DNA from: a bacterium
GTDB taxonomy: Bacteria; Patescibacteriota; Minisyncoccia; UBA6257; GWB1-50-10
Length of the DNA stretch: 41,589 bases
Direction: 5' to 3'
NCBI GenBank assembly: GCA_021814545.1
Contig: JAKAID010000001.1
Span: 1-41,589 of the forward strand
In this document: positions 1-41,589 of the stretch, piece by piece
How positions within the stretch are numbered: the stretch's first letter is position 1
Layout: the number at the start of each line of letters is the position of its first letter
The notes under the pieces: generated by a model
Told to the model about the DNA's origin: nothing
Seen by the model: only the letters and a program-made list of their open reading frames with translations
The model's database searches: none
Made by a program: the position numbers and the translations under genes

Positions 1-353
<353 letters not shown>

Positions 354-543
354 TTACATTTATCTACTACATAGTCCTTCGGGGCGACCGTAGCGGGTGA
401 TTCGACATGTTTCTTTTGAAATATGGTGCTGCTATAGGCAGCGAAGGTGTTGGCCGATAAACCTTATATGTCTCGGCTTGGTATCCAAAAAATACCATGG
501 GACAACTAAGAAAGTTCTGAATCTCAAACGTGGATAGCAAAAG

Positions 544-572
544 AATCTCCTTTACCATGGAGATTTTTTTGT
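544..572 (+). terminator. Rho-independent terminator after 16S trailer
   Basis: AATCTCC-TTTACCAT-GGAGATT followed by a T run. Confidence 0.8.
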
Positions 573-580
573 TTGTAGAG

Positions 581-595
581 TATACTAAAAAACAA
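581..595 (+). promoter_or_regulatory. TATACT -10 element 8 nt before ATG
   Basis: TATACT at 581-586, ATG at 595, no SD. Confidence 0.6.
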
Positions 596-984
596 TGGCA
601 GACCGAAAACGCGTACTTATTGTCGAGGACGAACCGCTCCTTGGTAATCTCTTAAAACAGCGGTTCGAGAGTGAAGGAGTCGAGGTGCTTTTGGCGCGCG
701 ATGGCGAGGAGGCCATCAATGTGTTGCGCGGGACAAGGCCCGACCTTATTTTGCTCGACATTATTTTGCCGAAAATATCCGGTTTTGAACTCTTAGAAAT
801 GATGCAGGCGGACCCGCAGATAGAGAAGGCGCCCGTTATCATCACCTCGAACCTTGGGCAGGATACGGACGTGCAGCGCGGGCAGACGCTTGGCGCGATC
901 GAATACTTCGTGAAAGCGAAAGTTTCTATCGAAGAGCTCGTGGAACACGTAAAATCGGTTCTTGCGGGGATGAATAGCGTATAA
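595..984 (+). CDS. Single-domain response regulator (CheY-like receiver)
   Basis: VLIVEDEP..., DLILLDIILP phospho-acceptor region, ...YFVKAKVS conserved Lys. Confidence 0.93.
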   Translation: MADRKRVLIVEDEPLLGNLLKQRFESEGVEVLLARDGEEAINVLRGTRPDLILLDIILPKISGFELLEMMQADPQIEKAPVIITSNLGQDTDVQRGQTLGAIEYFVKAKVSIEELVEHVKSVLAGMNSV

Positions 985-1097
985 TCGCGCAATGCGCATG
1001 GTGATTCATTGTGTTATCCACACCCTGCGTGGCAATGTTTTCGGCGGCGAGGTATACTAATATCAATAAAAATAAAGTCGTAAATCTAACACACACA

Positions 1098-1673
1098 ATG
1101 GATTCATTTAAGAAGGGTTTCACGCTTATCGAATTGCTTGTCGTCATCGCGATTCTCGCAGTGCTCGCTACGGTCATCGTCGTTATCATTAACCCGGCAG
1201 AGCTCCTGAGGCAGGCGCGTGATGCGACCCGTGTATCGGATATGGCAGCATTGAACAGCGCAGTAGCACTTTATTTGTCAGATGTGGCGACTCCCGGTCT
1301 TGGCGGCGCGAGCAATGCTGCGTGTAGCGTGTTGGCTTGCAAGATGACTTCTGCCACCATGACGTCCTCGTCGCCATTTTCTACCACCCCCGCTTGTTCT
1401 TCGGTAACCACGACAACACCCGATGGAACTGGTTGGGTTACTGTTGACTTTACGAAAATCTCATCTGGTTCGCCGCTCTCAAGGCTTCCACTTGATCCCG
1501 CGAATACCGGAACCTACATGTATGTGTATGGCTGTAATGGGTTGGGTTATAAGCTTGCAACCGCAATGGAGAGCACCAAGTACAGCAATCCAAACACCGG
1601 CGTAATGAGGAACACGTATGACGGTGGCACACGAGCGGATTTCTACGAAGTAGGGAACAGCCTTTCGCTCTAA
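1098..1673 (+). CDS. Type IV pilin-like protein
   Basis: Prepilin motif KKG|FTLIELLVVIAILAVLATVIV; start at 1098 inside the longer ORF. Confidence 0.9.
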   Translation: MDSFKKGFTLIELLVVIAILAVLATVIVVIINPAELLRQARDATRVSDMAALNSAVALYLSDVATPGLGGASNAACSVLACKMTSATMTSSSPFSTTPACSSVTTTTPDGTGWVTVDFTKISSGSPLSRLPLDPANTGTYMYVYGCNGLGYKLATAMESTKYSNPNTGVMRNTYDGGTRADFYEVGNSLSL

Positions 1674-1696
1674 TTTGAAGATAATCGTGACACGGC

Positions 1697-1724
1697 CCGC
1701 CTCTCCATCGAGAGGCGGTGTTTG
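1697..1724 (+). terminator. Terminator-like hairpin after pilin gene
   Basis: CCGCCTCTC-CATC-GAGAGGCGG followed by TGTTTGTT. Confidence 0.6.
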
Positions 1725-1748
1725 TTATACTGGAACTATACTTCGCTC

Positions 1749-3467
1749 ATGATTTCTTTTCCTCCGGAAAAACTGAAAGAGATACTGCTCCGCGCGGGGA
1801 TAGTGCCCGCTGATACCTTCAATGCGTTTCTCGCCGAGGCCCAGCGCAAGCAGCAGAATTTGAGCGATGTGCTTATCGCGCAGGGTGTCGTGAATAAAGA
1901 GTACCTCATGTCGCTCTTTGCACAGTATTTGGGCGTAGAGCGCGTGAATCTTGGCGTGACAAGGATTGATGAGGCGCTCCTGAAGCTCGTGCCCGAAGAT
2001 GTGGCGCGCCGCAAGAAGGTGGTGGTGTTCGGCAAAGAAGCCGATGGGCGGTTTAAGGTGGCGATGGATGACCCAAGCGACCTTGAGACCATAGATTTTT
2101 TGATGCTGAAGCTCGGCGGCTCCGTGAAGCCCTACCTTGCGACCGAGGATGACTTGAACCGCGGGTACATGCTCTACGGCAAGCAGCTCACGCAAGACTT
2201 TAAGACTATCATCGAGGAGAGCGTGCGCGAGTCGCTGCGCGCCCGAGCACGGGGAGGGGGAAGTGAAACCGAGGGGGAGGACCTTCCCATTGTTGCTATC
2301 GTTGACAACCTTGTTTCGTACGCCATCTCGTCCCGCGCATCCGATGTACATTTTGAAGTACTCGACGACGGCATTCTGGTGCGGTACCGCATCGACGGTA
2401 TTTTGCACGAGATAATCAGGATGCCTAAGGAAATCCACCCCGCGATAGTCGCGCGCGTGAAGATACTCTCGAGTCTTCGCGTTGACGAGCACACCCACCC
2501 GCAAGATGGCCGCTTCCGCTACAAGGTGGGCGGCGGAGTGGTCGACGTACGCGTTTCCGTCATCCCTACGTTTTATGGCGAGAAGATAGTGATGCGCCTT
2601 TTGACCGGCGCACAAAAACCGCTTTCGCTCGCCGACCTCGGATTTTACGAGGGAGACATTAAGGTGGTGGAGGCGGCGGTCAAAAAGACCTACGGTATGG
2701 TGCTCGCAACGGGTCCTACCGGTTCTGGTAAAACGACGACGCTCTATTCGCTACTCAATATGTTGAATAGGCCCGATGTGAATATCGTGACCATCGAGGA
2801 TCCTATCGAATACGACATGCGGTATGTGAACCAAATGCAGGTGAATGTTGCTGCGGGCATTACGTTCGCCGCAGGGTTGCGCTCCATTCTTCGCCAAGAT
2901 CCGAATATTGTTATGGTCGGTGAAATCCGCGATGAGGAGACCGCGAACATCGCGGTGCAGGCGGCGCTCACCGGCCATCTCGTGCTTTCAAGCTTGCACA
3001 CGAACGATGCGCCGACCGCGGTGCCGCGTTTTATCGATATGGGAGTGCCTCCGTTTCTCGTGTCCGCGGTATTGAACACCATTATTGCGCAGCGTCTGGT
3101 GCGCCGCATCCACATCGACTGCATTGAGTCCTACAAACCGGACCCTGCATATTTTTCCGCAATCCAGCGCGAACTTGAAGTGAGTGGCGCCGCCGCGGGC
3201 GCGGTGAAAATCCCCAAGACTTTCTATCGCGGGAAGGGGTGCAACGTGTGCGGTGGTACCGGCTTCTTGGGTCGTCTCGGCATCTATGAGGTGTTGAATG
3301 TTACCGAGGCAGTGCGCAAACTCATCATCAGCGAGAATTTCAGCCTCGATAACCTGCGCCGCATCGCGCGTGAGGAAGGGATGAGTACCATGTTCGAGGA
3401 CGGTCTTCGCAAGGTGGAGCGCGGCGTGACCACTATCGAGGAATTGCTGCGCGTGGTGCGCGAGTAG
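1749..3467 (+). CDS. pilB: Type IV pilus/type II secretion assembly ATPase (PilB/GspE family)
   Basis: Walker A GPTGSGKTTTLYSLL, EDPIEY, LRQDPNIVMVGEIRD, LVLSSLHTNDA, CxxC (CNVCGGTGF). Confidence 0.95.
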   Translation: MISFPPEKLKEILLRAGIVPADTFNAFLAEAQRKQQNLSDVLIAQGVVNKEYLMSLFAQYLGVERVNLGVTRIDEALLKLVPEDVARRKKVVVFGKEADGRFKVAMDDPSDLETIDFLMLKLGGSVKPYLATEDDLNRGYMLYGKQLTQDFKTIIEESVRESLRARARGGGSETEGEDLPIVAIVDNLVSYAISSRASDVHFEVLDDGILVRYRIDGILHEIIRMPKEIHPAIVARVKILSSLRVDEHTHPQDGRFRYKVGGGVVDVRVSVIPTFYGEKIVMRLLTGAQKPLSLADLGFYEGDIKVVEAAVKKTYGMVLATGPTGSGKTTTLYSLLNMLNRPDVNIVTIEDPIEYDMRYVNQMQVNVAAGITFAAGLRSILRQDPNIVMVGEIRDEETANIAVQAALTGHLVLSSLHTNDAPTAVPRFIDMGVPPFLVSAVLNTIIAQRLVRRIHIDCIESYKPDPAYFSAIQRELEVSGAAAGAVKIPKTFYRGKGCNVCGGTGFLGRLGIYEVLNVTEAVRKLIISENFSLDNLRRIAREEGMSTMFEDGLRKVERGVTTIEELLRVVRE

Positions 3468-3505
3468 GGAGGAAGGAAGAAATACGGTACAATTAATTCA
3501 CACGC

Positions 3506-4708
3506 ATGAAATTTCGTTTTATCGCATCGCAGGCAGATGGCCGCATCGTTGAGGGGGATATCGAGGCGCGGAGCGTTCAGGATGTGCTCTCCTACCTCGC
3601 GAAGAACGGGTTAAAACCCGTGAGCGTAAAGCCCATCGAAGAAAAGGGGAAGGCATCGCTTTTCGCGCCGAGTATTAGCATTACCGACCAGATATTCCTC
3701 ACGAAGTATCTCGCGCTCATGCTCCGCATCGGCACGGGGCTCCTTGAGGCGGTCAATATCCTTATTGCTGATTTTGATAAGCAGGCCATTCGCGACATTC
3801 TTTTTGAGGTGCGTGCCGCGCTTGAGGCGGGCCAGCCGTTCTACACGACGTTCGCGAAATATCCGAAGATATTCAGCAACGTGTACATCAATCTCGTGAA
3901 GGCGGGCGAGGCGTCCGGTAATTTGGAGAAAATTTTCGCTGATCTTACTGAAACTCTTACGAAACAAAAAGACCTCCGTGACCAATTGCGCGGGGCGCTT
4001 GTGTACCCCGTCCTTCTCCTCATCGGCTCCGTTCTTATCCTCGTGTTCCTCATTATGTTCGCCTTGCCGAAGATAGCGAACGTGTTCATGGAGGGCGGCT
4101 TCAACCCGCCCGCGTTCACGAAGGTGGTGTTCGCGGTCGGCTTTTTCTTCAACTCGTACGGCCTCTACATTCTTGGATTCTTCGCCGTGCTTGCGTTCAT
4201 CGCGCTCTGGCTCAATTCCACTTCGGCCACATTCCATAAGTTCCTTTCGAACATGGTTTCGGGGTTGCCGCTCGTGAAAACCGTGCTGAAGAAGATGGCG
4301 CTCCAGCGCTTTGCCTCAACGCTCGCCTCGCTCATCAAGGCGGGCATGCCGCTTACCGAAGCGCTTGAGATAACCGCGGGCGCGGTGGCGAACGAGGAGG
4401 CGCGTGCGGCCTTAGTGCGTATCTCGCGCGAGGGCCTTGCGAAGGGTCTCACGATAGGCGAAGCGTTCCGCAGGGAACCATTCTTTCCGCAGACGGTGAC
4501 GAACCTTGTCGCCATCTCGGAGCGAGCGGGGCACCTTGATGAGGTGCTTACGACGCTTAGCGAATTTTATACGAAAGAAATCGACTCGTCCGTCAAAGAG
4601 CTCGTCTCATTCCTTGAGCCGGCGCTCCTCCTGTTTATCGGCGTGGTCATCGGCGTCATCGCGCTCGCTATTATCGTCCCTATCTATCAGCTCACCACGC
4701 AGTTCTAA
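3506..4708 (+). CDS. pilC: Type IV pilus inner-membrane platform protein (PilC/GspF family)
   Basis: Two T2SSF domains; GTGLLEAVNIL, VKAGEASGNLE, LIKAGMPLTEALEIT; membrane segments. Confidence 0.94.
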   Translation: MKFRFIASQADGRIVEGDIEARSVQDVLSYLAKNGLKPVSVKPIEEKGKASLFAPSISITDQIFLTKYLALMLRIGTGLLEAVNILIADFDKQAIRDILFEVRAALEAGQPFYTTFAKYPKIFSNVYINLVKAGEASGNLEKIFADLTETLTKQKDLRDQLRGALVYPVLLLIGSVLILVFLIMFALPKIANVFMEGGFNPPAFTKVVFAVGFFFNSYGLYILGFFAVLAFIALWLNSTSATFHKFLSNMVSGLPLVKTVLKKMALQRFASTLASLIKAGMPLTEALEITAGAVANEEARAALVRISREGLAKGLTIGEAFRREPFFPQTVTNLVAISERAGHLDEVLTTLSEFYTKEIDSSVKELVSFLEPALLLFIGVVIGVIALAIIVPIYQLTTQF

Positions 4709-4712
4709 CGGG

Positions 4713-5834
4713 ATGAGGCGCATGTCCAACAATCGTTCCGGATTCACCCTTATCGAAATGCTCGTGGTCGTTGCGATGACCGCCATTTTCGCGACGATGG
4801 GTTTTGTGTTCCTGGGCTCGTATCGCGGCAGCCAGAACCTTAAGAAGACGCTTGATGAAGTTTCCTCTCTCGTTCAAGCGACGCAGAAGCGCTCGATTAC
4901 GCAGGATAACGGAAGCCAGTGGAACGTGCGCTTTTCAAATACCACAAGCTCGGGCAGTCAGTATCTCAGCTTTTCAGGCGCGAGTTTTAGCACTTCAAGC
5001 GTTGATCGCACCTATGGTCTTGCGCGCGGCATCATTTTCTCGAACCCGTTTTCGGGCTCAACATACGATGCGCTATTTACTCCCATTACGGGGGCGCTTC
5101 CTGAAAAAAAGATTATTTCGATGGTTGATGGAAGGGGCGACGGTCTCGTAGGCGATCTCATTTTGACCACGACGGGGCGCACGACCAAACGCAACGAGAA
5201 TGGGTTGGTGGGATATTGGCACCTTGATGAGGGAACGAGCACCGTTATCCATGATGCATCGGGAAGTGGCAACGATGGAAATCTTGCGATTGGCGCGGGC
5301 GGCACCCAAACCGTTCCTGCACAGGCATGGGCTAACGGAATTTCAGGCAGGGCGGGAGGCGCGCTCAGTTTTGATGGAACCGACGATTACATGCTGGGAC
5401 CAAACTCGAGTTCGGTGCAGCTCGCCAAAGGAACGGTAACCGCATGGATAAAAACTTCGAATGCGGGAGTGTCATACCGTGGCATTGTCGTGAAGCAGAA
5501 CGCGTACGGAATGTTCCTGAAGGATAATATTTTCATCATTTACGATTGGGGTGGAGGCGACAGAACCACCGGTATCAATCTCGGCGACGGTGCGTGGCAT
5601 CAGGTCGGCATGGTGTTCAACGTGGGCGTCACAGGCGGTACCACGCTTTACATCGACGGCGCGGCCGTTGCCACGACCACCATCACTTCCGCCTCGCAGA
5701 ACGTTGCCGTCGTGCTCGCTTCGGGGACGGCAGGCGTGTCGCAGAGCTTTTCCGGTCTTATTGACGAGGTTCGTATCTATAATCGCATGCTTTCCGCGGG
5801 CGAGATAGCGAGCGAATACAATGACCTTAAATAG
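4713..5834 (+). CDS. Pseudopilin fused to a LamG-like (concanavalin A-like) domain
   Basis: RSG|FTLIEMLVVVAMTAIFATMGF, then GLVGYWHLDEGTST...GALSFDGTDDY...GLIDEVRIYNRMLSAGEI. Start 4713 or 4722. Confidence 0.85.
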   Translation: MRRMSNNRSGFTLIEMLVVVAMTAIFATMGFVFLGSYRGSQNLKKTLDEVSSLVQATQKRSITQDNGSQWNVRFSNTTSSGSQYLSFSGASFSTSSVDRTYGLARGIIFSNPFSGSTYDALFTPITGALPEKKIISMVDGRGDGLVGDLILTTTGRTTKRNENGLVGYWHLDEGTSTVIHDASGSGNDGNLAIGAGGTQTVPAQAWANGISGRAGGALSFDGTDDYMLGPNSSSVQLAKGTVTAWIKTSNAGVSYRGIVVKQNAYGMFLKDNIFIIYDWGGGDRTTGINLGDGAWHQVGMVFNVGVTGGTTLYIDGAAVATTTITSASQNVAVVLASGTAGVSQSFSGLIDEVRIYNRMLSAGEIASEYNDLK

Positions 5835-5835
5835 G

Positions 5836-5917
5836 AATGTCCAATATCAAATGACTAATGACAAAAAGGGGAGGGGGCGCTTTCTTATTGGAAATTTGTC
5901 ATTTGAAATTTGTCATT
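5836..5917. repeat. Imperfect inverted repeat overlapping a pseudopilin N-terminus
   Basis: Left arm aatgtccaatatcaaatgactaatgac is close to the reverse complement of right arm aaatttgtcatttgaaatttgtcatt (5892-5917), which is itself a tandem of aaatttgtcatt. Confidence 0.7.
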
Positions 5918-7212
5918 CGCGCAGCGGTCAGTCTCTTATCGAGGTGGTAATAGGCCTTGCGATAGGCTCTATTCTTATCGGTGCTGCTGCATTCGCGATT
6001 TCCACGATGCTTCAGACGAATCTTGCGGCGCAGAAGGGCCAGGCAGCCGCAGCCCTTGCGCAGGAACTTCTCAATAAGGCAAAAGCATACGGTTCTGCGA
6101 ACTGGCAGAACCTGTACGGACTCTCAAAATCCTCGAGTACGCAGTATTTTTTGAATGCCTCAGGGACCGCCTACTTCGTGGTGCAGGGGAAAGAGGGAGT
6201 ACTTGATAATGATGTAACGAGTGGTATTTTCGGACAATGGAAGTTTGATGAGGATGCGGCAAGCACGAGTACTATCACCTACGACGCATCGGGAAACGGG
6301 AACTATGGCACACTTATCAGTAATCCCGTGCGCGCGACATCGACATGCAAATTGAGCAATTGCTTATCGTTTGATGGTACTAATTATGTTCAGATAGGGG
6401 GGCAGACCACGCTTGGTACCACGAATCAGCCTTACAGTATTTCTCTATGGTTTAAGGCGAATAGCGTTGCTGGTGGCGTTTTGTTGCATATGGCGGGCGC
6501 GGCAAACGGTCTTGGATGGTGTCTTCCTACCATGGGGTTCACTTCGACGGGCCAACTTTCGGTTCAAAATTGGAATAATGGTTCAGTGAGCGCTACCGCG
6601 GTTAATGTGACACCCACGGGACAGTGGATTAATGCGGTCGAGACATGGGATGCAACGGGTGGTTTGCAGCTTTATGCGAATGGCGCGCTTGCGGCAGCAA
6701 CCCCCATGGCCGGGTATACAGCCTCGGGCGCGTCTAATTACATTTGGCCCGCGTGGGGCGCGACGGCGCTCTGGTGCAGCACCGGACAGATAACGAAAGT
6801 AAATTTCAACGGCTCGATAGATGATGTGCGCGTCTATAATCGTGCGCTTTCTGCGGATGAGGTGCGGCAGCTCTGGAACAGTAATGTATTCACCCGCTAT
6901 TTTTACGTAGAAAATGTGTGCCGCACGAGCGATGCGTCGAGTTCTATTTCCGGTGTCGCGCCCTGCGGCGGCGGGTCGGGCGATGACCCTTCGACCCAAA
7001 AGGTGACATCAGTCGTGCAGTGGGTAACGGGGGCGGGGGCCGGCATCACGACGCTCTCCGACTATCTTACGCGCTGGAAGAACGTGATATTTTTACAGAA
7101 CGATTGGTCGGGCGGTCCGGGAGCGTCCGGCCCCGTGACAACGCCGGGGAATACCTTCGCTTCGTCCTCGGACGTGAATTATAGCAAGGGCATTCGTATC
7201 CAAGGGCTCTAA
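5851..7212 (+). CDS. Second pseudopilin fused to a LamG-like domain
   Basis: RSG|QSLIEVVIGLAIGSILIGAAAFAIS plus IFGQWKFDEDAASTST...SFDGTNYVQIGG...GSIDDVRVYNRALSADEVRQLWN. Start 5821 or 5851. Confidence 0.82.
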   Translation: MTNDKKGRGRFLIGNLSFEICHSRSGQSLIEVVIGLAIGSILIGAAAFAISTMLQTNLAAQKGQAAAALAQELLNKAKAYGSANWQNLYGLSKSSSTQYFLNASGTAYFVVQGKEGVLDNDVTSGIFGQWKFDEDAASTSTITYDASGNGNYGTLISNPVRATSTCKLSNCLSFDGTNYVQIGGQTTLGTTNQPYSISLWFKANSVAGGVLLHMAGAANGLGWCLPTMGFTSTGQLSVQNWNNGSVSATAVNVTPTGQWINAVETWDATGGLQLYANGALAAATPMAGYTASGASNYIWPAWGATALWCSTGQITKVNFNGSIDDVRVYNRALSADEVRQLWNSNVFTRYFYVENVCRTSDASSSISGVAPCGGGSGDDPSTQKVTSVVQWVTGAGAGITTLSDYLTRWKNVIFLQNDWSGGPGASGPVTTPGNTFASSSDVNYSKGIRIQGL

Positions 7213-7234
7213 AATTTCGTATACTAAAACAGAT

Positions 7235-7654
7235 ATGGTGCAGATAAAGAATTTCAGCGAATCGCTTGAAAAGGACCTCCAGCGCCTGAATGTCGAGATA
7301 GAGGCGCGCAAGCGTGAGGGGTCGCCCGTGCTGCTCACCGAGCGCGATATCGTGAAGCGTTCCTTTGAGCACATTTCCGAACGTACGTCCGCACCCGCGG
7401 GGATCGCCGCGCCGCACGCCGCCTCTCCCGTCCCTCCCGCGCGACAGAGCCCGTTGCCAAGCTATCTTCAAAAAGGGGACTACGCCGACGAGGTGCGCCG
7501 CGAGGTTACCCGGCTCGTCGAGTACGCATTCTCGGGAGGGCTCGCGGGCGCCATCAAAGAATCAAAGCGTCATTCTGCATTCGTGCAGGACGCATTCCAC
7601 GATGCGCTTGTCGACAAACTCCTGCCGGAACTTAAGCGCCGCGGCATGCTCTAA
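7235..7654 (+). CDS. Hypothetical protein, 139 aa
   Basis: ORF between the pilin locus and the ATPase; TATACT at 7220-7225 just upstream of the ATG. Confidence 0.75.
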   Translation: MVQIKNFSESLEKDLQRLNVEIEARKREGSPVLLTERDIVKRSFEHISERTSAPAGIAAPHAASPVPPARQSPLPSYLQKGDYADEVRREVTRLVEYAFSGGLAGAIKESKRHSAFVQDAFHDALVDKLLPELKRRGML

Positions 7655-7659
7655 CACTC

Positions 7660-10011
7660 ATGACCCTGCTCATTATTTTCATCTCGATATTCTTTGCAGT
7701 GCTCCTCGGCATTATTTCTTTTTTTGCCGCACGCGCGAATCTTCGTAAGCAACTCGCCGAGAGCCTGGATACTCGGCTGTTCCTTGTGCGTTTGCCGCTC
7801 GGTTCAAAGGAGGGGCGCGATCTCAAAAAAGAGATAGGAGCATCCGAGCAGCTTATGAGCGCGCTCGCGTCTTTCGGTAAGCCATTCTCGTTCGAGATAG
7901 CGGTACCCAATGTCGGCGAGGAGATTCATTTTTTCGTGTCGGTTCCCGGGAAGGCTGCGGGTGCCGTCGTGCGCCAGATACAGGCGCTTTGGAAAGATGC
8001 GAGCGTGAGCGAGGCGGAGGAATATAACATTTTCAATTATACCGGGACGACGGTGGGCGCGCTGTTGCGGCTTAAGGACCACTACTCGATTCCCGTGCGG
8101 ACGTACCAAAGCTTTGAGTCGGATACGCTCCTCCCCGTACTCGGAGGACTTACTCAGATAAATGCGGTGGGCGAGGGCTGCGCCATCCAATATGTGATAC
8201 GGTCGGCGGAACAAGAGAAGCGTTCCATACGGACCGCTATTTCCAATTTAAAAAAAGGAAAGAGCCTCAAGGAGGTTTTCCCCGGGAGTGACTCGACGTG
8301 GTCAGCGATAGAGAGGGCCATCGCACCGGGTGCGCCCAAGAAGGAGGGCGAGAAAATAATAGATGAGGAAGCGGTGCGGGCGCTCGAGGCGAAACTCGCG
8401 AAACCGCTTTTCCGGGTTAATGTGCGCGTTGTGGCGTCGGCGCCGAGCCAGTTCCAGGCAGAGGCTATCGCGGACGGTATTACGGCAGGCTTTTCGCAAT
8501 TCGCGGCGCCTGAGCGCAATGAGTTCCGCGTGGTGAAGCCGCGGCGACTTGCAGAGTTCGTACACGATTTTTCATACCGAGAGTTCCGTGAAGAAGACGC
8601 GATGGTGCTGAACGCTGAGGAGCTTGCGAGCGTCTTCCACTTCCCTACGCCTTTCACTGAGGTGCCGAAACTCAAATACCTTAAATCGAAAGAATCGCCG
8701 GCGCCCGTAGGCATGCCGAGCGCGGGGGTCCTTCTCGGATACAATCGCTACCGCAACGCGGAAACGCCGGTCCGGCTCTCGCGCGATGACCGTCGCCGCC
8801 ATGTGTACGTCATCGGGCAGACCGGCACGGGGAAATCGGTGTTCATCAACAATCTTGCGGGACAGGACGTTATCGGCAAAGAGGGCGTGTGCGTCATTGA
8901 CCCGAACGGCGACCTCTTCGAGGATATTGCGAAGCGTATTCCGCGTGAGCGCATACATGACGTGGTCATCTTTGACCCGAGCGACATCACGCAGCCTCTT
9001 GGGCTCAATATGCTCGAATATGACCCGCGCTATCCCGAGCAGAAAACACTCATCGTAAATGAGCTCCTTCAGATATTCGATACGCTCTACGATATGAAGG
9101 CGGCGGGCGGGCCCATGTTCGAGCAGTACGCGAGGAATGCGCTCCTCCTCCTTATGGACGACCCGTCGAACGGGTTTACCATTCTTGAAATTCCAAGGGT
9201 GCTCACCGATGCGTCATTCCGCAGGAAGTTGCTTGAGAAGTGCACCAACCTTCTCACCAAAGAGTTCTGGGAAAAGGAGGCGGAAAAGGCGGGGGGCGAG
9301 GCGGCGCTCGCAAACATTGCGCCCTACATCACTTCAAAGTTCAACACCTTCATCGCGAATGACTACACGCGCCCCATTCTCGCGCAGTCAAAGAATTCCA
9401 TCGATTTTCGGCAAATACTCGACGAAGGGAAAATTCTTCTCGTTAACCTGTCGAAGGGGCGCATTGGCGAGCTGAACGCCGGTTTGCTCGGTATGATAAT
9501 CGTAGGGAGACTCACCATCGCCGCGTTCTCGCGTGCAGATATTCCTGTGGAGAAGCGCCGCGATTTCTACCTCTATATCGATGAGTTCCAGAATTTTTCC
9601 ACTCCGTCCATCTCGACCATTCTTGCCGAGGCGCGCAAGTACCGCCTGTGCCTTACCGTCGCGCACCAGTTCATTGCTCAGCTCAAAGAGCCGATTAAGA
9701 ATGCGGTGTTCGGTAACGTGGGCAACATGGTCGCATTCCGCGTAGGGCCGGATGATGCAAAATTCCTTGTTTCGCAATTCGCGCCCGTGTTCAACGAGAA
9801 TGACATTATGAACATCGACAACTTGAACGCGCACGCAAAGATTCTTATCAATAATCAGGTTTCGCCGCCGTTCAACCTGTTCGTGCCGTTCCCCGAAAAA
9901 GGCGATGAGGCGATGCTCGAGGCGGTTCGCACAACCTCGCGCACGAAGTATGGGCGGCCGCTTGCGGAAGTCGAAGCGGAGATATATGCGCGCGTGAAAC
10001 GCATCGGGTGA
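7660..10011 (+). CDS. VirB4/HerA-like (DUF87-type) conjugation/T4SS-type ATPase
   Basis: Walker A YVIGQTGTGKSVFINNL, VIDPNGDLFEDI, Walker B FYLYIDEFQNF, AEARKYRLCLTVAHQF; N-terminal membrane helix. Confidence 0.88.
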   Translation: MTLLIIFISIFFAVLLGIISFFAARANLRKQLAESLDTRLFLVRLPLGSKEGRDLKKEIGASEQLMSALASFGKPFSFEIAVPNVGEEIHFFVSVPGKAAGAVVRQIQALWKDASVSEAEEYNIFNYTGTTVGALLRLKDHYSIPVRTYQSFESDTLLPVLGGLTQINAVGEGCAIQYVIRSAEQEKRSIRTAISNLKKGKSLKEVFPGSDSTWSAIERAIAPGAPKKEGEKIIDEEAVRALEAKLAKPLFRVNVRVVASAPSQFQAEAIADGITAGFSQFAAPERNEFRVVKPRRLAEFVHDFSYREFREEDAMVLNAEELASVFHFPTPFTEVPKLKYLKSKESPAPVGMPSAGVLLGYNRYRNAETPVRLSRDDRRRHVYVIGQTGTGKSVFINNLAGQDVIGKEGVCVIDPNGDLFEDIAKRIPRERIHDVVIFDPSDITQPLGLNMLEYDPRYPEQKTLIVNELLQIFDTLYDMKAAGGPMFEQYARNALLLLMDDPSNGFTILEIPRVLTDASFRRKLLEKCTNLLTKEFWEKEAEKAGGEAALANIAPYITSKFNTFIANDYTRPILAQSKNSIDFRQILDEGKILLVNLSKGRIGELNAGLLGMIIVGRLTIAAFSRADIPVEKRRDFYLYIDEFQNFSTPSISTILAEARKYRLCLTVAHQFIAQLKEPIKNAVFGNVGNMVAFRVGPDDAKFLVSQFAPVFNENDIMNIDNLNAHAKILINNQVSPPFNLFVPFPEKGDEAMLEAVRTTSRTKYGRPLAEVEAEIYARVKRIG

Positions 10012-10023
10012 ACCCCGTGGAGT

Positions 10024-10788
10024 ATGGCGAAACCTTACCTCTCACTCGTAGTTCCTGTACGCAATGAGGCGGCTTCGCTGTTGCAGTCGCTCATTGCGAT
10101 GGATTACGCGCTCTCGCTTGCGGAATATTCTTCGGAGCTCATTGTGGTCGATGACGGCTCGACTGATGCGACTCCGGAGATAAGCGAGCATTTTGAGAAA
10201 GTCATGAAGACGCTCCGTACGGTGCGGAAGAAGCGTGCCGAGGGGAGCGGGGCTGCCATCAAAACGGGAATGGCCGCCGCACGGGGGAATGTGCGTATGG
10301 TGCTCCCCACCCGGTGCCTTGGGTTTTTGGAGTCCCGGGGCGAAGTTATGGCGGCTCTCCGCGGCGGGGCGGGTTTTGTGGTCGGCACGCGGAACAGACC
10401 GTACTCACGCGAGCCTTTCGGCGCGGTGATGCGGAGGGTGTTCCGGAGCGCGGGCAACAGGCTCCTTTGTGGTAAGGAGCTCACAAAATTTTCCGATGTG
10501 TGTTTTGGCGCTTTTGCGATGCGCGAAGAGATAGCCGAATGGCTCTTTTCCTTCCCCGAGCTCTCGAACGGCCGCGAAGGCGCACTCGAACTTTTTGCGC
10601 TCGCTGAAGGTAATGGCGTTTCTATCACCGAACTTTCCTGCGAGCGCTGCGGGCTGTGTTCTTTTTGCGGGAGTATGGGGGAATGGCTCATGCTCTTTTT
10701 CCGCTCATTCCGCATCCGTTCGCGGCTGCGCGCCAAGCATTACTATCGCCTTCCGCAGAGTGGCTCGAACGCTGAAGTCGAGGTATGA
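10024..10788 (+). CDS. Glycosyltransferase family 2
   Basis: LSLVVPVRNEAASL...ELIVVDDGSTDATPEI. Confidence 0.85.
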   Translation: MAKPYLSLVVPVRNEAASLLQSLIAMDYALSLAEYSSELIVVDDGSTDATPEISEHFEKVMKTLRTVRKKRAEGSGAAIKTGMAAARGNVRMVLPTRCLGFLESRGEVMAALRGGAGFVVGTRNRPYSREPFGAVMRRVFRSAGNRLLCGKELTKFSDVCFGAFAMREEIAEWLFSFPELSNGREGALELFALAEGNGVSITELSCERCGLCSFCGSMGEWLMLFFRSFRIRSRLRAKHYYRLPQSGSNAEVEV

Positions 10789-10797
10789 TTCAAAGTA

Positions 10798-11535
10798 ATG
10801 GATAAGCTTATCATCGGCAATTGGAAGATGCGTCCCACGACGCGGGGCGAGGCGGAAGCGCTTGCTCGCGCGAGCGACGCAGCGGGCGTGGTTGTGGCGC
10901 CTCCCTTTCCTTTTCTCGATGTGGCGAGCCGTATCATTACGCGCGCCGCACTCGCCGTGCAAAATGTATTTTCTGAAGACCCTGAGGGCGGGGGCGCGTA
11001 TACCGGCGAGGTGTCATGCGCCATGGCGCGTGCGATGGGTGCACGGTATGCGATAATCGGGCACTCGGAGCGGAGGGAATATCTGCGTGAGAGTGATGCG
11101 ATGATAGCGAAAAAGGTTTCCGCCGCGATCGCGGCAGGACTTACCCCGGTGCTCTGCGTGGGGGAGAAAAAAGAAGTCCGCGACAAGGGGAGCGACGCCG
11201 CGCGCGTATTCGTGGAAACCCAGCTTCTTGCCGACCTCACCCTCATTCGAGGGTCCGCGGAAGTCATCGTTGCCTATGAGCCCGTATGGGCCATCGGCAC
11301 CGGCGACAATGCCACCCCCGAGGTTGCTTCCGCGATGAGCGAGATGATACGCACGACGGTCGCCAAAAATTTTCCCGCGCTCAACATACGTGTGCTCTAT
11401 GGAGGTTCGGTGAGCGAGGAGAATATCGCCAGTTTCGCCGCGGAGCGCCGCATCGACGGTTTTCTCGTGGGGGGGGCGAGCGCGAAGGCGGCGGAATTCG
11501 CGAAAATGATAACGACTGTGCGAGAACTTCAATAG
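10798..11535 (+). CDS. tpiA: Triose-phosphate isomerase
   Basis: IIGNWKM, IIGHSERREY, VIVAYEPVWAIGTG, LYGGSVSEENI, GFLVGGASA. Confidence 0.97.
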   Translation: MDKLIIGNWKMRPTTRGEAEALARASDAAGVVVAPPFPFLDVASRIITRAALAVQNVFSEDPEGGGAYTGEVSCAMARAMGARYAIIGHSERREYLRESDAMIAKKVSAAIAAGLTPVLCVGEKKEVRDKGSDAARVFVETQLLADLTLIRGSAEVIVAYEPVWAIGTGDNATPEVASAMSEMIRTTVAKNFPALNIRVLYGGSVSEENIASFAAERRIDGFLVGGASAKAAEFAKMITTVRELQ

Positions 11536-11537
11536 CC

Positions 11538-12299
11538 ATGCCGCGAGGACTCAAGCAATTTTTGTATGGGTTGCTCTACGTCGCTCTTGCGGCGCTTCTT
11601 GGTATTCTTGCGTGGCGCACGTTCTTTTTTGCGCCCGCGACGTGTACCGACAATATTCAAAACCAGGGCGAAGCGGGCGTTGATTGCGGCGGTCCCTGTA
11701 CGCCCTGCGAGATAAAAGCGCTCGCGCCGCTTCAGGTATTCACGCCTTACACGCTTTCGCTTTCCACGGGGCAGGCAATCGCGCTGTTTGCGGTCGCAAA
11801 TCCGAATAGCACCTATCATGCGGCGCGTTTTGCATATCACGTTGATGTGTTCGACCGGGGCGGCACGCGTATTGAGGCGTTTGACGGTACTGATTCGCTT
11901 TTTGCGGGAGAACGGAAATACATCATTGAGTCGCGCATCACTGCGCGAAGAAGCAATATCGGACGCATTGAAATTTCTTTGTCCAATCCGCAGTGGGAAT
12001 CCGTTGCGCAGTTCTCGGCGCCCACACTTTCGCTCTCGGGCGTTATGACCGAGATGTTGCCGCGCGGGAGTATCCGCGTGGCCGGCTCGGTCGCGAATAC
12101 GGGCGGGATTGCCGCGAGCAATGTACACGTGCTTGCTGTCGCATTCGATAAATATGGCGGGCGCATATTCGCCGCACAGAATGTTCTCACTTCGCTTGTG
12201 GGGTTTGAGAATGCATCGTTTACCATTCCCTTTCCCACCGACACTGTTTTCCAGAACATAGACACGGCAAGAACACAGGTATTTGTGAGCGGACAATGA
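11538..12299 (+). CDS. Membrane-anchored hypothetical protein with cysteine motif
   Basis: N-terminal TM then CTDNIQNQGEAGVDCGGPCTPC; start at 11538 inside the ORF. Confidence 0.75.
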   Translation: MPRGLKQFLYGLLYVALAALLGILAWRTFFFAPATCTDNIQNQGEAGVDCGGPCTPCEIKALAPLQVFTPYTLSLSTGQAIALFAVANPNSTYHAARFAYHVDVFDRGGTRIEAFDGTDSLFAGERKYIIESRITARRSNIGRIEISLSNPQWESVAQFSAPTLSLSGVMTEMLPRGSIRVAGSVANTGGIAASNVHVLAVAFDKYGGRIFAAQNVLTSLVGFENASFTIPFPTDTVFQNIDTARTQVFVSGQ

Positions 12300-13372
12300 T
12301 GCGAAGTTTGAGAAATTTTGATTGGGGCATCATCGCGGGTTTGTGCGTCCTCGCGGCGGCAAGCCTTGTTTCGCTCGCGAGCTCGAATATCGCGTTTTTT
12401 TGGCGCCAGATAGTCTGGTATGTCATAGGTTTTTTTATCATCATTGTTGGCAGCAGATTTGATTGGCGGTGGCTCGGGAGCCAGGGGTGGTTCCGCCAGG
12501 GCCTCTACTGGGTGAGCGTAGGACTGGTGCTGTTCTCCAATCTGCAGTCGGGGACCATTCGCGGAACGAAAAGCTGGATAAGTATTGCGGGCATTCAATT
12601 CGAGCCGGGCGAGCTTACGAAGCTCGCGCTTATCCTTATTTTTGCGGATTTTTTTGCGCGGCGGCACATCCACGCGTGGCGTGCGAAGAACATCATCACC
12701 TCATTTCTCTATGCCGCGCTTCCTGCAGGTCTCATTGCTATCCACCCCGACCTTGGGTCGGCGACCATCGTAATGTCGCTTTGGTTTGGATATATGCTCA
12801 TGAGCGGCGTTCATGTGAAGCGTTTTTTGCTCGGCGTGGGCGTTGTGGTCCTGGCGGCGGCGCTTATGTGGTCATTTTTCTTGAAACCCTACCAGCGTGA
12901 CCGCATAACGAGCTTCCTTTCTCCTGAGCGCGACCCGCTTGGCGTGAGTTATAACGTTATTCAGGCAAAAATCGCTATCGGTTCTGCAGGTTTTTGGGGC
13001 AAGGGGTTCATGATGGGCACCCAGACCCAGTTCAAATTTTTGCCTGAGTCCCAGACCGACTTTCTCTTTGCCGCGTTCGTAGAGGAGTGGGGATTTGTAG
13101 GGGGCATTCTTGTTCTCTTGACATTTCTTTTCATAGTGTATAGGCTCATATCAATTGGACTCAGAGCCCGCGATAATTATTTCAGACTAATAAGTTTGGG
13201 AGGGGGTCTGTTTTTTGTAGTCCATTTATTTATCAATGTAGGTGCGAATCTTGGTCTGCTGCCGGTGGCGGGCGTCACCCTCCCCTTTTTCAGCTACGGG
13301 GGATCGAACATCCTGACGTCCTCGATAATTTTAAGCATAATCCAACACATTAAACTTGAATCCTCAGCTTGA
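12296..13372 (+). CDS. rodA: RodA/FtsW/SpoVE-family SEDS protein
   Basis: Polytopic; GTKSWISIAGIQFEPGELTKLALIL, IHPDLGSATIV, LPESQTDFLFAAFVEEWGF, LPFFSYGGSN. Confidence 0.94.
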   Translation: MMRSLRNFDWGIIAGLCVLAAASLVSLASSNIAFFWRQIVWYVIGFFIIIVGSRFDWRWLGSQGWFRQGLYWVSVGLVLFSNLQSGTIRGTKSWISIAGIQFEPGELTKLALILIFADFFARRHIHAWRAKNIITSFLYAALPAGLIAIHPDLGSATIVMSLWFGYMLMSGVHVKRFLLGVGVVVLAAALMWSFFLKPYQRDRITSFLSPERDPLGVSYNVIQAKIAIGSAGFWGKGFMMGTQTQFKFLPESQTDFLFAAFVEEWGFVGGILVLLTFLFIVYRLISIGLRARDNYFRLISLGGGLFFVVHLFINVGANLGLLPVAGVTLPFFSYGGSNILTSSIILSIIQHIKLESSA

Positions 13373-14405
13373 ACAAAGAGGCAATTTAAGCACCGGGCTC
13401 CTCACTGCGTTAGGAGGAGCGTTGCTGCTCATCATTGTTACCGCATACTTTTTTTATGGTCTGCAACCCGCGGACCTGAACGGCCACCCCGCTGCGGGCG
13501 TGGCTGGTCCTGTTTTTGCGACGACCACATTTACCATCGCGAAGGGGGATGGCGTGCGCGATATCGGTGAACGCCTTCTTCAGGATTCGCTTATCAAGTC
13601 TCTTACCGTGTTTAAACTCTATTCGCTTGTGAGCGGCAAGGCGCAGAAGTTCCTCCCGGGTGCGTACGAGCTTTCACCCGCAATGAGCACGCCCGAGATA
13701 ATAACCGCGCTCACCACTCCGGGGAACAATGAGGTGCAGGTGACCATTCCCGAGGGCTCTACCGTGAAGGACATCGAGGCGATACTTACCGGTGCGGGCG
13801 TATGGAAGAAGGGCGCATCGTTCGGCGCTCCTACGAAAGAACTGCAGGCCGAGTATCCGTTCCTTGCGAGCGCAACCTCATTTGAAGGATTCTTGTTCCC
13901 GGATACCTATCGCATCGCGCTTGATGCGCCGCCTGAACGGCTCATAAGAATGTTCCTCGATAATTTTCAAATAAAAGCGTGGTCATTGCTCGAGGGCAAG
14001 CAGGGCTGGTACCAATCGCTTACGCTCGCCTCGCTTCTCGAACGTGAGATACCCGCATTTCCTGATAGGCAAATGGTCGCCGCGATACTCTTAAGGCGAA
14101 TGCGGATACGGATGCCCCTGCAGGTCGATGCGACAGTGAGCTACGCAAAGTGCGCGGGAGAGCTAAGGGATTGCGATGTGCTGAAGATAACGAAGACCGA
14201 TACGGCGATGAGTTCTCCTTACAATACCTATCAGCGGCTCGGATGGCCGCCCACGCCGATAGCGAACCCTGGACAAGCGGCGATACGCGCGGCGCTTGCT
14301 CCGAAAGATAATCCTTACCTCTACTATCTTTCAGCGAAGACTGGAGAGACCATGTTCTCGAAGACCTTGGAAGAACACAACAGCAAGCGAGCAAAGTACT
14401 TATAA
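13356..14405 (+). CDS. mltG: Endolytic transglycosylase MltG (YceG-like)
   Basis: VTIPEGSTVKDIEAIL, FEGFLFPDTYRI, LASLLEREI, LQVDATVSYA, YNTYQRLGWPPTPIANPGQAAIRAAL. TTG start overlaps rodA. Confidence 0.92.
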   Translation: MNPQLEQRGNLSTGLLTALGGALLLIIVTAYFFYGLQPADLNGHPAAGVAGPVFATTTFTIAKGDGVRDIGERLLQDSLIKSLTVFKLYSLVSGKAQKFLPGAYELSPAMSTPEIITALTTPGNNEVQVTIPEGSTVKDIEAILTGAGVWKKGASFGAPTKELQAEYPFLASATSFEGFLFPDTYRIALDAPPERLIRMFLDNFQIKAWSLLEGKQGWYQSLTLASLLEREIPAFPDRQMVAAILLRRMRIRMPLQVDATVSYAKCAGELRDCDVLKITKTDTAMSSPYNTYQRLGWPPTPIANPGQAAIRAALAPKDNPYLYYLSAKTGETMFSKTLEEHNSKRAKYL

Positions 14406-14415
14406 CCAACGCCCC

Positions 14416-17400
14416 ATGCATCAAAAAACAAAAATATTCACCAAATACAACGGTCCGAAGTTCGCCCAGCCGAACCTTATTGAGATTCAGCGTAATTCGT
14501 TCGACTGGTTCTTAAAGAAAGGCTTGCGTGAGCTTTTTGACGAGATATCTCCCATCCGCGACCACACGGGCAAGGAGCTTGAACTGAGCTTCCAGGATTA
14601 TAAATTCGATGCGCCTAAGTACACGGAGGAACAGGCCAAAGAAAAGGACCTTTCTTATGAGGCGTCGCTTCGCGTGAATTTAAAATTGGTGAACAAGGTT
14701 ACGAAGGAGGCGAACGTGCAGGAGGTGTATCTCGGCGATTTCCCGATGATGACGAAGCGGGGCACGTTCATTATCAGCGGCGTAGAGCGCGTGGTTATCT
14801 CGCAGCTCGTGCGTTCGCCTGGTGCGTATTTCACCGAGAACATTGCACGCGGAAGGAAACTTTTCGGCGCGAAGGTTATCCCGAACCGTGGCGTATGGCT
14901 TGAGTTCGAGACCGAGGCCGACGGCTTCATCGGCGTGCGTATTGACCGCAAGAGGAAAGCGCCCGTGACGCAGCTCCTGCGCATATTTGGCTTCGCTTCG
15001 ACCGAAGAGATGCAGAAGGAATTCGCCGATGTGGATACTGGTGAAATTAAATTCATCCAGGCAACGCTCAAAAAAGATGATGCGGAGAGCGCCGACGATG
15101 CGTTTGTGAGCATTCACCACAGGCTTCGCCCGGGCGACCTTACGACCGCAGAAAATGCGAAGTCGCTCATTGAGGGCATGTTTTTCCGTTTTGACCGTTA
15201 TGATTTGAGCCCCGTGGGCCGGTTCAAGATGAATCAGCGCCTCGGCATTACGAAGAAAGAAGGCGGTCTTCTTGATAAAGATGACGTTATCGCCATTTTG
15301 AAGGAGATTATCCGTTTGAATAATAGTCTCAATGCGGAGGCTGATGATATCGACCATCTTGGCAACCGCCGCGTGCGCGCGGTGGGTGAGCTTATTCAGT
15401 TGCGCCTGCGCGTGGGATTTGCGCGTTTGCGCCGTGGCGTACAGGACAGGATGTCGACGCTCGAGCGCCGTTCGCTCCAGCCGGTGCAGCTTGTGAACTA
15501 CAAATTGTTGACCGCAGTGGTGCGCGACTTCTTCCAGGCATCGCAGCTCTCGCAGTTCATGGACCAGGTGAATCCGCTCGCAGAACTCGAGCACAAGCGC
15601 CGTCTCTCGGCGATGGGCCCGGGCGGCTTGACCCGCGAACGCGCCGGCTTCGAGGTGCGTGACGTGCACTCCTCGTTCTATGGACGCATCTGTCCTATTC
15701 AGACGCCGGAAGGCGCGAACATCGGTCTTGTGAGCTATCTCTCGAACTATGCTCGTTTGAACGAACTTGGATTCATCGAGACCCCGTACTTCAAGGTGAA
15801 GAACGGCGTCGTGACCTCAAGCGTGGTGTGGCTCGATGCGATAGAGGAAGAAAAATACACTATCGCACAGGCCGACCTTAAAACCGATGAGAAGGGCTAC
15901 ATCGTTGATGATGTGGTGGCGGCGCGCGTAAAAGGCGAGCCGGGCACCTGCAAGCGCGAGGACGTTGATTGCATCGACGTGTCCGCGAACCAGTTCACTT
16001 CGGTCGCGACTTCGCTCATTCCGTTCCTCGAGCACGATGATGCAAGCCGCGCGCTCATGGGTTCGAACATGCAGAGGCAGGGCACTCCCTCCATCGTTCC
16101 GGATGCGCCGCTTGTCGGCACCGGCCAGGAGGACCGTGCCGCGCATGATTCCGAGCAGGTCATCCTCGCAGAGGAGGACGGCGCGGTAGTTGAGGCGGAC
16201 AGCGAGGCGGTTTCAGTGAAGGGCGCTTCGGGCGTGAAAAAATATCCGATTTTGAAATTCGTGCGCTCGAACCAGTCAACCTGTCTCTCGCAACGCCCTA
16301 TTGTTGCGGTAGGCGACAAGGTAAAGAAAGGTGACATTTTAGCCGATGGTCCCGCGACCCAGAACGGCGTGCTGAGCTTGGGGCAGAACCTCCTCGTTGC
16401 CTTCATCCCGTGGCGCGGCGGTAACTTCGAAGACGCCATCATTCTCTCGGAGCGCGTGGCGCGTGATGACCGGTTCACCTCTATCCACATCGAGACCTTC
16501 GTGTGTTCGGTGCGTGATACGAAGCTTGGTCCCGAGATAACGACCCCTGATATCCCGAACGTTTCGGAAGATAAATTGAGGAACCTCGACGAGGAGGGTA
16601 TCGTGCGCATCGGTGCGGAAGTCCGCCCCGGCGACATTTTGGTGGGTAAAATCTCTCCGAAAGGCGAGTCAGAATTAAGCTCCGAGGAGCGCCTCCTTCG
16701 CGCCATCTTCGGCGAGAAGGCGCGCGACGTGAAGGATACTTCGCTTACGCTCCCGCACGGCAAGAACGGCCGCATCATTGGCATCAAGATATTCTCGCGC
16801 GAGAAAGGCGATAAGCTTGAGCCCGGCATCATTAAGAAAATCCAGGTTGAGGTGGCGCAGCTCCGCAAGGTGCGCGCGGGCGATAAGCTCGCCGGCCGCC
16901 ACGGCAACAAGGGTGTTATTTCATCCATTCGCCCTATGGCAGATATGCCGTATCTCGCGGATGGCCGCCCGGTGGATATCGTCTTGAACCCGCTCGGCGT
17001 CGTGTCTCGTATGAACATCGGTCAGATACTTGAGACGCACCTTGGTTTTGCTGCGGAGAAGCTTGGTTATCGCGCTATCGTTCCGAACTTCGTCGGCGGT
17101 GACGAGGACGTTATTCGCGAAGAGTTGAAGAAGGCGGACCTTCCAGAATCAGGCAAGGTAACGCTCCACGACGGCATCACGGGCGAGCCGTTCCGGGCCC
17201 CCATCACGGTTGGTTACATCTACATGATGAAGCTGAACCATCTCGTGGAAGATAAAATTCACATGCGTTCTACGGGCCCATACTCGCTTATCACCCAGCA
17301 GCCGCTTGGCGGTAAAGCGCAGCTCGGCGGCCAGCGCTTCGGTGAAATGGAGGTGTGGGCGCTCGAGGGGTATGGTTCCGCACATACGCTTCAGGAAATG

Positions 17401-17625
17401 CTCACTATCAAATCTGACGATGTGCTTGGTCGTTCGGCAGCGTTCGAGGCCATCATTCGCGGTACCGAGATAAAGAAGCCGAACGTACCCGCATCATTTA
17501 ACGTGCTCGTGAGCGAGTTGAAATCATTGGGTTTGAATGTTGCGCACGATGGCGTGACTGATGGCGGCGGCGGCGGTGGGAAGCGCAAGGCAACGGTCGA
17601 GGCAGCGGGAGAAACCGAAGAATAA
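14416..17625 (+). CDS. rpoB: DNA-directed RNA polymerase subunit beta
   Basis: QLSQFMDQVNPLAELEHKRRLSAMGPGGLTRERAGFEVRDVH; GDKLAGRHGNKGVIS; start at 14416 inside the ORF. Confidence 0.98.
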   Translation: MHQKTKIFTKYNGPKFAQPNLIEIQRNSFDWFLKKGLRELFDEISPIRDHTGKELELSFQDYKFDAPKYTEEQAKEKDLSYEASLRVNLKLVNKVTKEANVQEVYLGDFPMMTKRGTFIISGVERVVISQLVRSPGAYFTENIARGRKLFGAKVIPNRGVWLEFETEADGFIGVRIDRKRKAPVTQLLRIFGFASTEEMQKEFADVDTGEIKFIQATLKKDDAESADDAFVSIHHRLRPGDLTTAENAKSLIEGMFFRFDRYDLSPVGRFKMNQRLGITKKEGGLLDKDDVIAILKEIIRLNNSLNAEADDIDHLGNRRVRAVGELIQLRLRVGFARLRRGVQDRMSTLERRSLQPVQLVNYKLLTAVVRDFFQASQLSQFMDQVNPLAELEHKRRLSAMGPGGLTRERAGFEVRDVHSSFYGRICPIQTPEGANIGLVSYLSNYARLNELGFIETPYFKVKNGVVTSSVVWLDAIEEEKYTIAQADLKTDEKGYIVDDVVAARVKGEPGTCKREDVDCIDVSANQFTSVATSLIPFLEHDDASRALMGSNMQRQGTPSIVPDAPLVGTGQEDRAAHDSEQVILAEEDGAVVEADSEAVSVKGASGVKKYPILKFVRSNQSTCLSQRPIVAVGDKVKKGDILADGPATQNGVLSLGQNLLVAFIPWRGGNFEDAIILSERVARDDRFTSIHIETFVCSVRDTKLGPEITTPDIPNVSEDKLRNLDEEGIVRIGAEVRPGDILVGKISPKGESELSSEERLLRAIFGEKARDVKDTSLTLPHGKNGRIIGIKIFSREKGDKLEPGIIKKIQVEVAQLRKVRAGDKLAGRHGNKGVISSIRPMADMPYLADGRPVDIVLNPLGVVSRMNIGQILETHLGFAAEKLGYRAIVPNFVGGDEDVIREELKKADLPESGKVTLHDGITGEPFRAPITVGYIYMMKLNHLVEDKIHMRSTGPYSLITQQPLGGKAQLGGQRFGEMEVWALEGYGSAHTLQEMLTIKSDDVLGRSAAFEAIIRGTEIKKPNVPASFNVLVSELKSLGLNVAHDGVTDGGGGGGKRKATVEAAGETEE

Positions 17626-17630
17626 CGAAC

Positions 17631-20600
17631 ATGGATAAAAATTTAGACATAACGAATATCTCGGTACGCCTCGCTTCTCCTGACGAGATATTGAACTGGT
17701 CCTATGGCGAGGTTACAAAGCCGGAAACATTGAACTACCGGACGCAGCGCCCCGAAAAGGACGGCTTGTTCTCCGAGCGCATTTTCGGTCCCACGAAGGA
17801 TTACGAATGCTATTGCGGAAAGTACAAGAAGGTCCGCTATAAGGATGTTGTCTGCGAAAAATGTGGCGTTGAAGTGACACGTGCCATTGTGCGCCGTGAG
17901 CGCATGGGCCACATCACGCTCGCGGCCCCCGTCGCGCACATTTGGTTCCTCCGCACGGTGCCCTCAAAGCTCGGACTTCTCCTCGATATTGCCGTGTCGA
18001 AACTCGAGAAAGTCGTTTACTACGCGGCATTCATCGTAACGGCGGTGCACGACGAGAACAGAAAGCGTGCTTTAGAGACGCTCCAGAAGGAATTCAAGAC
18101 CTTAAAGAGCGAGAAAGGGCAGGACCTCAAATCGATCGAAGAGAGCGCAGAGAACCTGAAGCAGATATTGATGACGCTCCGTCCTGGTCTCATTTTGACC
18201 GAGAGCGAGTATTTCAGTTTGGCAGAGAGGTTCGGCGATGTGTTCGAGGCGGACCGCGGCGCGGGTGCGTTGCGGAAAATCCTCGAGCAGCTTGACCTTA
18301 AAGTGCTCGTGCGCCGCTTGAAGAAAGAGCTCGAGGAGGTGCGTGATGAAAATCGTTTGAAGCGCGCGCTTCGCCGCTTGAAGCTTGCGCAGTCGTTCCT
18401 TGATGCGGGCATTCGTCCAGAGTGGATGATTATGACCATTCTTCCGGTGCTCCCCCCCGAGTTGCGCCCCATGGTGCCGCTCGAGGGCGGCCGCTACGCG
18501 ACCGCGGACTTGAATGACCTCTATCGTCGTGTCATCAACCGCAACAACCGTCTGAAGAAGCTCATGGAGCTTCGCAGCCCCGAAGTCATTATTACGAACG
18601 AGAAGCGTATGCTCCAGGAAGCGGTGGATGCGCTCATCGACAACACCGCACGCGCAGGGAGCCAGCTACTCTCGACGCGGCGCAGGCCGCTCCGCTCGCT
18701 CGCGGACATGTTGAAGGGCAAGCAGGGGCGTTTCCGCCAGAACCTTCTCGGCAAGCGCGTGGACTACTCCGCACGCTCTGTGATCGTGGTGGGTCCGGAC
18801 CTCAAGCTCGACGAGTGCGGTCTTCCGAAAAACATGGCGCTCGAGCTTTTCCGGCATTTCGTTATCAATAAAATCATCGAACGTGGTTTAGCGTTCAACA
18901 TTAAGCAGGCGAACCGGTTCATCGAGCAAGGCTCTCCCGAAGTATGGGCCATCCTCGAAGAAGTCATTAAGAACAAGCGCGTGCTCTTGAACCGTGCGCC
19001 GACGTTGCACCGCCTTGGCATCCAGGCGTTCAAGCCGTTGCTTACCGAGGACCTTGCTATCCGCATTCCGCCGCTCGTGTGTACCGCCTTTAACGCGGAC
19101 TTCGACGGCGACCAGATGGCAGTCCACTTGCCGCTCACTGCCGAAGCGCAGTATGAGGCGAGCGAAATAATGAATGCTTCGAGGAACTTGTTGAAGCCCT
19201 CGAGCGGCGACCCTATCGTTTCTCCGACGCAGGACATGGTGCTTGGCGCCTACTTCTTGACGCACCTTGTTGAAGGCACAAAGGGTGAGGGGAAGGTGTT
19301 CGCGCACATGGCAGAGGCGATGTTCGCCTACGAGACTGGCCACATCGACATCAATGCGAAGATAAAAGCACCGGTCAATGGCGTGCTTACCGAAACTTCG
19401 CTCGGCCGTCTTATCTTCAACAGCGTACTGCCGGCAGATTTCGAGTTCGTGAACGCGCAACTTGGCAAAAAGGAGCTTCCGAAGCTTGTCGCAAAGATCG
19501 TGGAGAAATACGGTCTTGAGGAGGCAGGCGCGTACATCAACGCTATTAAGGACCTCGGTTACGCCTATGCGACTGTTTCTGCGATAACGTGGAGCGTCAA
19601 CGACATGGTGGCGCCCCCTGAAAAGAAAGCGGTGATAAAAGAAGCGGAGGCGCGTGTGGCGGAGATAGAAAGCCAGTATAATGACGGCTTGCTCACCGCA
19701 AAGGAGCGCCGCGCAAAGATCATCGAGATATGGGATGAGACCCGCGAGAAAGTTACGAAGCTTATTCCTGCCTCGTTCAAGGAAGGGAATCCGGTGTACA
19801 CCATCATTGATTCGGGTGCGCGCGGCAGCTGGCAACAGCCTGCACAGATGATGGGCATGAAAGGCTTGGTCATCAATCCGCAGGGCGAGACGATCGAGCT
19901 TCCGGTGAAGTCTTCCTTCAAAGAAGGGTTCAGCGTTATCGAATATTTCAGCTCGACGCACGGTGCGCGTAAAGGTACGACCGATACCGCATTGAAGACC
20001 GCGACCGCAGGTTACCTCACCCGCCGCTTGGTGGATGTGGCGCAGGACCTTATTATCCGCGAGGACGATTGCGGCGCCGAGGAGGGAATTACCCTGGTGC
20101 GTACGGAAGGCGATGCATATGGATATGCGTTCGGCGACAGGCTCTTTTCGCGTGTGAGCCTCGAGAACATTCGCATCGACCGCAAGCTTGTTGTGGAGGC
20201 GGGCGAGGTCATCTCGCGCGATGCCGCAAAGGCTATCCAGGATTCGAAGATAGAAAAGGTAGTCGTGCGCTCGCCCATTTCTTGCCGTTCGACGACCGGA
20301 ATTTGCGCGAAGTGTTATGGCCTCGACCTTACGAAGAACAAGCTTGTCGAGTCGGGCACTGCGGTCGGTATTATTGCCGCGCAGTCCATCGGCGAGCCGG
20401 GCACGCAGCTTACCATGAAAACCTTCCACGTCGGAGGTATCACCGGCGTCGATATCACGCACGGTCTTCCCCGCGTAGAGGAGGTGTTCGAGGCGCGTCC
20501 GCCGAAAGGCAAGGCGCCGCTCGCGAAAGCTGATGGCATCGTTGATGCCATCACGGAGAAGGGCCTTGCGCGCGTTATTACTGTGAAGAAGTCCGGCCCC

Positions 20601-21338
20601 AAGAAATCAAAGAAGGGCAAGGCGCACGATGTCGATGAGTATCTCGTCCCGGGCTCCATCAACATTTTGGTGAAAGAAGGCGATGAGGTGAAGAAGGGCG
20701 ACCCCCTCACCGAGGGTCCGCTCGACCTTCGCGAGCTCCTCGCGTTCCGCGGCCTTGAGGCAGTGGAGCACTACATCATTAATGAAGTGCAAAAAATTTA
20801 TGTGCCGCAGGGTTCCTCCATCAACGATAAGCACATTGAGATAATCGTGAGGCAAATGCTCTCGCGCATTACGGTCATGGAGGCGGGCGATTCCGACTAT
20901 ATGCCCGGCGATGTTGCTGAAAAGGGGCAGTTCATCATGGCGAACCGCACTATCCGCGAAAAGAAGGGTTCTATTGCGAAGGGTTTGCTGAAGGTCCTTG
21001 GTATTACCCGTGTAGCGCTCAGCTCTTCAAGCTTCCTCTCCGCCGCGTCCTTCCAGGAGACGAGCCGCGTGCTCGTGAGCGCTGCCGTCGAGGGGAAAAT
21101 CGATCCTCTGCGCGGCTTGAAGGAGAACGTCATCATCGGCAAGCTTGTTCCCGCGGGAACGGGACTTCACGGTATTGCGCAAGATCTTTTGAAGCCGTGG
21201 AAGCTTGAGGCGGTGAAGCCGGTCGAAGCATCCGATATTGCGGAGGCAAAGGAAGAAATGACGCCGAAGTCGGTCGTCGCCGAACTTCCCGCAGAAGGAA
21301 CAGGGCCGGCAAAAGAAGAAAAAGAGGGCGAAGAATAA
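17631..21338 (+). CDS. rpoC: DNA-directed RNA polymerase subunit beta'
   Basis: NADFDGDQMAVHLPL, CYCGKYK/CEKCGVE zinc site, GEPGTQLTMKTFHVGG. Confidence 0.98.
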   Translation: MDKNLDITNISVRLASPDEILNWSYGEVTKPETLNYRTQRPEKDGLFSERIFGPTKDYECYCGKYKKVRYKDVVCEKCGVEVTRAIVRRERMGHITLAAPVAHIWFLRTVPSKLGLLLDIAVSKLEKVVYYAAFIVTAVHDENRKRALETLQKEFKTLKSEKGQDLKSIEESAENLKQILMTLRPGLILTESEYFSLAERFGDVFEADRGAGALRKILEQLDLKVLVRRLKKELEEVRDENRLKRALRRLKLAQSFLDAGIRPEWMIMTILPVLPPELRPMVPLEGGRYATADLNDLYRRVINRNNRLKKLMELRSPEVIITNEKRMLQEAVDALIDNTARAGSQLLSTRRRPLRSLADMLKGKQGRFRQNLLGKRVDYSARSVIVVGPDLKLDECGLPKNMALELFRHFVINKIIERGLAFNIKQANRFIEQGSPEVWAILEEVIKNKRVLLNRAPTLHRLGIQAFKPLLTEDLAIRIPPLVCTAFNADFDGDQMAVHLPLTAEAQYEASEIMNASRNLLKPSSGDPIVSPTQDMVLGAYFLTHLVEGTKGEGKVFAHMAEAMFAYETGHIDINAKIKAPVNGVLTETSLGRLIFNSVLPADFEFVNAQLGKKELPKLVAKIVEKYGLEEAGAYINAIKDLGYAYATVSAITWSVNDMVAPPEKKAVIKEAEARVAEIESQYNDGLLTAKERRAKIIEIWDETREKVTKLIPASFKEGNPVYTIIDSGARGSWQQPAQMMGMKGLVINPQGETIELPVKSSFKEGFSVIEYFSSTHGARKGTTDTALKTATAGYLTRRLVDVAQDLIIREDDCGAEEGITLVRTEGDAYGYAFGDRLFSRVSLENIRIDRKLVVEAGEVISRDAAKAIQDSKIEKVVVRSPISCRSTTGICAKCYGLDLTKNKLVESGTAVGIIAAQSIGEPGTQLTMKTFHVGGITGVDITHGLPRVEEVFEARPPKGKAPLAKADGIVDAITEKGLARVITVKKSGPKKSKKGKAHDVDEYLVPGSINILVKEGDEVKKGDPLTEGPLDLRELLAFRGLEAVEHYIINEVQKIYVPQGSSINDKHIEIIVRQMLSRITVMEAGDSDYMPGDVAEKGQFIMANRTIREKKGSIAKGLLKVLGITRVALSSSSFLSAASFQETSRVLVSAAVEGKIDPLRGLKENVIIGKLVPAGTGLHGIAQDLLKPWKLEAVKPVEASDIAEAKEEMTPKSVVAELPAEGTGPAKEEKEGEE

Positions 21339-21339
21339 G

Positions 21340-21381
21340 TTGACGCAAGACCCCATTCTTGCTACTGTATACACACTTCAA
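21340..21381 (+). promoter_or_regulatory. Promoter of rpsF-ssb-rpsR with little or no leader
   Basis: TTGACG (21340-21345), 17 nt, TACTGT (21363-21368), ATG at 21381. Confidence 0.55.
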
Positions 21382-21809
21382 TGACCACTATGGAATTAGA
21401 AATGAGTGAACCGAAGACGCAGTACGAGCTTTCGTCGGTGACGATAAGCGAAGACGCGGCATCAGTAAAAGCGCTTCTTGCGAAACACAATGCGCAGGTA
21501 CTCAATGAGCGCCCGATGACGAAGGTCCAACTTGCGTACAAAATCGCAAAGCAGGGATACGGCTTCATGGGGACGGTCGAGTTTTTGGCCGATGCGTCCT
21601 CGGTCGCCGCACTTCGCGCCGACCTCGAGAGCGATGCTGATGTTATTCGTGCGATTGTCGTAAAAAAGGAAGAGTCTAAGAGAGACGGAGAGAGGGGCAC
21701 AAAGGAAGAGGCGAAGGGCCCGACCGGACCGCAGAAGCTTCGCAATATGCTCGGTTCCATGCTCACGAACGAGGCGCTTGAGAAGAAAATAGAGGAGATA
21801 TTACAATAA
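21381..21809 (+). CDS. rpsF: 30S ribosomal protein S6-like
   Basis: S6-like fold pattern (ERPMTKVQLAYKIAKQGYGFMGTVEF...); directly precedes ssb and rpsR. Confidence 0.85.
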   Translation: MTTMELEMSEPKTQYELSSVTISEDAASVKALLAKHNAQVLNERPMTKVQLAYKIAKQGYGFMGTVEFLADASSVAALRADLESDADVIRAIVVKKEESKRDGERGTKEEAKGPTGPQKLRNMLGSMLTNEALEKKIEEILQ

Positions 21810-21815
21810 CTCTAT

Positions 21816-22274
21816 ATGAACCTGAACAAGGTATTCCTCATCGGCCGTCTTACGAGCGATCCTCAATTGAGGAGCACTCCCGGCGGTCAATCGGTGGCCT
21901 CATTTTCCATCGCGACTAACCGGACGTGGATGAACAAGTCAGGCCAGAAGCAGGAGGAAGTTCAGTTTCACAATATCGTGGCATGGGGTAGGCTCGCAGA
22001 GATCATGAATCAGTACATGAAAAAAGGAGGCATGGTGATGGTGGAGGGCAGGCTCCAGACAAGGAACTGGCAGGACAAGCAGGGCCAGAACCGCTCGACC
22101 ACTGAGATTATTGCTGAGCAGATACAGATGGGTCCACGCGCGGCGGGCGGAAGTTTCGGAGGAGGGCAGTCTGCGCCAAGCGCCTCCAAGGAACACTTCT
22201 CGCAGGAAACGAAAGAAGAGTTGCCGGAGATTAATATCGAAGAAGAGTTGAAGTCAGAGGATATACCATTTTAA
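21816..22274 (+). CDS. ssb: Single-stranded DNA-binding protein
   Basis: [36 protein letters not shown]...; acidic tip EDIPF. Confidence 0.97.
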
Positions 22275-22279
22275 TTCGT

Positions 22280-22486
22280 ATGAACAAGAAACAGTGCTCG
22301 TTCTGTTCGCAGAACACCAAAGAGATCGACTATAAAAATCCCGACCTTTTGAAGAGGTATATTTCGAGCCAGGCGAAAATCGTCGACCCTCGTCATACGG
22401 GGGTATGTGCAAAACATCAGCGCCAGTTGGCGCGCGCCATTAAGCGTGCCCGCGTGATGGGCCTTTTGCCGTTCACTCGCAAATAA
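22280..22486 (+). CDS. rpsR: 30S ribosomal protein S18
   Basis: [50 protein letters not shown]. Confidence 0.96.
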
Positions 22487-22494
22487 TCTGCCCT

Positions 22495-23055
22495 ATGCCC
22501 GCGCTCGATCTTCCGCTTTTTCAGCTCGTGCATAGTTTCGTCGGGATTTCCTCGATCGTGGATTGGTCCGCGGTCGTAGTGGCACAATACCTACCCTATG
22601 CAGTAGCATGTTTTGTTTTATACATTATCTTGCAGGAGAAGGAGTGGAAGCGGAAAGTGTGGGCGTTCCTCGTACTCGCGTTCTCCCTTCTCGTTTCACG
22701 CGGATTCATCGTCGGCATTATCCACTATTTTTATGCCCGTCCGCGCCCTTTCCTCGCGCTCGGATTTGACCCGCTCTTTATTCATGAGAGCTCAAGCGCA
22801 TTCCCTTCGACGCATGCACTCGTGCTTACTACGCTCGCTTACGTGACCTTTATGTTCGACCGGCGTGCTGGTTGGTGGCTCTTCGGTTTCGCCCTCTTGA
22901 ATGGGCTTGCAAGAGTATACGCGGGCGTGCACTGGCCGCTTGATATCGTGGGTGGTATGGTGCTTGCGTTCGTATGCACTTGGGCTACGCTCAAACTTTT
23001 CCCCGAAGCCGCGTATCACACGAAGCATGAGGAGGCGTCTTCCTCGATTGACTAA
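22495..23055 (+). CDS. PAP2-family phosphatase (undecaprenyl-diphosphatase-like)
   Basis: ARPRP...SSAFPSTHA...RVYAGVHWPLDIVGG. Confidence 0.9.
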   Translation: MPALDLPLFQLVHSFVGISSIVDWSAVVVAQYLPYAVACFVLYIILQEKEWKRKVWAFLVLAFSLLVSRGFIVGIIHYFYARPRPFLALGFDPLFIHESSSAFPSTHALVLTTLAYVTFMFDRRAGWWLFGFALLNGLARVYAGVHWPLDIVGGMVLAFVCTWATLKLFPEAAYHTKHEEASSSID

Positions 23056-23081
23056 GCGCCCCTCTCGCCTATAGTTAATTT

Positions 23082-23354
23082 GTGGTTAATTGGGACGAAT
23101 TGCGCACATTCTTGGTAGAGCAAGGCATCACGAACGCTCGCATCGAGTTTTTCGGCGATTTTTTGCGCACCCTCTCGTTCGAAGAGCGGCAGATGATGAT
23201 GCGCATCATGGCAACCTATCCCGAAAAACTTCCATTCATGGCAGAAATTTTGGAAAAGAAACGTTCACTTGCGAAGCGGTTCGATCCGTCCCTCGCAAAG
23301 GAGGTCGCCGCGCGTGAGTTTCAGGAGCTCAAGAGGGCAGCAGAGGCGGATTAA
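23082..23354 (+). CDS. Hypothetical protein, 90 aa
   Basis: ORF with GTG start between PAP2 and the transglutaminase-like gene. Confidence 0.6.
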   Translation: MVNWDELRTFLVEQGITNARIEFFGDFLRTLSFEERQMMMRIMATYPEKLPFMAEILEKKRSLAKRFDPSLAKEVAAREFQELKRAAEAD

Positions 23355-23360
23355 TGCACT

Positions 23361-25262
23361 ATGGAATTTTTTAAGAAAAATCATGAAGAGGCTCCGTCGG
23401 AACCGCATGAGGCGATACGCGCTCCCGCGCAATTTGATGCGCTTGCGCATGAGGAGGAGGGGGTGATACGCGCAATGGCGCGCAAGGCTGGAAAGAGGCT
23501 TGCGCCGGTCGCCGCAGCACTTTCGCTTTTTGTTGGCGCATCGACTGCGTATGGCGCCGAAACGGTGGCGGCGCAAGCGGAAGAAGCGCCGACCGCAGAA
23601 ACACCCGCGCTCGTTGAGGAAGGCGTGAAGCCAAAGGAGGAGTCAAAATGGTTCGAGCGCATCTCGGTCGCGGTGAGCGCCCCCCTCGAACATCTGCCGA
23701 AATTACCAGGCAGTGATAGAGGACGATACGATCTTACCAGTGCGGAGACCCTTGCGGCAGAGACCGGATTTAAGAACGCTATTTACGCTTCGGCGAGCGC
23801 GAGCGAATATTTTACGAATCTTTCAAAAATCGATTACCTTAGCCCGCAGCAAAAGACGGATGTGTTAAAACGCATCGGGGATGTGCTTTACGAAACCTAC
23901 AACGAAGACATGGCTACGAAGAATGAGGCGGTTGCCGTTTCTGATGATGTTATGTTCAAATCGATAAAGACTCTTGTAGAAACGGGGAAGCGCATACCCT
24001 CCGGCATTTGCGGGAACATATCCGTATTCGTGGCGAAAGCGGCGCGCAGTATGGGGTTCGAGTCTTGGGTTCAGGATGTTTCCGCGAGCGGCGGAGGTGG
24101 GCACGTCATTGCCGGTCTTGTAGTTGATGGCGATAGCGGCAAAGAAATAGATTTTGTGAATGGGGGGAATCTCGTGCGGGCGGGGACGCTCAATTATCGG
24201 GATGCACTCGGCGTTTTTGAGCGAGATGAGGGGCGCGTGAATATGTTCGACTCGTTCGTCGCCAACGAGGAAAGGGTTCTCACCAAGGTGGAAAGCAAAG
24301 CGCAGTCGGTTGCTGAATCGTTCGTGGGTATTATGCCCACCCAGCGTGCCGCCGAAGAACTTTTGCGCGCCGGCGCCGTCGTAAAGAATTTCAATGGCCT
24401 TGAGGTCGGTCTTAGTCCTGAGGTGCACACCTTGAAACTCACTAAGGACCATATTGCGCTTCAATTCGCTAATTTTGAGAATGTCCGAAACGACCCCTAT
24501 CAATCATTGCGGAGCCTCAATTCGTTCAGCGGAACGCTCAATTTTCAGGGCGAGCAGTACAAGGTTGACCTTGATACCACGTTCCTCCATTTCTCGCTCG
24601 ACGGGCTTCACAACAACCGCGTCGATTTTTCTACCCTCGTGTCGCGGCTTTTTGCGGAGTATGTCGACAGCCGCACCCTCACCAAGGGAGCGTGGGGAGA
24701 ATTAAAGGCGGGTCTTGGCGCGACATTCCAAGGGGCGATGAATGTGCCGCTTGGCGAGCAAAACACATTTCTTGGTCTTAGATATCTCGGCGAGGCCGCG
24801 CTCGGCGCACAGCTTGTGTATCTTGACCCGCATCGCGTCGGTCAGTTCCATTTTGGCGCATCTGACCTTGCGCGCAGGCAAGACAGCGATGCCCAACGGC
24901 AAAAATTAACGATCGCGCGGCCCTCCACACGATTCAATGTCGGTGGAGACGTGAAGGTGGCGGACGGTCTTGTGCTCGGGTTTGATGCCACAAAGCAAAG
25001 AACGGATTGGGGGGGAGCGTTTGAGGCGGAGGTGCGTGCGAAGACAAAGTTTGGCGCGGCGGAATTCTCGTACCAAAAGGAGCATTCCGCGATGGAACGA
25101 TTCATCCCTTCGACCGAAACGCTCGGCGGGCAGCTTTCGTATACCGGTGACCCAAGGTTCGAGGTGCGCGTACTCGGCTTCAAAAAGACCGAGCAGTATA
25201 AAGACGCGACACCCCATACGGAGTATGAGGCGAAGGTGGTGGCGGTTCTGAGGTTCTATTAA
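23361..25262 (+). CDS. Secreted transglutaminase-like protein with beta-barrel-like C-terminal region
   Basis: Hydrophobic signal with ASTAYGA; Cys-His-Asp order in SGICGNISVFVAKAARSMGFESW / GGGHVIAGL / KEIDFVNGG; amphipathic beta strands to C-terminal ...VVAVLRFY. Confidence 0.75.
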   Translation: MEFFKKNHEEAPSEPHEAIRAPAQFDALAHEEEGVIRAMARKAGKRLAPVAAALSLFVGASTAYGAETVAAQAEEAPTAETPALVEEGVKPKEESKWFERISVAVSAPLEHLPKLPGSDRGRYDLTSAETLAAETGFKNAIYASASASEYFTNLSKIDYLSPQQKTDVLKRIGDVLYETYNEDMATKNEAVAVSDDVMFKSIKTLVETGKRIPSGICGNISVFVAKAARSMGFESWVQDVSASGGGGHVIAGLVVDGDSGKEIDFVNGGNLVRAGTLNYRDALGVFERDEGRVNMFDSFVANEERVLTKVESKAQSVAESFVGIMPTQRAAEELLRAGAVVKNFNGLEVGLSPEVHTLKLTKDHIALQFANFENVRNDPYQSLRSLNSFSGTLNFQGEQYKVDLDTTFLHFSLDGLHNNRVDFSTLVSRLFAEYVDSRTLTKGAWGELKAGLGATFQGAMNVPLGEQNTFLGLRYLGEAALGAQLVYLDPHRVGQFHFGASDLARRQDSDAQRQKLTIARPSTRFNVGGDVKVADGLVLGFDATKQRTDWGGAFEAEVRAKTKFGAAEFSYQKEHSAMERFIPSTETLGGQLSYTGDPRFEVRVLGFKKTEQYKDATPHTEYEAKVVAVLRFY

Positions 25263-25519
25263 AAGAACGAGATAAATACTTTGCGGAGGGCGGCTATTTC
25301 GTCCGAGTTCATTTCGTTCACGAGGTGCACTTCGAGTTCTTTGAATGCGTGCTCTATCTCGTGCGCGGCCACTTTTCCTTTCACTTTTCCGCGCATCATC
25401 TTTGTTATCACTGCTTTCTCGTGTTCGGAGAGTTTTTCCATTTTCACGAGGAACTCTCGCAACATTTTTGCGGTTTCTTTTGCGGGTTGCTTTTTGAAAA
25501 ATGATATCGGGTCGAACAT
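25259..25519 (-). CDS. Hypothetical protein, 86 aa
   Basis: MFDPISFFKKQPAKETAKMLREFLVKMEKLSEHEK...; ATG 14 nt after tRNA-Leu CCA. Confidence 0.65.
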   Translation of the reverse strand: MFDPISFFKKQPAKETAKMLREFLVKMEKLSEHEKAVITKMMRGKVKGKVAAHEIEHAFKELEVHLVNEMNSDEIAALRKVFISFF

Positions 25520-25533
25520 AACAGTTGCGGTTT

Positions 25534-25620
25534 TGGTGCCTAAGGTGGGACTCGAACCCACAAGACCGTAAGGTCATAGCATTTTGAGTGCTACGCGTAT
25601 GCCAGTTCCGCCACTTAGGC
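25534..25620 (-). tRNA. tRNA-Leu(CAA), CCA encoded
   Basis: Acceptor GCCTAAG/CTTAGGC, anticodon arm TAGCA-CTCAAAA-TGCTA, long variable arm, T-arm GTGGGTTCGAGTCCCAC. Confidence 0.95.
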
Positions 25621-25676
25621 AGTTTTTCTTTTTATGAACACATTGAGGATGCCACAGAAATACGCTACAGTAAAGC

Positions 25677-25950
25677 AGAATCCACATCAATAATTCTTCC
25701 GACCGCGATATGAACAAAATTATGCACAATCAAGGAATGACGACGATGGCGTACCTATTGCGGTACGGTGAGGAGGAGATGACGCAGATGGTGCATAATT
25801 TTGCCATATCCCTTCGGGTTGCGGCGGTTTTTTCACCCTTCTTCGTTACGCCTCCTCGGAGTAGTCTCCGACTACACCATCGTCGGCAAGCCTCGCAGGT
25901 CGAAAAAACTGCCAGCAACGCGGGCAGGAAGAATTATTGATGTGGATTCT
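25677..25950. mobile_element. MITE-like inverted-repeat element
   Basis: Perfect 24-bp inverted repeats agaatccacatcaataattcttcc (25677-25700) and ggaagaattattgatgtggattct (25927-25950). Confidence 0.6.
25715..25803. repeat. Nested 13-bp inverted repeat
   Basis: caaaattatgcac (25715-25727) / gtgcataattttg (25791-25803). Confidence 0.7.
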
Positions 25951-26868
25951 ATGACGAGGGTTATCGCCATTTGTAACCAGAAGGGGGGCGTGGGGAAGAC
26001 CACGACCGCGATGAATTTAGCGGCGTATTTGGCGATGAGCGGATATCGCACGCTTCTTATCGATTTTGACCCGCAGTTCAATGCGACCGTGGGGCTCGGT
26101 GTGCGGCATGGCGAGGACGAAACTATCTATCATGCGCTTCTTGCGGGCACCCCGCCCGAGCGCGCGATAAAGCCGACGCATCTTTCGGGGCTCCATATGG
26201 CGCCCGCGTCCGCGCATCTTGCGGGGGCGCTCATCGAGCTCGTGAACCAGCCGGGGCGCGAGTGGTATTTGCGGAACTTCGTCGACCAGGTGAGCCATTG
26301 GTATGATTTTATTCTCATTGATTTGCCGCCGAGCCTGAATCTTCTTACAGTGAACGGACTCCTTGCTGCGGGTGAGGTCATCATTCCCGTGCAATGCGAG
26401 TATTACAGTCTGGAGGGGTTGAGCCAGCTTTTACAAACCATCGACCTTATTCGCAACAACCTCGAGCACCCGCTCCAGGTCGGGGGCGCACTGCTCACCA
26501 TGTACGACAAGCGCGAGAAGCTCTCCCGCGAAGTCGCACGCGAGGTACGGCGCCGGTTTCCGCACCACGTATACGACGTAGAAATTCCCCGCTCGGTGAG
26601 CCTCGCCGAAGCGCCGAGTTTTCAAAAGCCAGTGGCGCTTCACGCTCCTTTGAGCACGGGCGCGCAAGCATATGAACGGCTTGCGCGCGAGGTGGCGGCG
26701 CAATTCAACGGCGTCGCGGTAATTGCGCAAGAAGTGCCCGGAGTGGCTTCGGACGCGCATCTTGCGGCGGAATCCGTTGTTCCTGAAGCATCTGTTCCCC
26801 ATGGAACGGTCGTGATAGAGGGCAATGACGACCTTCCTCCTCTCGTTCTTTTTTCTCGGGATGAGTGA
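25951..26868 (+). CDS. parA: ParA/Soj-family chromosome partitioning ATPase
   Basis: VIAICNQKGGVGKTTTAMNLAAYLA deviant Walker A; LIDFDPQFNAT; LIDLPPSLNLLTVNGL. Confidence 0.95.
   Translation: MTRVIAICNQKGGVGKTTTAMNLAAYLAMSGYRTLLIDFDPQFNATVGLGVRHGEDETIYHALLAGTPPERAIKPTHLSGLHMAPASAHLAGALIELVNQPGREWYLRNFVDQVSHWYDFILIDLPPSLNLLTVNGLLAAGEVIIPVQCEYYSLEGLSQLLQTIDLIRNNLEHPLQVGGALLTMYDKREKLSREVAREVRRRFPHHVYDVEIPRSVSLAEAPSFQKPVALHAPLSTGAQAYERLAREVAAQFNGVAVIAQEVPGVASDAHLAAESVVPEASVPHGTVVIEGNDDLPPLVLFSRDE
26794..26807. promoter_or_regulatory. parS-like palindrome in the 3' end of parA
   Basis: GTTCC-CCAT-GGAAC; arms match a parS variant (TGTTCCACGTGGAACA), centre differs. Confidence 0.3.
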
Positions 26869-26880
26869 CACGAGGAATTG

Positions 26881-27121
26881 TTGACACCTCCCGATTGCGA
26901 TAATACTATTTTCAGTAGTTCGCAGTGCGCATCGAGCTTGGCAAGCGGCCGCACGGGCATCCGGCCGGAACTCGTTGCTCCAGCAAGCCGGGGGAGATGA
27001 GACTTGCGGACTAACGTATACGTTTTGCTAAAGCAGAGGTAGTGGGCGGTCCTTGGTATATTGGCGCAGCGTTCAAATCTCGAGTTGTTCTTTCTTTATT
27101 TATTTACACTCGAAATTTTTT
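26881..27121 (+). ncRNA. Candidate structured ncRNA between parA and parB
   Basis: TTGACA (26881) - 17 nt - TACTAT (26904-26909), GC-rich block with self-complementary segments, then AAATCTCGAGT...ACTCGAAATTTTTT terminator-like hairpin (27075-27121). No ORF. Confidence 0.5.
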
Positions 27122-27213
27122 GAATCGCATGCGCCGCCAACGGTCCGTTCGCCCTCTGTTTTAGTTTTTACACACTTTTGCTTTTTGCGATTTCATAATA
27201 GAATTGAATTACT

Positions 27214-28266
27214 ATGTTAGGCCGTGGACTTGAATCGCTCATACCGAACAGCAGAGGCGAGAATGGCGCACCCCGGGTGCCGCCCGCGCACCAGGGGCAA
27301 CCCTCGACGTCTCATCCCCAGGCGCCCCAGCACAATCCGCACATTCCCCATGGCGTGCGGCCTGTTGAGTCGGTACGATCTTCGGCACCCATGCGCCCGC
27401 CCGAAGCTTCGATACATTTTTCGCATTTGCAGGAGCAGCCCGTCCAGCGCGAGGTTGCGCACGTGGCGAAACCAGAGCCTGAGCCGCAACATTCGGTTTT
27501 CCATATTGAGCTTGATAAGATAGCGCCCAACCCGTATCAACCGCGTCGTGAGTTCGACCAAACCGAACTTGAGGAGCTTGCGCAGTCCATTCGGGAATTC
27601 GGCGTGCTCCAGCCCATCATCGTTTCAAAAATAATCAAAGAGGCAGAATCTGGAGCCGAGGTGGAGTATCACATTATTGCCGGCGAACGCCGGTGGCGCG
27701 CTTCGAAGCTCGCGCGTCTTGAGCGCATTCCTGCAATCGTCAAAAAAGTGGACACGGGCCGCGCGAAGCTCGAGCTCGCGCTTTTGGAGAACATTCAGCG
27801 AAGCAATCTGAATCCGCTCGAAGCGGCGCGCGCGTATGCGCGGCTTCAAGATGAGTTCGGACTTACCCAGCGTGAGATCGCGACACGCATCGGCAAGAGC
27901 CGCGAAGCGGTCGCGAACGCGATGCGATTGCTGAATCTCCCTTCGCAGATCCAGGATGCACTGGCGCTTGGGAAGCTTTCTGAATCGCAGGGGCGCGCAC
28001 TTCTTTCGGTGCATGACCCCGCAGAACAGCTGCGCATGTTCGATGACCTGTTGAATAAAAAAACCACCGTGCGAGTGATGAAAGATATGGCAACCGCAAC
28101 CGCGGAGGACCCGCAGCGGAAGTATTGGGAGGGTCAGCTTGAAGAGCGAATCGGCGCGCCGGTGAAGATAAAGCGGCAGGGTGGCGGGGGTACTATCGGT
28201 ATTCAGTATTACTCGAGCGAGGAGCTTCAGGGCATCCTTCAGCGCCTTATAGGTGACGGCATGTAG
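27214..28266 (+). CDS. parB: ParB/Spo0J-family partition protein
   Basis: IAPNPYQPRREFDQTELEELAQSIREFGVLQPIIV, AGERRWRASKLA, ALLENIQRSNLNPLEAARAYARL. Confidence 0.96.
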   Translation: MLGRGLESLIPNSRGENGAPRVPPAHQGQPSTSHPQAPQHNPHIPHGVRPVESVRSSAPMRPPEASIHFSHLQEQPVQREVAHVAKPEPEPQHSVFHIELDKIAPNPYQPRREFDQTELEELAQSIREFGVLQPIIVSKIIKEAESGAEVEYHIIAGERRWRASKLARLERIPAIVKKVDTGRAKLELALLENIQRSNLNPLEAARAYARLQDEFGLTQREIATRIGKSREAVANAMRLLNLPSQIQDALALGKLSESQGRALLSVHDPAEQLRMFDDLLNKKTTVRVMKDMATATAEDPQRKYWEGQLEERIGAPVKIKRQGGGGTIGIQYYSSEELQGILQRLIGDGM

Positions 28267-28270
28267 CGCA

Positions 28271-29980
28271 CTACTCCTTTCCCGTCTTATAGGTTACTTC
28301 GCGGGTTCCCGCGATTTTTTTTAATGCAACGAGTACTTTAGTGAGCTTGGCATCGGGGAGCGAATCGCAGCGCACGAACGCGGTCGTGAACGCTTTGCGG
28401 GGGTCGGTATGGCCCTGGAGCGACATGATGGTAAGCCGCATATCCGCGAATACTCCCGCAATGTCTTTCAGATATCCCTCGCGTGTTTTACCGACAATCT
28501 TGAGTTCCACAAAAAGCGCAGCGTTTTTCGCTTGGAGCTTTTTCGTTTTTGTACGCATCGCGCTCTTGATGTGCTGCCGTGCCTGCTCGGTCTTTACGAA
28601 GCGGAGCCAGTCCTCGGTCGGCTTCTTTCCTTTGTGAATGATGATTTCCACGACATCGGCCGAATGGAGTTCTTGGTCGAGCGGTACTATCTTTTCGTTT
28701 ACCTTTGCACCCACGCATTGGTCGCCGATATCCGAGTGGATACGGTAGGCGAAGTCGACCGGGGTGGCGCCCTTCGGGAGGTCAATGACATCGTTGTCGG
28801 GTGTAATGACGAAGATACGGTCTTTGAAGAAATCCACCTTGAGCGACTGAACGAATTTTTCCTGATCGGTGAAATTTTCCTGCCAGTTGCGTAATTGTTC
28901 CACCCAGAGGAGCTCATCGCGGTTTTTAACGCCCTTCCAGCTTCGCGCGGTGTAACCCGTACGGGTGCGCACCTGCTGATACGCCCAGTGCGCGGCGATA
29001 CCCATCTCCGCCTCCTCGTGCATTTTTTCCGTGCGTATCTGTATTTCGATAACTTTGTTGTCGACGCAGAACACGGTCGTGTGAATACTGCGGTACCCGT
29101 TCGGTTTTGGCCGCGCGATATAATCTTTGAATTTCCCCGGGAGCGGCTGCCAGAGCTGGTGTACGACGCCTAATGTCGCGTAGCACTCTTCGGGTGTTTT
29201 CACGATGATGCGGATAGCCACGAGGTCATAGATTTTCTCGAGGTTCATATCGTAGCGGCGGAGCTTTCGGTAGAGGCTGTAGTAGCGTTTTGCGCGAGAA
29301 TCAACCTTGAGTGGGCGGATATTGTGCTCGCCGAGCGCGCGCAAAAGGATAGGCTCCACTTTTTTTACGTACTTTATGCGGCTGTTGTAGGAGTCTTTGA
29401 CCGTTTCGTGGAGCCACTTGTATTCGTCGGGGTGGATGTGGGGGAAGGCAAGGTCCTCAAGTTCGCCGGAGAGTTTCTGCATACCGAGGCGGTAGGCGAG
29501 CGGTGCATATATTTCCGCGGTTTCCCACGCGATACGCTCCTGGCGCTCCTTTGTTTTAAATTTGAGCGTCCGCATGTTATGGAGGCGGTCTGCAAGCTTT
29601 ACGATGACTACGCGGAGGTCGCGGGTGAACGAGATGACGAACTTGCGGAGGTTTTCCACCTCGGCGTCTTTGTTGTGCTCTTGATATTCGAGCGTTTTGA
29701 GTTTGGTAAGGCCGTCCACGAGGAAGGCGATCTCGGAACCGAACGTTTTTTCGATGTCGGCGCGCGTTACCGGCGTATCTTCGACTACGTCGTGAAGGAG
29801 GGCGGCGGCGACCGAGGCTTCGTCGAGTTGCCAATCCGCCACCGTGTTCGCTACCTCTTCACAGTGCGTGAAATACGGGTCGCCGCTTTCCCGGAGCGCG
29901 TCTTTGTGCGCGTTTTTTGCGAACGCGTAGGCCTTTGCTACTACACTCTCATTGCCATATTTTTTCAGTAACGCGGACAT
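28271..29980 (-). CDS. RelA/SpoT-family (p)ppGpp synthetase/hydrolase
   Basis: HD motif LLHDVVEDTPV, synthetase YRSIHTTVFCVD, TGS (ITPDNDVIDLPKGATPVDFAYRIHSDIGDQCVGAKVN), ACT-like C-terminus. Confidence 0.95.
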   Translation of the reverse strand: MSALLKKYGNESVVAKAYAFAKNAHKDALRESGDPYFTHCEEVANTVADWQLDEASVAAALLHDVVEDTPVTRADIEKTFGSEIAFLVDGLTKLKTLEYQEHNKDAEVENLRKFVISFTRDLRVVIVKLADRLHNMRTLKFKTKERQERIAWETAEIYAPLAYRLGMQKLSGELEDLAFPHIHPDEYKWLHETVKDSYNSRIKYVKKVEPILLRALGEHNIRPLKVDSRAKRYYSLYRKLRRYDMNLEKIYDLVAIRIIVKTPEECYATLGVVHQLWQPLPGKFKDYIARPKPNGYRSIHTTVFCVDNKVIEIQIRTEKMHEEAEMGIAAHWAYQQVRTRTGYTARSWKGVKNRDELLWVEQLRNWQENFTDQEKFVQSLKVDFFKDRIFVITPDNDVIDLPKGATPVDFAYRIHSDIGDQCVGAKVNEKIVPLDQELHSADVVEIIIHKGKKPTEDWLRFVKTEQARQHIKSAMRTKTKKLQAKNAALFVELKIVGKTREGYLKDIAGVFADMRLTIMSLQGHTDPRKAFTTAFVRCDSLPDAKLTKVLVALKKIAGTREVTYKTGKE

Positions 29981-30042
29981 AGAAGAAAGGTTTTTTTATC
30001 ATACTCCTCCCGGGGTATGGGCTCAAATTGCCCCAGAAAATA

Positions 30043-30110
30043 TTGACAGGGGTGGTCGCACGAATATACTTAAATCATTAAAATTAGCAATCGAAAGTCG
30101 AGATTGCTAC
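30043..30110 (+). promoter_or_regulatory. groESL promoter with CIRCE-like operator
   Basis: TTGACA (30043-30048) - 16 nt - TATACT (30065-30070), then TTAGCAATC-N9-GATTGCTAC (30084-30110). Confidence 0.75.
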
Positions 30111-30125
30111 TATCAAACAAAACAT

Positions 30126-30428
30126 ATGAAATTAACACCATTATCGAATCGGGTGCTCATTGAGGCAGAGGTCGAAGAGGCAAAGGCAACGAAGTCGGGT
30201 ATCGTGCTTCCGGACTCGGCGGAGAAGAAAAAGCAGAGCCGCGGCACGGTCATCGCGGTGGGTCCCGGCAGAATGAACGACAAGGGCGAGCGCATGCTGG
30301 TCGCCGTGAACGTGGGCGACAAGGTACTCTTCAAGGAACCGTGGTCCGAGGAGGGCAAGCTCGAGCAGAACGGCAAGAAGTTTTTCTTAGTCGACGAGGA
30401 TGACATTTTGGCGACAATAACGGAATAA
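30126..30428 (+). CDS. groES: Co-chaperonin GroES
   Basis: MKLTPLSNRVLIEAEVEEAKATKSGIVLPDSA...GDKVLFKEPW...EDDILATI. Confidence 0.97.
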   Translation: MKLTPLSNRVLIEAEVEEAKATKSGIVLPDSAEKKKQSRGTVIAVGPGRMNDKGERMLVAVNVGDKVLFKEPWSEEGKLEQNGKKFFLVDEDDILATITE

Positions 30429-30432
30429 CACT

Positions 30433-32073
30433 ATGGCAAAACAGATATTATTCAACGAAGACGCGCGTGTCGCGATGAAGCGCGGCATCGACAAGCTCGC
30501 GGCGGCAGTACGCATGACGCTTGGGCCCCGGGGCAGAGCGGTTGTTATTGAAAAGGGATATGGCGCTCCGCAGGTTACATTCGACGGCGTGACGGTCGCG
30601 AAAGAAATCGAGCTCGAGGACAAGTATGAGAATCTCGGCGCGGAATTCATTAAGCAGGCTGCAGACAAAACGAACGACAACGTGGGCGATGGCACCACGA
30701 CCTCGGTCGTGCTCGCGCACGCAATGATAGAAGAGGGCGAGACGGCTATTCGCGAGAAAGGGTTGAACGTCATCCAGCTCGCGGAGGAATTGAAGAAGGG
30801 CGCGGAGACCATCGTAAAGGCGCTTGAGCGCCAGAAGGAGGAGACGAATGATAATCAGAAGATAAAAGAAGTCGCCTCGCTTTCAGCGAAGGATACGCAC
30901 ATTGGCGCGCTTATTGCGGAGGTATTCGCGAAAGTCGGCCGCGAGGGCGTCGTGACGACCGATGACTCGAATACCATCGGCAATTCGTATGAGCTTGTCG
31001 AGGGCATGCAGTTCGACCGCGGCTACATCTCGCAGTACATGGTGACGAACCAGGAGAAGATGGATGCTGCGCTCGAGGACCCGTATATCTTGGTGACCGA
31101 CAAAAAAATATCTTCCATTCAGGAAATTCTTCCCGTGCTTGAAAAGGTGGTGCAGAGTGGCAAGAAGGAACTCGTGATAATCGCGGAAGATATTGAGGGG
31201 GAGGCACTCGCAACTCTGGTGCTCAATAAAATTCGCGGCATCTTCAGCGTGCTTGGCGTGAAGGCCCCCGGCTTCGGCGACCGGAAAAAGGAGATGCTTC
31301 AGGACATCGCCATCGTAACTGGCGCTTCCTTCATTTCGGAAGATTTGGGCAAGAAGTTCGATGGCGTTGAGCTCGCTGACCTCGGGCATGCCCATCGCGT
31401 CGTGGCGAGCAAGGAAAAGACGACTATCGTGGGCGGCAAGGGCGACAAGAAGGCAATCGATGAGCGCGTGAAACAGCTGAAGGCGCTCGTGAAGGCGGCC
31501 GACTCCGATTTCGACAAAGAAAAATTGCAGGAGCGCCTTGGGAAGCTTTCGGGAGGCGTGGCGGTCATTAAGATCGGCGCCCCCACTGAATCGGCACAGA
31601 AGGAGCTGAAGCAGCGCGTTGATGACGCGATATATGCCACGCGCGCCGCGATGGAAGAGGGCATTATCCCCGGCGGCGGCATTGCGCTCTTCAATGCGCA
31701 GGTGCGCGCGGGGAAGGGCGATGAGGGCAAGGAGGGTTCGGCGGAAAAGGCGGCGCTCGCCATTTTGAGAAAAGCGATGGAAGCGCCCATTGCTGCCATC
31801 ATTGCGAATAGCGGTGCGGATGCGAATAGGGTTATGGAGAAACTCCGCGCGCGCAGCGAGCAAGATACATGGAAGGGGTTCAATGCGTTCAAGAACGAAA
31901 TGGAAGATTTGAAGGCGGCGGGCATTATCGACCCGCTCAAGGTTACGAAGACCGCATTCATGAACGCGGTTTCTGTTGCGGCTAATTACCTTATGATAGG
32001 CGCTGCGGTAACCGAGCTTCCTGAGAAAAAAGAAAAAATGCCGGGCGGTATGCCGGGCATGGGGGAATATTAA
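30433..32073 (+). CDS. groEL: Chaperonin GroEL
   Basis: TLGPRGRAVVIEKGYGAPQVTFDGVTVAKEIELEDKYENLGAEFIKQAADKTNDNVGDGTTTSVVLA; GGMPGMGEY tail. Confidence 0.98.
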   Translation: MAKQILFNEDARVAMKRGIDKLAAAVRMTLGPRGRAVVIEKGYGAPQVTFDGVTVAKEIELEDKYENLGAEFIKQAADKTNDNVGDGTTTSVVLAHAMIEEGETAIREKGLNVIQLAEELKKGAETIVKALERQKEETNDNQKIKEVASLSAKDTHIGALIAEVFAKVGREGVVTTDDSNTIGNSYELVEGMQFDRGYISQYMVTNQEKMDAALEDPYILVTDKKISSIQEILPVLEKVVQSGKKELVIIAEDIEGEALATLVLNKIRGIFSVLGVKAPGFGDRKKEMLQDIAIVTGASFISEDLGKKFDGVELADLGHAHRVVASKEKTTIVGGKGDKKAIDERVKQLKALVKAADSDFDKEKLQERLGKLSGGVAVIKIGAPTESAQKELKQRVDDAIYATRAAMEEGIIPGGGIALFNAQVRAGKGDEGKEGSAEKAALAILRKAMEAPIAAIIANSGADANRVMEKLRARSEQDTWKGFNAFKNEMEDLKAAGIIDPLKVTKTAFMNAVSVAANYLMIGAAVTELPEKKEKMPGGMPGMGEY

Positions 32074-32092
32074 ATTGCCGAAACGAAACGCG

Positions 32093-32119
32093 AACCGCCC
32101 TTGAACAAGGGGCGGTTTT
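32093..32119 (+). terminator. Terminator after groEL
   Basis: AACCGCCCTTG-AA-CAAGGGGCGGTTTT. Confidence 0.7.
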
Positions 32120-32174
32120 GCGTATATGCTGACCGTAGCCGTTTCACATCAGACCCTGAAAGGAAAGGGCCACT

Positions 32175-33095
32175 ATGCCGCATACCAAGCTTCCACCCCG
32201 CATCGTGGACGATGAGGGGGTTCGTACGCTCCGGCCAGTGAGCCAGGGCGCCGAGAAGTGGTTGTTCCGCCCCATCCCATGCCTCGACCGCGGGTTCGTG
32301 TACCTCGTGGATTATATGGGCAGCGACCGTGCCATCGCAGAAGCCGCCCGGGTTTCCTACGGCCGCGGCACGAAGAAGGTGAGCGAGGACGAGGCGCTCA
32401 TTCGTTACTTGCGCCGTGCGATGCACACCTCACCATCGGAGATGGTCGAGTTCAAGTTCCACTGCAAGATGCCCATTTTCGTGGCACGCCAGTGGATACG
32501 CCACCGCACCGCGAACGTGAACGAGTACTCAGGCCGCTACTCGGAGATGTCGGACGAGTTCTATATGCCCGCACTCGACCAGGTGCGCGCGCAGGCGACG
32601 GACAACAAGCAGGGCAGAGGCGAGGCGCTCACGCCCGAGCAGCAACGGCACGTGCAAGGAATTCTCGCGCGCACGTACGAGAAAGCGCACGGCGGCTACC
32701 AGGAGCTTCTCGGCATGAACCTCGCGAAGGAGCTCGCACGCATCGGGCTCTCCGTTGCGAACTATACCGAGTGGTACTGGAAGATCGACGCGCACAATCT
32801 CTTCCACTTCCTCCGGCTCCGCCTCGACCCGCACGCGCAGTACGAGATACGCGTGTACGCGGAGGCGATGGCGCGCATTGTTCGCGACGCCATCCCGAAG
32901 TCCTATCGCGCGTTCGAGAACTACGTGCTCCACTCGATACAGCTCTCCGAGATGGAGATTGCCTTCATCGCCGCTCACCCCGAGCGCGGTGATGAGTGGA
33001 AGCTCTTCGAAGAGTTTTTCAAGGTGGTCGGGAACAAGCGCGAGGCGCGCGAGTTCGTCGGAAAAATGAAGCGTCTTGGCTTCGTGCGTTCGTAG
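32175..33095 (+). CDS. thyX: Flavin-dependent thymidylate synthase
   Basis: ThyX motif QWIRHRTANVNEYSGRYSEM; FHFLRLRLDPHAQYEIRVYAEAM. Confidence 0.93.
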   Translation: MPHTKLPPRIVDDEGVRTLRPVSQGAEKWLFRPIPCLDRGFVYLVDYMGSDRAIAEAARVSYGRGTKKVSEDEALIRYLRRAMHTSPSEMVEFKFHCKMPIFVARQWIRHRTANVNEYSGRYSEMSDEFYMPALDQVRAQATDNKQGRGEALTPEQQRHVQGILARTYEKAHGGYQELLGMNLAKELARIGLSVANYTEWYWKIDAHNLFHFLRLRLDPHAQYEIRVYAEAMARIVRDAIPKSYRAFENYVLHSIQLSEMEIAFIAAHPERGDEWKLFEEFFKVVGNKREAREFVGKMKRLGFVRS

Positions 33096-33102
33096 GCAGC
33101 AT

Positions 33103-33129
33103 CCCCGCCGTTATGGCGGGGTTTTTATT
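33103..33129 (+). terminator. Rho-independent terminator after thyX
   Basis: CCCCGCC-GTTAT-GGCGGGG-TTTTTATTT. Confidence 0.9.
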
Positions 33130-33165
33130 TGCGGGGCAGGCGGTGGTATACTGATACCAAGAATT

Positions 33166-33723
33166 ATGAAAAACAAAACGTTATGGATAGTGCTTGCGGT
33201 CGCGGTCGTCGTCGGGCTCTATGTATGGTCCGGGTACAACGGTTTTGTAGGGAAAAACGAGGCGGTAAATAACCAATGGGCGCAGGTGGAGGCGCAATAT
33301 CAGCGCCGCTTTGACCTCATTCCGAACCTGGTGGAATCGGTGAAGGGTGCGATGAAACAAGAGCAGGCTGTTTTCGGTGCGATTGCGGACGCGCGCACGA
33401 AGTATGGCGGCGCCGTTGGCGTGGATGCAAAGGTAGCGGCGGCGAACCAGATGGAGGGCGCGCTCTCGCGGCTCCTTGTGGTGATGGAAAACTACCCGCA
33501 GCTTACGTCATCAGAAAATGTAAAAACGCTTATGGTACAGCTTGAGGGCACGGAGAATCGCGTGAGCGTGGAGCGCCAGCGGTTCAATGACCTTGTGCGC
33601 GACCTGAATACTGCGATAAAGCGTTTCCCGAGTAATCTAATTGCGGGCGCGTTCGGATTCAATGAACGCGCGTATTTTGAGGCGGTAAAAGGTGCGGAGA
33701 ACGCGCCGAAAGTGAATTTCTAA
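33166..33723 (+). CDS. lemA: LemA family protein
   Basis: N-terminal TM then YNGFVGKNEAVNNQWAQVEAQYQRRFDLIPNLVESVKG; start 33166 inside the ORF. Confidence 0.95.
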   Translation: MKNKTLWIVLAVAVVVGLYVWSGYNGFVGKNEAVNNQWAQVEAQYQRRFDLIPNLVESVKGAMKQEQAVFGAIADARTKYGGAVGVDAKVAAANQMEGALSRLLVVMENYPQLTSSENVKTLMVQLEGTENRVSVERQRFNDLVRDLNTAIKRFPSNLIAGAFGFNERAYFEAVKGAENAPKVNF

Positions 33724-33730
33724 CGCTGCG

Positions 33731-34609
33731 ATGTTCAAGAGGGCGGCGATATTCTTTTTGATAGCGGCACTCCCGCTCTTTGCGCACGCGTACACGAGTC
33801 CCGGGAAGCCCACAGGGTTCGTGAACGACTTCGCGGGAATGCTCACGGGCGAGGAGCGCGTCATGCTCGAGAGCAAGCTTGCGGCATTCGAGAAAGAAAC
33901 CTCGAACGAGCTTGCGGTCGTTACCATTCCGAACCTTGGCGGCGACACGGTCGAGAATTATGCGGTTAAACTTTTTGAGGAGTGGAAAATAGGCAAGGCG
34001 AAGAAAGACAACGGTGTGCTGCTGCTTGTATCGCGTGATGACAGAAAAGTACGCATCGAGGTTGGCTATGGCCTTGAGGGGGCGCTCACCGATGCGCAGA
34101 GCTATTGGATAATCCACGATGTTATCACACCGAATTTTAAAGAGGGGAAGTATTACGCGGGGCTCGATGGCGCGGCAACGAATATAATTGCGGCAACGAG
34201 GGGCGAGTATGTGCCCTCGTCTTCTCCGCAAAAGGAGGCAACCACCTCGCTCTTTCTTGAGTACTGGTACTTTATTCCGCTCGCATTCATGTGGCTTGCG
34301 AGCATCCTTGGGCGCTCAAAGTCGTGGTGGATGGGCGGCGTGGCGGGCGGCATTGCCGGCATCGTTGTGGGGGTTATTTACGGGTTTTTATTCTCTGGCA
34401 TTGTTGCCATCGCCGCACTCATCCCACTCGGTCTTCTTTTCGACTTTGTGGTCTCTCGCTCCTACAACCGCTATGCAACGGGGGGCGGGCCTATCCCATG
34501 GTGGATAGGCGGCGGGAGGAATGGACCAGGGAGCGGGGGCAGCTTCGGGGGCTTCGGAGGATTCGGCGGCGGCCGATCGGGCGGGGGCGGTTCAAGCGGA
34601 AATTGGTAA
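33731..34609 (+). CDS. TPM-domain (YgcG-like) membrane protein with Gly-rich tail
   Basis: Signal peptide, VNDFAGMLTGEERVMLESKLAAFEKETSNELAVVTIPNLGG...VRIEVGYGLEGALTDAQ; GGSFGGFGGFGGGRSGGGGSSGNW. Confidence 0.93.
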   Translation: MFKRAAIFFLIAALPLFAHAYTSPGKPTGFVNDFAGMLTGEERVMLESKLAAFEKETSNELAVVTIPNLGGDTVENYAVKLFEEWKIGKAKKDNGVLLLVSRDDRKVRIEVGYGLEGALTDAQSYWIIHDVITPNFKEGKYYAGLDGAATNIIAATRGEYVPSSSPQKEATTSLFLEYWYFIPLAFMWLASILGRSKSWWMGGVAGGIAGIVVGVIYGFLFSGIVAIAALIPLGLLFDFVVSRSYNRYATGGGPIPWWIGGGRNGPGSGGSFGGFGGFGGGRSGGGGSSGNW

Positions 34610-34619
34610 TAACATACGC

Positions 34620-35309
34620 ATGACGTACACATTCGGGAAAACCATCGTTATTAATTTGGGCGGTTCGGTCATCGTCCCCGACGATATTAATATCAAACTC
34701 CTTACGCGGTGGCGCGAGTTCGTGCAGAAGTATGCCAAAAAACATCGGTTCATTATTGTGGTGGGCGGCGGAAGGCTCGCGCGCAAGTATCAGGAATCGG
34801 CTCGCGCGGTGCGCGCCATTGCGAACAGAGAGAGTGACAGTCTTGGTATTTATGCAACGAAGCTTAATGCAAAGCTCGTCCAGACCGTGTTCGGCAAGCG
34901 TGCGGGCGGCGAACTCATTGATGGGCCGGAGAAGATGAAGCCGCTTTCCGCGCCGGTTACTGTCGCGTGCGGCTGGGTGCCCGGTGCTTCGACCGACTAC
35001 ATCAGCGCGCAAATCGCCGCGCACTACGGCGCCCCCGAAGTCGTAATGGCGGGGAAACCAGCGTATGTTTTTAGCAAGAACCCCGACCAGTTCGTGGATG
35101 CGCGGCCCTACCTCACGCTTACCTGGGGCGAGTATTGGAACCTTATTCCCCACAAGTGGGAGCCCGGTGTCAACGTTCCCATTGACCCCGTTTGCGCGAA
35201 ATACAGCCGCGCGAACAAGCTTGCAGCGATCGTGGTGGATGGCCGCAATATCAACAATTTGCAGTATTTATTGAGCGGCGAGGAATTCGAGGGGACGATT
35301 GTAAGATAA
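34620..35309 (+). CDS. Amino-acid kinase family protein, archaeal-type UMP kinase-like
   Basis: VINLGGSVIVPDDI, IIVVGGGRLARKYQESAR, WVPGASTDYISAQIAAHYGA, KLAAIVVDGRNINNLQYLLSGEEFEGTIV; start 34620 inside the ORF. Confidence 0.8.
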   Translation: MTYTFGKTIVINLGGSVIVPDDINIKLLTRWREFVQKYAKKHRFIIVVGGGRLARKYQESARAVRAIANRESDSLGIYATKLNAKLVQTVFGKRAGGELIDGPEKMKPLSAPVTVACGWVPGASTDYISAQIAAHYGAPEVVMAGKPAYVFSKNPDQFVDARPYLTLTWGEYWNLIPHKWEPGVNVPIDPVCAKYSRANKLAAIVVDGRNINNLQYLLSGEEFEGTIVR

Positions 35310-35397
35310 GGCTTGTTAAAAGCGTCTTACAGATAGCGGAGTTGTGCACCGCGGTACAAAAAGTCGTTTGGTATACTAATAATATAAATACGCGAGT

Positions 35398-35934
35398 ATG
35401 AACACATCAATTAAAAAAGCCGCGACGGTAGCAATGGTTGCGGTTTTCGGTTTGCTGGGGAGGGGAGGAAGTTTTGTATCGAGCGCGCATGCACAGACCG
35501 CCACGGGGACGGTTACGAGCACGGCGACCGATACGGCGGTGACTGAGGCAACCATTTCGGATTTTATCCGAGAGCTTCAGGCGCTGCTTGCCAAGTACAA
35601 CACCGATATCACCGCGCAGAAGATATCAAAAGAGATATTGGGCGAAGAGAACAAGCACGCGGGTGACCAGTTTGGTACGAACACCGTCATCGACGGTGAG
35701 AAGCCCGAAAACGAGATAGAGCAGGAAATCGACCATGAGGTTGATACGGAAAGCCCTGAGAGCGAGAAACGCGATGAGTCCGAGCATGCGCAGATCCGCG
35801 AGGGTGAGGGCGAGGGGCGGGATAACGCTTCCTCGACCGAACAGCTCCGCAGCGGGGGCGGTGATCGCGGTGAGCAGGGTGGCGAGCGTAATGGCGAAAA
35901 CGGGGGTCAGTCTGAAGGCGAGTCTAATAACTAA
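35398..35934 (+). CDS. Secreted acidic hypothetical protein
   Basis: Signal peptide ending SSAHAQT; low-complexity acidic/Gly-rich C-terminus. Confidence 0.7.
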   Translation: MNTSIKKAATVAMVAVFGLLGRGGSFVSSAHAQTATGTVTSTATDTAVTEATISDFIRELQALLAKYNTDITAQKISKEILGEENKHAGDQFGTNTVIDGEKPENEIEQEIDHEVDTESPESEKRDESEHAQIREGEGEGRDNASSTEQLRSGGGDRGEQGGERNGENGGQSEGESNN

Positions 35935-35939
35935 CAATT

Positions 35940-36425
35940 ATGCGCAATTATCTTACCGCAATCGTTACTGTAGTCGTTGTTGCAGCGTTCGTGTTCATCG
36001 TGTACATGCAGTGGAACGCGACTCCCGCGCCCGTCGCGCAGGTTCCGGAGGGAGTTACCACCACCGCACCCGTGCCCGCGGCTCCCGCGCGGCCGGCTGC
36101 GGCCATCACGTCCATAACGCTTGGCAAGCGTGTAGGGGCTGATGGTGTAGTGTCGCTTCCTGCGACCACATTCGGCACGAAGGACAGCATCTATGCAGGA
36201 CTCACGTTGCAGAACGCGCTCGCGCGCACCGCGATTTCCTACATCCGCACGTACAATGGACAGTACGTTGATTCGAAAGTTTCGCACCCCACGAAAGACG
36301 GCGTAACGAACTTTTACTTCAGCTGGGTGCTGAATGCCGGGGCAGTGCGAAAGGCGGGCAATTACTCGCTTACGTTCTACGTTGATGGTGTGAAGGCACA
36401 GACAGTGAACTACACGGTTCGATAA
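35940..36425 (+). CDS. Membrane-anchored hypothetical protein
   Basis: N-terminal TM, Pro/Ala linker, beta-rich C-terminal domain. Confidence 0.75.
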   Translation: MRNYLTAIVTVVVVAAFVFIVYMQWNATPAPVAQVPEGVTTTAPVPAAPARPAAAITSITLGKRVGADGVVSLPATTFGTKDSIYAGLTLQNALARTAISYIRTYNGQYVDSKVSHPTKDGVTNFYFSWVLNAGAVRKAGNYSLTFYVDGVKAQTVNYTVR

Positions 36426-36430
36426 AAAGA

Positions 36431-36456
36431 AACCCGCCTCAAGAGGCGGGTTTTTA
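36431..36456. terminator. Rho-independent terminator between convergent genes
   Basis: AACCCGCCTC-AA-GAGGCGGGTT-TTTA. Confidence 0.9.
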
Positions 36457-36975
36457 TTATTTTGGTGCGGGGTAATCTTCGCCGTACGAGGGACAGCCCC
36501 TCTTCTTCAAGCCAGCGTTCAGTCGCCGGAGCACGTGCACGTTTGGTGCTTCTTTGACTCTCATGAAGAGTGAGCGAGGGATTCGCTTCCCCTTCATGTA
36601 GAGGATGGTGCCTTCAACGTATGCGACCCAGCTTACGCCCTCGCCGCATCGCGCATGCATGAGCGACCGCTCGAAGTGAGCGAGCGCTTCCGGCGAGTCT
36701 TTCATCGCGTGGCGCTGGCCCACGTGGAACTCGGTGAAGCTTGCGAACCAGTGGTACCACTTTTCGCCGATGGGGAGCTGGGTGAGGCAACGCACGATGT
36801 TCGCGTCGCGCAGAAACACGAGATTCTCCTCAGAAGCATCTCGGTCAGGCGTTGCCTGGTCGAGCCCCATCAACGTGTCGTGGAGTTCTTGAAGGGAGAG
36901 TCTGCCGCCCGTGAGGCGCTTTTTCAGCGTTACGTAGGTGCCCTTTGTCCGTGCGGGGTTCCTTGCTTTCGCCAT
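36457..36975 (-). CDS. Hypothetical protein, 172 aa, with SD-bearing leader
   Basis: ORF with upstream GGAGG (4-nt spacing) and TTGACA-N17-TATTAA promoter on the minus strand. Confidence 0.8.
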   Translation of the reverse strand: MAKARNPARTKGTYVTLKKRLTGGRLSLQELHDTLMGLDQATPDRDASEENLVFLRDANIVRCLTQLPIGEKWYHWFASFTEFHVGQRHAMKDSPEALAHFERSLMHARCGEGVSWVAYVEGTILYMKGKRIPRSLFMRVKEAPNVHVLRRLNAGLKKRGCPSYGEDYPAPK

Positions 36976-37015
36976 AAGGCCTCCGTACCGCGAGCAGGTG
37001 GAGAGAACTAATTAC

Positions 37016-37044
37016 TTAATAACACAAAAATTTGCGTGTGTCAA
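37016..37044 (-). promoter_or_regulatory. Sigma70-like promoter
   Basis: Minus strand TTGACA (37044-37039), 17 nt, TATTAA (37021-37016). Confidence 0.75.
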
Positions 37045-37053
37045 AACGTTTCT

Positions 37054-37371
37054 CTACGCGGCCCGCCATTGCGAACGCGCAAGGTCGACACGGATGCCGA
37101 TGAATATCACCCCCTCTTTAAGAAGCGCATTCTTTTTTGTGGCGATACCCTTGCCGAATGAGTAGCCGGTCAATGAGCCATCGGACGCTACCACGCGATG
37201 GCAAGGGACGACGCGTCTGTCAGGGTTCCGTTTCATGGCGTTGCCCACGGCGCGAGCAGCATTCGTGTTACCCGCAAGCCGTGCTACCTGGCCGTAGGTC
37301 GCCACCTTGCCTTTTGGTATACGCGCCGCCACCGCATATATTTTTTGAGTGAATGGGGAAGACGCGCTCAT
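37054..37371 (-). CDS. O6-alkylguanine-DNA alkyltransferase family protein (MGMT/Atl-like)
   Basis: IPKGKVATYGQVARLAG, ARAVGNAMKRNP, VPCHRVVASDGSLTGYSFG (active-site PCHR); start 37371. Confidence 0.9.
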   Translation of the reverse strand: MSASSPFTQKIYAVAARIPKGKVATYGQVARLAGNTNAARAVGNAMKRNPDRRVVPCHRVVASDGSLTGYSFGKGIATKKNALLKEGVIFIGIRVDLARSQWRAA

Positions 37372-37376
37372 GTGCT

Positions 37377-37712
37377 TTATCCGATTGAGAGGAGCACGAT
37401 AGAAATGAACGCGGTTACCACGCCGATGACTCCGAGCACGCTCAGTTTCTCGCTGAAGATAAAAACGCCGATGAGTACAGTCGCGAGGAGGCTCAGCACC
37501 GACCAGATAACTCCCACGATCGAGAGCTGATTCTTTTGTAATATTGCCGGCAGCCAGCTGAGTATCCCGAGCATGTAGGCGATGAGTACGAATGCAACCG
37601 ATGTCCATTTGGGCTCAAGTGCGAATTTTTTTGAGAGAAACTCACCCGCAGCAAAAAAGAGAGCCGAAATAATAAGCCAATAGAAGTAGTTGATGGATAA
37701 GATGAATTTCAT
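37377..37712 (-). CDS. Small EmrE/EamA-like four-TM transporter
   Basis: 111 aa, four hydrophobic segments, ...LLATVLIGVFIFSEKLSVLGVIGVVTAFISIVLL. Confidence 0.8.
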   Translation of the reverse strand: MKFILSINYFYWLIISALFFAAGEFLSKKFALEPKWTSVAFVLIAYMLGILSWLPAILQKNQLSIVGVIWSVLSLLATVLIGVFIFSEKLSVLGVIGVVTAFISIVLLSIG

Positions 37713-37719
37713 GGTGATT

Positions 37720-38397
37720 CTATTTTTTTTGCCTAACCTTTTTCTTTTTGTCAAAATCTCCGAGATATCTATTGACGCGCTCATTCGAGTAATTGGCAAG
37801 TTTTTGTAAAAAATCCATATGCGTTTCAACGGCGCCCTTGTGTACGGGTTTTTTAGATTTTACTTTATGTGCGATGGTTCCGCGCAGTTTAATAAATTTT
37901 TGTAGCCGTCTCCGTGCATTGGTGGGAGTAATTGTATACCAGGACCAAGATTTTGATAGATTGTCTAATCCTATGAGATCTGAAAACAAATCGTCGATAT
38001 TTTTTGGCGATGGGGTATTAAACTCACCAAGAAATTTTTTTGATTTTGTAATTTTGTATTCTTTTAAAATACTTTTCCATCCGTTGCCGGCGAGTTCCAG
38101 TACTTTTAGGTCATTCTTGTCTTCTTTTACGTGCTTCGACAAACGTTTTTGGACCTCTTTCGGGAAATGGTCGGGGCTTGAGGCTTTTGTTAGCAATGAA
38201 GAAAACGCCTTGTCCGCCAAATCTTCAATAAAGGCCTCCCAACATGCAACGAGTAAGACAACACTGCTTTTGTTTAAAACTTGAATCAAACTATCCCTGC
38301 GGCCGCGTTTTTCTCCAGTTAAAGCCTCGTGCATAAGGAGGAGCGCCTTAACCTCTCCGAGATTTTCTTGAAAATTTTGAATGGGCTTTTTGATCAT
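37720..38397 (-). CDS. HEPN-domain protein (RiboL-PSP-HEPN-like)
   Basis: VVLLVACWEAFIEDLADKAF and RGTIAH (Rx4H); AT-rich relative to neighbours. Confidence 0.7.
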   Translation of the reverse strand: MIKKPIQNFQENLGEVKALLLMHEALTGEKRGRRDSLIQVLNKSSVVLLVACWEAFIEDLADKAFSSLLTKASSPDHFPKEVQKRLSKHVKEDKNDLKVLELAGNGWKSILKEYKITKSKKFLGEFNTPSPKNIDDLFSDLIGLDNLSKSWSWYTITPTNARRRLQKFIKLRGTIAHKVKSKKPVHKGAVETHMDFLQKLANYSNERVNRYLGDFDKKKKVRQKK

Positions 38398-38404
38398 AAG
38401 TTTT

Positions 38405-38590
38405 CTGGAGAAAGCGTTGAGGGAATCGAACGTCGCTCGTTCGCCACCCGCTCCTTAGAAACCCTCGGTTTCTAAACGCTCCTACAGGGCTATTTTCTAC
38501 ACGGGAGACCAGGTGTTCTCCCGACCCCCCGTTCGAATCCTTCCCAGTATAGAACAAGCGCGAGATGGCATAAAGTCATCTCATGCTTGG
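38405..38590 (-). other. Multi-hairpin region between tRNA-Ser and HEPN gene
   Basis: CGAACG-tcgct-CGTTCG (38427-38443), TTAGAAAC-cctcg-GTTTCTAA (38455-38475), CGGGAGA-N8-TCTCCCG (38502-38523), CAAGC..GAGATG-N9-CATCTC..GCTTG (38555-38589). Confidence 0.5.
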
Positions 38591-38596
38591 TTTGTG

Positions 38597-38681
38597 CGGA
38601 GGGGGAGGGATTCGAACCCTCGATACCTTGCGGTATACAGTCTTTCCAGGACTGCGCACTAGACCACTATGCGACCCCTCC
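38597..38681 (-). tRNA. tRNA-Ser(GGA), CCA not encoded
   Basis: Acceptor GGAGGGG/CCCCTCC, anticodon arm CAGTC-CTGGAAA-GACTG, variable arm ATACC-GCAA-GGTAT, T-arm GAGGGTTCGAATCCCTC. Confidence 0.95.
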
Positions 38682-38751
38682 AAGCCTGATTGTGATTGTA
38701 GGGGAATCGGATGCGATTTTCAAATAAATCCCGAAGAGGTATCATCTTTCT

Positions 38752-39390
38752 ATGACACGCTTACCGTATCTTCTTGTACTCGCGCTCGTGCTTACTATCG
38801 CGGCGATCGTCGGCGTCTATTATCTCGCCTCGCCCAATTTTTTTAATGGCACGGGGCGAGGATGTACGTTAGAGGCCAAGCAGTGCCCGAATGGTACGTA
38901 CGTGGGGCGCACGGGGCCGAATTGTGAGTTCACGCCTTGCCCGGAAAAGCAGATGTCGACTGATTCGTGGAAGAGCTACACCGATGCGGCGCAGCACCTT
39001 GAGGTGTTCTATCCGGAAACATTGCCTGCGACCTACATTCAAACCGTTCCTATTGGCTGGCCGCCCAAGGTGACCATCGAACCGAGGGCGTATTCTTGCG
39101 AGCAAAAAGGCGGTGGCGATGGGTTGCCCCAGGAGGTCGTTGAGCGAACAGCGAACGGGCGCTCGTATTGCGTGTCGGTCGTAAAGCAGGGGGCGGCAGG
39201 TTCCGTGTACGCAGATTACGTGTATTCAAAAAAGAAGGGGCTTGACCTTGTGAGCATCTCATTCGCGTTGCGCTATCCGCAATGTGGAAATTATGATGAA
39301 ATGGAGCGGGCGAAATGCACCAAGGAGCAGACCACGTTTGACCTCGATGGTATTGCCTTGCAGATTTTGAAGAGTATTCGCAGGGAATAG
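38752..39390 (+). CDS. Membrane-anchored hypothetical protein with Cys-rich motif
   Basis: N-terminal TM then CTLEAKQCPNGTYVGRTGPNCEFTPCP; TATCAT 6 nt before ATG. Confidence 0.75.
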   Translation: MTRLPYLLVLALVLTIAAIVGVYYLASPNFFNGTGRGCTLEAKQCPNGTYVGRTGPNCEFTPCPEKQMSTDSWKSYTDAAQHLEVFYPETLPATYIQTVPIGWPPKVTIEPRAYSCEQKGGGDGLPQEVVERTANGRSYCVSVVKQGAAGSVYADYVYSKKKGLDLVSISFALRYPQCGNYDEMERAKCTKEQTTFDLDGIALQILKSIRRE

Positions 39391-39414
39391 TAGTATTTAT
39401 CGCGTGTGTGTATT

Positions 39415-39443
39415 TTGACAAAACATACAAAAAACGTTATTAT
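39415..39443 (+). promoter_or_regulatory. Sigma70-like promoter
   Basis: TTGACA (39415-39420), 17 nt, TATTAT (39438-39443). Confidence 0.85.
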
Positions 39444-39489
39444 GTGCGCAGTTCGTTAGTATTCACACACCTGAACAAGGAGGGTGGGC

Positions 39490-40362
39490 ATGACGGAAAA
39501 TCCGATCACGTCCGGACAGAAGAGAACGGTGGAAGGAATCATTCACGCCGCGCTCGAGGGCATGCTGAAAGGTGACGACCTCGACAAGGTGCGCATGCAG
39601 CGGCTCATCGACCGCGGCGAGAAGCTCACAGCTGGCATGCAGGAGCTTTTCCTCGACCTTTCGCGCGAGAATGCGTGGGAGAAGGAGGAGATAGAGGCCG
39701 CCGAGCGGAACTACCTTTATCCGGCGCAGTACGGCGTGAAGCCGATTGCCGAGCAGGTAGCCATCCTCACGCGGTACTTTCCCGAGCTCGAGACGTACGA
39801 CAAGCACGGGGATGAGTGGCCGCTCCCGCGGCGCGCAGAGGGGCCGTACGCCATTCCGAAGTGGACCAAGGTCGCGGGCACGTACCGCGACGCGGTCATT
39901 CGTGTGGCGCGTCTCATTGAGAAAACCGAGCGGTCCACGTTCGAGGAGTGCGACGTGCAGCTTGCGCGCACGGTGCACACCGCAGAGGTCCTTGACCAGA
40001 ATTTCGATGGGCAGCGCGACCACGACATCCGCATCGTCCCCGCGCAATTCGGGCGGGTGCATGCCGGACGTTCGGCGCGCCGTACGCGTGAGGTTTACTC
40101 CACGCGCGAGTTCGGCCTCGGCGCTTTCGAGGTGGGGTGCATGTTCCTCACGCATCCCGGACGGCTTGGCCACGTGGATTGGCACTGGATCGGCTGCCCG
40201 GGCGACGACGCGACTCTCGGCGAGCCTCTCGCAGAGATGAAGCAGGAACAGCTCGTTCCGTGCCTCATCTTCTCCGACGGCAAGATGCGGTTTGCCATGT
40301 CGGGAATGGGAAAGACCGCGGTGAATCTCGGTTATGCGACCGGGTTCGTCATCGGCATGTAG
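39490..40362 (+). CDS. Hypothetical protein, ~290 aa, with SD-bearing leader
   Basis: AAGGAGG (39477-39483) 6 nt before ATG 39490; long ORF closed by a terminator. Confidence 0.85.
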   Translation: MTENPITSGQKRTVEGIIHAALEGMLKGDDLDKVRMQRLIDRGEKLTAGMQELFLDLSRENAWEKEEIEAAERNYLYPAQYGVKPIAEQVAILTRYFPELETYDKHGDEWPLPRRAEGPYAIPKWTKVAGTYRDAVIRVARLIEKTERSTFEECDVQLARTVHTAEVLDQNFDGQRDHDIRIVPAQFGRVHAGRSARRTREVYSTREFGLGAFEVGCMFLTHPGRLGHVDWHWIGCPGDDATLGEPLAEMKQEQLVPCLIFSDGKMRFAMSGMGKTAVNLGYATGFVIGM

Positions 40363-40371
40363 TGATTCTTG

Positions 40372-40402
40372 CCACCTGCGCTGCGCGCGCAGGTGGTTTT
40401 TG
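40372..40402 (+). terminator. Rho-independent terminator
   Basis: CCACCTGCGC-N5-GCGCAGGTGG-TTTTTG. Confidence 0.9.
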
Positions 40403-40450
40403 TTTTGCTCTTTCGCAGAATCATGTTCTGTGGTTCTATAGGTACATACT

Positions 40451-41560
40451 ATGGAAGTTTCGCGCACACGCTTATTCTTTCGTTATGCCGGCCTCGCCGC
40501 GCTTCTTAGTCTTTTGTTCGCCTTTACCGTGTTCGTTACGGGGGACACCCGCAAACATCTTTTGGGCGCATCGCTTTTGGAATCGATACCGCGCGCAGAA
40601 CCCATGCCTGCTCCTCAGGAAGTGCGGGCGATATACGCGACTGCGCGGACGGTGGCGAACAAGCATCGTGTCGACGAGCTTATTGCGTTTGCGCATGCAA
40701 CAGATATGAATGCGATGGTGGTGAACGTGAAGGACGGTGACGGCCTTTATCTCGATGGGGAAATGTCCGACCTTGCACACCGCTTGCGCGCAGAGGGGAT
40801 ATACCCCATCGCGCGCGTAGTGGTGTTCCAGGATAACTACTTGGCGCGCATGTGGCCCGAGGAGGCGCTCAAAACTGCGAGCGGTACTCTGTGGCGGGGG
40901 AATGGCGCACTCTGGATGGATCCCGCGAGCCGACCGGTATGGGACTACACGGTAGAGGCGGCGATAGAGGCGCTTGATGAGGGGTTCGCCGAAGTGAATT
41001 TCGATTACGTGCGATTCCCCGCGGATGGCGACCTTCACGCAATCGTGTACCCCGCGTGGAATGGCACTTCGACGAAGGCTGCGGTCATCGATGCGTTCTC
41101 GAAATATCTTACCGAGAACGTGAAGAGGGCATATCCAAAGGCGACGCTTTCGCTCGATATTTTCGCACACAGTCTGCTTGATGCGGGCGATGTCGGTATT
41201 GGCCAGCATTTCGTTGACCTCGTACAGTATTTTGATGTTATTTGTCCGATGACATACCCCTCGCATTACGCACCGGGGAATTTTGGTTTCCAGAATCCGG
41301 CGGAAGCGCCCTATGAGGTAGTGAAGGGAACGCTTGACGAAGGGACGCGGAAGCTCGAGGCGGTGGGGAAGACCGCGATTATTCGACCGTGGCTTCAGGA
41401 TTTCAATATGGGCGCGGAGTATACGCGCGCACGCGTGCAAGATGAGATACGCGCCGTGAGCGATGCGGGGTACAAGAGCGGGTATATGATGTGGAACCCT
41501 TCGAACCGGTATGACAAGGTGAAGTACATCGCGGGGAGTGAAACGCAGGCGGCACGATAG
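40451..41560 (+). CDS. Putative glycoside hydrolase (DUF4015-like)
   Basis: VRAIYATARTVANKHRVDELIAFAHATDMNAMVVNVKDGDG..., LDEGFAEVNFDYVRFPADG, DVICPMTYPSHYAPG; N-terminal TM. Confidence 0.88.
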   Translation: MEVSRTRLFFRYAGLAALLSLLFAFTVFVTGDTRKHLLGASLLESIPRAEPMPAPQEVRAIYATARTVANKHRVDELIAFAHATDMNAMVVNVKDGDGLYLDGEMSDLAHRLRAEGIYPIARVVVFQDNYLARMWPEEALKTASGTLWRGNGALWMDPASRPVWDYTVEAAIEALDEGFAEVNFDYVRFPADGDLHAIVYPAWNGTSTKAAVIDAFSKYLTENVKRAYPKATLSLDIFAHSLLDAGDVGIGQHFVDLVQYFDVICPMTYPSHYAPGNFGFQNPAEAPYEVVKGTLDEGTRKLEAVGKTAIIRPWLQDFNMGAEYTRARVQDEIRAVSDAGYKSGYMMWNPSNRYDKVKYIAGSETQAAR

Positions 41561-41589
41561 AATATTGACATTACTCTATAAATAGTGTA

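Follow-up and report, generated by a model that had tools for sequence, protein, structure and literature searches.

A predicted transglutaminase-like enzyme fused to an outer-membrane-barrel-like domain in Patescibacteria genomes without detectable Omp85

The window analyzed here, i.e., the whole stretch of 41,589 nucleotides, encodes a 633-residue protein (Table 1) whose reading frame agrees exactly with that proposed in an earlier sequence-only reading. Upstream of this gene lie rpoC, an S6-like gene, ssb, and a PAP2 gene, while parA, parB, and a RelA/SpoT gene lie downstream; its position between ssb/PAP2 and parA/parB is kept in three species of the genus. The genome comprises 561 kb on 16 contigs and is 93.8% complete, and the gene resides on a contig of 178 kb, and is therefore not a stray fragment. 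A small helical gene on the opposite strand (window positions 25259-25561, minus strand) is convergent with the main reading frame and overlaps its end by a few bases; it has counterparts at two related loci (L008 and L010) and a weak AAA_10 match. Elsewhere, the window carries type IV pilus-like genes (positions 1722-7212; T2SSE, T2SSF) with two N-methylation-motif proteins containing Laminin_G/ConA-like domains, a TraG/VirD4-like coupling ATPase of 783 aa (positions 7660-10011), and a RiboL-PSP-HEPN domain protein (positions 37720-38397, minus strand).

Table 1. Features of the locus, in window coordinates.
Feature	Position	Strand	Remarks
Gene for 90-aa protein	23082..23354	+	6 bp ahead of main ORF; five other loci have a homologue in the same upstream position
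Main protein ORF	23361..25262	+	633 aa; parts given in the rows below
N-terminal extension, ~40 residues	23361..23480	+	From alignment; some extension in 6/7 full-length members, not L012
Sec-type signal segment, residues 41-66	23481..23558	+	RKAGKR, hydrophobic stretch, then AYGA before E; read from sequence alone
Transglutaminase-like core, residues ~120-300	23718..24260	+	Predicted by AF2 and Foldseek
Cys217, putative nucleophile	24009..24011	+	N-end of helix 217-230; invariant in seven members
His248	24102..24104	+	Adjoins strand 249-256; invariant in seven members
Asn267	24159..24161	+	End of strand 261-267; Asp in other 6/6 full-length members
C-terminal beta domain, residues 345-633	24393..25259	+	~12 strands by alignment; OMP-barrel-like
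Last strand, EYEAKVVAVLRFY	25218..25259	+	Conserved terminal aromatic

The signal segment recognized in that reading, RKAGKRLAPVAAALSLFVGASTAYGA followed by ET, was likewise recovered, and it sits behind the N-terminal extension. An extension and a hydrophobic segment are retained by the homologues, except at locus L012, where the protein begins at the segment. A gene for a ~90-aa protein lies directly upstream, either overlapping or within ~11 bp, in six of the seven loci, across several families. At L012, no such gene was found among the ORFs of the locus or in its genome, i.e., the N-terminal extension and the small gene are missing together. In genome G007 (L039/L040), a relative of the small protein is encoded next to a protein of another kind, in which a long N-terminal extension likewise precedes a hydrophobic segment.

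Homology searches delineated a family of seven full-length members and one fragment, all from Patescibacteria, with five of the eight outside the genus of the window. The relatives, which share 28-44% identity with the window protein, comprise L008 and L010 from the same genus, L012 (from a genome titled Brennerbacteria), L009, L011, L014, and the C-terminal fragment L016. Scanning contigs with the single sequence as query gave no match, and a profile query recovered five loci. The count leaves out one weak profile match (L032; E = 0.03). Two further weak profile matches (L017 and L031) sit over ordinary unrelated genes and were rejected as members. The family is sparse: it was detected in four of 244 genomes of the order and in five of 384 in the class sample, and no convincing match outside the class was found among 380 genomes of the phylum. 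Sequence searches of Pfam, NCBIfam, PHROGs, and PDB returned no relative of the window protein, and a scan of viral contigs for the family was empty. One genome of the same genus (G001; 98% complete) lacks this protein, and has no match to the parA of the window.

We next consider the predicted enzyme domain. AF2 prediction of the full-length protein gave pLDDT values of ~70-91 across most of residues 121-280, and the first Foldseek matches of this core were to the transglutaminase 4xz7, Rad4, and LapG. The significance of these matches is modest (E-values of 0.04-0.2; best match E = 0.04, prob 0.99); a Cys-His-Asp/Asn triad on the predicted transglutaminase fold supports membership of the transglutaminase superfamily. 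As in LapG, the bacterial transglutaminase 4xz7, and the pseudomurein endoisopeptidase PeiP, which are also Foldseek matches, a Cys opens a helix and is followed by His and Asp/Asn on successive strands. The window protein differs from these enzymes in lacking a Pfam Transglut_core match (none was found in the protein or elsewhere in its own genome), in being fused to a beta-barrel-like domain, and in carrying Asn in place of Asp. The Cys-His-Asp core inferred earlier from the motifs GICGNIS, GGHVIAG, and EIDFVNGG thus holds for the fold, Cys217, and His248, but not for Asp264 (in EIDFVNGG), which the relatives do not conserve; in the alignment, the acid falls at position 267. Papain-type enzymes have Asn at the third catalytic position, so activity with Asn267 is conceivable; it remains only a possibility, as there are no activity data.

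To describe the C-terminal domain, we scored dyad repeats, i.e., ten-residue stretches in which one face is fully hydrophobic or small and the other polar, computing coverage over the last ~290 residues and z-scores against shuffles. Coverage of the window protein was 32.5% (z = 3.2), compared to a mean of 25.1% (z = 2.06) for seven family members. Eight outer membrane proteins (OMPs) of E. coli K-12 had an equal level of coverage (mean 26.4%; z = 2.3), whereas 16 E. coli proteins of other kinds, three of them beta-propellers, averaged 11.1% (z = -0.07) and the transglutaminase halves of the family 5.9%. Among the 142 ORFs of the 178-kb contig, the window protein contained the best-scoring 250-residue stretch. 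This within-genome comparison was confined to the contig of the window and does not exclude barrel proteins elsewhere in the genome. The alternating amphipathic strands noted previously exceed chance expectation. The score is imperfectly specific, since an unrelated ORF reached 34% and alternation was also seen in two soluble proteins (MalE, z = 2.05; TolB, z = 1.5); alternating strands by themselves do not tell membrane barrels from soluble ones.

The terminal aromatic residue, also noted previously, is kept in all eight members (two Y, two F, and four W), compared to 8.5% of the ORFs on the contig, and by this measure the C-terminal aromatic beta-signal of OMPs is present. The last two residues of the members are FY, FY, IF, FF, LW, LW, LW, and LW. 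In the last strand of the window protein, the hydrophobic face at positions -2, -4, -6, -8, -10, and -12 consists of F, L, A, V, A, and Y, with the terminal Y one residue past it. Six full-length members share a hydrophobic face at -2, -4, -6, and -8 with the aromatic one residue beyond phase, and at L012 the last Phe is in phase. The E. coli protein PqqU likewise has one residue after its last aromatic.

Structure prediction gave partial support for a barrel. A check of this kind had been suggested for the C-terminus; in the full-length AF2 model, the domain of the window protein itself was unresolved (pLDDT < 50). Because of this, we modeled the C-terminus of the L012 homologue, using six sequences; L014 was left out of the structure predictions. 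The L012 model contains five antiparallel strands of 12-16 residues (residues ~190-270; block-mean pLDDT 71-87), and further long strands were predicted, less confidently, ahead of these. Strands are joined alternately by turns of two residues and by connections of 3-14 residues, and the chain ends on the side of the short turns. OMPs show a similar alternation of short turns with longer loops, and their C-termini are likewise found on the short-turn side. The homologue is thus predicted to form an up-and-down meander of amphipathic strands of OMP length, but the model is weak overall (mean pLDDT 48; pTM 0.47) and barrel closure was not shown. Foldseek searches of this model against the PDB returned outer membrane porins at all of ranks 1-15, the best being OmpT (6ehf; E = 6e-4, prob 1.00), with TM-scores to porins of 0.3-0.4, and phage-encoded porins were among the top matches in a search of viral models. 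The domain resembles porins and other transmembrane beta-barrels (Vibrio cholerae OmpT, OmpF/OmpC, Omp32, PorB) in its long amphipathic antiparallel strands, its alternation of short and longer connections, and its C-terminal aromatic. It differs from them in being carried by genomes without Omp85, in having an N-terminal enzyme domain, and in showing no detectable sequence similarity; the window protein has no match to a Pfam OMP family. On the combined basis of the calibrated strand score, the predicted meander of the homologue, and the porin matches, the OMP-like character ascribed to this C-terminus is upheld. We regard a transmembrane barrel as likely; it is not proven, since global model confidence is low.

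The same data must be weighed against two other assignments of the C-terminal domain. It could merely resemble an OMP and instead be a beta domain that is soluble or wall-associated, in which case the protein would be an ordinary secreted transglutaminase-like enzyme. The weak global model, the alternation seen in TolB and MalE, and the absence of any known outer membrane in this group are all compatible with this; the length of the strands, their pattern of turns and loops, the porin matches, and the conserved terminal aromatic are not readily so, and we consider a soluble domain doubtful, although a serious contender. Alternatively, the protein could act like an autotransporter, its barrel carrying the preceding enzyme domain through an outer membrane. 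Type Va autotransporters likewise place an enzyme at the N-terminus, ahead of a C-terminal domain comparable in size to the one here (~290 residues and ~12 strands), and helices are predicted just before the domain (residues 313-322 and 327-334). However, these helices are of low confidence, no Pfam autotransporter beta-domain or other sequence match was detected, and the best structural matches were porins, with no autotransporters among them. We rank this possibility lowest and think it very improbable. Whether the domain is soluble or a barrel acting elsewhere, the two options left by the sequence-only reading, is not settled, and the evidence leans toward a membrane barrel.

The expected site of OMP-type barrels is the outer membrane, and their assembly relies on Omp85 proteins. 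We detected no Omp85 (PF01103) in any of the seven carrier genomes (92-100% complete) in searches with positive controls, so the BamA homologue that had been proposed as a check was found neither in the genome of the window nor in the other carriers examined; LptD was also not found in the genome of the window. These absences agree with the premise of the earlier reading, and with published descriptions, that CPR bacteria lack a classical outer membrane (PMC6744442; PMC12102498). Elsewhere in the class, three genomes of a single family (G428, G509, G515) do encode Omp85-domain proteins (L033, L034, L035, L041), which is unusual for CPR; their open frames span ~1000-1136 aa, and PD40 beta-propeller repeats were also detected in the one that was scanned.

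One explanation consistent with a membrane barrel is that the protein has the architecture described above and that its barrel is located in an outer layer belonging to the CPR cell, into which it is inserted without a recognizable BAM machinery. The gene is chromosomal, its place is kept within the genus, and it encodes an ordinary signal segment, and the Omp85-domain proteins of the other family indicate that barrel proteins would not be out of place in this class. Set against this are the lack of Omp85 in the carriers, the lack of LptD in the genome of the window, and the literature cited above, and we judge such a location unlikely.

The explanation that we tentatively prefer, while falling short of an even chance, is that a Sec-exported enzyme of the transglutaminase superfamily, joined to an OMP-type barrel of ~12 strands, acts in the outer membrane of a diderm partner. 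Several steps of this model are supported, namely the export signal segment, the transglutaminase-like core, the OMP-like strand architecture, and the absence of Omp85 from the carriers examined. Sec export of the two-domain protein would follow from the signal segment. The enzyme, with its putative Cys-His-Asp/Asn triad, would most likely be a protease or an amidase/transferase acting on an envelope or surface protein. The C-terminal domain is predicted to form an up-and-down beta-barrel; that it enters a lipid bilayer is inferred. This bilayer would most plausibly be the outer membrane of the partner, an inference made because the producing cell has no recognizable BAM machinery, and insertion may be spontaneous or through the BAM machinery of the partner. 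The barrel may then anchor or conduct while the enzyme works at the partner envelope. The ~90-aa coupled protein may partner the N-terminal extension in the cytoplasm; that such small proteins serve extensions of this kind is a hypothesis inferred from few cases. This model has weaknesses: the barrel is modeled from a homologue only, with neither the C-terminus of the window protein resolved nor closure demonstrated; Foldseek is prone to pair long beta-meanders with OMPs; no Pfam OMP family supports the assignment; and there is no evidence for a diderm partner or for delivery into one. A more specific version, in which the barrel of a Patescibacteria epibiont folds in the outer membrane of its partner by means of the partner's own BAM and a transglutaminase-like enzyme is thereby placed in the envelope of another cell, is speculative and on present evidence improbable.

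We found no report of such enzyme-barrel proteins in the literature, although most subscription journals were outside our coverage. A conserved barrel family in CPR bacteria that lack BamA would imply either an unrecognized outer layer with another route of insertion or that these cells build into the outer membrane of another cell. Either alternative, if true, would provide a molecular handle on the interaction between CPR bacteria and their partners.
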